The notes beneath the pieces were generated by a model. It did no database searches and had not been told where the DNA came from. It worked only from the letters and a program-made list of their open reading frames with translations. Below are positions 1-64,000 of a DNA stretch of 64,000 nucleotides, piece by piece. A program made the position numbers and the translations under genes. This DNA is from Desulfovirgula sp. (GTDB lineage Bacteria; Bacillota; Desulfotomaculia; Desulfotomaculales; Desulfocucumaceae), in NCBI GenBank assembly GCA_020725625.1, contig DYET01000034.1, positions 1-64,000 on the forward strand, read 5' to 3'. Numbering within the stretch: the stretch's first letter is position 1; every line of letters starts with the position of its first letter.

Positions 1-108
1 TTCAAGCAGCTTAAAAGAGAACTGGTTCCACAGATAGTCCGGACCCCGGGCTTAAACTGTCCCCAAACGCCCCTGCAGCTGGATATTTCTGGTAAACAAT
101 CTTGTTAA
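1..108 (+). CDS. C-terminal fragment of a CDS truncated by the window edge, function unknown
   Basis: Open frame from base 1 to taa at 106-108 (FKQLKRELVPQIVRTPGLNCPQTPLQLDISGKQSC*). Confidence 0.3.
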   Translation, partial: FKQLKRELVPQIVRTPGLNCPQTPLQLDISGKQSC

Positions 109-190
109 ATTAAGAAAACGATTCTTTTAGGCTGTTTTCCTTATGAATCTGTCCTGTTGTTTTGTCAACCAAAACTGTAAAGAAAGGGTG

Positions 191-382
191 ATGAATACAG
201 TGACTATTCCACTGAAACTCTACACTGCACTGAAAGTAGCGAAGATTCTGAAGGTAAAAAAGGCTTACGTTTACGAATTGGTTGCCAGTAAAAGACTGAA
301 AGCGGTGAAATTATCGGAAAGACGTTTGAGGATACCGGAAGCTGCGGTAGACGAGTATATTCAAAGTGCGATTAACCAGTAA
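191..382 (+). CDS. excisionase-family / helix-turn-helix DNA-binding protein
   Basis: Small ORF with LYTALKVAKILKVKKAYVYELVASKRLKAVKLSERRLRIPEAAVDEYI pattern typical of excisionase HTH; directly precedes integrase; likely start at ATG 191. Confidence 0.75.
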   Translation: MNTVTIPLKLYTALKVAKILKVKKAYVYELVASKRLKAVKLSERRLRIPEAAVDEYIQSAINQ

Positions 383-447
383 GCAGGAAAAGGGCCGGAC
401 AGGTGCGAATAATCACCTATCCGGCCCTTTCTTCGGAGGTATCTGAA

Positions 448-1530
448 ATGGCGCAAATTCAAAGAAGGGGTCCAAACCGCTATTTGATAACAATATATCT
501 CGGGAGGGATGCTCAGGGCAAGAGAATTCTGGAAAACGAGACTTTTTACGGGTCATTGTCCGAGGCCAGGCTGAGGGCCGCAGAGCTGGAAGTCGTAAAG
601 CGAAAGCGGGGGCCGAGGAAACTCGCCAGGACCGTCGGGGAATACCTGGAGACCTGGTTGGAAAGGATTAAGGGAACGGTGTCCCGGCGCACTCACGTTA
701 CATATTCCTGGCACGTAAGAAAGATTCTGCCCGCTATAGGGAACCTCCAGCTGTACGGCCTCACGGCCTTCGAACTCCAAGAAAAACTGGCCGGCTTGTC
801 CGGGAAGCCGAAGACATTGAAAGGGATGTACGGCACACTCAAAACCGCTTTCAAGCAGGCAGTGGCGTGGGGGTTGCTGAGTACCGACCCCAAGGCGGGA
901 ATCAAGGCCCCGCGCGTGCCCCGGCGGGAAATTACCGTGCTGACCAGGGAGGAACTGGTAAGTCTTCTGGAAGCGGCGAAAGGCTATAAGCACCACATGA
1001 TTATCCGGCTCCTGGCCGTCACCGGCGCGAGGCTGGGTGAAATCCTGGGCCTGACCTGGCTGGATATTGACCTTGAAAAAGGTACGGTCACTATCAGGCG
1101 GGCTGCCGATACCAAGTTCAGGGAACTGAAAGAGACCAAGACGGCAAGCAGCCAGCGAATTCTGTCCCTGGACCCGGAGACGGTGGCGTTGCTCAGGGAT
1201 TTCCAGAAAGCCCAGGGGAGGGGAAAAGTCGCTTCCCTGAAGCGCGGCAGCGCCCTGGTGTTCGCTTCTCCGGACGGCAGGCCGGTACGGGAAGACGCGG
1301 TGCGCCGCACAATGGCCCGCATACTGAAAAAAGCAGGGCTGGATCATTACCGCCTTCATGACCTGCGGCATACGGCAGGGTCGTTGCTGCTGGACGCCGG
1401 ACATTCTCTGGCGCTTGTGGCAGCCTTCCTCGGCCACTCCAGCACGGCCACGACGGCTTCAACCTACACCCACGCCGTCAGGAAAGGGGTGGGTATGGCC
1501 GGGGTTTTAAACCCGGTGTCAGACAGATAG
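448..1530 (+). CDS. site-specific tyrosine recombinase / phage-type integrase
   Basis: C-terminal catalytic motifs TGARLGEILGL, HDLRHTAGSLLLDAGHSLALVAAFLGHSS and TYTHAV; likely start ATG 448 after ggaggt. Confidence 0.92.
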   Translation: MAQIQRRGPNRYLITIYLGRDAQGKRILENETFYGSLSEARLRAAELEVVKRKRGPRKLARTVGEYLETWLERIKGTVSRRTHVTYSWHVRKILPAIGNLQLYGLTAFELQEKLAGLSGKPKTLKGMYGTLKTAFKQAVAWGLLSTDPKAGIKAPRVPRREITVLTREELVSLLEAAKGYKHHMIIRLLAVTGARLGEILGLTWLDIDLEKGTVTIRRAADTKFRELKETKTASSQRILSLDPETVALLRDFQKAQGRGKVASLKRGSALVFASPDGRPVREDAVRRTMARILKKAGLDHYRLHDLRHTAGSLLLDAGHSLALVAAFLGHSSTATTASTYTHAVRKGVGMAGVLNPVSDR

Positions 1531-1652
1531 TCAGACAGCTGACGGGAAACCTGGTAATATCAAGGGTTTTACCGGGGGTAGAATACTTCGATTCCTGCCG
1601 GGCGCATTTAATTTTAGACAAGCGAAAGGTCGGGTCTAGGGTTCCGCAAGGA

Positions 1653-2195
1653 ATGGGGCGGGCCGAAGGGCCTGCCCCGCAATTCATGGTGAAAACAGAA
1701 AGGACAAAAGAAGCGCTTGCCCGCCTTTTGAACATGTTCGAGAGCGACAACCTGCCAACCGCCGTCGCCAGGACGGTAATCAAGGGTGATGCCAGACCCT
1801 TCGACAAGTGGAGCCTGGGCAACAGGTTGCTCATGCCGCGTTCAGGCGCGCGGGTTCAAGCAGTGGCAGGAAGTTGACGAGGCAGGCCCCGAAACCGGGA
1901 AAGAGCGGGAAGTGTAAGGACGTTTTTCCACGAGCTTGCCCACGCCGTGCACTACTAGGTCAAGCCCGGTAGCCAGCACGCCGACCAGGAAATCATCGCT
2001 GAAACCGTTGTCTGCGCCTTGTGCGAGCTGTATGGCTACATCGGCTACGTCTGGTATGGCTGGGAATATATCCGGCACTACATCGCCCTGGACGGCCAGC
2101 GGGCGCTGAAAAACGTCAACGATCTGGCGGAACTGGAGGAGATAAAGGTATATACGACGGCGGTTATGCTAAAAGAAATCGAATATGGTAGATAA
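1653..2195 (+). pseudogene. degenerate ArdC-like antirestriction / zinc-metallopeptidase gene
   Basis: FDKWSLGNRLL in one frame, RGFKQWQEV in another (from 1849), then FFHELAHAVHY*VKPGSQHADQEIIAETVVCALCELYGY (1923-2195) with in-frame TAG at 1956; two frame changes plus a stop. Confidence 0.75.
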
Positions 2196-2205
2196 AGGAG
2201 ACAGG

Positions 2206-2234
2206 CCCCGCTGAATGGCGGGGTTTTTGTTTTT
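2206..2234 (+). terminator. Rho-independent terminator
   Basis: ccccg-ctgaatgg-cgggg hairpin followed by tttttgttttt. Confidence 0.75.
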
Positions 2235-2433
2235 AGTGATAGTCATTTGTTGACTAAAAAATCATCCATCTTTCATCCCCTCCCTCACAACCATTTTTTT
2301 ATTTGGCAAAGCAACGCCGGCTACTTTCACTGGGGCGAATAAAATTTTGGAAAAGGAATAATAATAAATCTGGGCATTACAAGTGAACACTGTCTTGGTA
2401 TTTAAAAACGGGAACCGTTTATTCTGTCAAAAA

Positions 2434-2461
2434 CCCTACCGAGGCCCGGTAGGGATTTTTG
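2434..2461 (+). terminator. terminator-like hairpin with no obvious upstream gene
   Basis: ccctaccg-aggcc-cggtaggg followed by attttt. Confidence 0.6.
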
Positions 2462-2578
2462 TTCAGGGAATCCCGGGCATAAATTCCCCGCCCAGGAAGG
2501 ATAAGGCGAAGGGGGATAAAGCCGGCTGCGGACTCCTTGATTTTGCATATAGAAATATTAAAAGACTGGAGGATTGTT

Positions 2579-5062
2579 ATGAAGGCAGTGATTATGGCGG
2601 GAGGTGAGGGCTCACGCCTCAGGCCCCTCACCTGCAACCGCCCCAAGCCGATGGTGCCGGTTCTGAACAGGCCGATGATGGCCTACATAGTCGAACTGCT
2701 CAAAAAGCACGGCATAACCGAAGTGGCTGTGACCCTGCAGTACCTGCCCGGAACCATCCGGGACTATTTCGGGAACGGGTCGGAATACGGCGTGAACATG
2801 AGGTATTTCGTCGAGGAGGTTCCCCTGGGGACCGCCGGCAGCGTCAAAAACGCTTCGGCCTTCCTGGACGACACCTTTTTGGTAATCAGCGGCGATGCCC
2901 TGACGGACTTCGACCTGGGCCGGGCCATCGGCTTTCACCGGGAGAAGGGAGCCCTGGCCACCCTGGTTCTGACCAGGGTGGAAACTCCCCTGGAATACGG
3001 AGTGGTGATCACCGGCCCGGACGGAGACATCGCGCAATTCCTGGAAAAGCCGTCCTGGGGGGAGGTTTTCAGCGATACAGTGAACACCGGGATTTACGTG
3101 CTGGAACCCGAAGTGCTGGAATACGTTAAAGAGGGCCGAATGTTCGACTTCAGCAAGGATCTTTTTCCCCTCCTGCTCAGGGAGGGAAGGCCCCTGTTCG
3201 GCATGGTGGCCGAGGGCTACTGGTGCGACATCGGCAACCTGCAGCAGTACCTGCAGGCCCACATCGACGTCCTCTCCGGGCGGGTCCACCTGCCGTTCCC
3301 GGGGAGAGAAATAGCGGACGGTGTTTACGCCGGCGAGGGGGTGGAAATCGACCCTTCCTCGGTGATCAGGGGGCCGGTTTTCATCGGCGACAACTGCAAG
3401 ATAGGCGGACAGGCCAGAATTGACTCCTTCAGCGTGCTGGGAAACAACTGCCTCATTGGCGGCAGGGCCACCATTAAGAGGAGTGTCCTCTGGAACGGCG
3501 TATACGTGGGACCGAACGCGGCCCTGCGGGGGGCCGTCCTGGGATCCCGGGTGCAAATCCAGTCGGGGGCGGGGGTTTACGAGGGGGCGGTAATCGGCAG
3601 CGATTCGGTAATCAAGGAAAACGGGGTGGTCAAGCCCGACGTTAAAATCTGGCCGCACAAAATGGTCGAGGCAGGGACCACAGTGAAGACCAGCATCGTC
3701 TGGGGAACCCGCTGCCCAAAGAAAATATTCGGCCTGGACGGCGTTACCGGCCTGGCCAACGTCGAAATGACACCCGAATTTGCCGCCCGGGTGGCCGCCT
3801 CCTTTGCCAGCGTGGCGGGGGGAAGCGGCCATCTGGCGGTGAGTTCGGACAGCTACCCGGCCTCCCAGATGATCAGGGGGGCCGTATCCAGCGGCATGCA
3901 GTCGGTGGGCGCGGCGGTTTACGACTTGGGGGACGGCATCACCCCTATGCACCGCTTTGCCGTCAGGACCATGGATCTGGACGGCGGGATTCACGTCAAG
4001 GTTAGCTCCAGGAATATAGACCTGGTGACCATGGTATTCACAGGCCGGAGCGGGGGTAACATCACCCGCAGCGCCGAGCGCAAGGTGGAGAACGCGCTGA
4101 TGAGGGAAGATTTCAAACGGGCCGACTCGTCCCGGGTGGTCCCGGTGGAAAAGGTCCGGGGTATGGCGGAACGGTATGTCGCCCACCTTTCCCTGGCCGT
4201 CGACGGCCTTGCCTTACGGGGAGGCGGCGTAAGCCTGGTCATGGCGTACGACCGGACCAACCTGGAGAGGTTTGTGGTTCCGGTCTGCGCGGATCTGGGC
4301 ATAAGGACGGCCAATATAGACTGCCGGGAGTACGGCTGCGGGGCCGGGAACTGGGAGGCGTACAGGGAAATGCTGCCCCGGCTTTCCGAGGCTGTGGTCA
4401 AGAGCGGCGCCACCGCCGGCGCCCTGCTGGATCCCAATGGCGACTGCCTGGTCCTGGTGGATGAAAGGGGCAGGATAATCGGCGACGATATGCTTACCGC
4501 CCTTTCGGCCCTGATATTGCTCAAGGTCCGGGGAGGGCCGGTAGTGGTGCCGGTGACCGCCCCGGAGGCGATCGAAAAAATGGCTGAACGGTACAGCGGC
4601 AAGGTAATCCGCACCAAAACAGCCGTCCAGGACTTTGTGGAGAGGGTGCTGGCGGTGGAGGGGCGGGAGGCGGAAGGGGAAGGAATTTCCCAGTTCCTGA
4701 TGCACTTCGACGCCTTGGGAGCCCTTCTTAGTATAATCGGCTTCGCCCGCCGGCGGGGCCTGACCCTGGGGCAGCTGGCGGACGAAGTACCGGTCTTTTA
4801 CATGGACAAGAAAACAGTGCCGGTTCCCTGGGAGGCCAAGGGAACGGTTATCAGGAGGATTATCGAGGATCACGGGGGGCCGGAAATGGAATTGCTGGAC
4901 GGTGTCAAGGTCTTTCACCAAAACGGCTGGGCACTGGTCCTGCCAGACCCGGAGGAGCCGGTCTGCAGGATTTTCAGCGAGGGCGCGTCGATGGAAATTG
5001 CCGAATCCTTGGCGGATTTTTACATCGAGAGGATAAACAGGATCGTGGGAGGCCAAGGGTAA
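2579..5062 (+). CDS. NDP-sugar (mannose-1-phosphate) pyrophosphorylase fused to a phosphohexomutase-like domain
   Basis: N-terminal [33 protein letters not shown], hexapeptide-repeat middle, C-terminal phosphohexomutase-like domain; start 2579 after ggagg. Confidence 0.9.
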
Positions 5063-5080
5063 AAGACAGATTAATGACGA

Positions 5081-5117
5081 CCCCTGGATTTTCAAAACCA
5101 TCCAGGGGTGATCTTTT
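5081..5117. terminator. bidirectional terminator between convergent genes
   Basis: cccctgga-ttttcaaaacca-tccagggg hairpin. Confidence 0.65.
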
Positions 5118-5186
5118 AAATAAGAAGATTTAGCCAGTATCAATAGCTATCTTTTTCATATTCTCTACCGCCCGCCTTTTTCCCGG

Positions 5187-6800
5187 TTACTGCCCGCTGG
5201 CCAGCTGCTGCTTTTCCCCGGCCCGGTCGGCGTAGTGCCTGAAGTCGATGTCCGGGAAAATGTTGTTCCTGGCCTCCAGGTGGCTGAGCCATTCCCCGTC
5301 AATCCTGTTTTCACAGATTTCACGGTACAGCCTGATGAAATTGTCCAGGTGGGTTTTTGTCCGCCTTACGGCGTAACCGGTCATGGTGCCGGTGCTCATG
5401 ATGAAGGCCCAGTCGCTGCTCTGCGCCAGCATCAGCTCCCTTGCCGCCTGCTTCAGCGCCCTGGCCTGAAGGCCTGAAGCATGGTAAAATCTTTCGGCCA
5501 GCCAGACCATCCTGTCCGCAGCCGTGTGCAGGTGCCTGTAGATCCAGTCGTTATTTTTGCTCAGCCACATTTCGTTGTAGCCCTTGTGTCCCCAGCTGGA
5601 CGCGCAGGGTGTGGCCACCTGGTTGCAGCCGTGAAGCCTCAGGTAGTCGGAGGGGCTGATCAGGCACAGGGTTTTCTGGTCAAAATTGATTTTCCTGATC
5701 AGGAACTCCAGCCAGATGGGGCCCTCAAACCACCAGTGCCCGAAAAGTTCGGCGTCGTACGGGGCCACGATAACGGGCGGCCTGTCCATGAGGGTGTTCA
5801 GGTGCCTGACCTGCAATTCCCTGTTGAACATAAAGTTGCCTGCGTGAACGGCAGCCTTTTCCACCGCGTTTGAGGGGACGTAGGGTTCTTTGTGGTTGGT
5901 GCGCCCGGTGATGCGGTAGTATTTGATGCCGGTGTGGATCCTGATCCCGTCGGGGTGGATGTAGGGCCTCACATATTCAAAATCCAGGTCAAAGCCGATA
6001 TCCCTGTAGAATTCCCGGTAATCGAAATCGCCCGGGTAGCCCTCGTTCGAACTCCATACCTGTTTTGAGGACTCCACGTCCCTCCCGAAGGCGGCCACTC
6101 CGGAAGGGCAGAAGATGGGAGCGAACACCCCGTACCTGGGCCGGTGGGAGGCAAACAGCACCCCGTGGGTGTCCAGGATGAAATATTTTATCCCGTACTC
6201 CTTGAGGATCAGGTCGATGCCCGCGGTGTAAGCGCACTCCGGAAGCCACATGCCTTGGGGAAAGTGGCCGAAGTGAGAGGCGTAAAGGTCGATGGCGGTC
6301 CTGATCTGGGCACGGGCGGCGTTTTTGTTGATGAACATAAGGGGCAGGAAGCCGTGGGTGGCGGCACAGGTGATTACCTCCAGCCTGCCGAGATGCTGGA
6401 ACCTTTTGAAGGCCTCCACCAGGTTCCGGCCGTACCTGTGGTAGGTTTCCCGGGCCTGGCGGAATTGCTCCTGGTACAACAGGGCGGTAGCGTGAAAGGG
6501 GCTGTTGTACGTCCGCCCGGCCTCCTTGTCGGCCAGCTCAATAAGCTTGTTCAGGTGCCTCTCGTAACGGTCCTGGAGAAGGCCGTCCGTAAGCGTTGAG
6601 ATGAGGGTCGGGGAGAGGCTTACGGTCAGCCGGAAGGGTATGTTCTCGCCCACAAGACGGTCGAATACGTTTATCAACGGGATGTAAGTCTCGGTTATGG
6701 CCTCGTAAAGCCATCTTTCCTCCAGAAAATGATCGTGTTCAGGGTGCCTCACGAACGGCAGGTGGGCGTGGAGCACCATGCAAAGATAACCCTTGGTCAT
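5187..6800 (-). CDS. glycoside hydrolase family 57 / DUF1957 protein, probable 1,4-alpha-glucan branching enzyme
   Basis: GYLCMVLHAHLPFVRHPEHDHFLEERWLYEAITETYIPL, MWLPECAYTAGID, YDAELFGHWWFEGP motifs. Confidence 0.9.
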   Translation of the reverse strand: MTKGYLCMVLHAHLPFVRHPEHDHFLEERWLYEAITETYIPLINVFDRLVGENIPFRLTVSLSPTLISTLTDGLLQDRYERHLNKLIELADKEAGRTYNSPFHATALLYQEQFRQARETYHRYGRNLVEAFKRFQHLGRLEVITCAATHGFLPLMFINKNAARAQIRTAIDLYASHFGHFPQGMWLPECAYTAGIDLILKEYGIKYFILDTHGVLFASHRPRYGVFAPIFCPSGVAAFGRDVESSKQVWSSNEGYPGDFDYREFYRDIGFDLDFEYVRPYIHPDGIRIHTGIKYYRITGRTNHKEPYVPSNAVEKAAVHAGNFMFNRELQVRHLNTLMDRPPVIVAPYDAELFGHWWFEGPIWLEFLIRKINFDQKTLCLISPSDYLRLHGCNQVATPCASSWGHKGYNEMWLSKNNDWIYRHLHTAADRMVWLAERFYHASGLQARALKQAARELMLAQSSDWAFIMSTGTMTGYAVRRTKTHLDNFIRLYREICENRIDGEWLSHLEARNNIFPDIDFRHYADRAGEKQQLASGQ

Positions 6801-6820
6801 GATATCCTCCAAGTATTTTA

Positions 6821-7537
6821 TTATGTTTGGCCTGCGGGATCATAAAAGCCAGGTGAACCGACCCCCAGGGGAGCCCTTCCCATTCGCTCATGGATTTCTT
6901 CCACAATCATGGGTGAACTTACACCGGTCTGGTATCTTAAGGTGCGGTATATTCCCTCGATCCACATCCATTCCTCATCCAGGTTGTCTGACAGGGCATC
7001 CCTGGGTGTGGTCACAAAATTTGAGCGAAGTACGGTGATGAAGGTGCCGTCGGGGAAAATCCTCCCCATGTCCACGCAGTACGTCCGGTTTGCCTCGGGA
7101 ACGTTGATGTGCCAGCTGTCGGCCCGGTCGTTCAGGCTGCAGTCGAAGAAACTGTTGGCATTGCTGCCGTTGAAGTCTATTCCCGTGACATCGTAAACCC
7201 TCAGCACGGCCCTGGTGGCATCCCAGACGCTTGGCCCGTATTTGGTTGAGATTTCTTCCATCTTGGTGGCCGTTATTTCCCAGTACGCGTACAGCCAGTA
7301 TGGATCCCTGACCATTAGCACCAGGCGGTCGATGCCGTACGACCGGGGCAATTCAGGAACTGGATCGGGTTCTGCCTGTTTTGGCGGATCTCCCGGCAAC
7401 TGGGCGTACTCTTCCAAAAACTCCAGCGCTTCCCTCCTGCTCCGTGGCTTCCGGAGGGTGCGGCGCCTGAATGCCGGCCATAAAAAAACAGCCAGTAGCA
7501 GTAATACGGCAGCCCCGATTAACAGCAGCGCTGTCAT
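6821..7537 (-). CDS. DUF4912 domain-containing protein with N-terminal transmembrane helix
   Basis: IDRLVLMVRDPYWLYAYWEIT motif; hydrophobic N-terminus MTALLLIGAAVLLLLAVF; start at 7537 after gaggtgg. Confidence 0.8.
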   Translation of the reverse strand: MTALLLIGAAVLLLLAVFLWPAFRRRTLRKPRSRREALEFLEEYAQLPGDPPKQAEPDPVPELPRSYGIDRLVLMVRDPYWLYAYWEITATKMEEISTKYGPSVWDATRAVLRVYDVTGIDFNGSNANSFFDCSLNDRADSWHINVPEANRTYCVDMGRIFPDGTFITVLRSNFVTTPRDALSDNLDEEWMWIEGIYRTLRYQTGVSSPMIVEEIHERMGRAPLGVGSPGFYDPAGQT

Positions 7538-7893
7538 GAGGTACCACCTCACTTGGTGATATAATGTTGCGGGTTGTTTTAAGGTCAGCAAAAATTAATC
7601 ATTTTTTAGTATTGCCAGGGTCCCGGGGGTTATAATCATATAAAAAACCGGTAATCCCTTCTAAAGCAGGTGGACGGCAATCAAAAAAGCCGCTGTGCTT
7701 GTAGTGGTTGTGCGACTATAACTCTTTTAAAAACAAAAATTATTATTCCTAAATATAAAAATAAAAATACGTCACCACCTTTTTAAATTTTAGCGGCGGT
7801 GATAATATTGTTAGAGGGTTTTTAAGGCCGTAGGAAGGCCATGTTAAAAAATCACGTCGATGGTGAAATCATGATCAGGAAAGTGAGCAGCCC

Positions 7894-8568
7894 ATGAGAA
7901 AAGTTCCGGCAGGCGGGGGAAGGATCCGGGAGGTTCTGGACAGGCTGGCCGGGCTGTACCCGGATGCCGGGACGGCCCTGAAGTACGGAAGCACATTTCA
8001 GCTCCTGGTGGCCGTCATGCTGTCCGCCCAGTGCACCGACCGGCAGGTGAACAAGATTACCGCCGGCCTTTTTGAAAAATACCGCACGCCGGAGGACTTC
8101 GCCGCCCTGGGGTGGGAGGATCTGGCGCGGCTCATAAAGGGTTGCGGCCTGCACCGGAACAAAAGCCGGAATATTGTCGGCGTCAGCCGCATCCTGGTGG
8201 AGAAATACGGGTCCCGGGTGCCCGCCGACCGGGAAGCCCTGGAGGCGCTTCCGGGGGTGGGCAGAAAAACGGCCAACGTGGTTCTCAGTGTTGCCTTTAA
8301 CAAGCCCGTAATGCCGGTGGACACCCACGTTTTCAGGACATCCCGGAGGCTGGGGCTGTCTTCCGGCAAGACTCCGGGGGCGGTGGAGAAAGACCTGGTC
8401 GGGGTTGTTCCCCGGGATTTGCTGGGCAGGATACACCACTGCCTGATCCTGCACGGCCGGGAGGTGTGCCGGGCCAGGAACCCCCTCTGCAGCGGGTGCG
8501 CCCTGTCGGACCTTTGCCTCCATTGCCGTTCGTCAGTGGTCGGTCGTCAGGAGTCAGAAGACATTTGA
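7894..8568 (+). CDS. nth: endonuclease III
   Basis: LPGVGRKTANVVLSVAFNKPVMPVDTHVFR (HhH-GPD) and C-terminal Cys cluster CRARNPLCSGCALSDLC. Confidence 0.93.
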   Translation: MRKVPAGGGRIREVLDRLAGLYPDAGTALKYGSTFQLLVAVMLSAQCTDRQVNKITAGLFEKYRTPEDFAALGWEDLARLIKGCGLHRNKSRNIVGVSRILVEKYGSRVPADREALEALPGVGRKTANVVLSVAFNKPVMPVDTHVFRTSRRLGLSSGKTPGAVEKDLVGVVPRDLLGRIHHCLILHGREVCRARNPLCSGCALSDLCLHCRSSVVGRQESEDI

Positions 8569-8612
8569 CCCGGGTCATGTGTCTTTATGTCAGTATGATA
8601 GTTATCAGTTGA

Positions 8613-9083
8613 GTGGTGGTAGTTTTGCGCGTTGTCCTGGTTGAACCCGAGATCCCCGCGAATACAGGCAATGTGGCCCGGACCTGCGCCGTTACCGGGG
8701 CGGAGCTGCACCTGGTCAAACCGCTTGGATTTTCTATCGACGACAGGCACCTGAAAAGGGCCGGGCTGGATTATTGGCACCAGGTAAAGGTATTCCTGCA
8801 CGAGAACTTCGGCAGCCTGCTGCAGGAATACCCGGAGGGCAGGTTTTTATACTTCTCCACCAGGGGCAGGAAGTTATACACGGAAATAAGGTACACGGAG
8901 GGCGATTTCCTGGTCTTCGGCAAGGAAACCGCCGGCCTGCCAGACCACATCCTCAAGGCCAACGAGAACCATACCCTGAGGTTGCCCATGCTGCCGGGGC
9001 GGCGTTCCTTGAACCTGTCCAACTCGGTGGCCGTGGTGGTCTTCGAGGCCCTGAGACAGCAGGGATTCCCCGGAATGGCCTAG
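8613..9083 (+). CDS. trmL: tRNA (cytidine(34)-2'-O)-methyltransferase, SPOUT family
   Basis: VVLVEPEIPANTGNVARTCAVTGAELHLVKPLGF and LRLPMLPGRRSLNLSNSVAVVVFEALRQ. Confidence 0.92.
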   Translation: MVVVLRVVLVEPEIPANTGNVARTCAVTGAELHLVKPLGFSIDDRHLKRAGLDYWHQVKVFLHENFGSLLQEYPEGRFLYFSTRGRKLYTEIRYTEGDFLVFGKETAGLPDHILKANENHTLRLPMLPGRRSLNLSNSVAVVVFEALRQQGFPGMA

Positions 9084-9169
9084 GGCCGGGGCGAGGTATT
9101 ACAGGCGATTTTGAAAAAGCAGGATTTATCCTTTTCCAAATAGAATATGTATATTATTATTAACATAAT

Positions 9170-10147
9170 ATGAACATGTTACGTGACGGTGGTTCCGGGG
9201 GAGGGGCGGTCATGGAGTTGAGCCTTAACCATCTGAAAAGATCCATGGAGAGGGAAGGCTACGTCAGCGAGGACGACCTGGCGGTGACGGTGTTCCTTGC
9301 CCTGACCCTGAAAAAACCCCTGCTGGTGGAAGGGGCGCCGGGGGTCGGAAAAACTGAAATCGCCAAGGTGCTGGGGAGGGTGTTCAGAACCGAGGTGATC
9401 AGGTTGCAGTGCTACGAGGGCCTTGACGAAAACAAGGCCCTGTATGAGTGGAATTACCAGAGGCAGCTTTTGAAAATCCAGATTCTCAAGGACCAGTGCT
9501 CCCAGAAGGACATTGAAAAGGACCTGTTCGACGAGGAATACCTCCTGGAAAGGCCTCTTTTGAAGGCCATCAGGAGTTCAAAAAGGGTTGTTCTGCTGAT
9601 TGACGAGGTCGACAAGGTGGATGAACCGTTTGAGGCTTTTCTTTTCGAGCTTTTGTCGGACTTCCAGGTCTCCATACCGGAACTGGGCACCCTGACGGCA
9701 AGGGAGATTCCCATCGTAGTGCTCACCAGCAACGGGGACAGGGAACTCTCGGACGGCCTCAAGCGGCGCTGCGTCTACCTTTACATCGATTACCCGGACA
9801 TCGAGAAGGAAGCAAAGATACTGCAGATGAAGGTCCCCGAGGCCGGAGAAAGGCTTAACCGGGAGATTGCCGCGGCGGTAGGCTACATCAGGGCCAACCT
9901 GGACCTTCGCAAGCAGCCGTCCATCGCCGAGTCCCTGGACTGGGCCAGGGCGCTGGTGGCGCTCCACGCCGACGCCCTGACGGCGGACAACATGGCCAGG
10001 ACCGTCAACCTTCTGCTGAAGAACCGGGACGACCGCATGCAGGTGCTGGACGGCAGGGTGCTGCAGGACATCCTGAGACATGCCTCCGGCGCGGGGGCCG
10101 AAGAAGGAGGCCGCCCGGCGTGCCGGTGCCGGAACCACGGGCACTGA
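9170..10147 (+). CDS. MoxR-family AAA+ ATPase
   Basis: PLLVEGAPGVGKTEIAKVLG Walker A, VVLLIDEVDKVDEPFEAFLFELLSD Walker B region. Confidence 0.88.
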   Translation: MNMLRDGGSGGGAVMELSLNHLKRSMEREGYVSEDDLAVTVFLALTLKKPLLVEGAPGVGKTEIAKVLGRVFRTEVIRLQCYEGLDENKALYEWNYQRQLLKIQILKDQCSQKDIEKDLFDEEYLLERPLLKAIRSSKRVVLLIDEVDKVDEPFEAFLFELLSDFQVSIPELGTLTAREIPIVVLTSNGDRELSDGLKRRCVYLYIDYPDIEKEAKILQMKVPEAGERLNREIAAAVGYIRANLDLRKQPSIAESLDWARALVALHADALTADNMARTVNLLLKNRDDRMQVLDGRVLQDILRHASGAGAEEGGRPACRCRNHGH

Positions 10148-10240
10148 AAGCGGGGAGCCGGGCTGATCAAGATAAATCCAGAATATTTACGCATTTATGA
10201 AATCGGCCTGATTCAGAATCTTGACACCTTTACACGGGGG

Positions 10241-11680
10241 GTGTCTCCCTTGAGACAAGGTGAAATAGCCGGTATAGTGGCCGAAGTGGAGAGTCCGGGC
10301 CGGGACACCATCCAGTACAACATCACCAGGTTTGTCCAGATACTAAGGCACCTTGGCGTCCGGGTAAGTCTGGCGGAAACCGTGGACGCCGTGACCGCCC
10401 TGTCAAGGATCGACCTGCTGGACAAAAACCAGGTCAGGGGGGCGTTAAGGGGCTGCCTGGCCAAAAGCAGGAAAGAGGCCGGTATTTTTGACCAGGCCTT
10501 CAACCTCTTCTTCACCACCCCGGAAAAAAAGTCGGAGAGGCGCCGCCTACACCGGGAGGCGCTGGCCGAAAGGGAACGCAGCATAAGCAGGGCGGAGCAG
10601 GACCTGATGGAGGTTGTGGAGGAGTGGCAGAAGGACCTGCCGGAAAGAATCGCATTCACCGACCAGCAGTTGGAGACATTCTCCCTCCTTCCGGAAAGCG
10701 AGAAGGAGAGGATGAAGGAGATCCTGGAGCGAATGAGGGCAAACCCGGTCAACAACCCGGGCGATCTGATCAACAGGGTGCTGCAGTCTTCCCTCAATTA
10801 CTGGCGCTACTACATGCTGAAAAACGCTTCCGAAAAAGGTGGGCCCGGCCCGGAACTGGAGGCCAGCTTTACCGGGGACGACGATCTGGACGAGGTCATC
10901 CGGGGGGTGGCGGCCCAGTTTTACCACCACCCGGGGGACCGGATCCTGTACCGTGACATGGAAACCCTTGACGATGCCGACATCCCCCGGATGACCTCCC
11001 TGATCAACCACCTGTCCTCGCAGCTGGCCCTGGGCATAAGCAGACGGTACAGGCGCAGCACCAGGGCGGCGGCGGTGGACATCAGGCGAACCGTGCGAAG
11101 GAATATCAAGTACGGGGGGGTTCCCATCGACCTGCGCTACCGGGCCAGGCGCAGGAAAAAGCCAAAATTCCTGCTCATCTGCGACGTCTCGGCCTCCATG
11201 GCCCGCTACGCCAGGTTCGTCTTGCAGTTTATTTACGGCCTGAACAGCGCCCTGGGGGGCGTGGAAAGCTTCATATTCTCGGAGAACCTGGAGAGGGCCA
11301 CGGACTATTTCAGCCGGAACAGGACTTTTTCCCGGATCATGACCGAAATGATCAACGAGAGCAGGGAGTGGGGAAAATCAACCAACCTGCATGCCTCCCT
11401 TGAAACGTTTCTCCGGCTGTACGGAAGCACGCTGTCCCCGGAAACCGTCCTCTTCATCGTCAGCGATGCCAGGACGATAGCCCCGGAGGCCGCAGCCGGG
11501 CTGCTGCGGGAGATAAGGCTCAAGTGCGGGGACGTCATCTGGCTGAACACGCTTCCCCGCCGGGACTGGGAAAACAAGGCCCCCGTCGGGGCGTTCAGCG
11601 GCATTGTGGAAATGTATGAGTGCAACACCCTTTCCCAGCTGGAAAGGGCACTTCGCCGGTACGTGCTGAAAAAAATATGA
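10241..11680 (+). CDS. VWA domain-containing CoxE-like protein
   Basis: FLLICDVSASMARYARFVLQFIYGL MIDAS (DxSxS); adjacent to MoxR ATPase. Confidence 0.85.
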   Translation: MSPLRQGEIAGIVAEVESPGRDTIQYNITRFVQILRHLGVRVSLAETVDAVTALSRIDLLDKNQVRGALRGCLAKSRKEAGIFDQAFNLFFTTPEKKSERRRLHREALAERERSISRAEQDLMEVVEEWQKDLPERIAFTDQQLETFSLLPESEKERMKEILERMRANPVNNPGDLINRVLQSSLNYWRYYMLKNASEKGGPGPELEASFTGDDDLDEVIRGVAAQFYHHPGDRILYRDMETLDDADIPRMTSLINHLSSQLALGISRRYRRSTRAAAVDIRRTVRRNIKYGGVPIDLRYRARRRKKPKFLLICDVSASMARYARFVLQFIYGLNSALGGVESFIFSENLERATDYFSRNRTFSRIMTEMINESREWGKSTNLHASLETFLRLYGSTLSPETVLFIVSDARTIAPEAAAGLLREIRLKCGDVIWLNTLPRRDWENKAPVGAFSGIVEMYECNTLSQLERALRRYVLKKI

Positions 11681-11708
11681 CGGGAATCAAAAAATTCAAA
11701 ATATATGG

Positions 11709-13478
11709 ATGTTCCTATTCTGTTATTTAGGAAGGGTGGTGACCTTGGGGGTTAAAAACCTGGCCGGAGGTATATTCGTAGATGAATTGGCTGCCCTTCA
11801 GTCCATCCACAACATCGTCATGGGAATAGACTACCAGGGGCGCATTTTCATATTCAACTCGGCCTGTGAGAGGGTGTTCGGGATCAAGGCGGAGAAGGCC
11901 ATAGGACGCTTCATCAACGACGTTATACCCGGCACCGGCCTGATGAAGGTGCTCAAGACAGGCAAATCGCACATCGGCAGAAAGTTCATGGTTGGAAATT
12001 CCCTCTGGGTGGTCAACAGGACCCCGATCATAAGGGGGAACAAAATCACCGGGGCCATCGGGGTGGCCCAGGAAATCACGGAACTGCAGCACCTGGCGGA
12101 GGAACTGGAGGTGGTCAAGGAACTCAAGGGGACCCTCCAGACCATCTTCGACAGCGCCCACGACGGTTACATGGCGGTGAACAACGACGGAAACATCATC
12201 ATGATCAACAAGGCCTTCGCTGAACTGCTGGATCTGCCTTCCCCCGAAACGGCCATGGGCAGGCACGTAACGGAAGTTGTCAAGGAGCCGGTGCTGCACC
12301 CCGTTTCGCGCAGCGCAAAGCCACACCTGGCGGAGATTGCGCGCATCAACGGGAGGGAAACGGTGGTTATGCGCTACCCCATCCGGAAGGACGGCAAGAT
12401 TTTCGGGTCGGTCTGCAAGGTTATCTTCAAGGACGTCAGCCAGCTGGTTTCCTTGGCGGAAAAAATAAATCACCTGAACAGGGAGCTTAATTACTACAAG
12501 AACGAACTGGAAAGGGTGCAGGGAGCCCGCTACACCGTGGACAACCTGATCGGCAGCAGCCCTGTGATGGTCAGGCTGAAGGAAACGGTCAGGAGGGTGG
12601 CCCAGGGCCCCTCGACCGTTCTGATCAGGGGAGAGAGCGGTACGGGCAAGGAGCTCTTAGCCCACGCCCTTCATTCGGGATCTCCCCGGCGGTTCGGCCC
12701 CTTTGTCAAGGTAAACTGCGCCGCCGTTCCTGAGAACCTGCTGGAGTCCGAGCTGTTCGGCTACCGGGAGGGGGCCTTTACCGGGGCCAGGCGGGGCGGG
12801 AAAATAGGCAAGTTTGAGCAGGCCAACGGGGGCACCATATTCCTGGACGAAATCGGCGACATGCCGATGTCCATGCAGTCTAAGCTGCTGAGGGTGTTGC
12901 AGGAAAAGGAAATAGAGCGCCTTGGGGAAAACATACCAAGGCCGGCTGACGTACGGGTGGTGGCGGCAACCAACAGGGCCCTGGAGGAGTTGATCAGCGA
13001 GGGCAGGTTCCGGCAGGACCTCTATTACCGCCTGAACGTGGTGTCCCTGGTCATCCCGCCGCTGAGGGAGAGGATGGAAGACATTGAAGATCTGGCCATG
13101 CACTTCATAAGCAAGTTCAACATGGAATTCGGGCTGGACGTGCAAGACATGGAGAAGGACGTCTGGAACCTGTTCCACAGCTACCACTGGCCCGGCAACG
13201 TCAGAGAACTGGAGAACATCATCGAAAGGGCCTTCAACATGGTGGACGGCCAGTTTATATCCCTCTCCCATCTGCCGCAATACCTCCAGAAGATGAGCAA
13301 GGGGTCGAGGCGATCGCCGGTGGAAAGGGGACTGCCGGCCCTGCTGGACCAGGTGGAAAAAGAGGCCATCCTGGAGGTCCTTGCCTCCACCGGGGGAAAC
13401 AAGATGCAGGCCGCAAAACTGCTCGGCATATCCAGGGCCTGGCTGTACAAAAAGATGAAGCAGTACAGTATAAAATAA
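11709..13478 (+). CDS. sigma-54-dependent activator with PAS sensor domains, AAA+ and Fis-type HTH
   Basis: VLIRGESGTGKELLAHALH, EGAFTGARRGG, WPGNVRELENIIERA, C-terminal KMQAAKLLGISRAWLYKKMKQY. Confidence 0.93.
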   Translation: MFLFCYLGRVVTLGVKNLAGGIFVDELAALQSIHNIVMGIDYQGRIFIFNSACERVFGIKAEKAIGRFINDVIPGTGLMKVLKTGKSHIGRKFMVGNSLWVVNRTPIIRGNKITGAIGVAQEITELQHLAEELEVVKELKGTLQTIFDSAHDGYMAVNNDGNIIMINKAFAELLDLPSPETAMGRHVTEVVKEPVLHPVSRSAKPHLAEIARINGRETVVMRYPIRKDGKIFGSVCKVIFKDVSQLVSLAEKINHLNRELNYYKNELERVQGARYTVDNLIGSSPVMVRLKETVRRVAQGPSTVLIRGESGTGKELLAHALHSGSPRRFGPFVKVNCAAVPENLLESELFGYREGAFTGARRGGKIGKFEQANGGTIFLDEIGDMPMSMQSKLLRVLQEKEIERLGENIPRPADVRVVAATNRALEELISEGRFRQDLYYRLNVVSLVIPPLRERMEDIEDLAMHFISKFNMEFGLDVQDMEKDVWNLFHSYHWPGNVRELENIIERAFNMVDGQFISLSHLPQYLQKMSKGSRRSPVERGLPALLDQVEKEAILEVLASTGGNKMQAAKLLGISRAWLYKKMKQYSIK

Positions 13479-13582
13479 CCGCCTGCCGCCGCAGTCCAGG
13501 TCTTTCATTTTTTCCGGGTCCTTCATTGAAATTGAAGAAAAAATAAGGTAAAATCCCCCTGTAGAAAGTTAGGGGGTTTGTT

Positions 13583-14275
13583 TTGTGGAAAACCGACGCT
13601 TTTTTTGAGGTTGTGACGGACTTGACCCTGCGGACCAAGAAAATCACAGTAAAATTGCCAAGTCTGGAGCTGCCCCTGATCATAGTAGAAGACGTAGAAG
13701 CCCTGATTACCGATCCCGCCGATGAGGATAAGATCCCCCTCTGGGCGGAAATCTGGCCGGCCGCCAGGGGCCTGTCGCAGTTTATCTGGGAAAACATGAA
13801 CTTTTCCGGGCAAAAAGTGCTGGAACTGGGGTGCGGACTGGGGCTGCCCGGGATTGTGGCCGGGCTGAAGGGAGCCCGCGTCACCTTTTCTGACTACCAG
13901 CCGGACGCCCTGGATATCTGCTCCCGGAACGCAGGGTTAAACGGGCTGGCCGGCGCCGGGTACCATCTGGGGGACTGGCGGAACTTCCGGCTCGAGGAAC
14001 TGTACGACTGGATTGTCGGATCCGACATCCTTTACGACCCCAAGTTTCACGCTTTCCTGGCCCGCATCTTCGCGGACAATACGGCCCGCGGCGGAGGTGT
14101 TCTGGTTTCGCACCCCGGCCGCAAGCCCACTTTTGAGTTTATCGCCAGGTGGCGCCGGGAGACCGGCTGCCGGGAGTACCACACCGTAATCCCGGTCAGC
14201 ATAAACGACCCACACTTTCCGCATTACGAAATCCACGTTCACAAGCTCACCAGGCAGGATTCGCCCGGGCGGTGA
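13583..14275 (+). CDS. class I SAM-dependent methyltransferase
   Basis: VLELGCGLGLPGIVAGLKGARVTFSDYQPDALDICSRN and WIVGSDILYDP. Confidence 0.85.
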   Translation: MWKTDAFFEVVTDLTLRTKKITVKLPSLELPLIIVEDVEALITDPADEDKIPLWAEIWPAARGLSQFIWENMNFSGQKVLELGCGLGLPGIVAGLKGARVTFSDYQPDALDICSRNAGLNGLAGAGYHLGDWRNFRLEELYDWIVGSDILYDPKFHAFLARIFADNTARGGGVLVSHPGRKPTFEFIARWRRETGCREYHTVIPVSINDPHFPHYEIHVHKLTRQDSPGR

Positions 14276-14365
14276 AAACCCCGGGGGGCCGCGGCGAAAG
14301 ACGGGGCGCCGGGAGGGATTTAAATCCGCCTGCCGGTGAAGCCGAAGTAGACAGGGGTGTTGTTA

Positions 14366-14524
14366 GTGGAGGGGCAGTTTGGTTTTGCCCACCTGCTGTG
14401 GCTGGCCCTGGTGGCGGTGGCTACCATTGCCGTTCATACCAAGCTGAGGCGGATGGGCCAGCCGGTGTGGGCGGTTATTGCCAGCCTGGCGGGCCTGGGA
14501 CTGATGATCTGCATGATCATCTGA
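14366..14524 (+). CDS. small hydrophobic membrane protein (52 aa), not in the supplied ORF track
   Basis: GTG start; VEGQFGFAHLLWLALVAVATIAVHTKLRRMGQPVWAVIASLAGLGLMICMII*; two hydrophobic segments. Confidence 0.5.
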   Translation: MEGQFGFAHLLWLALVAVATIAVHTKLRRMGQPVWAVIASLAGLGLMICMII

Positions 14525-14596
14525 AGGCGGGGAGAAACAGGAAACAGACAACAGCCAAAAGGGAGCGCGAGGTTCCCGGATCTTTTAGCGAGGTCG

Positions 14597-17500
14597 GTGA
14601 AAGTGTCCTTCGTTCACTTGCATGTTCACACTGAATACAGCCTTCTGGACGGCGCCGCCCGGATCGAACAGGTGGTTGAAAAGGCAGCCCGGCTGGGTAT
14701 GCCTGCTCTGGCCGTAACCGACCACGGGGTTATGTTCGGGGCGGTTGATTTTTACAAGACCTGTAAGAAGCAAGGCATCAAGCCTATAATGGGCTGCGAG
14801 GTGTACGTGGCCCCCCGGACCATGGCCGACCGCGCCCCCAAGGTAGACGACAACCTGTACCACCTGGTGCTTCTGGCCGAAAATGAAGAAGGATACCGGA
14901 ACCTGTTAAAGCTTGTCTCCATGGGCTACACCGAGGGCTTTTACTACAAGCCGAGGGTGGACAAGCAGGCCCTGGCCGCGAACAGCAAGGGACTGATCGC
15001 GCTGTCGGGCTGCCTGGCCGGGGAGCCGGCCGCCAGGATCCTCGGCGGGCAGCCCGGCGAGGCCGTGAAGGCGGCTGCGGAATACCGGGACATCTTCGGG
15101 GAGAATAATTATTACCTGGAACTGCAGGACCACGGCTTTCAGGAGCAGGCCGCGGTCAACCGCGAACTGGTCGGGATCAGCCGGGCAACCGGCATTCCCC
15201 TGGTGGTTACCAACGACGTCCACTATGTTGAGAGGGACCACGCCGAAATGCAGGACATCCTGCTCTGCATTCAGACCGGCAAGACCGTGGACGACCCGAA
15301 CAGGATGAGGTTTCTGTCCCGGGAACTGTACCTCAAGAGCCGGGATGAAATCAACCTGCTGTTTGGCGAGCTGCGCGGGGCCATGGACGTTACCGCCGAA
15401 ATCGCCCGGCGGTGCTGCGTCGACCTGTCCTTCGGCAGCCTCCACCTGCCGGTGTACAACGTTCCTGAAGGCTTCACGGTGGACACGTACCTGGAGAAGC
15501 TATGTTACGAAGGCCTCCAGCGGCGGTACAGGAACACCTCGGACCTGGTCAGGAAAAGGCTGGAATTCGAACTCAAGGTCATCAAGCAGATGGATTATTC
15601 GGCCTACTTCCTGATCGTCTGGGATCTCATCCGCTTCGCCAGGGAAAACGGGATCCCGGTGGGTCCCGGGAGGGGATCGGCGGCCGGCAGCCTGGTGGCA
15701 TACTGCCTGGGAATAACCAACATCGACCCGCTGAAGTACGGGCTGCTGTTCGAGAGGTTCCTCAACCCGGAACGGGTGTCCATGCCGGATATAGATATCG
15801 ACTTTTGCTTTGAGCGGCGAGGCGAGGTCATCAACTATGTGACCAGGAAATACGGGGCCGACCGGGTGGCCCAGATCGCCACCTTCGGCACCATGGCGGC
15901 AAGGGCGGCCATCAGGGATGTAGGCCGGGCCCTGAGCATGCCCTACAGCGAGGTGGACAGGGTGGCCAAGCTGGTACCGGCGGAACTGCACATAACCATC
16001 GAGAAGGCCCTGAACGATTCGCCCGAACTTAAAGACCTCTACGAAAACAACGGCCAGGTCAGAAAACTCATCGACATGGCGGCCCTGCTGGAGGGGATGC
16101 CCAGGCACGCTTCCACCCACGCCGCCGGAGTGGTCATCACCCGAAAGCCCCTGACCCACTACCTGCCTCTTTACAAGGCCTCTGACGGTCCCCTGACCAC
16201 CCAGTTCGCCAAGGACCAGGTGGAGGAACTGGGACTTCTCAAAATGGACCTGCTGGGCCTGCGCACCCTTACGGTGATTGCCGACACAGTAAGGATGGTG
16301 AAGGAGAACAGGTCGGTCGACCTGGACATGGACGACATACCGCTGGACGACGCGAAAACATACGACCTTCTCTGCCGGGGTGAGGGAACCGGGGTGTTCC
16401 AGCTGGAAAGCAGCGGCATGAAGGCCATTCTCAGGGACTTGAAGCCCGGGGTCTTCGAGGACATCGTGGCCCTGGTGGCCCTCTACCGGCCCGGCCCCCT
16501 GGGCAGCGGCATGGTCAGCGATTTTATCGTCAACAAGCACGGCGGGCGCAGGGTGACCTACCTGCACCCGAAGCTGGAGCCCATACTAAAGGACACCTAC
16601 GGGGTGATCCTCTACCAGGAACAGGTCATGCGCATTGCCTCGGACCTGGCCGGGTTTACCCTGGGCCAGGCCGACCTGCTGCGCCGGGCCATGGGCAAAA
16701 AAAAGCCCGAAATCATCGCCGGGCTGAGGGCGCAGTTTACCGAGGGAGCGGTGAAAAACGGCGTCAATGCCGACACCGCCGGGCAGATCTTCGACCTGAT
16801 GGAATATTTTGCCGGCTACGGCTTTAACAAGTCCCACTCCGCCGCCTACGCCATGGTCTCCTACCAGACCGCCTATCTCAAGGCCAATTATCCGGTGGAG
16901 TTCATGACCGCGCTGCTTACTTCAGTCAGGGACAACACCGACAAGGTGGCCGTATATATTGAAGAATGCCGCCGCATGGGGATTGACGTCCTGCCGCCTG
17001 ACATCAACCAGAGCGGGGAGAGCTTTTCCGTGGAGGGAAACAGTATCCGCTTCGGCCTGGCCGCCATCAAGAACGTCGGCCTGGCCGCCGTTGAGGCGAT
17101 AATCTCGGCCAGGGAAAAGGACGGTCCCTTCTATAACTTTGCCGATTTCTGCAGCCGCCTCGACACCAGGGTAGTGAACAGGCGGGTGATGGAAAACCTG
17201 ATCAAGTCCGGGTCCCTGGACTCCCTGGGCAACGCCCGGTCCCAGCTGATGGCCTCGCTGGACGCAGGCCTGAACCTGGCCCAGCAGGCCCAGAAGGACC
17301 GCGCCAACGGGCAGCTTTCGCTGCTGGACTTCTGGGGGGAGGAGGTGCGGCATACGGTATCCTTGAACATGCCGGACATCCAGGAATACCCCGCGGGCGA
17401 AATGCTGGCGATGGAAAAGGAGGCCATCGGCTTTTACCTCAGCGGCCACCCGTTGACGGACTACCGCCAGGCCCTGGCTGAACTGGACGGGGCTACCGTT

Positions 17501-18013
17501 GCCGAAATCAAGGAGCTTGACGGGGAAGCGGCCGTCACCTGCGGGGGGATGCTTACCTCGGTAAAAAAAATTAACACCAGGAAGGGGGACCCGATGGCCT
17601 TCGCCAGCCTGGAGGACCTCACCGGGAGCCTTGAAGTCGTTTTCTTCCCGCGGATTTACCGTGAATTTCAGGTGCACATCCGGAACGACGCGGTGGTAGC
17701 CGTGAAGGGAAGGGCCTCCACCGCGGGGGAGACGGTGAAGATTCTGGCCGAAGAGGTGCAGCCCCTGACAAAAAAATTAAGCGGCGACCTGTACCTCAGG
17801 TTGGACGGGGCAACCCAGGAGGTGATGGACAGCGTCAAGATACTGCTGCGATCGTACCCGGGGGACGCCAGGGTGTTTCTCTACTTCGAGAAGGAGAAAA
17901 AACTTAAAATGATTCCCAGGGAAAACTGGGCCGATTTGTCTGGGCCCCTGCTGGCTGAAATGAAAAAGCTGTTGGGCAGCCACAATGTAAAGGTCAAGGA
18001 AAGTGGGGACTAG
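14597..18013 (+). CDS. dnaE: DNA polymerase III subunit alpha
   Basis: SFVHLHVHTEYSLLDGAARI PHP motif; GPGRGSAAGSLVAYCLGITNIDPLKYGLLFERFLNPERVSMPDIDIDF. Confidence 0.97.
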   Translation: MKVSFVHLHVHTEYSLLDGAARIEQVVEKAARLGMPALAVTDHGVMFGAVDFYKTCKKQGIKPIMGCEVYVAPRTMADRAPKVDDNLYHLVLLAENEEGYRNLLKLVSMGYTEGFYYKPRVDKQALAANSKGLIALSGCLAGEPAARILGGQPGEAVKAAAEYRDIFGENNYYLELQDHGFQEQAAVNRELVGISRATGIPLVVTNDVHYVERDHAEMQDILLCIQTGKTVDDPNRMRFLSRELYLKSRDEINLLFGELRGAMDVTAEIARRCCVDLSFGSLHLPVYNVPEGFTVDTYLEKLCYEGLQRRYRNTSDLVRKRLEFELKVIKQMDYSAYFLIVWDLIRFARENGIPVGPGRGSAAGSLVAYCLGITNIDPLKYGLLFERFLNPERVSMPDIDIDFCFERRGEVINYVTRKYGADRVAQIATFGTMAARAAIRDVGRALSMPYSEVDRVAKLVPAELHITIEKALNDSPELKDLYENNGQVRKLIDMAALLEGMPRHASTHAAGVVITRKPLTHYLPLYKASDGPLTTQFAKDQVEELGLLKMDLLGLRTLTVIADTVRMVKENRSVDLDMDDIPLDDAKTYDLLCRGEGTGVFQLESSGMKAILRDLKPGVFEDIVALVALYRPGPLGSGMVSDFIVNKHGGRRVTYLHPKLEPILKDTYGVILYQEQVMRIASDLAGFTLGQADLLRRAMGKKKPEIIAGLRAQFTEGAVKNGVNADTAGQIFDLMEYFAGYGFNKSHSAAYAMVSYQTAYLKANYPVEFMTALLTSVRDNTDKVAVYIEECRRMGIDVLPPDINQSGESFSVEGNSIRFGLAAIKNVGLAAVEAIISAREKDGPFYNFADFCSRLDTRVVNRRVMENLIKSGSLDSLGNARSQLMASLDAGLNLAQQAQKDRANGQLSLLDFWGEEVRHTVSLNMPDIQEYPAGEMLAMEKEAIGFYLSGHPLTDYRQALAELDGATVAEIKELDGEAAVTCGGMLTSVKKINTRKGDPMAFASLEDLTGSLEVVFFPRIYREFQVHIRNDAVVAVKGRASTAGETVKILAEEVQPLTKKLSGDLYLRLDGATQEVMDSVKILLRSYPGDARVFLYFEKEKKLKMIPRENWADLSGPLLAEMKKLLGSHNVKVKESGD

Positions 18014-18092
18014 GGGGTCATCCTTGCCAATACCGGCGCGGCTGTGCTATTATTTTCGATAAGAAGCCGGGGGTACCGGCGGGTGAGGTGGT

Positions 18093-18332
18093 TTGATGTC
18101 TGACAATGTATATGTAGCCGGGGATTATATTGTGGTCAAGGCTCTGGACAACGGAGTGACCATAATAGGTCTTACCCGGGGTAAGGACACCAAGTTTCAC
18201 CATTCTGAAAAACTGGACAAGGGCGAGATAATGGTAGCCCAGTTTACCGAGCATACCTCAGCCATTAAAATCAGGGGGAAGGCCGAGGTGCTGACGAAGC
18301 ATGGCGCGGTCAGAAACGATGATCTGATTTAA
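18093..18332 (+). CDS. mtrB: trp RNA-binding attenuation protein (TRAP)
   Basis: [54 protein letters not shown] closely matches TRAP. Confidence 0.93.
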
Positions 18333-18333
18333 C

Positions 18334-18372
18334 GATAACCCAGGGTGAATAGCAAACTCTGGTTATTTTTTT
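18334..18372 (+). terminator. Rho-independent terminator downstream of mtrB
   Basis: ataacccagg...ctctggttat hairpin followed by tttttttctttctt. Confidence 0.7.
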
Positions 18373-18440
18373 CTTTCTTAGAGGAATACGCTGGTTTAGG
18401 GTAGAAAAAACTAATTCGTGCTCCACTGCGGGGAGGGGGT

Positions 18441-18638
18441 ATGGTCGTGTGGACCGTGGTTTACATAGCGCCTCACAGGAGGGAAGCCGAGAGAATCAAA
18501 GACATGCTGTCGGGCGAGGGCTTTCTGGTCAAGTTGAAATCCGTCGGGCTCTCCCAGACCGGCGAGTGCGGGCCGGTTGAAGTCCTCGTCCCGGAATCCG
18601 AAGTAGAGGAAGCTTTGGAAATAATTAATAATTTATAG
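18441..18638 (+). CDS. small DUF2007-like conserved protein
   Basis: WTVVYIAPHRREAERIKDMLSGEGFLVKLKSVG...EVLVPESEVEEALEIINN pattern. Confidence 0.65.
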   Translation: MVVWTVVYIAPHRREAERIKDMLSGEGFLVKLKSVGLSQTGECGPVEVLVPESEVEEALEIINNL

Positions 18639-18730
18639 CCGCCACCTGCGGGTGGGCCGGCGGTCGGCTGTCCAAAGTGATTGGCGGGCCAGGCCGGACA
18701 TTTTATGGGTGGCGTTTAGACAGAATATAA

Positions 18731-19726
<996 letters not shown>

Positions 19727-19770
19727 TGTTAAGGTAAGGCGTTTTGCTGTTTGATTAGGGGGTTGCTCCG

Positions 19771-21522
19771 ATGCTTCGCACAAAGATTGTCTGTACCGTA
19801 GGTCCGGCGTCCGAGAGAGTGCCGGTTCTGATCAAAATGATGCAGGCCGGGATGAACGTTGCAAGGCTCAATTTCTCCCACGGGACCCACCAGGAACATG
19901 CCAGGAGGCTGGAACTGATCAGGGAGGCCGCCCGGAAAGCGGAAAAGAGCGTTGCGGTAATGCTGGACACCAGGGGGCCTGAAATCAGGCTGGGCTATCT
20001 GGAAAGGGAGCCCCTGGAGCTGAAAGCCGGGCGAAAGGTGACCCTGACGGTGAATAATGTAAAGGGCAGCGAGGACCTGCTGCCGGTAACATACCCGGGT
20101 TTGCCCAGGGACGTCTGCCCGGGAGACCGGATTCTCATAGCTGACGGCCTCATTGAGCTGAGGGTGCTGAACAAGACGAGAAAGACGGTGGATTGCGAGG
20201 TGATCAACGGCGGGGAGATCACCTCCCAAAAGGGGGTCAATCTGCCGGGCATCATGGTGAACATACCGGCGGTTACCGACCAGGACGTAGATGATATAAT
20301 CTTCGGCATAAAAAACGGCATAGACTACATTGCCGCCTCGTTCATCAGGAAGGCCAACGACGTACTGGCCATCCGGCAAATCGTCGAGGAGTCAGGGGCC
20401 GACGTTGACATTATCGCCAAGATTGAAAGCCGGGAAGGGCTGAACAACCTCGACGAAATAATCAAAGTGGCCGACGGGGTCATGGTGGCCAGGGGGGACC
20501 TGGGGGTGGAAATACCGGTGGAGGAAGTCCCCCTGGTCCAAAAAATAATCATTGAAAAGTGCAACAGGGCCGGCAAGCCCGTGATCACCGCCACCCAGAT
20601 GCTGGAGTCGATGATTCACAACCCCAGGCCCACCAGGGCCGAGGCCAGCGACATAGCCAACGCCATATTCGACGGTACCGATGCAATCATGCTTTCGGGG
20701 GAAACGGCGGCCGGCAGATACCCGGTGGAGGCCGTTCAGACCATGGCCAGAATCGCCAGGAAGGCGGAATCCTCCCTGAGATACGAGGAAATGCTGATCC
20801 GCAGGCAGAGGTCCGCGGCCTGCACAGTGACGGACGCCATCAGCCACGCGACCTGCACCATAGCCGAGGACCTGGGTGCCACCGCCATAATAACGTCGAC
20901 CGAAACCGGGTACACCTCAAAAATGGTCAGCAAGTACCGTCCCAGGGCTCCGGTGGTGGCGGTGACGCCGGAGAAGAAGGTGTTGAGAAAGATGGCCCTG
21001 GTCTGGGGCGTCCAGCCCCTCCTGGTGGACCGGACGAAAGACACGGACAGCATGATTTCCACCGCCATCGAGGCCTCGCTTGAGGCCCGCCTGATCAGCC
21101 CCGGCGACCTGGTGGTGATTACGGCGGGAGTTCCCGTTGGAGTCCACGGGACGACGAACCTGATCAAGGTTCACACGGTGGGAGACATAGTGGCAAGGGG
21201 AACCGGGATTGGCCCCAGGGCTTATACCGGCCGGGCAAGGATCTGCCATACCGTTAGGGAGGCCCTGGAGAAGGTGGAGTCTGGGGATATCCTGGTCACC
21301 GAGGCCACCGACAGAGAGTACATACCGGCCATCGAAAAGGCCGGGGCCATGATTACCGAGGCGGGGGGGCTGACCTCCCACGCCGCCATCGTCGGACTGG
21401 AATTCGGCATTCCGGTGGTTGTGGGCGTGGAGGGGGCCACGGCGCTCATCGAGGACGGCGAAACCATTACCGTCGACGGCCAGAGGGGACTGGTGTACAA
21501 GGGAACGGCAAGGGTATTATAG
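19771..21522 (+). CDS. pyk: pyruvate kinase with C-terminal PEP-utilising-enzyme phosphohistidine domain
   Basis: RTKIVCTVGPASERVPVLIKMMQAGMNVARLNFSHG, MVARGDLGVEIP, C-terminal GGLTSHAAIVGLEFGIPVVVG. Confidence 0.96.
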   Translation: MLRTKIVCTVGPASERVPVLIKMMQAGMNVARLNFSHGTHQEHARRLELIREAARKAEKSVAVMLDTRGPEIRLGYLEREPLELKAGRKVTLTVNNVKGSEDLLPVTYPGLPRDVCPGDRILIADGLIELRVLNKTRKTVDCEVINGGEITSQKGVNLPGIMVNIPAVTDQDVDDIIFGIKNGIDYIAASFIRKANDVLAIRQIVEESGADVDIIAKIESREGLNNLDEIIKVADGVMVARGDLGVEIPVEEVPLVQKIIIEKCNRAGKPVITATQMLESMIHNPRPTRAEASDIANAIFDGTDAIMLSGETAAGRYPVEAVQTMARIARKAESSLRYEEMLIRRQRSAACTVTDAISHATCTIAEDLGATAIITSTETGYTSKMVSKYRPRAPVVAVTPEKKVLRKMALVWGVQPLLVDRTKDTDSMISTAIEASLEARLISPGDLVVITAGVPVGVHGTTNLIKVHTVGDIVARGTGIGPRAYTGRARICHTVREALEKVESGDILVTEATDREYIPAIEKAGAMITEAGGLTSHAAIVGLEFGIPVVVGVEGATALIEDGETITVDGQRGLVYKGTARVL

Positions 21523-21657
21523 GTCAGAAGACAGTACACAGGAGACAGGAGACAGGAGATAGAATAAATCCAGCTCCTGACTCCAATTCCCAATTCCTAA
21601 CACCCAATTCCCACCTATAAATTCCTCCCCGGTGGTTATGCTAAATACTCGGGGAGA

Positions 21658-22257
21658 GTGCTTATGGACAGCAGAGCGTATCACCTTTTGGGGGATCTGG
21701 GACTGGGGGGGCTGTTCGTAGGATCAGTCATCGAGGCCCTGGGCGCCCCTTTTCCCGGGGGTCTAATGCTGGTTCTGGCCGGGGTCCTGATCAGCAACGG
21801 CTGTCTGAACTACGCCGGGGCGCTTGCGCTTTCGGTGGTCGGATTCAACCTGGGGGCCACGGCTGCGTATTTCATCGGCAGGACCGTTGGCGAGCCGTTC
21901 TTCAGCAGGTTTGAGAAGTTGTTCAGGATTGACGGCCAAAAGCTGGACCGGGCCAGGGACTGGCTGGAGCAGTCCGCAGCAGCGTTCATTCTGGTCGGCC
22001 GGTTCGTGCCCATGGCCAGCAACCTGACTCCATACCTGGCAGGAATGAGCAGGCTGAGCCCGGCCCGCTTTTTGTTTTACAACAGTATCTTCGCCGTGAT
22101 CTGGGCCAATTTCAACCTTGCCTTGGGGTATTACTTCTCCCGCAGCTGGCAGTTGGTCATGAGATTCACCGAAACCCACCTTCCCTATATCGCCGGCGCC
22201 GCACTGGCGCTGTACCTGGCCGCTGCCCTGCTAATCAGGAGAAAATACAAAATATAA
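21658..22257 (+). CDS. DedA family membrane protein
   Basis: IEALGAPFPGGLMLVLAG, YFIGRTVGEPFFSRF, FILVGRFVPMASNLTPYLAGMSRLSPARFLFYN. Confidence 0.85.
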   Translation: MLMDSRAYHLLGDLGLGGLFVGSVIEALGAPFPGGLMLVLAGVLISNGCLNYAGALALSVVGFNLGATAAYFIGRTVGEPFFSRFEKLFRIDGQKLDRARDWLEQSAAAFILVGRFVPMASNLTPYLAGMSRLSPARFLFYNSIFAVIWANFNLALGYYFSRSWQLVMRFTETHLPYIAGAALALYLAAALLIRRKYKI

Positions 22258-22426
22258 AAGTCAGTTACATGGGTATTAAGGTGAATTTTCAAGCGGCCGG
22301 GAAGGAATCGGCCTCCATTCTGTTGAATATTATGAAAAATAATTAACGTACGTATATTGGCAATATTTTGTGCATTACACCATTTCTTCCATAACCCGAC
22401 AATAAAAAGATAGGAGCGAAAGACTG

Positions 22427-24031
22427 ATGAGAAGCGTGAATTACGAACCGCTTACCCCGGTAAGTTTCCTCAGGAGAAGCGCGGCGGTGTTTCCGAACAA
22501 AACCGCGGTGGTTTACAACGACCGGCGCTACACCTACGCGCAGTTTCACGAGCGGGTGAACAGGCTGGCCAGCGCCCTGAGCAAGGTGGGCGTCGGCAGG
22601 GGAGACAAGGTGGCCTTCCTGTGCCCCAACATCCCACCCATGTTGGAGGCCCACTTTGGAGTTCCCCTGCTGGGCGGGGTGCTGGTGAGCATAAACATTC
22701 GGCTATCTTCCAGGGAAATCGCCTACATCCTGAACCATTCCGACTCCAAAGTCCTGTTTGTAGATGCAGAGTTTGCCGGGCTGATTGAGCAGATAAAGGG
22801 GGAGATGCCGAACATCAAGACCATCGTCAACATTCTGGACGGAGTTTCCGAGAAGCCATTTGACGGACCGGAATACGAGGAATTCCTGCTGACCGGCGAC
22901 CCGGATCCTTTTCCCTGCCCGATCGAAGACGAGCTTGAGAACATAACCATCAATTACACGAGCGGGACCACCGGCCTGCCCAAAGGGGTCATGTACAGCC
23001 ACAGGGGGGCATATCTCAACGCGGTGGGCGAGGTCATGGAGCACCGGATGACTTCGGACTCGGTTTACCTCTGGACACTGCCCATGTTCCACTGCAACGG
23101 CTGGTGCTTCACCTGGGGAGTGACGGCCATCGGCGGCACCAACGTGTGCCTGCGCAGGGTGGTGCCCGAAGAAATATACCGCCTGATCGAAGAAGAAGGG
23201 GTCAGCCACCTCTGCGCCGCTCCCACCGTGCTGATCGCCATGGCCGGCTACCCCGGGGCCAAGGAATGCAGGATGAAGACCACCCTGAACGTCATTACAG
23301 CGGGGGCGCCGCCGGCCCCGACGGTGATCAAGAATATGGAGTCCATCGGGGCGGTAGTTACCCAGGTGTACGGCCTGACCGAGGTTTACGGGCCCCACAG
23401 CGTCTGCGAGTGGCAGAGGGAGTGGGATTCCCTGGACGCGGACGAGAGAGCCAGGATTAAGGCCCGCCAAGGGGTCCCGTACATCACCGCAGAGTTCATG
23501 GCGGTGGTGAATCCGGCCGACATGACCGAGGTTCCGGCCGACGGGGCAACCATGGGTGAAATAGTCATGCGCGGGAACAATGTCATGATCGGGTATTACA
23601 AGCAGCCCGAGGAGTCCAAGGAGGCATTTAGGGGAGGCTGGTTCCACAGCGGGGACCTGGCCGTCAGGCATCCCAACGGTTACGTGGAAATCAAGGACAG
23701 GATGAAAGACATCATCATCAGCGGTGGAGAGAACATTTCCACCGTCGAGGTGGAAAACGTCATCTACCAGCACCCCGACGTGCAGGAGGTGGCCGTGGTG
23801 GCCGTTCCCGACCCAAAGTGGGGCGAGGTTCCCAAGGCCTTTGTGGTGCCCAAGCCGGGCACCAGCCCCACCGCTGAAGACATCATCAAATTCTGCCGGG
23901 ATCACATCGCCAGGTTCAAGGTGCCCAAGCATGTTGAATTTGGTGAACTTCCCAAGACTTCAACCGGCAAGATTATGAAGTACCGCCTGAGGGAGAAAGA
24001 GTGGAAGGGGTACGAGAAGCGGGTCAACTGA
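22427..24031 (+). CDS. acyl-CoA synthetase (AMP-forming)
   Basis: ITINYTSGTTGLPKGVMYSHRG, GWFHSGDLAVRHPNGYVEIKDRMKDIIISGGENIS, PKTSTGKIMKYRLR. Confidence 0.93.
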   Translation: MRSVNYEPLTPVSFLRRSAAVFPNKTAVVYNDRRYTYAQFHERVNRLASALSKVGVGRGDKVAFLCPNIPPMLEAHFGVPLLGGVLVSINIRLSSREIAYILNHSDSKVLFVDAEFAGLIEQIKGEMPNIKTIVNILDGVSEKPFDGPEYEEFLLTGDPDPFPCPIEDELENITINYTSGTTGLPKGVMYSHRGAYLNAVGEVMEHRMTSDSVYLWTLPMFHCNGWCFTWGVTAIGGTNVCLRRVVPEEIYRLIEEEGVSHLCAAPTVLIAMAGYPGAKECRMKTTLNVITAGAPPAPTVIKNMESIGAVVTQVYGLTEVYGPHSVCEWQREWDSLDADERARIKARQGVPYITAEFMAVVNPADMTEVPADGATMGEIVMRGNNVMIGYYKQPEESKEAFRGGWFHSGDLAVRHPNGYVEIKDRMKDIIISGGENISTVEVENVIYQHPDVQEVAVVAVPDPKWGEVPKAFVVPKPGTSPTAEDIIKFCRDHIARFKVPKHVEFGELPKTSTGKIMKYRLREKEWKGYEKRVN

Positions 24032-24152
24032 CAATCCGGCCTGACATTCACGCATGCCGGGTCTTAAGCTGCAGGGCGCGGGATACCGGGAGGTTCGTCC
24101 CTTATCCCCGCCCCTAAAATTCTGTTAAATCAAAAAAACCGGCGGTGATACT

Positions 24153-25592
24153 GTGATTCACCGGGAAGGAGCAAAGGCGGCGGTGAAGGGCGGCAATTCA
24201 GCCGGGAACATATCGGCCGACCGGTTGCTGCAGGCGATTTTCAACAACCGGCACGAGGGCCTGGTGGTTGTTGACGGCCAGGGAGTCATCGGCCAGATCA
24301 GCGAATCACTGGTCGAAGCTCTCCAAAAAAGCCAGAATTACTTTATAGGCCGGCCAATCAGCGAAACCTGCCCGTATTTCCGCAAGGTGGCCAGGGTACT
24401 AAGGACGGGCAACCCCGAATTTGGAAAAATCCAGGCCATTGCCGGGAAAAGCGTGATGGTGGACTACATCCCGATTGCAGATCACGGTGAGATTACCGGG
24501 GCTCTGGTCAAGGTTACTTTCCTAAGCCCCCAGTACCCAAGGGAAAAGAGGTCAGCCCCGGGCAGGGGAAGATGCCGGGCGCCCTCGGCCCACGGCTACA
24601 CTGTCAAGTACACCATCGACGACATCCTCGGGTCCAGCCCTCAAATGATCGACCTCAAGGAGACCCTGCTGAAAATCGCTCCCAGGAATTCAAACGTTCT
24701 GATTACAGGGGAGTCGGGGACCGGAAAGGAGCTGATCGCCCAGGCCATCCACAACGCCAGCCTGAGAAGGTCAGGCCCCTTTGTCAAGATCAACTGCGCC
24801 GCAATCCCGGAAAACCTTCTTGAATCCGAGTTTTTCGGCTACGAGGAGGGCGCCTTCACCGGGTCAAAAAAAGGGGGGCAGGCCGGCAAGCTGGAACTGG
24901 CCAACAAAGGCACCGTCTTTCTCGATGAAATAGGAGAGCTGCCATTTCCCCTCCAGGCCAAGCTTTTGCGCTTCATCCAGGATAGGGAAATACAGAAGCT
25001 GGGCAGCGAGGAGACCCTGATATCCGACGTGCGCATTGTGGCTGCCACCAACGTCAACCTGGAGCAGCTGGTTAAATACAAGAAGTTCAGGGAGGACCTG
25101 TACTACCGATTGAACGTGGTCAACCTGAACATACCTCCCCTCCGGGAACGCAAGGAGGATATTGCCGAACTGGTTGCACACTTTATCGAGAAGTTCAACC
25201 GATCTTTCAAGTTCAAGGTGGCCGGAGTGTCGCCCGAAGTCCAAACCGTTTTTAACCGCTACTCATGGCCCGGCAACGTCAGGGAACTGGAAAACGTCAT
25301 CGAAAGGGCCTTCAACATCCTGGAGGGGAATGTCATCCTCCCGTCACACCTGCCTTCTGCCCTTTTAAGCCAGACCGTCTTCAACAGGGAGAAGTCGGAC
25401 CACCCCATAGACAATATTGCCTCGGCCCTGAACAAGGGGCAGACTCTCGAAGAGATCATGGACCAGCTGGAGAAGCTGGTCATCCTCCAGGCCCTGATGC
25501 TCAGTCACGGCAACAAGGCCAAAACCGCCCAACTGCTTAACATTTCCCGGCCCGGGCTATACAAAAAGATGGCCAAGCTGGGCCTGGCCTGA
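24153..25592 (+). CDS. sigma-54-dependent activator (PAS-AAA+-Fis HTH)
   Basis: VLITGESGTGKELIAQAIHNAS, EGAFTGSKKGG, WPGNVRELENVIERA, KAKTAQLLNISRPGLYKKMAKLGL. Confidence 0.93.
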   Translation: MIHREGAKAAVKGGNSAGNISADRLLQAIFNNRHEGLVVVDGQGVIGQISESLVEALQKSQNYFIGRPISETCPYFRKVARVLRTGNPEFGKIQAIAGKSVMVDYIPIADHGEITGALVKVTFLSPQYPREKRSAPGRGRCRAPSAHGYTVKYTIDDILGSSPQMIDLKETLLKIAPRNSNVLITGESGTGKELIAQAIHNASLRRSGPFVKINCAAIPENLLESEFFGYEEGAFTGSKKGGQAGKLELANKGTVFLDEIGELPFPLQAKLLRFIQDREIQKLGSEETLISDVRIVAATNVNLEQLVKYKKFREDLYYRLNVVNLNIPPLRERKEDIAELVAHFIEKFNRSFKFKVAGVSPEVQTVFNRYSWPGNVRELENVIERAFNILEGNVILPSHLPSALLSQTVFNREKSDHPIDNIASALNKGQTLEEIMDQLEKLVILQALMLSHGNKAKTAQLLNISRPGLYKKMAKLGLA

Positions 25593-25633
25593 GGCCTGTA
25601 CTCCCTTTGGAAAAGGAGGAGATAACCGTAGAC

Positions 25634-25723
25634 ATGATAACATTAGATAACGTAAATAAAAGTAAACATAATGTCAGTCCGGCCACCGCAAAACCCGAGC
25701 CGGGTGCCGCTGAGATGAGCTAG
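25634..25723 (+). CDS. possible 29-aa small ORF
   Basis: ATG downstream of aaaggaggag (long spacing); MITLDNVNKSKHNVSPATAKPEPGAAEMS*. Confidence 0.25.
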   Translation: MITLDNVNKSKHNVSPATAKPEPGAAEMS

Positions 25724-25773
25724 AAAACCATTAAACCCAAAAATAAGACCGCTCGCCCTCCGAAGAAATAAAA

Positions 25774-25789
25774 TGCCACATATTTTGCA
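25774..25789 (+). promoter_or_regulatory. candidate sigma-54 (-24/-12) promoter
   Basis: TGCCACATATTTTGCA versus consensus TGGCAC-N5-TTGCA: correct spacing, one mismatch in the -24 GG. Confidence 0.5.
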
Positions 25790-25910
25790 ATATTATGTAT
25801 TTTATTAATTTTAATTATTTTGCGAGAGGAGGTCAGGAACAGGGGTAAAAGGGATTTTTTATTAGGGGCGACAGACTGATTTGGATTTTTATAATCTTTG
25901 GAGGGTAAAA

Positions 25911-26177
25911 ATGGGCGGCATTCGGAAAGAGAGAGAGGGTTTTATTCCGAAATCGGGGCCGGCCAACAGAAATCAAAAAATACTGGCCAAGGAAGCCATT
26001 GTCAGCCTGCTGAAAAAAGGCCGGCATACACCCCGTGAAATTGCAGAACATTTCGGGCTCTCGGTGGACTTGGCCAGCGAGTTGGTTGAAGAGCTGGTCA
26101 GGGCCGGGAGGGTGCACAGGGAAAACGGCAAGCACCCGCTGGTACGCCTGAAGGAACCCATGGAAAAGTGGTCTTGA
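25911..26177 (+). CDS. small winged-helix/HTH DNA-binding protein
   Basis: ILAKEAIVSLLKKGRHTPREIAEHFGLSVDLASELVEELVRAGRVHR; ATG 25911 after ggaggg. Confidence 0.7.
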   Translation: MGGIRKEREGFIPKSGPANRNQKILAKEAIVSLLKKGRHTPREIAEHFGLSVDLASELVEELVRAGRVHRENGKHPLVRLKEPMEKWS

Positions 26178-26250
26178 TGAGGTGCGCCTGATATGCAGGC
26201 ATTTACCGCAGGCTGCTGCAGCAATAAATATAAATAAAGGAGGCATGTGA

Positions 26251-27912
26251 ATGGAAGTAGGAAAAATCACCATCGGGGGACTGGTGGACGAAATAGCCTC
26301 AAAGTTCCCCAACAACGATGCACTGGTTTACCCGGACCTGGGCATCAGGTATAGTTACGAACAATTTCGCCAGGTCTGCAACCGGGCGGCCAAGGCATTC
26401 ATGAAGCTGGGCCTGCAGAAGGGTGAAAAGGTCTCCATCTGGGCCAACAACGTTCCGGAATGGGTGATTGCCCAGTTTTCCACCGGCAAGATGGGAGCAG
26501 TGCTGGTTACCGTAAACACCAACTACCGTGCCTTTGAGCTGGAGTACCTCCTGAAGCAGTCCGACAGCACAACGCTTATTTTGATTGCCGGGATAACCGG
26601 TAACGAGTATCTGAACATGGTCTACGAACTTTGTCCGGAGCTCAGGGAATGCCAGCCGGGGCAGCTCAGGTCGGCCAGGCTGCCCCTGCTGAAAAACTTG
26701 ATCTTTTTGGGTAAGGAAAAGCATCCCGGCATGTTCACCTGGGACGAAGTGATGGCCATGGCAGATGAGGTAAGCGATGAGGACCTGGCTTCCCGGCAAG
26801 CCTCCCTGGACCCTCACGACGTGATTAACATGCAGTACACCTCGGGCACTACCGGGTTTCCCAAGGGAGTCATGCTCACCCATACCAACCTCATAGGCAA
26901 TGCCGTAAGCCTGGCCGAGTGCATGTCCTTCACCGAAAAAGACAGGTTATGCATACCGGTCCCCTTCTTCCACTGCTTCGGATGCGTTCTGGGCACCCTC
27001 ACCTGTGTGGTTTCAGGTGCCGCCATGGTACCCGTGGTGGCCTTCAAGGCCCAAAAGGTGCTGGAAACCATAGAGAAGGAAAGGTGCACAGCGGTGCACG
27101 GAGTGCCCACCATGTTCATCGCCGAACTGGAGGAAATGGAAAAGAAGCACTACGACACCTCGTCCCTCAGGACCGGAATTATGGCCGGCGCCCCTTGCCC
27201 CATCGAGGTTATGAAGGCCGTGGTAAACAAGATGGGGGCCAGGGAGATATGCATCACCTACGGCCAGACCGAGGCTTCCCCGGGCATCACCATGACCAGA
27301 ACCACCGACCCCATTGAGCTGAGGGTGAGCACGGTCGGCAGGGCCCTGCCCAACGTGGAGGTCAAGATCGTCGACCCCGCCACCGGGGAAACGGTGCCTC
27401 CAGGGGTGCAGGGCGAACTGTGCACCAGGGGATACCACGTCATGAAGGGCTACTACAACATGCCCGAGGCGACGGCCCAGGCCATAGACGGTGAGGGCTG
27501 GCTGCACACCGGAGACCTGGCCATCATGGACGAAAACGGCTATTGCAAAATCACTGGACGGCTGAAGGACATGATCATCCGGGGCGGCGAGAACATATAT
27601 CCCAGGGAAATTGAAGAATTTCTGTACACCCACCCGAAGATCAAAGACGTCCAGGTGGTAGGGGTTCCCAGTGCCAAGTACGGCGAGGAGGTTGTGGCCT
27701 TTATCCAGCTGAAGGAAGGGCAGACCGCCACCGAGGAGGAAATAAAGGAATTCTGCCGCGACAAGATATCCAGATTCAAGATTCCCGCCTTTGTACTGTT
27801 TGTAGACCAGTACCCCACCACCGCCAGCGGGAAGATCCAGAAATACAAGCTTAGGGAGCAGGCCACCAAGGTCCTGGGCAGAGAGAAGGACGCCAGCATA
27901 GAAACAGCCTGA
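26251..27912 (+). CDS. acyl-CoA synthetase (AMP-binding)
   Basis: MQYTSGTTGFPKGVMLTHTNL, GWLHTGDLAIMDENGYCKITGRLKDMIIRGGENIYP, PTTASGKIQKYKLRE. Confidence 0.93.
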   Translation: MEVGKITIGGLVDEIASKFPNNDALVYPDLGIRYSYEQFRQVCNRAAKAFMKLGLQKGEKVSIWANNVPEWVIAQFSTGKMGAVLVTVNTNYRAFELEYLLKQSDSTTLILIAGITGNEYLNMVYELCPELRECQPGQLRSARLPLLKNLIFLGKEKHPGMFTWDEVMAMADEVSDEDLASRQASLDPHDVINMQYTSGTTGFPKGVMLTHTNLIGNAVSLAECMSFTEKDRLCIPVPFFHCFGCVLGTLTCVVSGAAMVPVVAFKAQKVLETIEKERCTAVHGVPTMFIAELEEMEKKHYDTSSLRTGIMAGAPCPIEVMKAVVNKMGAREICITYGQTEASPGITMTRTTDPIELRVSTVGRALPNVEVKIVDPATGETVPPGVQGELCTRGYHVMKGYYNMPEATAQAIDGEGWLHTGDLAIMDENGYCKITGRLKDMIIRGGENIYPREIEEFLYTHPKIKDVQVVGVPSAKYGEEVVAFIQLKEGQTATEEEIKEFCRDKISRFKIPAFVLFVDQYPTTASGKIQKYKLREQATKVLGREKDASIETA

Positions 27913-28030
27913 TTGGCCGATATCACCCCGGGGCAACGGATTTTTGCAGGTATCGGCCCGGTCAACCGAACATGTGGGCAAGTTGAAAGAAGGGCTTGCC
28001 TAACATTTTGAAGCATGAAGGAGGGTAAAT

Positions 28031-29662
28031 ATGAGCCAGCACAACATGGTAGACTACGACAAAACGTACGCCGAGTTCAGGCTGGAGGTTCCCGAGTATT
28101 TCAACTTCGCCCGGGACGTGCTGGACAAGTGGGCGGAAGACCCCGGCAAACTGGGCATGTGGTGGATTGACGACTACGGCAACGAGGAGAAGAGAACATT
28201 TCTGCAGCTGTGCAACGACTCCCGCCGGGTTTGCAACGCGCTGGCCGGCCAGGGGGTGAAAAAGGGGGACGTGGTCATCGTCATCCTGCCCAGGCTGATT
28301 GAGTGGTGGGTAATCAACATCGCCTGCCTGAGGATGGGCGCCGTCATCAGCCCCGGCACCACCCAGCTTACAGCCAAGGACATCAGGTACCGCTTCGACG
28401 CCTCCGAGGCCGTATGCATCATCACCGACAACTCCATCGCACCCAGGGTGGACGAGGTAGTGAACGAGTGCCCGACGGTGAAGACCAAGATCATCATCGG
28501 GGATAAACGGGAGGGTTGGATCAACTACCAAGACCTTTTAGCCGGGGCTTCGGATGAGTTTGAAACCGCCAATACACGCAGCGACGACAACGCCATCCTG
28601 TATTTCACTTCGGGTACAACGGGCTACCCCAAGATGACCGTGCACACCCACGCCTCGTACCCGATTGGCCACAGGATAACCGGCTTACTCTGGATTGACC
28701 TTAAGCCCGGCGACCTGCACTGGAACCTCAGCGACACCGGCTGGGCCAAGGCCGCCTGGAGTTCCTTCTTCGGGCCGTGGAACGCCGGGGCCGCCATCTT
28801 TGTACACCACAGCCCCCGTTTTGACACCAAGAGAACCCTGGAGATTCTCAGCAAGTATCCCATCACCACCATGTGCGGGGCCCCCACCAACTACCGGATG
28901 CTGGTTCTGGAGGACCTCAAGGCCTATAAATTCCCGTCCCTCAGGCACTGCGTGGGTGCCGGGGAGCCGCTGAACCCCGAGGTCATCGAGATTTGGAAGG
29001 ATGCCACGGGACTTACCATCAGGGACGGTTACGGGCAGACCGAGACCGTGCTGCTGGCCGGCAGCTTTCCTTGCATAGAGCCCCGGTTCGGGTCCATGGG
29101 CAAGCCATCGCCCGGGTTTGACATCCAGGTCATAGACGATCAGGGAAATATCCTTCCGCCCAACCAGGAGGGCGACATTGCCATTAGGGTGAAGCCGGCC
29201 AGGCCGGTGGGACTGTTCAAGGAATACTGGAAGGATCCCCAGAAGACCGCCAGCGTTTACCGGGGGGACTGGTACATCACCGGCGACCGCGCATACCGGG
29301 ACGAGGACGGGTACCTCTGGTTCGTCGGCCGGGCCGACGATGTAATCCTGGCCGCAGGCTACCGCATCGGCCCCTTCGAGGTGGAGAGCGCCCTGCTGGA
29401 ACATCCGGCGGTGGCGGAGTCCGCTGTAGTATCCAGCCCCGACGAGATTAGGGGCGAGGTTGTCAAGGCCTTTATTGTCCTTGCTCCCGGTTACCAGCCG
29501 TCGGATGACCTGGTGAAGGAACTCCAGGAACACGTCAAAAAGGTCACCGCGCCTTACAAGTATCCCAGGAAAATAGATTTTGTGGAATCGCTTCCCAAGA
29601 CCATCAGCGGCAAAATCCGCAGGGTGGAACTCCGCGAGCGGGAGTGGGGCAAGAAGAAGTAG
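28031..29662 (+). CDS. acyl-CoA synthetase (medium-chain/ACSM-like AMP-binding)
   Basis: LYFTSGTTGYPKMTVHTHASYPIGH, WYITGDRAYRDEDGYLWFVGRADDVILAAGYRIGPFEVES, PKTISGKIRRVELR. Confidence 0.93.
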   Translation: MSQHNMVDYDKTYAEFRLEVPEYFNFARDVLDKWAEDPGKLGMWWIDDYGNEEKRTFLQLCNDSRRVCNALAGQGVKKGDVVIVILPRLIEWWVINIACLRMGAVISPGTTQLTAKDIRYRFDASEAVCIITDNSIAPRVDEVVNECPTVKTKIIIGDKREGWINYQDLLAGASDEFETANTRSDDNAILYFTSGTTGYPKMTVHTHASYPIGHRITGLLWIDLKPGDLHWNLSDTGWAKAAWSSFFGPWNAGAAIFVHHSPRFDTKRTLEILSKYPITTMCGAPTNYRMLVLEDLKAYKFPSLRHCVGAGEPLNPEVIEIWKDATGLTIRDGYGQTETVLLAGSFPCIEPRFGSMGKPSPGFDIQVIDDQGNILPPNQEGDIAIRVKPARPVGLFKEYWKDPQKTASVYRGDWYITGDRAYRDEDGYLWFVGRADDVILAAGYRIGPFEVESALLEHPAVAESAVVSSPDEIRGEVVKAFIVLAPGYQPSDDLVKELQEHVKKVTAPYKYPRKIDFVESLPKTISGKIRRVELREREWGKKK

Positions 29663-29938
29663 CAACCGGGCCGCCTTCCGGCCGGGTGGACGGAACGCCT
29701 CCCCGGCCGGAAGGTCGGTGAAAAAAGAACCTTAATACTGCCTGAGGGACCGGGGGGCTTAAAAATGCCCCCCTTTAGACGGGGCCGATCTTTTTGTTTG
29801 CACACAGTATTCCGGCCGGCTGACGGGTAAAAAAGGTTTAACAGAATGGATAAATGAGGTTATTGTTTTATTAGGCGGTGCTGATTTTGAGCCGGGGAAC
29901 GTTCCGATTTCCCGGTTTCCCGTACCTGCGGCTGAAAA

Positions 29939-30715
29939 GTGGAACGCGCCGCAAGACGACATGGTCGGCGTAAAAGGCTGGTGTGGATACTGGTGGAAGG
30001 GATCAAAAAGCTGTTCCCATTGGGCTGGTTTAACAGGGAAGAAAGGCAGGCGGACGCAGAGGGAGCCAGGAAGCTTGAAAAGTTCCGGGATCTGGTAAAA
30101 AAGAATGACTACCGCCTGAAGGACAACCATCCTCTCCGGGAATTGAAGCTGGTGGTGCTGGACACCGAGACCACGGGCTTAAGGCCCCAGGCGGGCGATG
30201 AAATAATTTCCATAGGGGCCTGTGTTATTCGGGACGGCAGGGTTTTGCCCCAGTTGTTTCACAGGCTGGTAAACCCCGGCCGCCATATACCGCCCTTCAT
30301 CACTGAACTGACGGGAATAAGCAACGAAATGGTGGCCGGGGCGGGAGACTTTTGCACGGTGATGTCGGAGTTCCTGGAATTCCTTCAGGACAGCGTGATT
30401 ATCGGCCACTCCATAGAATTCGACGTCAACTTTCTGAATTACAAGCTTAAGCCTTACCATGTCAGGATAAACAATTTTCTGGTGGACACCGGGATGCTTT
30501 CCAGGGCGCTGAACCCCCAGTGGAAAATCCACACCCTGGACAGCATTCTGGCAAACCTGGGCATTGAGCCCGAGGGAAGGCATACCGCCCTGGGGGACGC
30601 CCTGCTTACCGCCGGGGTTTTCCTCAACTTTTTGGATCGCCTGGAAGACTTAAAGGTTTTTACCCTTTGGGACCTGCGGTGCTACATCAGAAACGCCTTG
30701 ATGTACCGGTTCTAG
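29939..30715 (+). CDS. DnaQ-like 3'-5' exonuclease
   Basis: LVVLDTETTGLRPQAGDEIISIGA (ExoI), IIGHSIEFDVNFLN (ExoII), HTALGDALLTAGVF (ExoIII). Confidence 0.88.
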   Translation: MERAARRHGRRKRLVWILVEGIKKLFPLGWFNREERQADAEGARKLEKFRDLVKKNDYRLKDNHPLRELKLVVLDTETTGLRPQAGDEIISIGACVIRDGRVLPQLFHRLVNPGRHIPPFITELTGISNEMVAGAGDFCTVMSEFLEFLQDSVIIGHSIEFDVNFLNYKLKPYHVRINNFLVDTGMLSRALNPQWKIHTLDSILANLGIEPEGRHTALGDALLTAGVFLNFLDRLEDLKVFTLWDLRCYIRNALMYRF

Positions 30716-30900
30716 GGTGTGACTTGGCCCGGATAGTATTTTGCCTGCTTTTTTTCACCCCCTCAAATGCAGCATATGTTCACCGAAATACCCAAAAGGA
30801 GACTTGAAATACCCGGAACCGGGCGAGGAATGGGTAAAAAGTTCACGGACTGCGGTTAAACCGCCGTCAAAACACGAAAGTTCTGAATTAAAACAATTGA

Positions 30901-30933
30901 CACAATATAGCTACTATTACAAACAATATTGTG
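30901..30933. repeat. 8-bp inverted repeat, possible operator upstream of symporter operon
   Basis: cacaatat (30901-30908) and atattgtg (30926-30933), 17-nt spacer, overlapping a ttgaca at the left arm. Confidence 0.45.
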
Positions 30934-31059
30934 GTATTTTTTTAGGGATATACCGGGATCATCTGGTGAGAGGCAAATTTTTTCAACCGGGAGGGATGCG
31001 TATCGGTGCCATAGCTTAGCTTCTAAGAAAACATATAGAAAGGTAAAGGGAGTGAGATC

Positions 31060-31383
31060 ATGTCTGACAAGATTCATTACAAGGATCTGCCGCCCCTGGA
31101 CAGCGCCATTGTGAACCGCATGTCCAAGGAAATCAAAATCTGCATCTGGCTGTTCATAGTCTATGCGTTTTACCTGTTCATCGTCCCCATCCTGAATTTC
31201 AACGCCCCCGACTTCATGAAAACCAGGATCTGGGGGGGAATGTCCCTGACCTGGTTCCTGACCGCCATCGGGGCCAAGATAATGGCCTGGCTGATCGCGG
31301 CCATACACGTTTATTTCTACACCAAGGACTTTTATATCTCTGAAACATACGACCAGAAAACGGCGAAGGGGGCTGGAATGTAA
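31060..31383 (+). CDS. small membrane subunit associated with sodium/solute symporter (DUF4212-like)
   Basis: Two hydrophobic segments, C-terminal AAIHVYFYTKDFYISETYDQK; immediately upstream of SSS transporter. Confidence 0.7.
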   Translation: MSDKIHYKDLPPLDSAIVNRMSKEIKICIWLFIVYAFYLFIVPILNFNAPDFMKTRIWGGMSLTWFLTAIGAKIMAWLIAAIHVYFYTKDFYISETYDQKTAKGAGM

Positions 31384-32940
31384 ATGATAATTTTCGAGCC
31401 GAAATATCTTTTTACCATCCTGCTGCTATTAACCATCGTGGTCATCACCTTCGCCACCCAGAAATACACCCGCAGCACGGTTAACTTTTACGTGGCAGGG
31501 CGGAGCTTCGGCTGGGTCATGAACGGTTCCGCCATCGCCGGGGACTACCTCTCGGCCGCAACCTTCCTGGGCCTGGCCGGACTGACCTTTGCCTTCGGCT
31601 ATGACGGCATATTCTATACCTTCTGCTTTTCCGCGGGGCTGACCCTGCTGACGGTGTTCGTGGCCGGTCCCCTGAGAAGGTTCGGCGCCTACACTGTGCC
31701 GGACTTCCTGGCCCAGCGCTTCCACAGCAAGAGGGCCCGGATGGTGGCGGTCATCGTGGTGCTGGCCATATCCGGATTTTACGCCGCGCCCCAGATTCTC
31801 GGAGCGGCCGGTATCCTGAAGATGTTCTTCGGTACCACGTACAGCTTCGGCGTCATCTTTACCATCGTGGTAATGGTGTTTTACGTGGGCGTGGGCGGGA
31901 TGAAAGGGACCACCATCAACCAGGCCCTGGAGATCTGGATCCGCTTCGGGGCTTTTGTGATCCTTTTTGCCATGGCCATCGCCGCCGGCCATAATTACGG
32001 CAAAATTATGGACATCCTGGTCAGCTTCAAGGGGGCTGTCCCGGACACCGCCCAGGTGGCCGGCAAGGCCATAATGCACGACGGTTCCAAGTGGGAGTGG
32101 ACCGGCGGTTATCTCTTCAAGACCTTGCCGTCCACCATCTCCATCCTTTTCGGCCTGATCTTCGGCACCCTGGGCCTGCCCCACATCCTGCTTCGCTTCT
32201 ACACCAACCCGTCGGCCAAGGAGGCCCGCTACTCCGGCCTCTTCGCCATCGGCATCGCCTCGGCCTTCTTCATCCTGGCCCTCTACCTGGGCACCGTCGG
32301 CCGGGCCGTCTTCGTCGAGGGCGGGCTGGCCCCGCACATAGTCAAGAACTTCGCCACCGGGGGTGTGAACATGGTCATCCCGACCCTGGCCGAGGCCCTG
32401 GGCGGCAAGTGGCTGCTGGGAATAGTGGTGGCCGGCGCCTTCGCGGCGGTGTTCTCAAACCTCTCGGGGCTGTTCATCGCCAGCACCGGCGCCCTGGGCC
32501 ACGACATTTACGCCCACTTCATCAACCCCAACGCCACCGAGAAGCAGAAGGTGGCCGCGGCCAGGTGGTCGGCGGTACTGTGCGGCGTGTTTTACGGGAT
32601 TCTGGGCCTGCTGGTGGAGAAGGCCTCCATCGGCCACCTGGTGGGGCTGGCCTTCAACGTGGCGGCCTCAACCTTCGCGCCCATCTTTGTTCTGGGCATC
32701 TGGTGGCGGGGCATGACCGAGAAGGGCGCCATCGCCGGACTGCTGGTGGGGTTGCTGTCGTCCCTGTACTTCATCTTCCTGCCCCAGTTGGTACCCGCAG
32801 CCATTAGGTACCCCATTCCGGGGCTCTTTACAGTGCCCCTGGGCTTCCTGGCGGTTTATGTGGTTTCCAAGCTTGACGGGATGGTCCCCGCCGACGTCAA
32901 CGAGTTCATGACCAAGATTCACTCCAAGGAAGCGCTGTAA
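31384..32940 (+). CDS. sodium:solute symporter family, ActP-like (cation/acetate) permease
   Basis: NFYVAGRSFGWVMNGSAIAGDYLSAATFLGLAGLTFAFGYDG and multiple TM helices. Confidence 0.9.
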   Translation: MIIFEPKYLFTILLLLTIVVITFATQKYTRSTVNFYVAGRSFGWVMNGSAIAGDYLSAATFLGLAGLTFAFGYDGIFYTFCFSAGLTLLTVFVAGPLRRFGAYTVPDFLAQRFHSKRARMVAVIVVLAISGFYAAPQILGAAGILKMFFGTTYSFGVIFTIVVMVFYVGVGGMKGTTINQALEIWIRFGAFVILFAMAIAAGHNYGKIMDILVSFKGAVPDTAQVAGKAIMHDGSKWEWTGGYLFKTLPSTISILFGLIFGTLGLPHILLRFYTNPSAKEARYSGLFAIGIASAFFILALYLGTVGRAVFVEGGLAPHIVKNFATGGVNMVIPTLAEALGGKWLLGIVVAGAFAAVFSNLSGLFIASTGALGHDIYAHFINPNATEKQKVAAARWSAVLCGVFYGILGLLVEKASIGHLVGLAFNVAASTFAPIFVLGIWWRGMTEKGAIAGLLVGLLSSLYFIFLPQLVPAAIRYPIPGLFTVPLGFLAVYVVSKLDGMVPADVNEFMTKIHSKEAL

Positions 32941-32972
32941 AACCGCTCTTCAGCCAAACGGCAAAAACAGAT

Positions 32973-33003
32973 TAGGGCTTGCCGATCGCTTCGGCAAGCC
33001 CTA
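32973..33003 (+). terminator. strong intergenic hairpin, possible terminator
   Basis: tagggcttgccga-tcgct-tcggcaagcccta perfect stem; weak T-tract. Confidence 0.5.
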
Positions 33004-33064
33004 AAATTATGGAAACGGCCGGTAAGCGGAATTTATTTTCAGACTTCAGAGGAGGTGCGGGAAG

Positions 33065-34993
33065 ATGCCCAAAAGCATCCGCGAGGTGCTGGACACCGTT
33101 CCACCCTTCAACGTTCTGCCGCCGGAGGTCCTGGACTCCCTGGAGGCCAGGCTGATCATGAAGACCTACCCCCCCGGATCTTACGTATTCAAACAGGGCG
33201 AAGGGAGCCTTAACACCCTGTTTCTCATCGTCAGGGGATCGGCAGAGGTGGTGGCCGTCAACGACAAGGGGGACGAGGCCGTGCTGGGCTTCAGGGGGGT
33301 GGAGGATTTTTTCGGGGAGACCGGGCTCACCGGGGGGCAGTACTCGGCCTCGGTCAGGGCCAAGGAGGAACTGACCTGCCTGCTTATTCCCGGGGAGGAG
33401 GTGGACCGGCTGATCGGAAGGCACAGCGATTTTGCGGGGTATCTTACCGAACTGCTGGTGGAGCGGATGCGGTCGCTGTATGACGGGATTATCCAGGAAC
33501 AGTCCTTTGACGCTTACGGAGTGGTGGAGACCCCGCTGTTCAGGAAGCGTATCAGCGACATCATGTCCTCACCGGTAATCACCTGTTCCACCAGGGACAC
33601 CGTGGTTGAAGTGGCCGAACTGATGAGGATCAGGAGCATAAGCGCGGTAATGGTGGTGGACGGGGAAAACCGGCCCGTGGGAGTCATTACCAACGCCGAC
33701 CTGGTGCACAAGATACTGGCCCGGTCGGTCACCGATTACCCCGGTATAATCGCCGGCACCATCATGAATCCCGACGTGGTTACCATAAATTCAGACGCCT
33801 TTTACGCCGAGGCCCTGATGGCCGTGTCCAAGCACCAAACCAAGCAACTGGCGGTGACCAGGAAGGGAAAACTGGTGGGCATAGTCACGCTGGCCGACCT
33901 GGTCAAGACCAGAAGCACGGGAACGCTGACCATCATTCACGACATAGAGTCCCAGAAGGACATAGAAGGGCTGTCCAGAATAGGCACCGAGGTGGATAAC
34001 CTCCTCAACGCCCTGGTGGCCGAGAAGGCGCCGGTGCAGGAAATACTCATGATCATCTCCGAGTTTCACGAGCGGCTTACCAGGAAGGTCATCCAGCTTT
34101 GCGAGGAGGAGATGGCCGGGAGCGGCTTCGGCCCGCCCCCGGCGGAGTACTGCTGGGTGAATACCGGCAGCGCCGGGCGCCGGGAGCAGACAATCCGGAC
34201 CGACCAGGATAACTTCATTATCTTCCGGGACCCCGGGAAAGAAAAAAAGGAAAAAGTCCGGGATTATTTCCTGAGACTGGCCCTGATGGTCAACGAGGGA
34301 CTGGACCGGTGCGGGTTCGCCAAGTGCCCGGGCAATGTAATGGCCTCAAACCCGCTGTGGTGCAGGTCTCTCAAAGAGTGGGAGGGCGTGGTCAAAAACT
34401 GGGTGGATAAAGTGTCCAAGGACCCCCAGTCGGTCAGGCAGCTGACCATCATGCTGGACTTCAGGCCGGTTTGCGGGGAAAAAAAGCTGGCTCAAGCACT
34501 GTGGGAAAAAACGATAGAAATATACCGGGAATCAACCGCCGTTTCGCATTACCTGACTCAGGACGACCTGAGCGCCAGGGTGCCGGTAACCATGTGGGGG
34601 GGGTTCGTTACCGAAAAAACCGGTCCCCACAAGGACGAGATCAACCTGAAGGCCTCGGCCGGGGTGCACATAGTCAACTGCATCAGGATTTTCGCCCTTA
34701 AAAACGGGATCGCCGAAACCAACACCTTTGGCAGGATTGCGGAGTTGCGCCGGGTGGGGGGGCTCAAGGCCGACGAGGCCGACTTTGTTGAGGCCGCTTA
34801 CGAAACCCTGATGATGTTCAGGATCCGGGAAAATCTGAAGAAGGTAAAAAGGGGGGAAAAGGCGGACAACTACATAAACCCGTCGCAATTAAGCAGGCAG
34901 GAGCGGGAAATATTGAAGGGCGCCTTCACCGCCGTGTCCCGACTGCAGAAGCTGACCGGGTCCACCTTTACGCTGTTGTGGCTGGCCAAGTAG
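33065..34993 (+). CDS. cNMP-binding/CBS/DUF294 GlnD-like nucleotidyltransferase
   Basis: cNMP-binding N-terminus, paired CBS repeats, NTase motif GSAGRREQTIRTDQDNFII. Confidence 0.88.
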   Translation: MPKSIREVLDTVPPFNVLPPEVLDSLEARLIMKTYPPGSYVFKQGEGSLNTLFLIVRGSAEVVAVNDKGDEAVLGFRGVEDFFGETGLTGGQYSASVRAKEELTCLLIPGEEVDRLIGRHSDFAGYLTELLVERMRSLYDGIIQEQSFDAYGVVETPLFRKRISDIMSSPVITCSTRDTVVEVAELMRIRSISAVMVVDGENRPVGVITNADLVHKILARSVTDYPGIIAGTIMNPDVVTINSDAFYAEALMAVSKHQTKQLAVTRKGKLVGIVTLADLVKTRSTGTLTIIHDIESQKDIEGLSRIGTEVDNLLNALVAEKAPVQEILMIISEFHERLTRKVIQLCEEEMAGSGFGPPPAEYCWVNTGSAGRREQTIRTDQDNFIIFRDPGKEKKEKVRDYFLRLALMVNEGLDRCGFAKCPGNVMASNPLWCRSLKEWEGVVKNWVDKVSKDPQSVRQLTIMLDFRPVCGEKKLAQALWEKTIEIYRESTAVSHYLTQDDLSARVPVTMWGGFVTEKTGPHKDEINLKASAGVHIVNCIRIFALKNGIAETNTFGRIAELRRVGGLKADEADFVEAAYETLMMFRIRENLKKVKRGEKADNYINPSQLSRQEREILKGAFTAVSRLQKLTGSTFTLLWLAK

Positions 34994-35056
34994 GTTTTGC
35001 AGATAATAGTTTAACAATAACCAATAACCTGCCTGCCAATAACCTAATTAATACCG

Positions 35057-35797
35057 CTACAGTGGCACCAGCCTAATCCTTCCCTTGACCGCCAGCCGGT
35101 CTCCCAGGATGGCCAGGGCGCCGCTCACCCCGGGAATGGAAGTGGCGAAACTGACAGCCTTTTCCAGGTCGTCCCAGGACTTGACCAGGTTTCCGGCGGC
35201 GGTGGCCGCGGCGTCGGCCAGAGGGGCCGACGGGGAGACCACAACCACCGCGTCGGCGCACCCGAAGCTCAGGGAGTGGCCGACCGTGCCGGATGAGGTG
35301 CAGATCCCCGCCGGCGTTTCATCGGGGCGGATTTCCAGGCCCAACCGGTAGCTCAGCACCGACCTGCCGGCAAAAATGCCGATCAGCCTTTTTCGCCTGG
35401 TGCGCAGGAAAATATCCCCGCCGTTTTCCACAATCACTTCGCGGGAATACCTCAGGAGATCCCTGCCCACCGCCTCGGATATGGCCCCGGCCACGGCCGC
35501 CATGGGTCCCACCCCGGCGGACCTGGCGGCGCCGGCCATGGCCGTCGCGATGGCCGGCGCGCCGGGCAAGGTATGGCAGGGGACCAGGGATTTTAAAAAT
35601 CCCGGGTCCCTTTCGATGTAGTCCTCCAGCTGGGCCCGGTACTTCCTGACCAGCTTTTCCACCAGTTCAACCGTTTTCTCATTGTAGCGCTCCTTCCTTA
35701 GGCCCACGTCGAGGTCGGTTTCCCTGACGGCCACCCGGAAGTGGACCAGGTCATCCTGGCGGTGCCTGAGGCGGTAATCCCTTTCCAGGTACTCCAA
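35057..35797 (-). CDS. UPF0280 (COG2122, ApbE-like) family protein
   Basis: MEYLERDYRLRHRQDDLVHFRVAVRETDLDV, GPMAAVAGAISEAVGRDLL, VENGGDIFLR. Confidence 0.85.
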   Translation of the reverse strand: MEYLERDYRLRHRQDDLVHFRVAVRETDLDVGLRKERYNEKTVELVEKLVRKYRAQLEDYIERDPGFLKSLVPCHTLPGAPAIATAMAGAARSAGVGPMAAVAGAISEAVGRDLLRYSREVIVENGGDIFLRTRRKRLIGIFAGRSVLSYRLGLEIRPDETPAGICTSSGTVGHSLSFGCADAVVVVSPSAPLADAAATAAGNLVKSWDDLEKAVSFATSIPGVSGALAILGDRLAVKGRIRLVPL

Positions 35798-36208
35798 CTA
35801 GAGCTTTACCTCCATGGCCCTCACCGGGCAGATTTTTAGGCACAGCTGGCAGACCACGCAGTTGTCACCGTCAAACCTGACCTCCATCGACGGCCTCTCC
35901 AGATAGAGGGCACCGGTCGGGCAGATGGCCGTGCAGCCCCCGCACATAATGCATCTTTCTTCATCCCTAACGATTTCCTGGGTCAGGGCCTGGACCTGGA
36001 CTCCCTGATCACGCAGGTAGTTCATCCCTCCGTCCACCTGATCCCCGGTGATTTCCAAGACCATGGTACCCTCTTTCTGCGGGTTGACATTGGCCTTGAG
36101 GATGTTCACGACAAGGTCGTAGTCCTTGACCAGCCGGTAGATGATGGGCTTGTCGGAGATGTCGGGACCGAACCTCAGTACTATTTTTTTAGGCGCCACA
36201 CGCCTCAC
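35798..36208 (-). CDS. NIL-domain 4Fe-4S ferredoxin
   Basis: NIL-type N-terminus plus CIMCGGCTAICPTGAL and CVVCQLCLKICPVRAM. Confidence 0.88.
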   Translation of the reverse strand: MRRVAPKKIVLRFGPDISDKPIIYRLVKDYDLVVNILKANVNPQKEGTMVLEITGDQVDGGMNYLRDQGVQVQALTQEIVRDEERCIMCGGCTAICPTGALYLERPSMEVRFDGDNCVVCQLCLKICPVRAMEVKL

Positions 36209-36291
36209 TCCTTGCCAGTTTATTTTTCCGGGTCGCGGTTTTGGTCAGCATCAGACGGTCCATCCAGCCTTTTTCGACAAACCCTGGCACA

Positions 36292-37521
36292 TTACCCCTT
36301 CAGGGCCTTGCCGCTGATCCCGTCCGCCGGAGAGGGCAGGAGCTGCACGGGCTCGGTGAGCAGAAACCTGCCCTGTTCGATCCACTGCTTGAGAATTCCG
36401 GCTATTTCCCTGGCCTTAGGGTAGCTTGACAGCGGCGCGGCAGGAACCTCCTTGCCGTTCACCTTTATCCTGCCAGATTTGAGTTCGGCATAGCTTACAT
36501 AGCCCATGTTGCCCGGGGTCCGGCTGGGGTAGGCCTCGCTGTAGTCCACCACCGGCGCGTACAGTTCCCGGTCGCTGGCCGCCGCGTAAAGGGCGATTTC
36601 CTCGTCCAGGATGGGAATGGGTATGCCGATGCCCACCGCAAAGGAAGCGCCGTACCCGACAAAGCTGATCCCTTTCAGCCACCTGGGGGACATCTGCTTG
36701 AGATCCCCGATCACCGCCAGGGTTCCTCCGGCCGGCCCTAGGGTTTTTCCGTCCGGCGACTTCTGGATGGAGGGGAAGTGCTGGGTACCGTGCCAAGCCA
36801 CATACCCGACGCCCCCGCCCAGGAATATCCTGGTGCCTATGCCCACGGTCCTGAAGTGCGGGTCCTTGAGAAGCGGGCTAAGCTGGCCGGAGGTGGAATA
36901 ATGGGCGTTGCCGAGGTTGGGCTTGAGCATTCCCATATAGGTGTATATCGTCCGGCTGCCCAGGTTCACCGCGCAGTTATAGTTCTGGTACGCGTTGCGC
37001 GGGTTGAATAAAAATGCCTCGTTTATATCGTCAATGGTGATGGTGGTCTCCAGTTCCCTGCGCGGGTAACAGTCAGTGCCGTAGCTTGTGGCTTTCAGGC
37101 GGACCGGCCGGCGGGCCACCAAGTCCTCGATGACGTGCCCGCCGCCGTACCGGAATTCCCCGGGATAGTTGCTGTTCAGCGGGTCGTCTTCGGGCACCTC
37201 GGTGGCGCCGATGTAAACGTCCACTGCCGCTATGCCGGAGTAAGCGGGCACGCCGTTGAGCCATACCTTTTGCATCTTCATGCGGGGGGCCGGGTGGCCC
37301 AGGTTTAGAAAGGCGCCGGACGAACACATGGGAGCGAAGGTGCCGGTGGTTACAACGTCCACCTGCCTGGCTGCGGCGGCCAGGCCTTTTTCCTCCGCCA
37401 GGGAAACGAAGTCGTCTGCAGTCAGGACAACAGCCTTTCCCGTCTTGATTTTTGCGTTGATTTCCGCGTAGCTCTTTTCCATGAAAAATCCATCCCTCCA
37501 CCTGTGCTCTAAATCCAGCAA
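36292..37521 (-). CDS. homocysteine biosynthesis protein (COG1900/DUF39)
   Basis: MEKSYAEINAKIKTGKAVVLTADDFVSLAEEKG, FAPMCSSGAFLNLGHPAPRMKMQKVWLNGVPAYSGIAAVDVYIGATE; SAM-I riboswitch upstream. Confidence 0.88.
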   Translation of the reverse strand: MLDLEHRWRDGFFMEKSYAEINAKIKTGKAVVLTADDFVSLAEEKGLAAAARQVDVVTTGTFAPMCSSGAFLNLGHPAPRMKMQKVWLNGVPAYSGIAAVDVYIGATEVPEDDPLNSNYPGEFRYGGGHVIEDLVARRPVRLKATSYGTDCYPRRELETTITIDDINEAFLFNPRNAYQNYNCAVNLGSRTIYTYMGMLKPNLGNAHYSTSGQLSPLLKDPHFRTVGIGTRIFLGGGVGYVAWHGTQHFPSIQKSPDGKTLGPAGGTLAVIGDLKQMSPRWLKGISFVGYGASFAVGIGIPIPILDEEIALYAAASDRELYAPVVDYSEAYPSRTPGNMGYVSYAELKSGRIKVNGKEVPAAPLSSYPKAREIAGILKQWIEQGRFLLTEPVQLLPSPADGISGKALKG

Positions 37522-37530
37522 GAGATTAAT

Positions 37531-37558
37531 AAGGCCTCTTCCGAAACAGAAGAGGCCT
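37531..37558 (-). terminator. riboswitch-associated terminator hairpin
   Basis: minus strand aggcctcttc-tgtttc-ggaagaggcctt, between SAM-I aptamer and the CDS. Confidence 0.65.
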
Positions 37559-37574
37559 GCAAAACCTTGCCCAC

Positions 37575-37688
37575 CTCTTATCTTTCAGAAGTATAAATAC
37601 TTCTGCAGGAATTAGCACCATGCCATTCAAATGAACGGCTGGTTGCCGGGCTTCACTGGGCCAGTCCCTCCGCCACTCCGGATAAGAG
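37575..37688 (-). ncRNA. SAM-I (S-box) riboswitch
   Basis: minus strand ctcttatccggagtggcggagggactggcccagtgaagcccggcaaccagcc...ggtgctaattcctgc...gaaagataagag. Confidence 0.95.
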
Positions 37689-37833
37689 CACATCTCATAT
37701 TTTGTTACTGAAGCATAGTATAGCAGTACGCCCCGGATTTTGTCAATCATAAATTGGAATGTGAGAGTCAAGAAGCCTAATCCAGACATTACTCTTTTTG
37801 AATTTTCAAGGTAGCTGCCGGGGGTTTTGGGTT

Positions 37834-39483
37834 TCATTCCAGGGCCGCAATCCATCTTTTTATTTTTCTGTCCTCGTCCAGCAGCAGGGATTGGGCCTGT
37901 TCGACGGTAACCGGTACGAAGCGGACCGCGTCGCCAGGCATGAGCTGGGCCACCTTTGGCAGGTCAATGGATACAATCGTCCCTATTTCAGGATATCCGC
38001 CCGCCGTTTGGGAGTCGACAAACAGTATGATGGGCTTTCCGTGGCCGGGCACCTGCACCGTCCCCGGGACCGTGCCGTCGGAGATGATCTCGGCGGGCCC
38101 CAGGTGTTCCACGTTCGGGCCTTCCAGCCGCAGGCCCGTCCTGTCCGAGTCGATGCTCACGGAATACTCCGAAGAAAAAAATGTTTCCATGCCCTTTCGG
38201 CTGAAATAGTCGTCCCGGGGACCGGGCACAACCCGTAAAAGGCGGGGTTTTTCCCGGCTTGGAAGCATGTTCGGGGGAACTTCCCGGGGCTGGGCACCGC
38301 AACCGGCAACTTCCCGGCCGGCGCCTGCCGCCGCCAACACGTCCCCGGCTTCCAGGGCGCGCCCCCGGTAGCCCCCAAGTCCTGTGCGCAGGAAGGTGGA
38401 GCGGCTTTCCATCACCGGCGGCACTTCAATGCCGCCGGCAACGGCGAGATACGCCCGGCACCCCTCCCCGGGGCCGAAAAAAGAAATTACCGACCCGGCT
38501 TTTACAGGTACTGACCGCCATCCCGGCAGGGGCTTTTCATCAAGCCGGGCGCCCAGGTCGGCCCCGGTGACGGCTATGACCGTGTCACCAAGTACTTCCA
38601 GGCGGGGGCCGATGGCAGTTATTTCCAGGCAGGCCCTGTTTTCGTCGTTTCCCACCAGGAGGTTGGCCAGTTTGAACGAGTAATGGTCGGCGGCACCGGA
38701 CGGCGGGATTCCGAATTGCTGGTAGCCGTGTCTCCCCAGGTCCTGGACGGTGGTCAGCAGCCCGGGCTGGATTACCTTAAACAGCGGGACGGCGCACCCG
38801 GCCGGCAGGCCGGACAGCCGGCGGTATTCGGCCTCGCTTATCTCAACGAAGCGCACGCAGTCCCCTGCTTTCAACAGGACGGGAGGGTTCTTGCCGGGAT
38901 CGTATAGTTTCAATGGGGTTCGCCCGATAATCCGCCATCCCCCGGGGCTGTCCACGGGGTAAATGCCGGTCTGGCTGCCGCCGATGCCCACCGAACCAGC
39001 CGGTACGACGGAACGGGGGTTTTTCAGCCTGGGGGTGATCAGGCGCCGGTGCAGTTCGCCCAGGTAAGGGAAGCCGGGCAGGAACCCAAGCATATACACG
39101 TGATATAGTTTTCCGCTGTGCAGGGAGATTACCTGTTCCGCCGTCAGGCCATGGTGGCGGGCGACAAAATCGAGGTCGGGGCCGAGTTCGCCGCCGTAAC
39201 AGGTCGGTATTTCCACCGTCCTGTGGGTGGAACCGCCGGCCGGACGCCGGGACGACACCCGGGAAATAATTTCTCTTACCAGGTCCCGGTGGGATATTTC
39301 CAGCGGGTCGTAATGCACCACCACTGACCGGTAAGTAGGCACCAGTGCGGTTACTCCGGGCAACGGACGGATTTTTTCCGACAGGATCCGAACCCGCCTG
39401 CTTACGGCCCTGCTGATTTGGTTGTCCAGTTCAACAACAAGACAGCGGTCGCCCGCTGTCCTGAAGCGAGGCCAATTACTCAC
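37834..39483 (-). CDS. 5-oxoprolinase subunits B/C fusion (PxpB-PxpC; KipI-KipA-like)
   Basis: KipI-like GFLPGFPYLGELHRRLITPRLKNPRSVVPAGSVGIGGSQTGIYPVDSPGGWRIIGRTP; KipA-like VIQPGLLTTVQDLGRHGYQQFGIPPSGAADHYS. Confidence 0.9.
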   Translation of the reverse strand: MSNWPRFRTAGDRCLVVELDNQISRAVSRRVRILSEKIRPLPGVTALVPTYRSVVVHYDPLEISHRDLVREIISRVSSRRPAGGSTHRTVEIPTCYGGELGPDLDFVARHHGLTAEQVISLHSGKLYHVYMLGFLPGFPYLGELHRRLITPRLKNPRSVVPAGSVGIGGSQTGIYPVDSPGGWRIIGRTPLKLYDPGKNPPVLLKAGDCVRFVEISEAEYRRLSGLPAGCAVPLFKVIQPGLLTTVQDLGRHGYQQFGIPPSGAADHYSFKLANLLVGNDENRACLEITAIGPRLEVLGDTVIAVTGADLGARLDEKPLPGWRSVPVKAGSVISFFGPGEGCRAYLAVAGGIEVPPVMESRSTFLRTGLGGYRGRALEAGDVLAAAGAGREVAGCGAQPREVPPNMLPSREKPRLLRVVPGPRDDYFSRKGMETFFSSEYSVSIDSDRTGLRLEGPNVEHLGPAEIISDGTVPGTVQVPGHGKPIILFVDSQTAGGYPEIGTIVSIDLPKVAQLMPGDAVRFVPVTVEQAQSLLLDEDRKIKRWIAALE

Positions 39484-39800
39484 GAAACTTTCACTCTCCA
39501 GTACCGAGGTTCAAAGACGCACCCCTTACGCAATATCGCCGGCAGCGGGGCCGGGCAACGTTCTGTTTGGGTAGTTAAGGGAACGGCGTTGTCAGGGACG
39601 GCGGTTTTGCCGGTGCTGCGGAACGGGAAGGCGCCGGCCGCCGGGGCCCGGTTCGCACCCAGTTAGTTCTTCAAATTTGCGATCATTCCTCCCAAATGCG
39701 CATAAAAAAAATCGGCTTCATAAACAAAGACGACATCCGCTGAAGATGCCGTTCCAAAATGCCTCCGGGATTAAGGAGGAAGGCGGCGCCTTAAAAGCGG

Positions 39801-40505
39801 TCAGACTCCCTCCACGGCGAAATAGTCGTTCAGCCGGTTGATGGCCTTTTTTTCTATCCTGGACACGTAGGACCTGGAGATGCCCAGCTTCTTGGCTATT
39901 TCCCTCTGGGTCAGGCGGAGGCCCCCCTTCAACCCGTAGCGCATGATGAGGATCTTTTTTTCCTGCGAGTTGAGGTCCGACAGCTTGTTCCAGAGGCGGT
40001 CGCTTTCAAATTTACCGGAAACGGCCTCGATTACGGTTTCAGGGTCGGTGCCCAGCACGTCGATGAAGCTGAGCTCGTTGCCCTCCTTGTCGGTGCCGAT
40101 GGGATCATAAATGGAGCATTCCGATCGGTACTTTTTCCGGGACCTGAAGTACATGAGGATTTCGTTCTCTATGCACTTCGAGGCGTAGGTGGCAAGGCGG
40201 GCGGCCTTGTCCGGATTGTAAGTGTTAATTGCCTTGATCAGCCCGATAGTGCCGATGGAAACCAGGTCGTCAAAATCCTCCCCTTCCCCGTCGAACTTTT
40301 TGGTGATGTGGGCCACAAGCCTCAAATTCCTCTCGACCAGGGTTTTTTTGGCGGATTCGTCTCCCGCCGCGGCCTTTGCCAGGTACATGTTTTCCTCTTC
40401 ATCGCTGAGAGGCTTTGGAAAACTGTTGTTGGCAACATAGGCCAGCAAAAGGGCCAGGCCGTTGACTACGGAAAGTACCGCCGGAGCAAGGATACCGGGC
40501 AGCAT
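39801..40505 (-). CDS. sigK: RNA polymerase sporulation sigma factor SigK
   Basis: RNLRLVAHITKKFDGEGEDFDDLVSIGTIGLIKAINTYNPDKAARLATYASKCIENEILM; C-terminal HTH LTQREIAKKLGISRSYVSRIEKKA. Confidence 0.92.
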   Translation of the reverse strand: MLPGILAPAVLSVVNGLALLLAYVANNSFPKPLSDEEENMYLAKAAAGDESAKKTLVERNLRLVAHITKKFDGEGEDFDDLVSIGTIGLIKAINTYNPDKAARLATYASKCIENEILMYFRSRKKYRSECSIYDPIGTDKEGNELSFIDVLGTDPETVIEAVSGKFESDRLWNKLSDLNSQEKKILIMRYGLKGGLRLTQREIAKKLGISRSYVSRIEKKAINRLNDYFAVEGV

Positions 40506-40759
40506 TCAATCCCTCCTCCTGCCTTGAAAAATGCGATGCCTTATATCTTATGCCCGATCCGGGCAAAAGTGCCAGTCCCAAAGAAAGTTTTTAACGTTGT
40601 TGCAAAAATGAAATATAATTTGTTTAGTATTTGTTTATTTAAGATGTTAATTAAATGATAAAATAGGGTTAAGGACGGGAATGGCGGTGTAAAGGCGGCT
40701 GGTACGGTTTTTGAAATAGTTTTAATTGCGTAAAAAAACCATCACAAGGAGGTTATCCA

Positions 40760-41584
40760 ATGTGCCAGTGGTGTGTGAAGCACGGGGACGGAGGAAAATG
40801 GTACTTTAATACCAGGAACTACGCCCAGAAGATGTACAAGCTGAGGGCCAAGGAAATAAAGAGGAAGGGCGCGGAGTCCAACCCCCAGACCATGGCCGAG
40901 GACATTATGGCCGAGGCTATAGAGGCCAGGAGCCTTGACCCGGTGAACTTCCCCATGCTCAAGGAAAGGGCGGAGCAGTTGAGCCAGGCCGTTCATTTCG
41001 GCCAGGTAATCACCCTGGAAGAAGTTTGCGCCATCATGGACATCGCCTATCCCCTGGCCAAGATGACCTGCGCCTGCCGGCGGCACGTACGGGGGCTGCC
41101 CAACGAAAAGAATTATTTCTGCATGGGGATCGGGGTCGGCATGTTCAAGTGGGAGAGATGGCCGGAGACTTACCGGGGAGGCGTGGAGTTTTTGTCGCCC
41201 GGAGAGGCCAAGGAGTGGTTGAGGGAAGTGAACAAAATGGGGATGGTGCACACCTTCTGGACCTTTGGGACGCCCTACATAGGCGGCATATGCAACTGCG
41301 AGTACCCTGTCTGCCTGGGCATCAGAAACAGGCTCGATTACGACATCAGGGTGCTGATCAAGGGAGAATGGGTGGCCCAGGTGGACGGCAGCCTGTGCAC
41401 CGGCTGCGGCACCTGCGTGGAGCGCTGCCAGTTCGGGGCGGTCAAGATTGAGGTGTCCCTGGGCAAGGCCAGCGTGAACATGATGAAATGCTTCGGCTGC
41501 GGCCTCTGTGAGACCGGGTGCAAAAACAAGGCCGTGACCATGGTCGACCGCAACAGCCTCCCGGTACTGAGGGAAATCTGGTAG
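40760..41584 (+). CDS. 4Fe-4S ferredoxin-domain protein with additional N-terminal Cys cluster
   Basis: N-terminal CQWC, CACRRH, CNCEYPVC and C-terminal CTGCGTCVERCQFGAV / CFGCGLCETGC. Confidence 0.8.
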   Translation: MCQWCVKHGDGGKWYFNTRNYAQKMYKLRAKEIKRKGAESNPQTMAEDIMAEAIEARSLDPVNFPMLKERAEQLSQAVHFGQVITLEEVCAIMDIAYPLAKMTCACRRHVRGLPNEKNYFCMGIGVGMFKWERWPETYRGGVEFLSPGEAKEWLREVNKMGMVHTFWTFGTPYIGGICNCEYPVCLGIRNRLDYDIRVLIKGEWVAQVDGSLCTGCGTCVERCQFGAVKIEVSLGKASVNMMKCFGCGLCETGCKNKAVTMVDRNSLPVLREIW

Positions 41585-41595
41585 GAGGTGGAAAG

Positions 41596-41871
41596 ATGCT
41601 GTTACCCGAAATAAATATCAACCACGATCTCTGCCGAAGGCCACTGGAGTGCGCCATTTGCCTGAGTGTATGTCCCCAGGCTGTGTTCAAGGCGCTGCCG
41701 GTCAACGTGTACAAGTTCATGGAGACGCCGGAGGATGAATACAGGCTGAGGCCGGTATACAGGGTGGATTGCTCGGGCTGCGGCAAGTGCGTCAGTGATT
41801 GCCCGGCGGGCGCCATTTCAATTGAATTCAGGCAAATCGATCCCGGAAAAGGAGGGCGGTCAAATGGTTAA
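41596..41871 (+). CDS. ferredoxin-like 4Fe-4S protein
   Basis: CAICLSVCP and CSGCGKCVSDCPAGAI; ATG 41596 after ggaggtg. Confidence 0.8.
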   Translation: MLLPEININHDLCRRPLECAICLSVCPQAVFKALPVNVYKFMETPEDEYRLRPVYRVDCSGCGKCVSDCPAGAISIEFRQIDPGKGGRSNG

Positions 41872-42412
41872 AAGCTACCCGGAGTACAGCTACGACCTGG
41901 CGGACGAATTGATTGAAGCCATGGCTCCCTACCGGGCGGACGGAGTGGTGGCCCTTGTCAAGGAGAAATCGTTAGCCGGCCCGGATCCTGAGGTTTTCAG
42001 GGAAGCGGGGGAAAGGGCCGCGTCCGCGGCGGTGGAGGCGGGAAAAACTTACCGGGACAGGACCGGCGAGATGATTGACCTGGTGGCCGCTAAAACCGGG
42101 CTGGCGTTTCCCACGGTTATGCAGCGCTACCTCGAGATATGGCTGTTGTGCACCGGCCTGGCCGAAAAGTGGCAACTGAAGCAGGCCACCCTGAGGGGCA
42201 TCGTCTACGAGGTAGCCCAATGCGCGGTCAGGGAAAGGGCGGGCCAGGAATGGCCTCTTACCGGGACAGCGGCCTGCGGCCGTTATTGCGAAGGGGCGCT
42301 GGAGACCATGGTCGCAAAACTGGGCCTGGATCTCGGGGTCGAGAGGGAGGACCTGGACGGACAGCAGGGCCTGTGCAGGTTTACGATAACCCCGAGGCAG
42401 TGTTCCTTCTGA
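41864..42412 (+). CDS. conserved hypothetical protein
   Basis: ORF overlaps preceding ferredoxin; SYPEYSYDLADELIEAMAPYR...CGRYCEGALETMVAKLG; family not recognised. Confidence 0.7.
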   Translation: MVKSYPEYSYDLADELIEAMAPYRADGVVALVKEKSLAGPDPEVFREAGERAASAAVEAGKTYRDRTGEMIDLVAAKTGLAFPTVMQRYLEIWLLCTGLAEKWQLKQATLRGIVYEVAQCAVRERAGQEWPLTGTAACGRYCEGALETMVAKLGLDLGVEREDLDGQQGLCRFTITPRQCSF

Positions 42413-42496
42413 TCGTGAGGAGATCCATCACCCGGAACGGTGCCGGTCCATGGTGGAGGATCCATCCTTTCTTTTTGATCTGCTTTCCCGGGGGAG

Positions 42497-42781
42497 GTGC
42501 TGGTGCAGGTCAATACCGGCAGCATTACCGGGGACTTCGGGGAGGAGTGGGCGGAAGCGGCCCGGTTTATGGTATCGCGGCGCTGGGTGCATCTGACCGG
42601 TTCTAATGCGCACTATGTAAACCAGTGGCCGCCGGTTCTGAGCGGCGCCCTGGAACTGATTGAAGGTATCGCCGGGCCCGGAGCCGCTCGCTTGATAAGC
42701 AGAGTCTGGCCCCGGGAGATACTACGGGGCAGAGATATCCAAGCCTGGGAGCCGCTGCCCCCGCCCGACAGGCAGCTTTGA
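42497..42781 (+). CDS. hypothetical protein
   Basis: 94-aa ORF after gggggagg; same direction as neighbours. Confidence 0.45.
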   Translation: MLVQVNTGSITGDFGEEWAEAARFMVSRRWVHLTGSNAHYVNQWPPVLSGALELIEGIAGPGAARLISRVWPREILRGRDIQAWEPLPPPDRQL

Positions 42782-42817
42782 GGCAAATTTTAGTTAAAAG
42801 TTAAAGGAGACAGAAAA

Positions 42818-43660
42818 ATGAGCACCCCGGTGATTGATTTTCATATCCATCCCATCTATTACGAGACGTACTCCTCGTCCACTGAGGAATGGATTAGGAA
42901 CATCCAGGGAAAATCACGGACCCAATGGCCGGCCTTTGTGGAGGAGTTTTCCCGGCCGGCCAGCTTCTCCCGTTTCCTGCGGGAAAGCGGCGTCGACTAC
43001 GGGGTAGTCCTGGCCGAACTCAGCCCCATTACCACCGGCATGTGCCCAAATGAGTACGTGGCGGAATTCTGCCGGGGCCAGGAGAACATGATCCCCTTCG
43101 CCAGCGTGAATCCCTACCTGATGACCAACCCCAGAAAGGAACTGGCCCGCCTGGTACGGGACTTCGGGATCAAGGGGCTTAAGCTCTACCCCACCTACAA
43201 TTACTTTTACCCGAACGACCGCATGCTTTACCCGGTGTATGAAAAGGCCGAGGAATTGCAAATCCCGGTCATGGTGCACACCGGATCCTCTGTTTTTAAG
43301 GGTTCCCGGCTCAAGTACGGCGACCCCCTTTATCTGGACGATGTGGCGGTGGACTTTCCGGGCCTTTCCATCCTGCTGGTGCACAGCGGGCGGGGAGTGT
43401 GGTACAGCATGGCGTTTTTCCTGGCCCGCCTCCACCCAAATGTGTACATGGAGGTGGCCGGACTGCCACCACAGAAGCTGTTGGATTATTTCCCGGATCT
43501 GGAGCGCAACGCCGACAAGATTGTCTTCGGTTCGGACTGGCCCGGAGTGACCAGCATCCGGAACAATATCGAAATCATCCGCCGCCTTCCCCTGCAGGAT
43601 ACCACCAAGGAAAAAATACTGGGGGGCAATGCCGCCAGGCTGTTGAAGATAAAAACCTAA
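42818..43660 (+). CDS. amidohydrolase family metal-dependent hydrolase (ACMSD-like TIM barrel)
   Basis: VIDFHIHP, KGLKLYPTYNYFYPNDRMLYPVYEKAEELQIPVMVHTGSS, FGSDWPG. Confidence 0.85.
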   Translation: MSTPVIDFHIHPIYYETYSSSTEEWIRNIQGKSRTQWPAFVEEFSRPASFSRFLRESGVDYGVVLAELSPITTGMCPNEYVAEFCRGQENMIPFASVNPYLMTNPRKELARLVRDFGIKGLKLYPTYNYFYPNDRMLYPVYEKAEELQIPVMVHTGSSVFKGSRLKYGDPLYLDDVAVDFPGLSILLVHSGRGVWYSMAFFLARLHPNVYMEVAGLPPQKLLDYFPDLERNADKIVFGSDWPGVTSIRNNIEIIRRLPLQDTTKEKILGGNAARLLKIKT

Positions 43661-43858
43661 GGCCGGCACAGGTTTTGTGTGCCCGATCCCATCAGTGCAA
43701 AACCCCGCCCCCGGCCCCATATTTTCATTGTCCGTGGTGCCGCTTTAGCGGCATGAAGTCTATGGCGAAATGTGGGGGTGCGGCCAAAAATTAACTTTAT
43801 CGGCTTAACCGAAGCGGGTTAACCTAGATCCAGCATCGGTCTTTAGAGGGCGGGCTGG

Positions 43859-45220
43859 ATGATGGCGACGCGCATCAGGATGACACCAGGGACTTACCGG
43901 AGGCTGACCATTTCTCCGCCCCAGGCACTGGTGGCGGGGTTTGCTTTGATTATCCTGCTGGGTGCGGCGGTTTTAACACATCCCGGATTGACGGCCCCCG
44001 GGAGGCAAACGGACTTTCTCACCGCCCTGTTTACCGCCGCCTCCGCGGTATGCGTAACCGGACTGGTGGTGGTTGATACCGGGACCCACTGGACGCTCCC
44101 GGGCCAGGTCTTCATACTCCTGCTCATCCAGGTGGGAGGCCTGGGGTTTATGACCACGGCCATGATTTTTTTCATTATTATGGGAAAAAAAATCGGCCTT
44201 AAAAACAGGCTGCTGGTCCGGGAATCCCTGAACCAGATCAGCATCCAGGGCGTCGTCGGGCTGATCAGGGCGATCCTGTTTTTTACCCTGGGCGCGGAAT
44301 TGCTGGCCGCAGTTGTCCTGTGGAGCTGGTGGGCCGGCCCGATGGGGCCGGGCCGGGGAGCCTGGTACGGGATATTCCACTCGGTTAGTGCCTTCAACAA
44401 TGCCGGCTTCGATTTGTTCGGGGATTACAGGAGCCTGACGGGGTACGTCTCCGACCCCGTGGTGAACCTGGTGGTAACCACCCTTTTCATCACCGGCGGG
44501 ATCGGCTTTTCAGTGGTCTACGATCTCTGGAAAAACAGGGGGGCTAAAAAGAAGCTGTCCCTGCACACCCGTCTTGTCATAGCCTCCACCCTGATTCTCC
44601 TGGTGCTGGGTTCGGTTCTTTTCGCCTTCCTGGAGTGGGGCGCGACCCTGAAAGGCCTGCCGCTCAAGGACAAGCTGCTGGCCTCGTATTTCCAGGGGGC
44701 GACCCCGCGCACGGCCGGCTTCAATACCGTGGACATCGACGCCCTACGGCCGACCACGCTGTTTCTAATCACGGCCCTGATGTTCATCGGGGCATCGCCG
44801 GGTTCCACCGGGGGAGGCATCAAGACGACCACCTTCAGCCTCCTGCTTCTTGCCGCCGGATCGATCGCGGCCGGCCGGGAGGACATCGAAATATACGGCA
44901 AAAGGATACCTTCCCGCCAGGTATACAAAGCCCTGGCCATCTTCCTGCTGGCCGCCTTCTGGGTGGTCCTGGCGACCATGATTCTTACCGTCACTGAAAA
45001 GGCCGCCTTCCTGAGCCTTTTTTTCGAGACGGTATCGGCCTTCGGTACCGTGGGCCTGTCTATGGGCTGCACGCCGGATTTGAGCGTAGCCGGGAGAGTG
45101 CTGATTATTTTAACCATGTTTCTGGGCAGGATCGGGCCGCTGACGGTGGCCTTCGCCCTGGCCCGGGGCAGGGGGCGGCCGAAAGTCAGGCATCCCGAGG
45201 AAAAAATCATGGTGGGGTAG
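43859..45220 (+). CDS. TrkH/KtrB family potassium uptake membrane subunit
   Basis: FTAASAVCVTGLVVVDTGTHWTLPGQ, FHSVSAFNNAGFDLFGD, GASPGSTGGGIKTTTF, TVSAFGTVGLSMG pore-loop motifs. Confidence 0.93.
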   Translation: MMATRIRMTPGTYRRLTISPPQALVAGFALIILLGAAVLTHPGLTAPGRQTDFLTALFTAASAVCVTGLVVVDTGTHWTLPGQVFILLLIQVGGLGFMTTAMIFFIIMGKKIGLKNRLLVRESLNQISIQGVVGLIRAILFFTLGAELLAAVVLWSWWAGPMGPGRGAWYGIFHSVSAFNNAGFDLFGDYRSLTGYVSDPVVNLVVTTLFITGGIGFSVVYDLWKNRGAKKKLSLHTRLVIASTLILLVLGSVLFAFLEWGATLKGLPLKDKLLASYFQGATPRTAGFNTVDIDALRPTTLFLITALMFIGASPGSTGGGIKTTTFSLLLLAAGSIAAGREDIEIYGKRIPSRQVYKALAIFLLAAFWVVLATMILTVTEKAAFLSLFFETVSAFGTVGLSMGCTPDLSVAGRVLIILTMFLGRIGPLTVAFALARGRGRPKVRHPEEKIMVG

Positions 45221-45227
45221 GCAAGGC

Positions 45228-45878
45228 ATGAAACAGTTCGCGGTTATCGGTCTGGGGCGTTTCGGGTCGAGCCTGGCCAGGACGCTGGCCGGGATGGGCT
45301 ACGAGGTCCTGGCCATCGACAGCGACGAAAACAAGGTGGAGGAACTGGCGGACACGGTCACCCACGCGGTCCAGGCCAACGTGCTGGAGGAGGCGGTGAT
45401 CAGATCCCTGGGCCTGCGCAACTTCGACGTGGTGGTGGTGGCCATCGGCCAGGACATTCAGTCAAACATACTGGTCACCTTGATGCTCAAGGAGACGGGC
45501 GTCAGGAAGGTGGTGGCCAAGGCCTCCAGCCATCTGCACGGCAGGGTGCTGGAAAAAATCGGGGCGGACATCGTGGTTTTCCCGGAAAGGGACATGGGCG
45601 AGCGGGTGGCCCGCTGGCTTGTGTCCAGGAACATTATCGACCAGATCAACCTGTCCCCGGACTACAGCCTGGTGGAACTGACCGCGCCGGACGAACTGGC
45701 TGGGCTCACCCTGGCCGACTCGGACTTAAGGAGCAAGTACGGCATAACGCTGCTGGCCATTCGCCGGGGCGATGATTTCATTATTTCGCCCGAGTCCGGG
45801 CAGAGGATTGAGGGGGGGGACATTCTCATCGGGATCGGGAGAAATGAAAAGATGAAGGCCCTGGAGACCGAGGAATGA
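45228..45878 (+). CDS. TrkA/KtrA potassium uptake regulatory subunit (RCK-N, TrkA-C)
   Basis: KQFAVIGLGRFGSSLARTLAGMGYEVLAIDSDENKVEEL. Confidence 0.93.
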   Translation: MKQFAVIGLGRFGSSLARTLAGMGYEVLAIDSDENKVEELADTVTHAVQANVLEEAVIRSLGLRNFDVVVVAIGQDIQSNILVTLMLKETGVRKVVAKASSHLHGRVLEKIGADIVVFPERDMGERVARWLVSRNIIDQINLSPDYSLVELTAPDELAGLTLADSDLRSKYGITLLAIRRGDDFIISPESGQRIEGGDILIGIGRNEKMKALETEE

Positions 45879-45923
45879 ATACCCGGTAGGGCAGGCGGGA
45901 ATTGTCAACCGCCAAGATCGAAA

Positions 45924-45948
45924 AGGGGCCGGCTTTTCGCCGGCCCCC
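45924..45948 (+). terminator. GC-rich hairpin downstream of trkA
   Basis: ggggccggc-ttttc-gccggcccc; poor T-tract. Confidence 0.4.
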
Positions 45949-45962
45949 GGGTGGTGACGGCC

Positions 45963-46134
45963 TCAGGCCCCGACCTGTTCCTTGGCGGGCGACTGAATAA
46001 GCCTTCCGACGCAGCGGAAGCATTTTTCCAGATGATCCTGGGCAGCGGCTCAGCGGCTTGGTAAAGTAGGAGATGATAATGAGGGCTGCGGCCGAAATAA
46101 CGATGCTGTAAAACAGCGGCTTATTGGTTCGCAT
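45963..46134 (-). pseudogene. possible frameshifted small single-TM protein
   Basis: minus strand MRTNKPLFYSIVISAAALIIISYFTKPLS in one frame, then AAAQDHLEKCFRCVGRLIQSPAKEQVGA* in another. Confidence 0.35.
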
Positions 46135-46274
46135 TTTTAAAAAACCGGCTGCCTGTGGACCCGGGTGTGCCGGGAGGGTGGGGAATCTTTGCGCCAAAAG
46201 GGAAGGCTATTGCAACCCCGGACCCTTTCCCGATTCCGGTTCCCGACCCGGCGGCCTCTGGAGGATGGGCTGAG

Positions 46275-47537
46275 ATGAAAGGTTTTAAAATTCACTATGG
46301 CTGGGCCATCCTGGCTGTTGGTATTCTGGTGGTGGCGGGATCGCTGGGTTTCGGGCGGTTCGGCTACAGCATGATCCTGCCCTCGATGCAGGCCGGACTG
46401 GGGCTGACACATGATGAAACGGGTATCATCGCCTCGGCCAACATGTTCGGGTACGTCCTGGCGGCCCTGGGTGTCGGAATGCTGGCCTCCCGGTACGGCC
46501 CCAGGGTGGTCATTGCCGCGGCCCTGTTCTGGACCGGCCTGACCATGGCCGCCACAGCCCTTGCCGGAGGGGTGGCCTCCCTTGTCCTTCTACGCTTCCT
46601 CACCGGTACCGGCAGCGCCGGCGGGAATATCTCCATAATGGGGCTGGCTTCCAGCTGGTTTTCGGCGAAGCGAAGGGGAATGGCCTGCGGCTTTCTGGTG
46701 GGCGGATCCGGGCTGGCGATTGCGATCACTGGCTGGATCGTCCCGCTCATTAACCGGGCATACCCCGATCAGGGGTGGAGGTACTGCTGGCTGGTACTGG
46801 GGGCACTGATCCTGGCTGTGGGAATACTCTCGGTGTTTTGCATCAGGAACCACCCCCGGGAAAAGGGGCTTGATCCGGTGGGAGGGCCTGATCCGGGGGC
46901 CGAGGGTCAGTCGTCTTCCCCCGATCGCACCCTGGGCGTCCGGGAAATATTTTTTTTCAGGGGTGTCCCGGTGCTGGCCGCGACCTATTTTTGCTTCGGC
47001 TTCTCTTACATAATCTATGCCATGTTTTTCGTCAACTACCTGATGGGTGAAAAGGGCTTCAGCCAGGCGGCGGCGGGAGGCATCTGGAGCCTGGTGGGCT
47101 TTCTTTCGATAGGCAGCGCAGTCATCTGGGGCACCTTGTCGGATGCCGTCGGCCGCCGCCCGGCCATGGTGATTGTCTTCAGCCTGCAGGTAATCAGCTA
47201 CACTCTGCCGGCGGCCACCGCGTCGGCCGCATTTGTGTGGGTTTCGTCGGTCATCTACGGCCTTACCGCCTGGAGCATACCGGGGCTTGTCGCGTCCTAC
47301 TGCGGCGACCTGGTGGGGCCGAAAAACGCGCCGGCCGCACTGGGTCTGGTCACCTTCTTTTTCGGTATCGGCCAGGTTCTGGGGCCCACCTGCGCCGGGT
47401 ACATCAAGGAGTTGAGCCGATCCTTCGGCGGGGCCTTTTACCTGGCGGCACTGCTGGCCCTGACCGGGGCGGCCCTGTCCCTGTGGAGGCGGGGCCGGCC
47501 GGCCGGGGACTGCCGCCGATCCGGGGTCAGATGTTGA
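46275..47537 (+). CDS. MFS transporter (monocarboxylate / oxalate-formate antiporter-like)
   Basis: FKIHYGWAILAVGILVVAGSLGFGRFGYSMILPSM, RFLTGTGSAGGNISIMGLASSWFSAKRRGMACGF. Confidence 0.85.
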   Translation: MKGFKIHYGWAILAVGILVVAGSLGFGRFGYSMILPSMQAGLGLTHDETGIIASANMFGYVLAALGVGMLASRYGPRVVIAAALFWTGLTMAATALAGGVASLVLLRFLTGTGSAGGNISIMGLASSWFSAKRRGMACGFLVGGSGLAIAITGWIVPLINRAYPDQGWRYCWLVLGALILAVGILSVFCIRNHPREKGLDPVGGPDPGAEGQSSSPDRTLGVREIFFFRGVPVLAATYFCFGFSYIIYAMFFVNYLMGEKGFSQAAAGGIWSLVGFLSIGSAVIWGTLSDAVGRRPAMVIVFSLQVISYTLPAATASAAFVWVSSVIYGLTAWSIPGLVASYCGDLVGPKNAPAALGLVTFFFGIGQVLGPTCAGYIKELSRSFGGAFYLAALLALTGAALSLWRRGRPAGDCRRSGVRC

Positions 47538-47572
47538 CGGGGATCCGGGCATGGCCTATGATTAAGACATAA

Positions 47573-47893
47573 ATGGGGGTAAGCGACCTGTCAAGGTCCC
47601 TGGGCATCTCAAAGAGCACGGTTTACGGCATTGTCCAGGCGCTGACGGAACTGGGGGTAATCCTCCAGGAACCGCAGTCGAAGAAATTCAGGCTGGGGCC
47701 AACCCTTATCCACCTGGGAAACGCCATTTGCGTGCCCGTCCTTGATCCCTGAGGGCGGCCTATGGCCGCCGTGTGGATGGTCGGCTTCAGCCACTCGTTC
47801 AGCGGGGAGAAGATGGACCGGGCGGTGGCGGCTACTGTGCAGGCGGCCGCCAGGATCTGCGAGATGCTGGGGGTAAAAGGTGCAGGGAAATGA
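47573..47893 (+). pseudogene. internally deleted IclR-type regulator remnant
   Basis: MGVSDLSRSLGISKSTVYGIVQALTELGVILQEPQSKKFRLGPTLIHLGNAI (to stop 47750-47752), then MAAVWMVGFSHSF...MDRAVAATVQAAARICEMLGVKGAGK*; effector domain between them missing. Confidence 0.7.
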
Positions 47894-48645
47894 AGCTGAT
47901 GGATGCATTCCAAGTCCGCGGGGGCGACCTGGTGGCGCTGGTGGGGGCGGGCGGCAAGTCCTCGGCTATGTCCGTCCTGGGAGAAGAGGCGGTTAAAATC
48001 GGCTTCCGGGTGGTTTTGACGACCACCACCAAGATTTATTTGCCCCCGGTAAAAGCCGGGCGGCCGGTGTTGATGGGCGGCGGCCGGGAAATTGTGGACA
48101 GGGTCCGGCTGGCGCTGAGGGACTGGCCCCTGGTGGTGGCAGGGGCCGGCGCCGGCGAGGGGAACAAGCTCCTGGGGATGAACAGGGAGATGCCGGAGCT
48201 GTTCCTCGGGGCGGGTGCCGACCTGGTGCTGGTGGAGGCCGATGGGGCGGCCGGCAGGCCCTTCAAGGCGCCGCGGGAGGGGGAGCCGGTGATTCCCCGG
48301 GGGGCCACCGCGGTGGTACCGGTAGTGGGCATTGATTGCCTGGGGCTGCCGCTGTCTGCGGATCACGTGCACCGTCCGGAAATGGTGACCCTTCTGGCGG
48401 GAATTAAGCCCGGTCAGACGGTGACTCCAGCAACCGTGGCCCGGGTTCTTTTCCATCCCGGGGGCTACCGGAAGGAGGTTCCACCGGGCAGCCGCTGGAT
48501 ACCGTTTATTAACAAGGTGCTAACTCCGGCTGACCTGGCGCGGGCCCGGGAACTGGCAGACCTGCTGGGCCGGGGCGGGGCAAAAAGGGTGGTCATCGGG
48601 TCAACCCTGGCCGAAGACCCGGCAAGTGAGGTGGCTGTGTTTTGA
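47890..48645 (+). CDS. yqeC: YqeC-type putative selenium-dependent hydroxylase accessory protein
   Basis: DLVALVGAGGKSSAM, VVLTTTTKIYLPP, DLVLVEADGAAGRPFKAPREGEPVIP. Confidence 0.88.
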   Translation: MKLMDAFQVRGGDLVALVGAGGKSSAMSVLGEEAVKIGFRVVLTTTTKIYLPPVKAGRPVLMGGGREIVDRVRLALRDWPLVVAGAGAGEGNKLLGMNREMPELFLGAGADLVLVEADGAAGRPFKAPREGEPVIPRGATAVVPVVGIDCLGLPLSADHVHRPEMVTLLAGIKPGQTVTPATVARVLFHPGGYRKEVPPGSRWIPFINKVLTPADLARARELADLLGRGGAKRVVIGSTLAEDPASEVAVF

Positions 48646-49244
48646 TCGCGGCTGTGGTTCTCGCCGCCGGGACTTCTTCCCGTCTGGGCACGCCAAAACA
48701 GTTGCTGCCTTACCGGGGGCGGACTGTCCTGGCGGCGGTGGTGGAAACTGTTTTGCGGTCACCGGTGGATCAGGCGGTGGTGGTCCTGGGGTACAGGGCG
48801 GATGAAATAGCCGGGTGTCTAGCGGGGCTTCCGGTGAAAGTGGAGGTCAACAGCCGTTACGCACTGGGCCAGGCCACCTCCCTCAAGGCCGGCCTGGCGG
48901 CCCTGGAGGGGGAGGTCCGGGCGGTTCTCTTTATGCTGGGGGACCAGCCGGCCGTAAGCCCGGTGACAGTGAGGCTGCTGGTGGAAACCCACGGGATTAC
49001 TGGAGGCATTGTGGCGCCCTTTTTCCAGGGAAAAAGGGGCAACCCGGTCCTGTTCGACCGGCTGTTTTTTTCGGCCATCCAGTCCCTGGAGGGCGATGTG
49101 GGGGCCCGGGAAGTCATCCGGAGGCATCCCGAAAGCCTGCACAGGGTGGACGTGCCCGACCCGGGAGTGATCGCCGACATCGACACCTGGGAGGACTACC
49201 GCCGGCTCCTGGACATGGCGGGGGAGCGAGGGGTGAAATTGTAG
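48642..49244 (+). CDS. molybdenum cofactor cytidylyltransferase-like NTP transferase (MocA family)
   Basis: IAAVVLAAGTSSRLGTPKQLLPYRGRTVL, FMLGDQPAVSPVTVRLLVE, GNPVLFDRLFF; overlaps the upstream yqeC stop. Confidence 0.85.
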   Translation: MIAAVVLAAGTSSRLGTPKQLLPYRGRTVLAAVVETVLRSPVDQAVVVLGYRADEIAGCLAGLPVKVEVNSRYALGQATSLKAGLAALEGEVRAVLFMLGDQPAVSPVTVRLLVETHGITGGIVAPFFQGKRGNPVLFDRLFFSAIQSLEGDVGAREVIRRHPESLHRVDVPDPGVIADIDTWEDYRRLLDMAGERGVKL

Positions 49245-49479
49245 ATCCGGAAGAAATCGCGGGGCAACACCGAAACCGGAACACCTTTGCATCTGGGAGT
49301 GCGGCCGGGACTACCTGCATAAAGGTGATGCCGCCGCAAGGATTGCCGGGGCGTTCGGCCGGGCCGGGGATAAAACTGACCGACCCCATACCCCCATCTC
49401 GCCCGGCGAAGTGGTTGATACCATTGAGAAGATAATATATTATTAACTTGTCTGACAAAAAAATAACCGGGCTGAAAAA

Positions 49480-50055
49480 ATGCCCAAATGCACCGGGGAG
49501 TGGTTTTTTGTGGCTATCTATGAGTTTGAGGGAAAGCGCCCGTCCATCGGCAGGGGCTGCTATATCCACCCCGAGGCCACCATCATCGGGGACGTGGTCA
49601 TGGGTGAGGGCTGCTATGTGGGGGCCGGGGCCCGCATCAGGGGGGACTGGGGGGCCATAACAATCGGTCCGGGTTCCAACATCCAGGAAAACTGCGTGAT
49701 CCATGTCTATCCCGGCGAGACGGCCCGGCTCGGCCCCAGGAGCCACATCGGCCACGGGGCCATACTGCACACCCCCAGGCTGGGTGAACACGTCCTGGTG
49801 GGAATGGGGGCCATCATCATGGACTGGACCGAGATCGGCGACGGCTGCTGCATAGGGGCCGGTGCGCTGGTCACCGAAAAAACAGTCATCCCACCGTATA
49901 AGCTGGCCCTGGGAGTGCCCGCCCAGGTCGTGGCGGACATCACGGACAAAATGAGGATGCTGCTTGATGAGGCCACGGGCTTCTACCTGGCCCTGCCGCC
50001 CCGCTGCCTGAATGGAATGAGGGAAATAAAGCTGGAAGAAGTTCTTGAAAAATAA
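49480..50055 (+). CDS. gamma-carbonic anhydrase / PaaY-like hexapeptide-repeat protein
   Basis: YIHPEATIIGDVVMGEGCYVGAGARIRGDWGAITIGPGSNIQENCVIHVYPGE, HIGHGAILHTPRLGEHVLVGMGAIIMD. Confidence 0.88.
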   Translation: MPKCTGEWFFVAIYEFEGKRPSIGRGCYIHPEATIIGDVVMGEGCYVGAGARIRGDWGAITIGPGSNIQENCVIHVYPGETARLGPRSHIGHGAILHTPRLGEHVLVGMGAIIMDWTEIGDGCCIGAGALVTEKTVIPPYKLALGVPAQVVADITDKMRMLLDEATGFYLALPPRCLNGMREIKLEEVLEK

Positions 50056-50269
50056 AATGAAAATTTGAACCGGCAATGACGGGATTTACCCGAAACGGGG
50101 TTTCTATCTCCCGTCTCCTGACCGGTAAAGTTTTCAGGCTGAATATTATTCATTCCGCCGGTGATCAAGCCGGCGGATTTTTTTTGTCCGGAACCTTGGG
50201 ATTAGCATGATAGGATTAACACCTTCTTCGTTTCTTCATACAGGCGGCGGGCTGAACGGCAGCAGCTTT

Positions 50270-50719
50270 CTACTGAATTGGAATCCGGCGGCCCCAATTT
50301 TCCCCGGGGTCGCTCTTGACCATCCTTATTTCCAGCACTCCGTTTTTATATGTTGCCTGGGCCTGATCGGGCTTAACCCTGGCCGGAAGCTGGATGACCC
50401 GGGTAAAGGTGCCGTAATAGCGCTCGTTGTAGACCGAGTGCTCCTCCTTGAAGTCCTGGGACCGCTTGATTTCGCCCCGTATGGTAAGCTTGTCGCTGTC
50501 TATCCTGAGGTCAATGTCGTCTTTGGCCTGTATGCCAGGCAATTCCGCGGTGGCGACGACCTCGTTTTCGGTCTGGTAAACATCAATCCTGGGGCCGAAT
50601 CCCGTTACCCCCGCGATGTCTTGCCTGGCGACCCTTCCCCAGAGGTGGTCAAGGTAGCGGTCAATCTGGTGGCGCATCTGGCTGAGATCGTGGAAAGGAT
50701 CCCATCTGGTGATTCCCAA
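50270..50719 (-). CDS. Hsp20/alpha-crystallin small heat shock protein
   Basis: PRIDVYQTENEVVATAELPGIQAKDDIDLRIDSDKLTIRGEIKRSQDFKEE...IQLPARVKPDQAQATYKNGVLEIRM. Confidence 0.93.
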   Translation of the reverse strand: MGITRWDPFHDLSQMRHQIDRYLDHLWGRVARQDIAGVTGFGPRIDVYQTENEVVATAELPGIQAKDDIDLRIDSDKLTIRGEIKRSQDFKEEHSVYNERYYGTFTRVIQLPARVKPDQAQATYKNGVLEIRMVKSDPGENWGRRIPIQ

Positions 50720-50865
50720 CGTTTCATTCCCCCTGTCAGGTTTTTTTATATTGTGCTCAATAACAGGGAAAATATTCTCCTTGAGAGACAGAACCTAGAC
50801 TCCCATGCCTCAAGAATGCGGAACCACGAACAATACTCGCCGGTGTCAGGTCCCGGGGGCGTTCG

Positions 50866-51264
50866 ATGCTCACGGAAGACGAGGCCAAGGAGGTTTTATC
50901 CCGGGCAGGCGTGCCGGTAACTCCCTGCCAGGTGGTCTTCAGTGCCCGGGAAGCGGCCCGGGCGGCCCGGGAAATCGGTTTTCCGGTGGTCCTGAAGGTC
51001 CGATCTGCCGTTATTACCCACAAGACCGATGTCGGGGGGGGGGTATATTTAAACCTTAAAAGCATCACCCAGGTTCGCCGGGCCTTTTATGATCTGATGA
51101 AAAAGGTAAGGCACCGTGACCTCCGGGCGGGGGCCGCCGTACAGCCCATGGCCCCTTCCGGAATTGAGGTGATTACCGGCATGACCGGAGATCCCCAGTT
51201 CGGTCCGGTCCGCGGTGCTGCCAAAGCGGGTGGAGCGGTTCGGCTTCCCCGATTTGCTTTATAA
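50866..51264 (+). pseudogene. truncated ATP-grasp domain of NDP-forming acyl-CoA synthetase
   Basis: MLTEDEAKEVLSRAGVPVTPCQVVFSAREAARAAREIGFPVVLKVRSAVITHKTDVGGGVYLNL...TGMTGDPQFGPV then terminates abruptly; about half of the domain missing. Confidence 0.7.
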
Positions 51265-51401
51265 GTAATTTATATAGTATGAGAAATAAAAAGGATTTCC
51301 CGGGGGCACTGTCATAATAACACTTATCACGGAACTACAAAATCACTTGCTGGTACCGCTATACGGCATGGGCTGGTAAATAGAAAGGCAGAGGTTTAAA
51401 T

Positions 51402-52283
51402 ATGCCGTTCGGCAATGTCTTTGAGACCATTGGAAACACCCCGCTGGCCGAGCTCAGGTCATACGGCAGGCCCGGCGTCAGAATATACGCCAAGCTGGAA
51501 GGGAACAACCCCGGCGGGTCGGTGAAAGACAGGACAGCCAAGTACCTCATAGAAGCTGCTGAAAAGGAGGGCCTGCTAGGGAAGGGGAGGGTTATCCTGG
51601 AGGCCACCAGCGGCAATACCGGCATTGCCCTGGCCATGATTGCGGCCGCAAAAGGGTACAGGTTTACGGCCGTCATGCCCGAAAACGCCAGCCTGGAGAG
51701 GGTGAAGCTGTTGAGGGCGTTCGGGGCCGAGGTGATTCTGACCGACGGTGAAAAAGGGACCAACGGGGCCATCGAAACGGCCGTCAGGATGGCCCGGGAG
51801 GACGGCAGGTACTACATGCCGGACCAGTTCTCCAATCCGGCCAATCCACAGGCCCACTACGAGACCACCGGCAGAGAGATTGTCGAGGATCTGCCCGAAG
51901 TCACCGCCCTGGTGGCCGGAGTCGGAACCGGGGGGACCATTACCGGGGCCGCCAGGAGGCTGAAGGACCACAACCCCGGGATTCATGTGGTGGCAGTGGA
52001 GCCGCCTCCCCAGACCAGGATCCAGGGGCTGAGGAATATGGAAGCCTTCAAGCCCCCGGTTTACGACGAGTCGGTCATCGACTGCAAATTGTCGGTACCG
52101 GATACCGAGGCCTTCAGGCTGGCACGGGAGCTTTATGTCAGGGAGGGAATAGCGGCGGGCATTTCCTGCGGAGCTGCCCTCTGGGGGGCAATCCAGTACG
52201 GCAAAGGGATAGAAAAGGGAAACATTGTGGTAATCTTCCCGGACCGGGGAGACAGGTACATCAGCACCGAGCTGTTCGACTAG
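51402..52283 (+). CDS. cysK: cysteine synthase A (O-acetylserine sulfhydrylase family)
   Basis: IGNTPLAEL, KLEGNNPGGSVKDRTAKYLIEAAE, EATSGNTGIALAMIAAAKGY, GVGTGGTITGAARRLK. Confidence 0.93.
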   Translation: MPFGNVFETIGNTPLAELRSYGRPGVRIYAKLEGNNPGGSVKDRTAKYLIEAAEKEGLLGKGRVILEATSGNTGIALAMIAAAKGYRFTAVMPENASLERVKLLRAFGAEVILTDGEKGTNGAIETAVRMAREDGRYYMPDQFSNPANPQAHYETTGREIVEDLPEVTALVAGVGTGGTITGAARRLKDHNPGIHVVAVEPPPQTRIQGLRNMEAFKPPVYDESVIDCKLSVPDTEAFRLARELYVREGIAAGISCGAALWGAIQYGKGIEKGNIVVIFPDRGDRYISTELFD

Positions 52284-52293
52284 CACCGGCAAG

Positions 52294-53499
52294 TCAAATT
52301 TGCGCCTTGCCCCCTTCCACGGGACTGTCCTGCCGGGACCGGGCCAGGTAGAACATGAAGGAAGCCAGGGCCACCAGTGAGCATGTTACGTAGAGAGGCC
52401 CAACCCCCAAGCCGGTTATCAGCAGCCCACCCAAAGCTGAACCGGCTATTCCCGCCAGCCCGCCCAGGAACGCCGCCAGCAGCCCCTGACCGCTGGACCT
52501 CAAACGGTCGGGAACCAGCTTGCTCATGTGGTATACCGAGCACAAAAAGAAGAGGCCGAAGGAAAGGCTGTGAGTAAGCTGTAGCAGGACAATCACCGAG
52601 GGAGTGGTGACCACGCTGAAAAGCGCCCAGCGAACCGAAAACACCGCCGCCGCCGCCGCCAGGAGCTTCAATTCCGAAAACCTGGCCAGGAGGAATCCGC
52701 CGGCGGCCAGGACGGGTACCTCGCTCAGGGCTGCCACCGTCCAGGCGTAGCCCACGGTTTCCGTGTTGCCGCCCATCTGCTTGATGAATATGCCCAAGAA
52801 GGCATCGTTGGCCCTGTTGGCCGAGTTTAAAAGGGCGGTAAGCAAAAGGAATGTCATTACCCGGCGGTCGGAAAGCAGTATTTTCACGTCGCCCAACTCG
52901 GCCTTCCGGCCGAGGTAGACGGCGTCTGCCAGGAAAAAGCTGATGACAATGCATACCAGCAGCAGGACAAAGTAGCAGACGGGAAAAAGGTCCAGGCTGT
53001 ACAGGCGAAAAAAAATGCCGAAGAAAACGGCGCTGAAGCCAAATCCCAGGGAACCCCAGAGCCTGAAGCTGCCGTAATGGCCGTCGGTATTTTTGATTGA
53101 CGACAGGGTCAGGCTGTCGGTCAGGGGAATGACAGGAAAGGAAAACACATTAAAGAGAAACAGTGCCGGCAGCAGCAGTTCAAAGGATTTGAGGCGGAAA
53201 ACCAGCATGGACAGCAGGGCGGTGACCACCAGCTGAAGGATGATTAGCTTTTTTACCGTCTTCAGGCGGTCGCTGATGAACCCCCAGACGGGCTGCATGG
53301 TTATGATCACCAGCGGCCCGAGGGAAAAGAGCACCCCTATCTGCCAGTTGGTGAGGCCTTTGTGGTGAAAAAGCAGGGGCAAAAAGGGAAGGAACAGCCC
53401 GATGGTGGAAAAATAGAAAAATATAAACAGTTTTAACACCAGGCTTCCGGCCTGTGCACTGCTGACGCCCGACAATATACCGTTTCTCCCCGAAAGCAA
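52294..53499 (-). CDS. MFS transporter (MFS_1-like)
   Basis: LKLFIFFYFSTIGLFLPFLPLLFHHKGLTNWQIGVLFSLGPLVIITMQPVWGFISDRLKTVKKL; 12-TM pattern. Confidence 0.8.
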   Translation of the reverse strand: MLSGRNGILSGVSSAQAGSLVLKLFIFFYFSTIGLFLPFLPLLFHHKGLTNWQIGVLFSLGPLVIITMQPVWGFISDRLKTVKKLIILQLVVTALLSMLVFRLKSFELLLPALFLFNVFSFPVIPLTDSLTLSSIKNTDGHYGSFRLWGSLGFGFSAVFFGIFFRLYSLDLFPVCYFVLLLVCIVISFFLADAVYLGRKAELGDVKILLSDRRVMTFLLLTALLNSANRANDAFLGIFIKQMGGNTETVGYAWTVAALSEVPVLAAGGFLLARFSELKLLAAAAAVFSVRWALFSVVTTPSVIVLLQLTHSLSFGLFFLCSVYHMSKLVPDRLRSSGQGLLAAFLGGLAGIAGSALGGLLITGLGVGPLYVTCSLVALASFMFYLARSRQDSPVEGGKAQI

Positions 53500-53660
53500 A
53501 TAATTCAGTATTCACCCCGGAGTGCCCGTTATCCTCCTTGAAGACGCGGGAAAATCAGCAAATATCTGTTCGTCGGGCGGGAAAATCCTGTTTTACACGC
53601 TGATCCGGCTTGCTGATCCTGTGCTATAATAGTTTAAAGCCTTTTGCCGGAGGTTCGGCC

Positions 53661-54151
53661 GTGATCAGGGAAAAGTTTCATGAATTTCTTCAGGAACTGC
53701 TTGACCAAACCGTCCGCTGTTACGGGGACCGGCTGGTTACCCTGGCGGTTTTCGGTTCGGTGGGGCGGGGGTGCCAGAGGGCCGATTCCGACATTGATAT
53801 TTTAATTATCGCCGAAAACCTGCCTGATGGCAGGCTCAAGAGGATGCGGGAATTTGAGAAGGTGGAAGAAGCCCTCGAGTCTTCCCTGATCCGGCTGAAG
53901 GATGCGGGTATAAGCACCTGCCTGTCCCCGGTAATCAAATCGCCCGGGGAGGTTAAGCACGGCAGCTTGTTGTTTCTGGACATGATAGAGGACAGCCTGA
54001 TCCTCCATGATCGGGGAGGTTTTTCCGGTCTTTCCTGCGGGAATTTAAAAAAAGGCTGGACGCCCTGGGCGCCCGCCGGGTGGTGCGGGGCAACGCCTGG
54101 CACTGGGTGCTGAAGGATAAATACCGGGAAGGCGAGGTCTTCGATCTGTGA
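53661..54151 (+). pseudogene. MNT-type nucleotidyltransferase (antitoxin-like) with a single frameshift
   Basis: FGSVGRGCQRADSDIDILI NTase motif; coding switches frame at T5 run 54020-54024 to FRSFLREFKKRLDALGARRVVRGNAWHWVLKDKYREGEVFDL*, whose stop (54149-54151) overlaps the next start. Confidence 0.75.
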
Positions 54152-54495
54152 ATAACCATACCCTGGCCCAGAGTTACTTGATCAAGGCCACCAAGCGACT
54201 GCGCGTCCTGGAGGTGCTCATGGAGGAAGATGCCTATTCCGACGTGGTGCGGGAGGCGCAGGAAACAGTGGAGCTGGCCTTAAAGGGTATTTTGCGCCAG
54301 ATTGGCATAGAACCCCCGAAACAACATGATGTGGGCGGGTTGATCCTGGAATACCGGGACAGGTTGCCGTCACCGGTGGGGAAAAAAGCCGGGAAACTGG
54401 CCCGGATTTCCAAGTGGCTGAGAAAGGAGAGGGAGTTTGCCTTCTATGGCGACGTGGATTTTATGGTAACACCTCGAGCTAGTTTTTTGCGGTAG
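54148..54495 (+). CDS. HEPN-domain protein, probably C-terminally truncated (partner of MNT)
   Basis: AQSYLIKATKRLRVLEVLMEEDAYSDVVREAQETVELALKGILRQIGIEPPKQHDVGGLI; ends abruptly after FAFYGDVDFMVTPRASFLR. Confidence 0.7.
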   Translation: MNNHTLAQSYLIKATKRLRVLEVLMEEDAYSDVVREAQETVELALKGILRQIGIEPPKQHDVGGLILEYRDRLPSPVGKKAGKLARISKWLRKEREFAFYGDVDFMVTPRASFLR

Positions 54496-54559
54496 CCCCT
54501 TTTCTTCTGACATTTAACCCCTATAATTGCTTTATAACCCGAAAAATTTTATTCTGGAA

Positions 54560-54691
54560 ATGCTTTCGAGTGTTTGCCACGACCTGGACGAAAACTCTTT
54601 TTTATTTACTCCGAAACCAAATCGTCTTGGTTCCTTGATTCGCATAATTGATGAAATCTCCTTCAATCCCGCCACTGAATGTACAAACTGA
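54560..54691 (+). CDS. possible small ORF or remnant (43 aa)
   Basis: MLSSVCHDLDENSFLFTPKPNRLGSLIRIIDEISFNPATECTN*; AT-rich region between TA remnant and island operon. Confidence 0.2.
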   Translation: MLSSVCHDLDENSFLFTPKPNRLGSLIRIIDEISFNPATECTN

Positions 54692-54924
54692 GGGTTTTGC
54701 CGTCAGTCAAAGTAGATATTAACAGGATACGACCCAATCTTTTTGAGCGGCTAATTTTTCGCCAACAGAGGCAGGTTTTTTCTTTATACTGACGAATACT
54801 TAGTAGAGTTACCCTAAGAATGATGGCAAATGAATATGATTTGAGGCGGCATAAAGTAGCATTCCAAATTTGATAAGTCCATTACTTATATATAGTTGTT
54901 TATTTCTAAGAAGGAAGTGTCAGA

Positions 54925-57900
54925 ATGAATGTTAACCTCGAAGTATTCGCAGCAAAGCTCGCGCCCGGTGTTACTCAAAAGTTGCTTTTTGCCGCGAAAC
55001 AAGGTGTTACAGAAGCAGATTTCCGAAGGGAAGCTGCCCATATTCTTGAACAGGCTGGAGCAGAGGCTAACCTTACCATTGTCCCCCGGGACGAGTTTTC
55101 TGTTGCCCGAGGCCGTGTAGATTCAGTCTACAACCGCCTAGTACTGGAGTACAAGCGGCCTGGTACAATAAGGGCTACCAACGACCGGCGTGCCAACCAG
55201 GATGTTATCAGGCAGGTGCAGGAATACATTCTTGATGTGGCGAAACGGGAGCGCAGGGAATCTCAACGTCTTGCCGGTGTAGCCACTGATGGCTTCTATT
55301 TTATTTTCGTCCGCAGGGTTGGTGAGGGCTGGTCTGTTGACGACCCGGTGCCGGTTACCCCTGTTTCTACGGAACGCTTTCTACGCCTTCTCTTTTCGCT
55401 TTCCGCAGGTGCCGCGCTGGTACCAGAAAACCTTGTAGAAGACTTCGGCCCAAACAGTTGGCGGGCTAAAACCGCGGTCCGGGCGATCTACCGGACCCTT
55501 GCTAGCAGCAAAAATCCTCTCGTTGAAAAACTCTTCGAACAGTGGCGCTTTTTCTTCAGTGAAGCCACCGACTATAAAGAATGGGCGGGTCGCATTGAAT
55601 CGAAGCCAGAATTCCGGACTTTTGTCGGCTCGCTCTGGACTAAGGAGGAGATCAAACATCTCGATCCTGCCAGGGTTTTTTTCGTCCTCCATACTTACTA
55701 TGCCCTCCTGATTAAGCTGGTAGCTTCCCTAGCGGCTGCCCGATTCACAGGCAGTTCCCCTACCCCCCTTTCGCAGTTAGCGGCCAAGGCAGGGGGGGAA
55801 CTGCAAGAAGCCTTAGCGGAATTAGAACGTGGTGGACTTTTCAGGGAATACGGAATCCGAAACTTTCTTGAAGGGGACTTTTTCGGATGGTATCTTGCCT
55901 CGTGGAACGATGACATTGAAGAGGCAACTGGTAAACTTGTCCAGCGCTTAGCTGAGTACGACCCCGGTACGTTAGAACTGGCGCCGGAGAACGCCCGCGA
56001 CCTGCTCAAGAAGCTTTACCACTACCTCCTACCCCGCGAGATCCGCCACGATCTCGGTGAATACTATACTCCAGACTGGTTAGCGGAACGTCTAATAATT
56101 CAGACCTTGGGGGCTGATCTAGGTAACGCCGCCAAGCGCGTTCTGGATCCGGCCTGTGGCTCGGGTACCTTCCTGGTGATCCTGATCAAATACATCCGTG
56201 AAAGGGCGACTCGAAAGAAGCAGGACCCGGTGGCAACGCTGGAGTTAATATTGCAGAACGTTATCGGGATTGATCTCAACCCCCTGGCCGTTATCGCCAC
56301 CCGGACCAACTATCTTCTAGCCTTGGGCGACTTGCTGAAATACCGGAGGGGTGATATTGACATTCCAGTTTATCAGGCAGATTCAATTCTCACCCCCTCC
56401 CGGGGGAGCGGCTTGTTCGATGGTAACGTCTTCTTGTTAAAGACGTCTGCCGGAATTTTTCGTGTCCCGGCATTTTTTGCGGAACGGGAACGGATTGATG
56501 CACTGACAAATGAGCTGGATGCAGCCGTGGAAGAAGGGATCGGTGAAAATACCTTCCTGTCGCGGGTAGAAAAACAGGCCAACCTCGAACCAGAGGAGAT
56601 GGCGGCTGCGTCGGACGACCTGAAGATTCTCTATCAACAATTACGCGATCTTCACGAACAGGGACTGGATGGCGTTTGGGCCCGAATTATCAGGAACGCC
56701 TTTGCTCCACTTTTCCTAGATGCTTGCCACTATATTGTCGGCAACCCGCCATGGATTAATTGGGAGAACTTACCAGAGGATTACCGTTTACAGACAAAAT
56801 CCCTATGGGAACACTACGGCCTTTTTCCCCACAGCGGAATGGACACGATCCTGGGTAAGGGAAAGAAAGACATCTCCATGCTGATGACCTACGTAGCAGT
56901 GGACCGCTACCTCCGGCGCGGCGGCAAGCTAGGTTTCGTTTTGACCCAAAGTCTCTTTAAAACGTCCGGGGCTGGACAGGGTTTTCGCCGTTTTCTCTTG
57001 CCGGACAAAACGCCTTTTGGACCCATGGTAGTTGAGGATATGGTAGAACTAAAACCCTTTGAAGGGGCCACTAACCGGACGGCGGTAGCCGTATTTGTAA
57101 AAGGAAGCGCAGTTCGATACCCCGTCTCTTATCAGTACTGGAAAAAACGCGGAGAAGGCCGTGACAGTGCTATCGGGTTCGATACCCCGTACGAAGAAGT
57201 TACAAAGGAAAAGATAACCTATAAGGCATGGTACGCAGAACCGGTAGACAAGGAAGACCGTACTTCCGCATGGATTACGGCGAGGCAGAAAGCCCTGCAT
57301 GCCTTGCAAAATGTTCTAGGGAATTCACCGTATTCGGCCCATGCTGGATCATATTCCGGTGCTAACGGTATTTACTGGGTAGAGATTATTGGCACAAGAC
57401 CAGGTGGCCTGGCAATCGTGACCAATATCACGGAAGGAAACAAACGGCGTGTCCCTGACACGCAGGCTACAGTCGAATTCGACTTGTTATATCCCCTGCT
57501 GCGTGGTCGTGACGTTAACCGTTGGATAGCAATCCCTTCCACTCATATCCTGATAACCCAGGATCCCGTCACCCGGCGCGGTATAGCTGCGGAGATTATG
57601 GAAAGAGAATACCCAAAGGCTCACTCATATCTCTCAAAGTTCGAAGGGATTCTAAGAAGTAGGGCTGCCTTTCGTCGTTATTTTAAAGAGACCGACCCTT
57701 ACTGGTCCATGTTCAACGTTAGCACGTTTACATTTGCGCCTTGGAAAGTTGTGTGGCGTGAACAGGCTTCAGAATTTACTGCAGCGGTAGCAGGACCGTT
57801 CAGTAATAAGCCAGTTATTCCTGATCATAAGCTTATGATGGTCGAAGCAAGTTCGCGTGAGGAGGCCTACTATTTGTGTGCTGTTCTGAATTCTACTCCA

Positions 57901-58167
57901 ACGCGTTTTGCAGTGAAAGCATATACTGTCCAAATCCAAATGAATACACATATTTTGGATAATGTTGCCGTGCCAAAGTTTTCACCTAAAAAAATATTAC
58001 ATAAGAAAATAGCTGAACTTTCCGAGGTGGCACATAAAACTGCTTCTGAAGGCAATACCGCCGAAGTTAAGAGAATCGAGGAGGAAATAGATCACTGGGT
58101 GGCCAAACTATGGAACCTGACGGATGAACAAATGGTAGAAATCAAGCGTTCGTTGGAGGAGGCCTGA
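54925..58167 (+). CDS. N6-adenine-type DNA methyltransferase with N-terminal PD-(D/E)xK-like nuclease region (type IIG-like RM protein)
   Basis: RGRVDSVYNRLVLEYKRPG (D...ExK), EYYTPDWLAERLI, VLDPACGSGTFLVILIKYI (motif I), YIVGNPPWINWENL (motif IV NPPW). Confidence 0.85.
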   Translation: MNVNLEVFAAKLAPGVTQKLLFAAKQGVTEADFRREAAHILEQAGAEANLTIVPRDEFSVARGRVDSVYNRLVLEYKRPGTIRATNDRRANQDVIRQVQEYILDVAKRERRESQRLAGVATDGFYFIFVRRVGEGWSVDDPVPVTPVSTERFLRLLFSLSAGAALVPENLVEDFGPNSWRAKTAVRAIYRTLASSKNPLVEKLFEQWRFFFSEATDYKEWAGRIESKPEFRTFVGSLWTKEEIKHLDPARVFFVLHTYYALLIKLVASLAAARFTGSSPTPLSQLAAKAGGELQEALAELERGGLFREYGIRNFLEGDFFGWYLASWNDDIEEATGKLVQRLAEYDPGTLELAPENARDLLKKLYHYLLPREIRHDLGEYYTPDWLAERLIIQTLGADLGNAAKRVLDPACGSGTFLVILIKYIRERATRKKQDPVATLELILQNVIGIDLNPLAVIATRTNYLLALGDLLKYRRGDIDIPVYQADSILTPSRGSGLFDGNVFLLKTSAGIFRVPAFFAERERIDALTNELDAAVEEGIGENTFLSRVEKQANLEPEEMAAASDDLKILYQQLRDLHEQGLDGVWARIIRNAFAPLFLDACHYIVGNPPWINWENLPEDYRLQTKSLWEHYGLFPHSGMDTILGKGKKDISMLMTYVAVDRYLRRGGKLGFVLTQSLFKTSGAGQGFRRFLLPDKTPFGPMVVEDMVELKPFEGATNRTAVAVFVKGSAVRYPVSYQYWKKRGEGRDSAIGFDTPYEEVTKEKITYKAWYAEPVDKEDRTSAWITARQKALHALQNVLGNSPYSAHAGSYSGANGIYWVEIIGTRPGGLAIVTNITEGNKRRVPDTQATVEFDLLYPLLRGRDVNRWIAIPSTHILITQDPVTRRGIAAEIMEREYPKAHSYLSKFEGILRSRAAFRRYFKETDPYWSMFNVSTFTFAPWKVVWREQASEFTAAVAGPFSNKPVIPDHKLMMVEASSREEAYYLCAVLNSTPTRFAVKAYTVQIQMNTHILDNVAVPKFSPKKILHKKIAELSEVAHKTASEGNTAEVKRIEEEIDHWVAKLWNLTDEQMVEIKRSLEEA

Positions 58168-58169
58168 TT

Positions 58170-59309
58170 ATGGGTAATCCGTTTGAAGGTCTTCAACCGG
58201 CACTTCAGGTAATCGCAAGAGAAGGATACATCCTGCCGGCCACTGGTCAGGCGGTGGAAGACTTGATGCGGCCCGACCAGGAAGAAGCTTACGACAGGGT
58301 ACGCCTTGGCATAGAACCAGGGGATGTTCTCGACCTAGTTATCGAGGTGCCTAACCGGAACCTTTACGTGGACAGCACACCTATTGGAAGAGAAAAAAGG
58401 CATATTTTTCAGTACTTCCTTGATGGGTCGGCCAGAACCTTTTACCTGGGCAATGTAGTGGAGGGTGACAGGCAGACGCCTATTCATGTGGCGCAAATTG
58501 GCGCCGCAGCAATCGTTCGGGATAACCTGGGACGAATGAAGATCGCCGATTCAGAGCAAAGGTTTGTGCTGCTCATGGATAAAGACCAACTTTCGTTTGG
58601 CCAGCAGGTGGAGGACGCAGTCAAAGCGGCGGGATCGCGCTACGAATTTGTCAACCTTAAAGAGGAGGACCGCCAGACAGACGGAATCCAAGCCGGAAAG
58701 GAGCCTAGGTCTAGGGCGGCGCACAAGGCCAACTGGCGGATGCGTGTACTGGAAAAACATATCGCCACAAAACTGGAAAGGAAACCCGGTCAGTGGCTGG
58801 TGCTCGACGGGGGACTGGGGAGCGAATACGCAAAAGACTGGCCGGATGGAAAAGATTATCTGGGGGTGGTTAAATCTTCCTGGAAGGAACTTAAGTTCTC
58901 TGTCAAGAGCGGCCGCGTAAAACAGACACTTAATACCTACCAGCTTCTGGCTAACCTGAAGGTTGGCCAGCGAACCCTGGCATTCGGGCTAAGAGAAGGA
59001 CTTATTGCCACCTGGTACGTCCGCATCAGGGGTCCGGAATACCTGGAATTCCCGCTCATGGGGGTGTTGCGCATTGAACTTCCCAACCCCAGCCGGGAGG
59101 CGGTTCATTCGGAACTCATCGATGAACTATCCGGAGCCTTGGTTGCCGAAAGAAGTGTTTCCCCACATGGAAAAGATTCCAGGTGGCATTCTCACCTGTA
59201 TCCAATCTACCTGGCCGAGCAATCGGTTAAGAACGGTTTTGTAACTACAGAGGTTCTCAAGGCGGGTATGAAGTGGCCGGCTCATGCTAGCGGTGCCATT
59301 ACCCGGTAA
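58170..59309 (+). CDS. NurA-like nuclease domain protein
   Basis: HIFQYFLDGSARTFYLG, WLVLDGGLGSEY...YLGVVKSS, SHLYPIYLAEQSVK resemble NurA motifs; pairs with the downstream HerA-like ATPase. Confidence 0.7.
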   Translation: MGNPFEGLQPALQVIAREGYILPATGQAVEDLMRPDQEEAYDRVRLGIEPGDVLDLVIEVPNRNLYVDSTPIGREKRHIFQYFLDGSARTFYLGNVVEGDRQTPIHVAQIGAAAIVRDNLGRMKIADSEQRFVLLMDKDQLSFGQQVEDAVKAAGSRYEFVNLKEEDRQTDGIQAGKEPRSRAAHKANWRMRVLEKHIATKLERKPGQWLVLDGGLGSEYAKDWPDGKDYLGVVKSSWKELKFSVKSGRVKQTLNTYQLLANLKVGQRTLAFGLREGLIATWYVRIRGPEYLEFPLMGVLRIELPNPSREAVHSELIDELSGALVAERSVSPHGKDSRWHSHLYPIYLAEQSVKNGFVTTEVLKAGMKWPAHASGAITR

Positions 59310-59326
59310 AGGAGGTAAAACACAGT

Positions 59327-61087
59327 ATGGCTGACGAACTAAAAGGCAATGCAATACTACCAGCGGATCGGAGGATCATCGGGAAGGCTTCCGCTACTGA
59401 GCGGGATCCGAACTCGTCAGAAAAGTTTTCTTTTTGGCTGGGGCCGGACGAAATCGTCAACCCTTTTGACATTGTTGAAGCGGAGCAAATGGAAGATACC
59501 CGTACCTTTGGCCTGGTAACCAATATCAAACAGATTACCGATGCTCCTTCCCACATTTCCAATTATATCTCCAGTGACTTTGGTAGCACCCAATCTATAC
59601 CGCAAACCCCTCGTCAGGGTACCAACGTGGCAGAGGTAAACGTGCTCGCCAATTACGATCCCTCCGAACCTCAAAGGTACCCCATGGGCATTTATATGCC
59701 GGTCCAGAACGATGCACCGGTGTGCTTCGCAGATGAAAAAGGGATTCACGTGGCCCTCGGTATTGACAAAATGTTTGAATATGAGAAGGAATATAACGAG
59801 CGTATCACAATCCCAGCGGGAATGATCCGAATGTCCAATGGAACGAAAGTGCGGGTATATCTGGACAAACGGTATGTGTTGGGACCGGAAGGAGCGCATG
59901 TCAACATCTCCGGGATCTCCGGTCTAGCCACCAAGACCTCTTACGCGATGTTCCTAATCCAGTCCATCTTGCAAAGTGTGGGAGCGAAAGATATTGCAGT
60001 TGTCTTGTTAAATGTTAAGCAGAACGACCTCCTGGTGATCGACAAGCCAAGAAAGGACATTAAACCGGGGGATCTTGAACTCTGGGAGCTTCTCGGCCTC
60101 AAACCGCAACCGTTTGAGAATGTCCGCTACCTACTCCCGTGGGGTAAGGAAACACAAACCACCGGACTTCCCAATTGCTTCGGTGAGCCACCTGACCAAT
60201 TCCAGACCTACGCATACTCTCTGGAGGATGTGGTGGGTAACCGTGCCAGTCCGGGGCCAGGCCTTGGCCTTTTGATCCGTGTGCCGGATCCCTGGGACAC
60301 CCTGGGTGCCCTTATCGGAGAAATTCAGCACGGTATCAGTAATCAGGAATCCAAGTGGAGAAATGTCAATACCTGGAGCGCACTTTTAAATGGGCCTCCC
60401 CTGATGGACAAGGGTATTCCCCAGCCTATAGGAGAGGTGAGGGCCTCATCCGTGGGCCGCTTTATCAGGATCCTTCGGCGGGTGGTAAGGAACCGTCAAT
60501 CTGGCTTGTTTGTGGAGCAAAGGGCTCCAAGGCGGGCAGTAAACCTAGGTGAAGAAATCCGGAAAATTGAGGGCGGTCAAACCACTGTGGTTGATATTGC
60601 CAAGCTGACCGATGAGGAACGGGCCCTGGTTTTCGGGCACATAATACAAGAAGTTTATGGTATGTACGCCGAGGCTACTATTGATGAAAGAGGTGACTTG
60701 CCGAAAAAAGTCATCATTTTTGTTGATGAACTGAATAAGTACGCGCCATCGCGCCGGGGAGAAAGCGACTCATCAATTCTTGAGTATGTACTCGACATTG
60801 CCGCTAGGGGTCGCTCGCTGGGAGTTGTGCTAATCTCGGCGGAACAATTTATGAGTGAGGTTCACGGGCAGGTGGTAGGAAACTGCGCCACTAAGGTTAT
60901 CGGCCGGAGCGATTCGTCCGAACTGTCTGATGCCGCCTATCGTTTTATCGCACAGGACGTAAAGGCGCACCTAACACGCTTAGACAAGGGGGAGCTTCTA
61001 CTCTCGCATCCCATCTATAGACAACCAATAAAAATCGAATTTCCGCGAACTGCATATCAGGCGATAGGACATGATCGCATGAGGTGA
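59327..61087 (+). CDS. HerA/DUF87-like ATPase
   Basis: VNISGISGLATKTSYAMFLIQSIL P-loop region, KKVIIFVDELNKYAPSRRGESDSSILEYVLDIAARGRSLGVVLISAEQFMSEVHGQVVGNCATKVIGRSDSSEL (Walker B and downstream HerA/FtsK signature). Confidence 0.78.
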   Translation: MADELKGNAILPADRRIIGKASATERDPNSSEKFSFWLGPDEIVNPFDIVEAEQMEDTRTFGLVTNIKQITDAPSHISNYISSDFGSTQSIPQTPRQGTNVAEVNVLANYDPSEPQRYPMGIYMPVQNDAPVCFADEKGIHVALGIDKMFEYEKEYNERITIPAGMIRMSNGTKVRVYLDKRYVLGPEGAHVNISGISGLATKTSYAMFLIQSILQSVGAKDIAVVLLNVKQNDLLVIDKPRKDIKPGDLELWELLGLKPQPFENVRYLLPWGKETQTTGLPNCFGEPPDQFQTYAYSLEDVVGNRASPGPGLGLLIRVPDPWDTLGALIGEIQHGISNQESKWRNVNTWSALLNGPPLMDKGIPQPIGEVRASSVGRFIRILRRVVRNRQSGLFVEQRAPRRAVNLGEEIRKIEGGQTTVVDIAKLTDEERALVFGHIIQEVYGMYAEATIDERGDLPKKVIIFVDELNKYAPSRRGESDSSILEYVLDIAARGRSLGVVLISAEQFMSEVHGQVVGNCATKVIGRSDSSELSDAAYRFIAQDVKAHLTRLDKGELLLSHPIYRQPIKIEFPRTAYQAIGHDRMR

Positions 61088-61097
61088 AGAAAGGATA

Positions 61098-62330
61098 ATG
61101 GCGCACAAGTATAGAGTAGAGGAACGACTGGGTTGGCGACGATGGGTAACGCCACAACTCCTAAGGGATAAACCTGTACATCGCTGGTATGTATTCCCAC
61201 ACAGCTTCACTGGAGAGTTGGTTCATGCCCTGATAGACGAATGGGACCTTGGCAAGAAGGATCGCATCCTTGATCCTTTTGTCGGGGCGGGAACGACGCT
61301 GTTGGCTGCCAAAGAGAGGGAGATACCCGCTAGTGGTTTTGATCTTTCACCGTTGGCAGTCCTCGCCGCACGCACGAAGGTTGCCAACTACAATATTTCA
61401 AACCTAAAAAAAGCTTGGAAATCTGTAAAGAAAACTTTTTACAATGTTAACAGGAACAAAGTTTCCAGGCCGTATCCTGAATTAGTTCAGAAGGCTCTAC
61501 CAGGGCGAGTTCTTGAGGTATTCGACGCGCTTGCCAGGATAATTGATGAAGTCGAGATGTTCGAAACGGACCGGGATCTTCTCCGTTTGGCGTTACTTTC
61601 CATTCTTCCCCTTTACAGCAGTGCTATTGCAACGGGTGGTTGGCTCAAATGGGTTGAGAAGCAAGTGGACGAAAAAAGCATTCCGGAAGCATTAACGGCG
61701 CGTGTTGAGATGATGCTGCATGATCTGCAGGAGGTACAGCTTCCGCGGCTACCAGGGTGGCAAGCTGTTCAGGCAGATGCACGACAGCTTCCCGTTCAAG
61801 ATGAGTCTTATTCGGCAGTCATTACTTCTCCACCCTATCCCAATCGCCACGATTACACCAGGGTATTCGGGATCGAGCTAATGTTTGGTTTTATAGGTTG
61901 GGAAGAAACGCGGCAGCTTCGCTATCAAAGCTTTCATTCTCATCCGGAAGCACGCCCGACGCGACCGGGTGCTAATGATTACAAATCACCAACAGCACTG
62001 ACCAAGGCAGTTAAAAACCTCAGAGAAAAAAATCTGGAACCTCGAATTATATCTATGATAGAAGGTTATTTCCTTGACTTGTATTTGTGTCTTCGAGAAA
62101 TGAAGCGTGTTTGCCGCCAAGGGGCGAAGATTGCCTTTGTGGTCGGCAATGCACGGTACTGTGGAGAAACTATTTTAGTAGATGAACTTACGGCAGAAGT
62201 CGGGGAACAGGCTGGCTTGAAATGCTCTAAACTCCTCGCAGTTCGCTATCGGGGTAATAGTGCACAGCAAATGGGTAGATACGGACGCAGCCCTTCTCGC
62301 GAGAGCGTAGTCATTTTTGATAAATCGTAA
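61098..62330 (+). CDS. DNA methyltransferase, N4-cytosine/N6-adenine type (TSPPY motif)
   Basis: ILDPFVGAGTTLLAAKEREIPASGFDLSPLAVLAA (motif I) and YSAVITSPPYPNRHDYTRVFGIELMFGF (motif IV). Confidence 0.85.
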   Translation: MAHKYRVEERLGWRRWVTPQLLRDKPVHRWYVFPHSFTGELVHALIDEWDLGKKDRILDPFVGAGTTLLAAKEREIPASGFDLSPLAVLAARTKVANYNISNLKKAWKSVKKTFYNVNRNKVSRPYPELVQKALPGRVLEVFDALARIIDEVEMFETDRDLLRLALLSILPLYSSAIATGGWLKWVEKQVDEKSIPEALTARVEMMLHDLQEVQLPRLPGWQAVQADARQLPVQDESYSAVITSPPYPNRHDYTRVFGIELMFGFIGWEETRQLRYQSFHSHPEARPTRPGANDYKSPTALTKAVKNLREKNLEPRIISMIEGYFLDLYLCLREMKRVCRQGAKIAFVVGNARYCGETILVDELTAEVGEQAGLKCSKLLAVRYRGNSAQQMGRYGRSPSRESVVIFDKS

Positions 62331-62650
62331 GAGAATTACCTGACGACGTTTTTTAAATCTGTTAAAAAGTATTGATTCTAAATAATTTAGTGTCACAGTC
62401 GATGATAAAATGACCAACCTACATTGCAGAGGCTGCCATCCGCCCCGCGAGGAGGTATACAATGGGAGCAGGAAGTTAAAAGAATTTTTTTCGATATCTG
62501 TAAAAACACCTGCCTGAATTAAGGCTGTATTTTTCCAGGGTTAGATTAAATTCAGACTTCATATCCGCTGATAATTACAATCTGGTCTTCAGCACGCTTT
62601 CTAATTGCAGTAACATTGCAGTAATTGGGTGGTATCCGTATTAAAAAACC

Positions 62651-62728
62651 TGGTCGGGATGGAGGGATTTGAACCCCCGGCCTCCTGCTCCCAAGGCAGG
62701 CGCGCTAGCCAAACTGCGCCACATCCCG
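62651..62728 (-). tRNA. tRNA-Pro (anticodon TGG), CCA end encoded
   Basis: minus strand CGGGATGTGGCGCAGTTTGGCTAGCGCGCCTGCCTTGGGAGCAGGAGGCCGGGGGTTCAAATCCCTCCATCCCGACCA; acceptor stem CGGGATG/CATCCCG. Confidence 0.95.
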
Positions 62729-62786
62729 ATAAATACCGCAAAGGTAATTATAACAGAACACCCTTTCCATTGCAATCGTCAAAAAA

Positions 62787-62819
62787 GCCGAAAAAAAAAG
62801 TCCAGCATCGTTGCTGGAC
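62787..62819 (-). terminator. Rho-independent terminator oriented on the minus strand
   Basis: minus strand gtccagca-acga-tgctggac followed by ttttttttt. Confidence 0.75.
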
Positions 62820-62977
62820 GGGGAGAGATAGAACTCACCAAAGCGGAGTGTTACTATTATTGCCACTCTTTAAGAATATATACACGGTATGGAAAAAAAG
62901 ATAATCAATATTATGGTAATAAATGACAGTCCTCCTCATTATAGTATTTAGTAAGAAAGTGATGGGGAGGTCGCGAA

Positions 62978-64000
62978 ATGGCTGTGATGAGAAAAATAGT
63001 GGCCGGGGCGGCATTATGTTTTTTGCTAGTCCTGTGCCCATCCCCTGAAACGGCCCCGGCCCTGCCCCCGGCCGCAACTGAGATCGATCCGGATCCGCCG
63101 CCAAAGAGCAGGCAGATCGTCATGCTGGTGGTGGACGGGCTGCAGGCCGACTCCCTGAGCCCCGGCAGGACGCCGAATATAAACGGGCTGGGCATGGCTG
63201 GGGCCAGGGCCGACAGGGTCAGCGCCATGCCCCCGGACAATTCCGAAGCCAGGTTGTATTCACTGCTCAGCGGGACCGACCCGGCCGATCACGGCTACAC
63301 GGGAGGGAAGGCCTCCCCCGGGCGGCGCACGATAATGTCGTACCTGGAGGAAAAGGGGCTCAAAAGTGCAGTTGTGGACGGGACCGGCCGGCTGGAAAAA
63401 GCGTGCGGGGAATTAGGCCTGAAAAACTTCGGCCCCTTCGGCAGCGACGGTGAGGTGGTGGCCGCGGCACTGGACTTGATCCGGAACAAAAAGCCGTTCC
63501 TGACGGTGGTGGTGCTGCCGGGGCCGGGCAGGCAGTTGGCCCTTTCCGGAAAGGACTCGAAAGATTACCAGTCCTCGGTGACCGCCGCCGACACCATGGT
63601 GGGGAAGATGTTCAGGCAACTGCACGCAGACGGGATTTTTGAAGAAACAATGATCATCGTCACCGGCACCACCGGCAGGCCCCCGCTGGTCATCAAGGGA
63701 AACGACTTTGCTGCCGGGGCGAAGCTGCCGCCGGTCTGCCTTAAAGACCTGGCCCCCACCCTGGGTTACCTGTACGGGATAAGCATGCCGGAGGGGGGAG
63801 GGCTGATCATATGGGACGCCCTGCGGCCGGCGGCCGGCCGGACGGAAATTTTCATGCTCAAGCAAAGGGTCAGGGACCTGGGCGCTGCATACGCCGACGC
63901 CGTTGACGCGGCGGCCCGCCTGGAAAACGAAAAAATCCTGGTTCAGGAGGAAAAAACGCGCCTGGCCAGGGATAAAAGATTCGTGGAGGAAGAGATTGAA
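62978..64000 (+). CDS. alkaline phosphatase superfamily / type I phosphodiesterase-like exported protein, incomplete at window end
   Basis: Open frame from ATG 62978 to the window end; signal peptide-like MRKIVAGAALCFLLVLCPS, IVMLVVDGLQADSLSPGRTPNINGL, C-terminal coiled coil; absent from the ORF track because it runs off the edge. Confidence 0.8.
   Translation, partial: MAVMRKIVAGAALCFLLVLCPSPETAPALPPAATEIDPDPPPKSRQIVMLVVDGLQADSLSPGRTPNINGLGMAGARADRVSAMPPDNSEARLYSLLSGTDPADHGYTGGKASPGRRTIMSYLEEKGLKSAVVDGTGRLEKACGELGLKNFGPFGSDGEVVAAALDLIRNKKPFLTVVVLPGPGRQLALSGKDSKDYQSSVTAADTMVGKMFRQLHADGIFEETMIIVTGTTGRPPLVIKGNDFAAGAKLPPVCLKDLAPTLGYLYGISMPEGGGLIIWDALRPAAGRTEIFMLKQRVRDLGAAYADAVDAAARLENEKILVQEEKTRLARDKRFVEEEIE

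Follow-up and report, generated by a model that had tools for sequence, protein, structure and literature searches.

A mobile restriction-modification locus that joins a TspDTI-type enzyme to a putative NurA-HerA DNA-degrading arm

Introduction

Restriction enzymes of the TspDTI/Tth111II-TthHB27I/TsoI subfamily (type IIS/IIG/IIC) are proteins of ~1100 aa that carry the motifs DPACGSG and NPPW, and in which nuclease, helical, methyltransferase (MTase) and recognition regions follow one another in this order (PMC3384240, in excerpt). TspDTI both cuts and methylates DNA and makes double-strand cuts unaided in vitro, and cleavage by the Thermus enzymes of the family, TspDTI included, is incomplete (PMC3384240, in excerpt). 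TsoI mainly nicks supercoiled DNA with a single site (PMC6449304, in excerpt). The excerpt of PMC3384240 does not mention a NurA-HerA partner for the subfamily.

NurA and HerA are classically an end-resection pair (PMC9960219). In a 2023 structural study, the bacterial pair is said to occur in only a few bacteria and to have an uncertain role, and the pairs of Deinococcus and Thermus are presented as repair enzymes (PMC9960219). That of Deinococcus is reported to resect 5′ ends and not simply to destroy DNA, and deletion of nurA-herA improved DNA-damage tolerance in Deinococcus (PMC9960219). In T. kodakarensis, HerA-NurA breaks down the two strands of dsDNA alike, whatever the end structure (PMC12977600).

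HerA-family ATPases also act with nucleases in defence, for instance in HerA-DUF4297, Sir2-HerA, DndFGH and the HerA/FtsK capture systems (PMC10853773, PMC11291478, PMC12839542). The nuclease partners in these systems are, however, other than the NurA of the locus described here, and the word NurA is absent from the comparative papers on DndFGH and BREX. Finally, BREX, DISARM and MADS resemble this locus in combining a methyltransferase with an ATPase.

The locus and its island

The locus lies in a window of 64,000 nucleotides, which is the whole stretch of DNA that was analysed. Its four genes, A to D, run in the same direction (+) from 54925 to 62330, and the open reading frame (ORF) coordinates agree with the same-strand operon of the original prediction, with intergenic gaps of 2, 17 and 10 bp. 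They are contained in an island of 8.16 kb (54465-62626) that is absent at the matching site in a genome of the same genus (G001, locus L174). This empty site aligns to window positions 53581-54464 and resumes at 62627, leaving ~190 bp between HEPN and tRNA-Pro. In the window, the tRNA-Pro(tgg) gene (62651-62728, -) adjoins the right end of the island, which has replaced the 3′ end of the HEPN gene (54148-54495, +; Pfam HEPN, 2e-16), itself outside the system. Direct repeats were found within neither island-end stretch, each end being searched separately. Membership of the upstream MNT-HEPN pair in the system was weighed and dismissed, as G001 carries the pair without the operon.

The composition of A-D had also been predicted to deviate from that of the flanking genes. 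In effect, their GC is 0.48-0.53 and their GC3, the one measure by which codon usage was assessed, is 0.45-0.57, against means of 0.594 and 0.758 in 34 flanking ORFs, at most one of which has lower values. Together with the empty site, this identifies the set as a horizontally mobile island of foreign base composition.

The four proteins

Gene A (54925-58167, +, 1080 aa) matches the PADLOC type IIG model PDLC03630 with 1226 bits over residues 22-1079 of 1080, as well as Pfam N6_Mtase, MmeI_Mtase and Eco57I. It carries the motifs D66-SVYNRLVL-E75-Y-K77, DPACGSG (408-414) and NPPW (607-610). From the PDLC03630 match and an AlphaFold model (pLDDT 82), a single chain of ~1100 aa joins a nuclease (~1-160, with D66, E75 and K77), a helical region, an N6A MTase and a variable C-terminal recognition region (~880-1040), an order that agrees with the IIG/IIC type. 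E30, D66 and E75 are invariant in 45/45 aligned relatives; at the nuclease motif, 30 of this set have EXE and 15 have EXK, as does the window protein. By these features, gene A belongs to the TspDTI kind of type IIG/IIC restriction-modification enzymes and is complete, a nuclease included; site-specific cleavage and methylation are predicted for it. It differs from the TspDTI subfamily in having D-EXK instead of D-EXE, in its identity of only ~45% to the Thermus proteins and in the additional MTase, D, at its locus.

Gene B (58170-59309, +, 379 aa) encodes a putative bacterial-type NurA nuclease, which is RNase H-like. It has no Pfam match; among PDB sequences it matches Deinococcus NurA 7f6d_H (E 3e-6), and hhalign to a PF09376-positive NurA gives 95.6%. 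Its AlphaFold model (pLDDT 83) has only two significant PDB fold matches, 7f6d_G (E 1e-13) and 1zup (E 9e-9), which are the two bacterial NurA structures. The key residues are D85-G-S, E195 and D213-G, with D85 kept in 69/70 and D213 in 70/70 relatives. Predicted fold and sequence thus concur, and gene B is a NurA by both.

Gene C (59327-61087, +, 586 aa) is, by sequence, a bacterial-type HerA, that is, a hexameric DNA translocase. It matches Deinococcus HerA 7f6d_B (E 1e-39) and, in hhalign, Thermus HerA (100%). Pfam DUF87 matches neither gene C nor the stand-alone Thermus HerA. GISGLATKTS (196-205), D467-E468 and R527 form its motifs, and K203, T204, D467, E468 and R527 are conserved in 75/75 relatives. 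The NISGISGxATKTSYA Walker-like and DELNKYAP motifs of HerA, like the NurA fold, are shared with the Deinococcus/Thermus pairs (7f6d; PMC9960219), although the HerA of the stand-alone Thermus pair is only ~30% identical. Complex formation and nuclease activity are predicted for the pair.

Gene D (61098-62330, +, 410 aa) is a DNA MTase of the TSPPY type, which matches the PADLOC model PDLC03224 MTase_II with 230 bits. TSPPY is the usual motif of N4-cytosine MTases; here it lies at 243-247 and is kept in 28/28 relatives. In the conservation profile, a variable stretch (91-240) sits between it and the other motif, DPFxGxGT (59-66). Gene D is found in the closest relatives and is optional, the recurring core being A-B-C. 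Active-site residues are intact across all four families.

Comparison with named defence systems

No named defence system matching the set was found in PADLOC 2023, NCBIfam 2026 or the open-access literature searched. The HerA_antiphage equivalogs, with a DUF4297 or SIR2 partner, gave 12.6 and 10.3 bits, where the cut-offs are 800 and 850. PglZ, BrxC, DrmA and DrmB had no match in the four genes or in the two upstream genes, and the PglX matches of gene A cover the MTase domain only and fall far under the NCBIfam cut-offs. HerA matches mad8 weakly (49 bits), but the mad2 and mad8 matches are at superfamily level only and the operon has no other MADS genes.

The original prediction had described the four proteins as a PD-(D/E)xK and N6-MTase fusion, a NurA-like nuclease, a HerA-like ATPase and a TSPPY DNA MTase, and each description is borne out by the motifs, model matches and fold given above. 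Its proposal of an undescribed defence system holds for the set, which matches no named subtype in the libraries and papers searched, and not for gene A, which alone matches a known type. Likewise, its picture of a restriction-like set without a restriction subunit stands as to the absence of PglZ, DrmA and DrmB and fails as to the restriction subunit. As gene A is a complete enzyme with its own nuclease, the set is best viewed as a known restriction enzyme with a NurA-HerA module.

The Thermus loci

Thermus genomes also encode A-B-C. In one of them (G500), protein A contains the published TspDTI N-terminus (35/35) and the internal peptide REPEFYGIMDIG (12/12) and has a length of 1112 aa (peptides from PMC3384240, in excerpt), and its gene lies directly upstream of NurA-HerA. 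Since the published peptides and the exact length are found in a Thermus A-B-C operon, the well-studied TspDTI has an overlooked NurA-HerA partner, which could explain the incomplete cutting by the isolated reagent enzyme. When two Thermus genomes are compared, A is ~99% identical at residues 1-480 and 30-35% at 961-1040, with HerA at 99.8%; it is thus in the recognition region that the A proteins differ most, while the neighbouring HerA is conserved. The chromosomal NurA-HerA pair of Thermus adjoins gcv genes and no restriction-modification gene.

Recurrence across genomes

The co-occurrence that had been expected in other genomes was found. Among 398 genomes of the phylum, a close A is present in nine, a close HerA adjoins it in all nine and neither occurs alone, while none of the more distant A relatives has a close HerA alongside. 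This linkage, and the fact that distant A is never so placed, argues that the association of A with HerA is not due to chance. At well-flanked HerA loci from many phyla, most loci being from metagenome-assembled genomes, A is present in 31/37 and A or D in 35/37; NurA adjoins HerA in 66/67 loci. Four well-flanked loci (L064, L075, L087 and L091) have B-C-D without A, and both A and D are missing from two of the 37 (L102 and L104), which shows that NurA-HerA does not always come with A. Distance-matrix correlations are 0.91 (A-B), 0.88 (A-C), 0.92 (B-C), 0.79 (A-D) and 0.71 (C-D), the largest shuffled value being 0.36, and by this measure the four genes have diverged together.

With the HerA alignment, one profile scan over species genomes of bacteria and archaea gave 448 HerA relatives, and the best-scoring well-flanked ones mostly adjoin a restriction enzyme, which makes the role of bacterial NurA-HerA directly testable and suggests that the pair often serves to defend the cell against foreign DNA. 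NurA alone as query gave no matches in the genome-contig scan. In plasmids, A relatives reach only 23-31% among the matches listed and HerA has six distant records; as these are only distant, the genes are not carried mainly by known plasmids. Phage records hold two distant HerA matches.

A proposed mechanism and its alternatives

We consider it reasonably probable (roughly 60%) that the locus is a mobile restriction-modification system with a built-in NurA-HerA DNA-degrading arm, whose anti-phage role and hand-over of DNA ends we infer. Gene A would recognise a short asymmetric site and methylate an adenine in host DNA; at an unmodified site, it would instead make a double-strand cut at a fixed distance. 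The HerA hexameric ring motor would then take the new end and feed the duplex into a dimer of NurA for degradation of the cut molecule, and a few slow cuts could thus become an irreversible loss of the invader. Gene D would add a second methyl mark, probably guarding sites where A methylates just one of the strands. If so, the locus illustrates a way for a type IIG enzyme to convert a cut into the destruction of an invader. In favour of this reading are the linkage and co-divergence of the genes, their intact active sites, the island with its empty site, the Thermus loci and the breakdown of both strands by the T. kodakarensis pair (PMC12977600); the 5′-end resection reported for Deinococcus (PMC9960219) and the NurA-HerA loci that lack A count against it.

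A wider reading is tentative: NurA-HerA may be an interchangeable DNA-destroying engine for a class of bacterial defence systems, in which the sensor, through modification, controls the engine. Sensors would be a TspDTI-type enzyme with a second MTase or a radical-SAM/B12 protein, a GHKL ATPase with a radical-SAM/B12 protein, an OLD-like ATPase or a DndC-like protein. NurA-HerA would then be the methylation-controlled counterpart of RecBCD.

It is unlikely that NurA-HerA is the main restriction effector, with A (and D) reading methylation and loading the motor on unmodified sites, and with a minor cut or nick by A, in a manner that might be likened to ATP-dependent restriction systems. The incomplete cleavage by the Thermus enzymes (PMC3384240, in excerpt), the nicking by TsoI (PMC6449304, in excerpt), the B-C-D loci and the related NurA-HerA pairs joined to partners without a IIG enzyme are in line with it. 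Nevertheless, the invariance of E30, D66 and E75 and the double-strand cuts that TspDTI makes alone in vitro (PMC3384240, in excerpt) speak against it.

Still more doubtful is that NurA-HerA is a safety device that processes IIG breaks in the DNA of the host, such as those at newly replicated sites, for recombinational repair. The classical role of the pair in end resection (PMC9960219) would fit, and D would likewise limit self-damage. However, AddA is over the cut-off in 7/10 host genomes searched, so resection is not lacking there, which also weakens the idea that NurA-HerA compensates for missing AddAB; moreover, Deinococcus without nurA-herA tolerates DNA damage better (PMC9960219), and Thermus scotoductus has, in addition, a NurA-HerA pair that stands by itself.

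Mere co-location of the IIG enzyme and NurA-HerA in defence islands, with no joint work, is very improbable: defence genes do cluster and accessory modules differ from locus to locus, but this is opposed by the 9/9 linkage, the co-divergence, the 4-bp overlaps of A-B and C-D at many loci and the orders A-B-C and B-C-A, both of which stay contiguous in many phyla.

Protein identities and the acquired island

Four co-directional genes, here called A to D, lie at 54925-62330 on the + strand, separated by gaps of 2, 17 and 10 bp, just as originally noted. The product of A (1080 aa) matches a type IIG model of PADLOC over its whole length (1226 bits) and carries the nuclease-like and N6-methyltransferase motifs expected of it (D-EXK, DPACGSG and NPPW). 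Residues E30, D66 and E75 are conserved in 45/45 relatives, and at the third nuclease position 15 members of this aligned set have K and 30 have E. B (379 aa) has no match in Pfam. Its predicted structure (pLDDT 83) has only two significant neighbours in the PDB, both bacterial NurA. Together with a profile match to a PF09376-positive NurA, this agrees with the proposed NurA-like nuclease; D85 is kept in 69 of 70 sequences and D213 in all 70. Likewise, C matches Deinococcus HerA (E 1e-39), in line with its reading as a HerA-like ATPase, and K203, T204, D467, E468 and R527 are kept in 75/75. D is, as proposed, a methyltransferase with a TSPPY motif, kept in 28/28; this motif is usual for N4-cytosine methyltransferases.

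The suspected compositional deviation is also real, with GC of 0.48-0.53 and GC3 of 0.45-0.57 in genes A-D against 0.594 and 0.758 in 34 flanking ORFs; the operon's base composition is foreign to its surroundings. In G001, a same-genus genome without the operon, tRNA-Pro follows a HEPN gene by ~190 bp. In the window, an inserted stretch (54465-62626) lies between the two and takes the place of the HEPN gene's 3′ end, and three more genomes of the family have equivalent tRNA-Pro surroundings and no operon. Therefore, from composition and the empty sites, genes A-D are an acquired island of 8.16 kb.

The neighbouring MNT-HEPN toxin-antitoxin-like pair (53610-54495) was rejected as a component, since G001 has it and lacks the operon. 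The island truncates the HEPN gene of the window at its 3′ end, and the genus also has an intact copy. A short ATP-grasp-like ORF at 50866-51264 resembles, by eye, a truncated acyl-CoA synthetase beta domain.

Linkage of the restriction enzyme to NurA-HerA

When the genome collection was scanned with an alignment of HerA, 448 relatives were found; the best 80 loci were analysed. As labelled, these include Bacillota (among them Moorella sulfitireducens), Armatimonadota, Nitrospirota, Desulfobacterota, Planctomycetota, Omnitrophota, Chloroflexota and Thermus, although many are metagenome-assembled genomes and individual labels may be wrong. NurA adjoins HerA in 66 of the 67 with at least 600 bp upstream. 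HerA is at least 48% identical in 72 loci, and among the 37 of these flanked on each side by 5 kb or more, A is present in 31 and A or D in 35. In a separate sample of 398 Bacillota genomes, A (at least 46% identity) occurs in nine, one copy being broken; HerA (at least 55%) is confined to the same nine, always next to A, and HerA of this family is absent from 13 genomes whose A relatives are weaker or partial. The predicted recurrence in other genomes is thus borne out. Between the four families, distance matrices show correlations of 0.71-0.92 (shuffled, at most 0.36), and 4-bp overlaps are frequent for A-B and C-D. The association of A, NurA and HerA is far beyond chance and, because of this co-occurrence, the correlations and the overlaps, mere co-location in a defence island is unlikely.

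One locus (L035, G089:C254, 2882-3303) holds a NurA-HerA remnant, the NurA end followed by the HerA start only, apparently a decayed copy. Four others (L160-L163, in G430, G247, G452 and G489) have A relatives of ~765-850 aa without a nuclease domain and with no NurA-HerA nearby.

Comparison with TspDTI

TspDTI, of which N-terminal and internal peptides are published, has 1112 aa and D-EXE, DPACGSG and NPPW motifs; it cleaves and methylates, cleavage being incomplete (PMC3384240). Its exact 35-residue N-terminus was found in two Thermus genomes. In one, G500, A also has the exact internal peptide REPEFYGIMDIG and the 1112 aa length, a likeness to the published peptides and length of TspDTI. 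NurA and HerA directly follow A there, as they do in each of the four A-bearing Thermus genomes, the HerA frame being split in G498. Between the Thermus genomes G496 and G500, A is ~99% identical over the first 480 residues and 30-35% at 961-1040, and HerA is 99.8% identical; judged by these identities, the putative recognition part of A varies and the NurA-HerA part is constant. T. scotoductus has an additional stand-alone NurA-HerA pair adjoining gcv genes.

Possible mechanism

In archaea, HerA-NurA attacks duplex DNA at its ends and degrades both strands; an antiviral role was suggested by the authors of that study (PMC12977600). No function has been agreed for bacterial NurA-HerA, and in Deinococcus DNA-damage tolerance improved when the pair was lost (PMC9960219). 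The simplest joint reading of A and NurA-HerA is restriction followed by degradation: A would mark self and cut non-self DNA, NurA-HerA would destroy the cut molecule, and D would supply a second protective mark. We infer the coupling of the cut to degradation. Alternatively, the proteins could form a motor-driven restriction complex with A chiefly as its sensor. A repair or safety role for NurA-HerA is another alternative. Of 10 carriers searched, 7 have AddA above its cut-off, which speaks against NurA-HerA as a simple stand-in for a missing resection enzyme.

Novelty and related operons

B matches no model in PADLOC or NCBIfam (June 2026), and HerA matches both at superfamily level only. 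Within these two catalogues, and in the mainly open-access papers searched on NurA, HerA, type IIG and TspDTI, no named defence subtype or description fits the set, as had been suspected; the type IIG model matches A alone. The individual parts are known, and the combination of type IIG restriction-modification with NurA-HerA appears new.

Among the best 80 of 448 loci, the order is A-B-C-D in 22, A-B-C without D in 21, B-C-A in 11 (counting C-A loci cut short by the contig end) and B-C-D without A in seven, the rest being too short or lacking both A and D. A radical-SAM/B12 protein follows A in all six B-C-A loci where a radical-SAM gene is visible there, the sequence ending shortly past A in the others; none was seen in D-bearing loci. 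It might replace D in modification. The protein has ~380-540 aa (L086, L093, L097, L099, L100 and L105, and also L157).

More distant HerA relatives occur in a second operon type, NurA-HerA followed by GHKL (HATPase_c_3) and radical-SAM/B12-binding proteins (L029, L030, L033, L106, L109-L111, L113-L116; in L106 the latter part precedes NurA). These loci have no methyltransferase or IIG enzyme, and no published description of them was found.

Some loci have accessory ATPase modules between A and B. Before NurA lies a triplet (339 aa, AAA_22, 278 aa) in L048, L068, L071 and L077, and an AAA_21 and DUF4276-like pair in L073, L075 and L091. A HerA-NurA pair in L032 (G070:C91, 3-4196) has a DndC-like PAPS-reductase family protein directly upstream, and in L028 and L086 an OLD-type ATPase-TOPRIM protein (AriAB-like, 240 bits) lies upstream of NurA-HerA-IIG.
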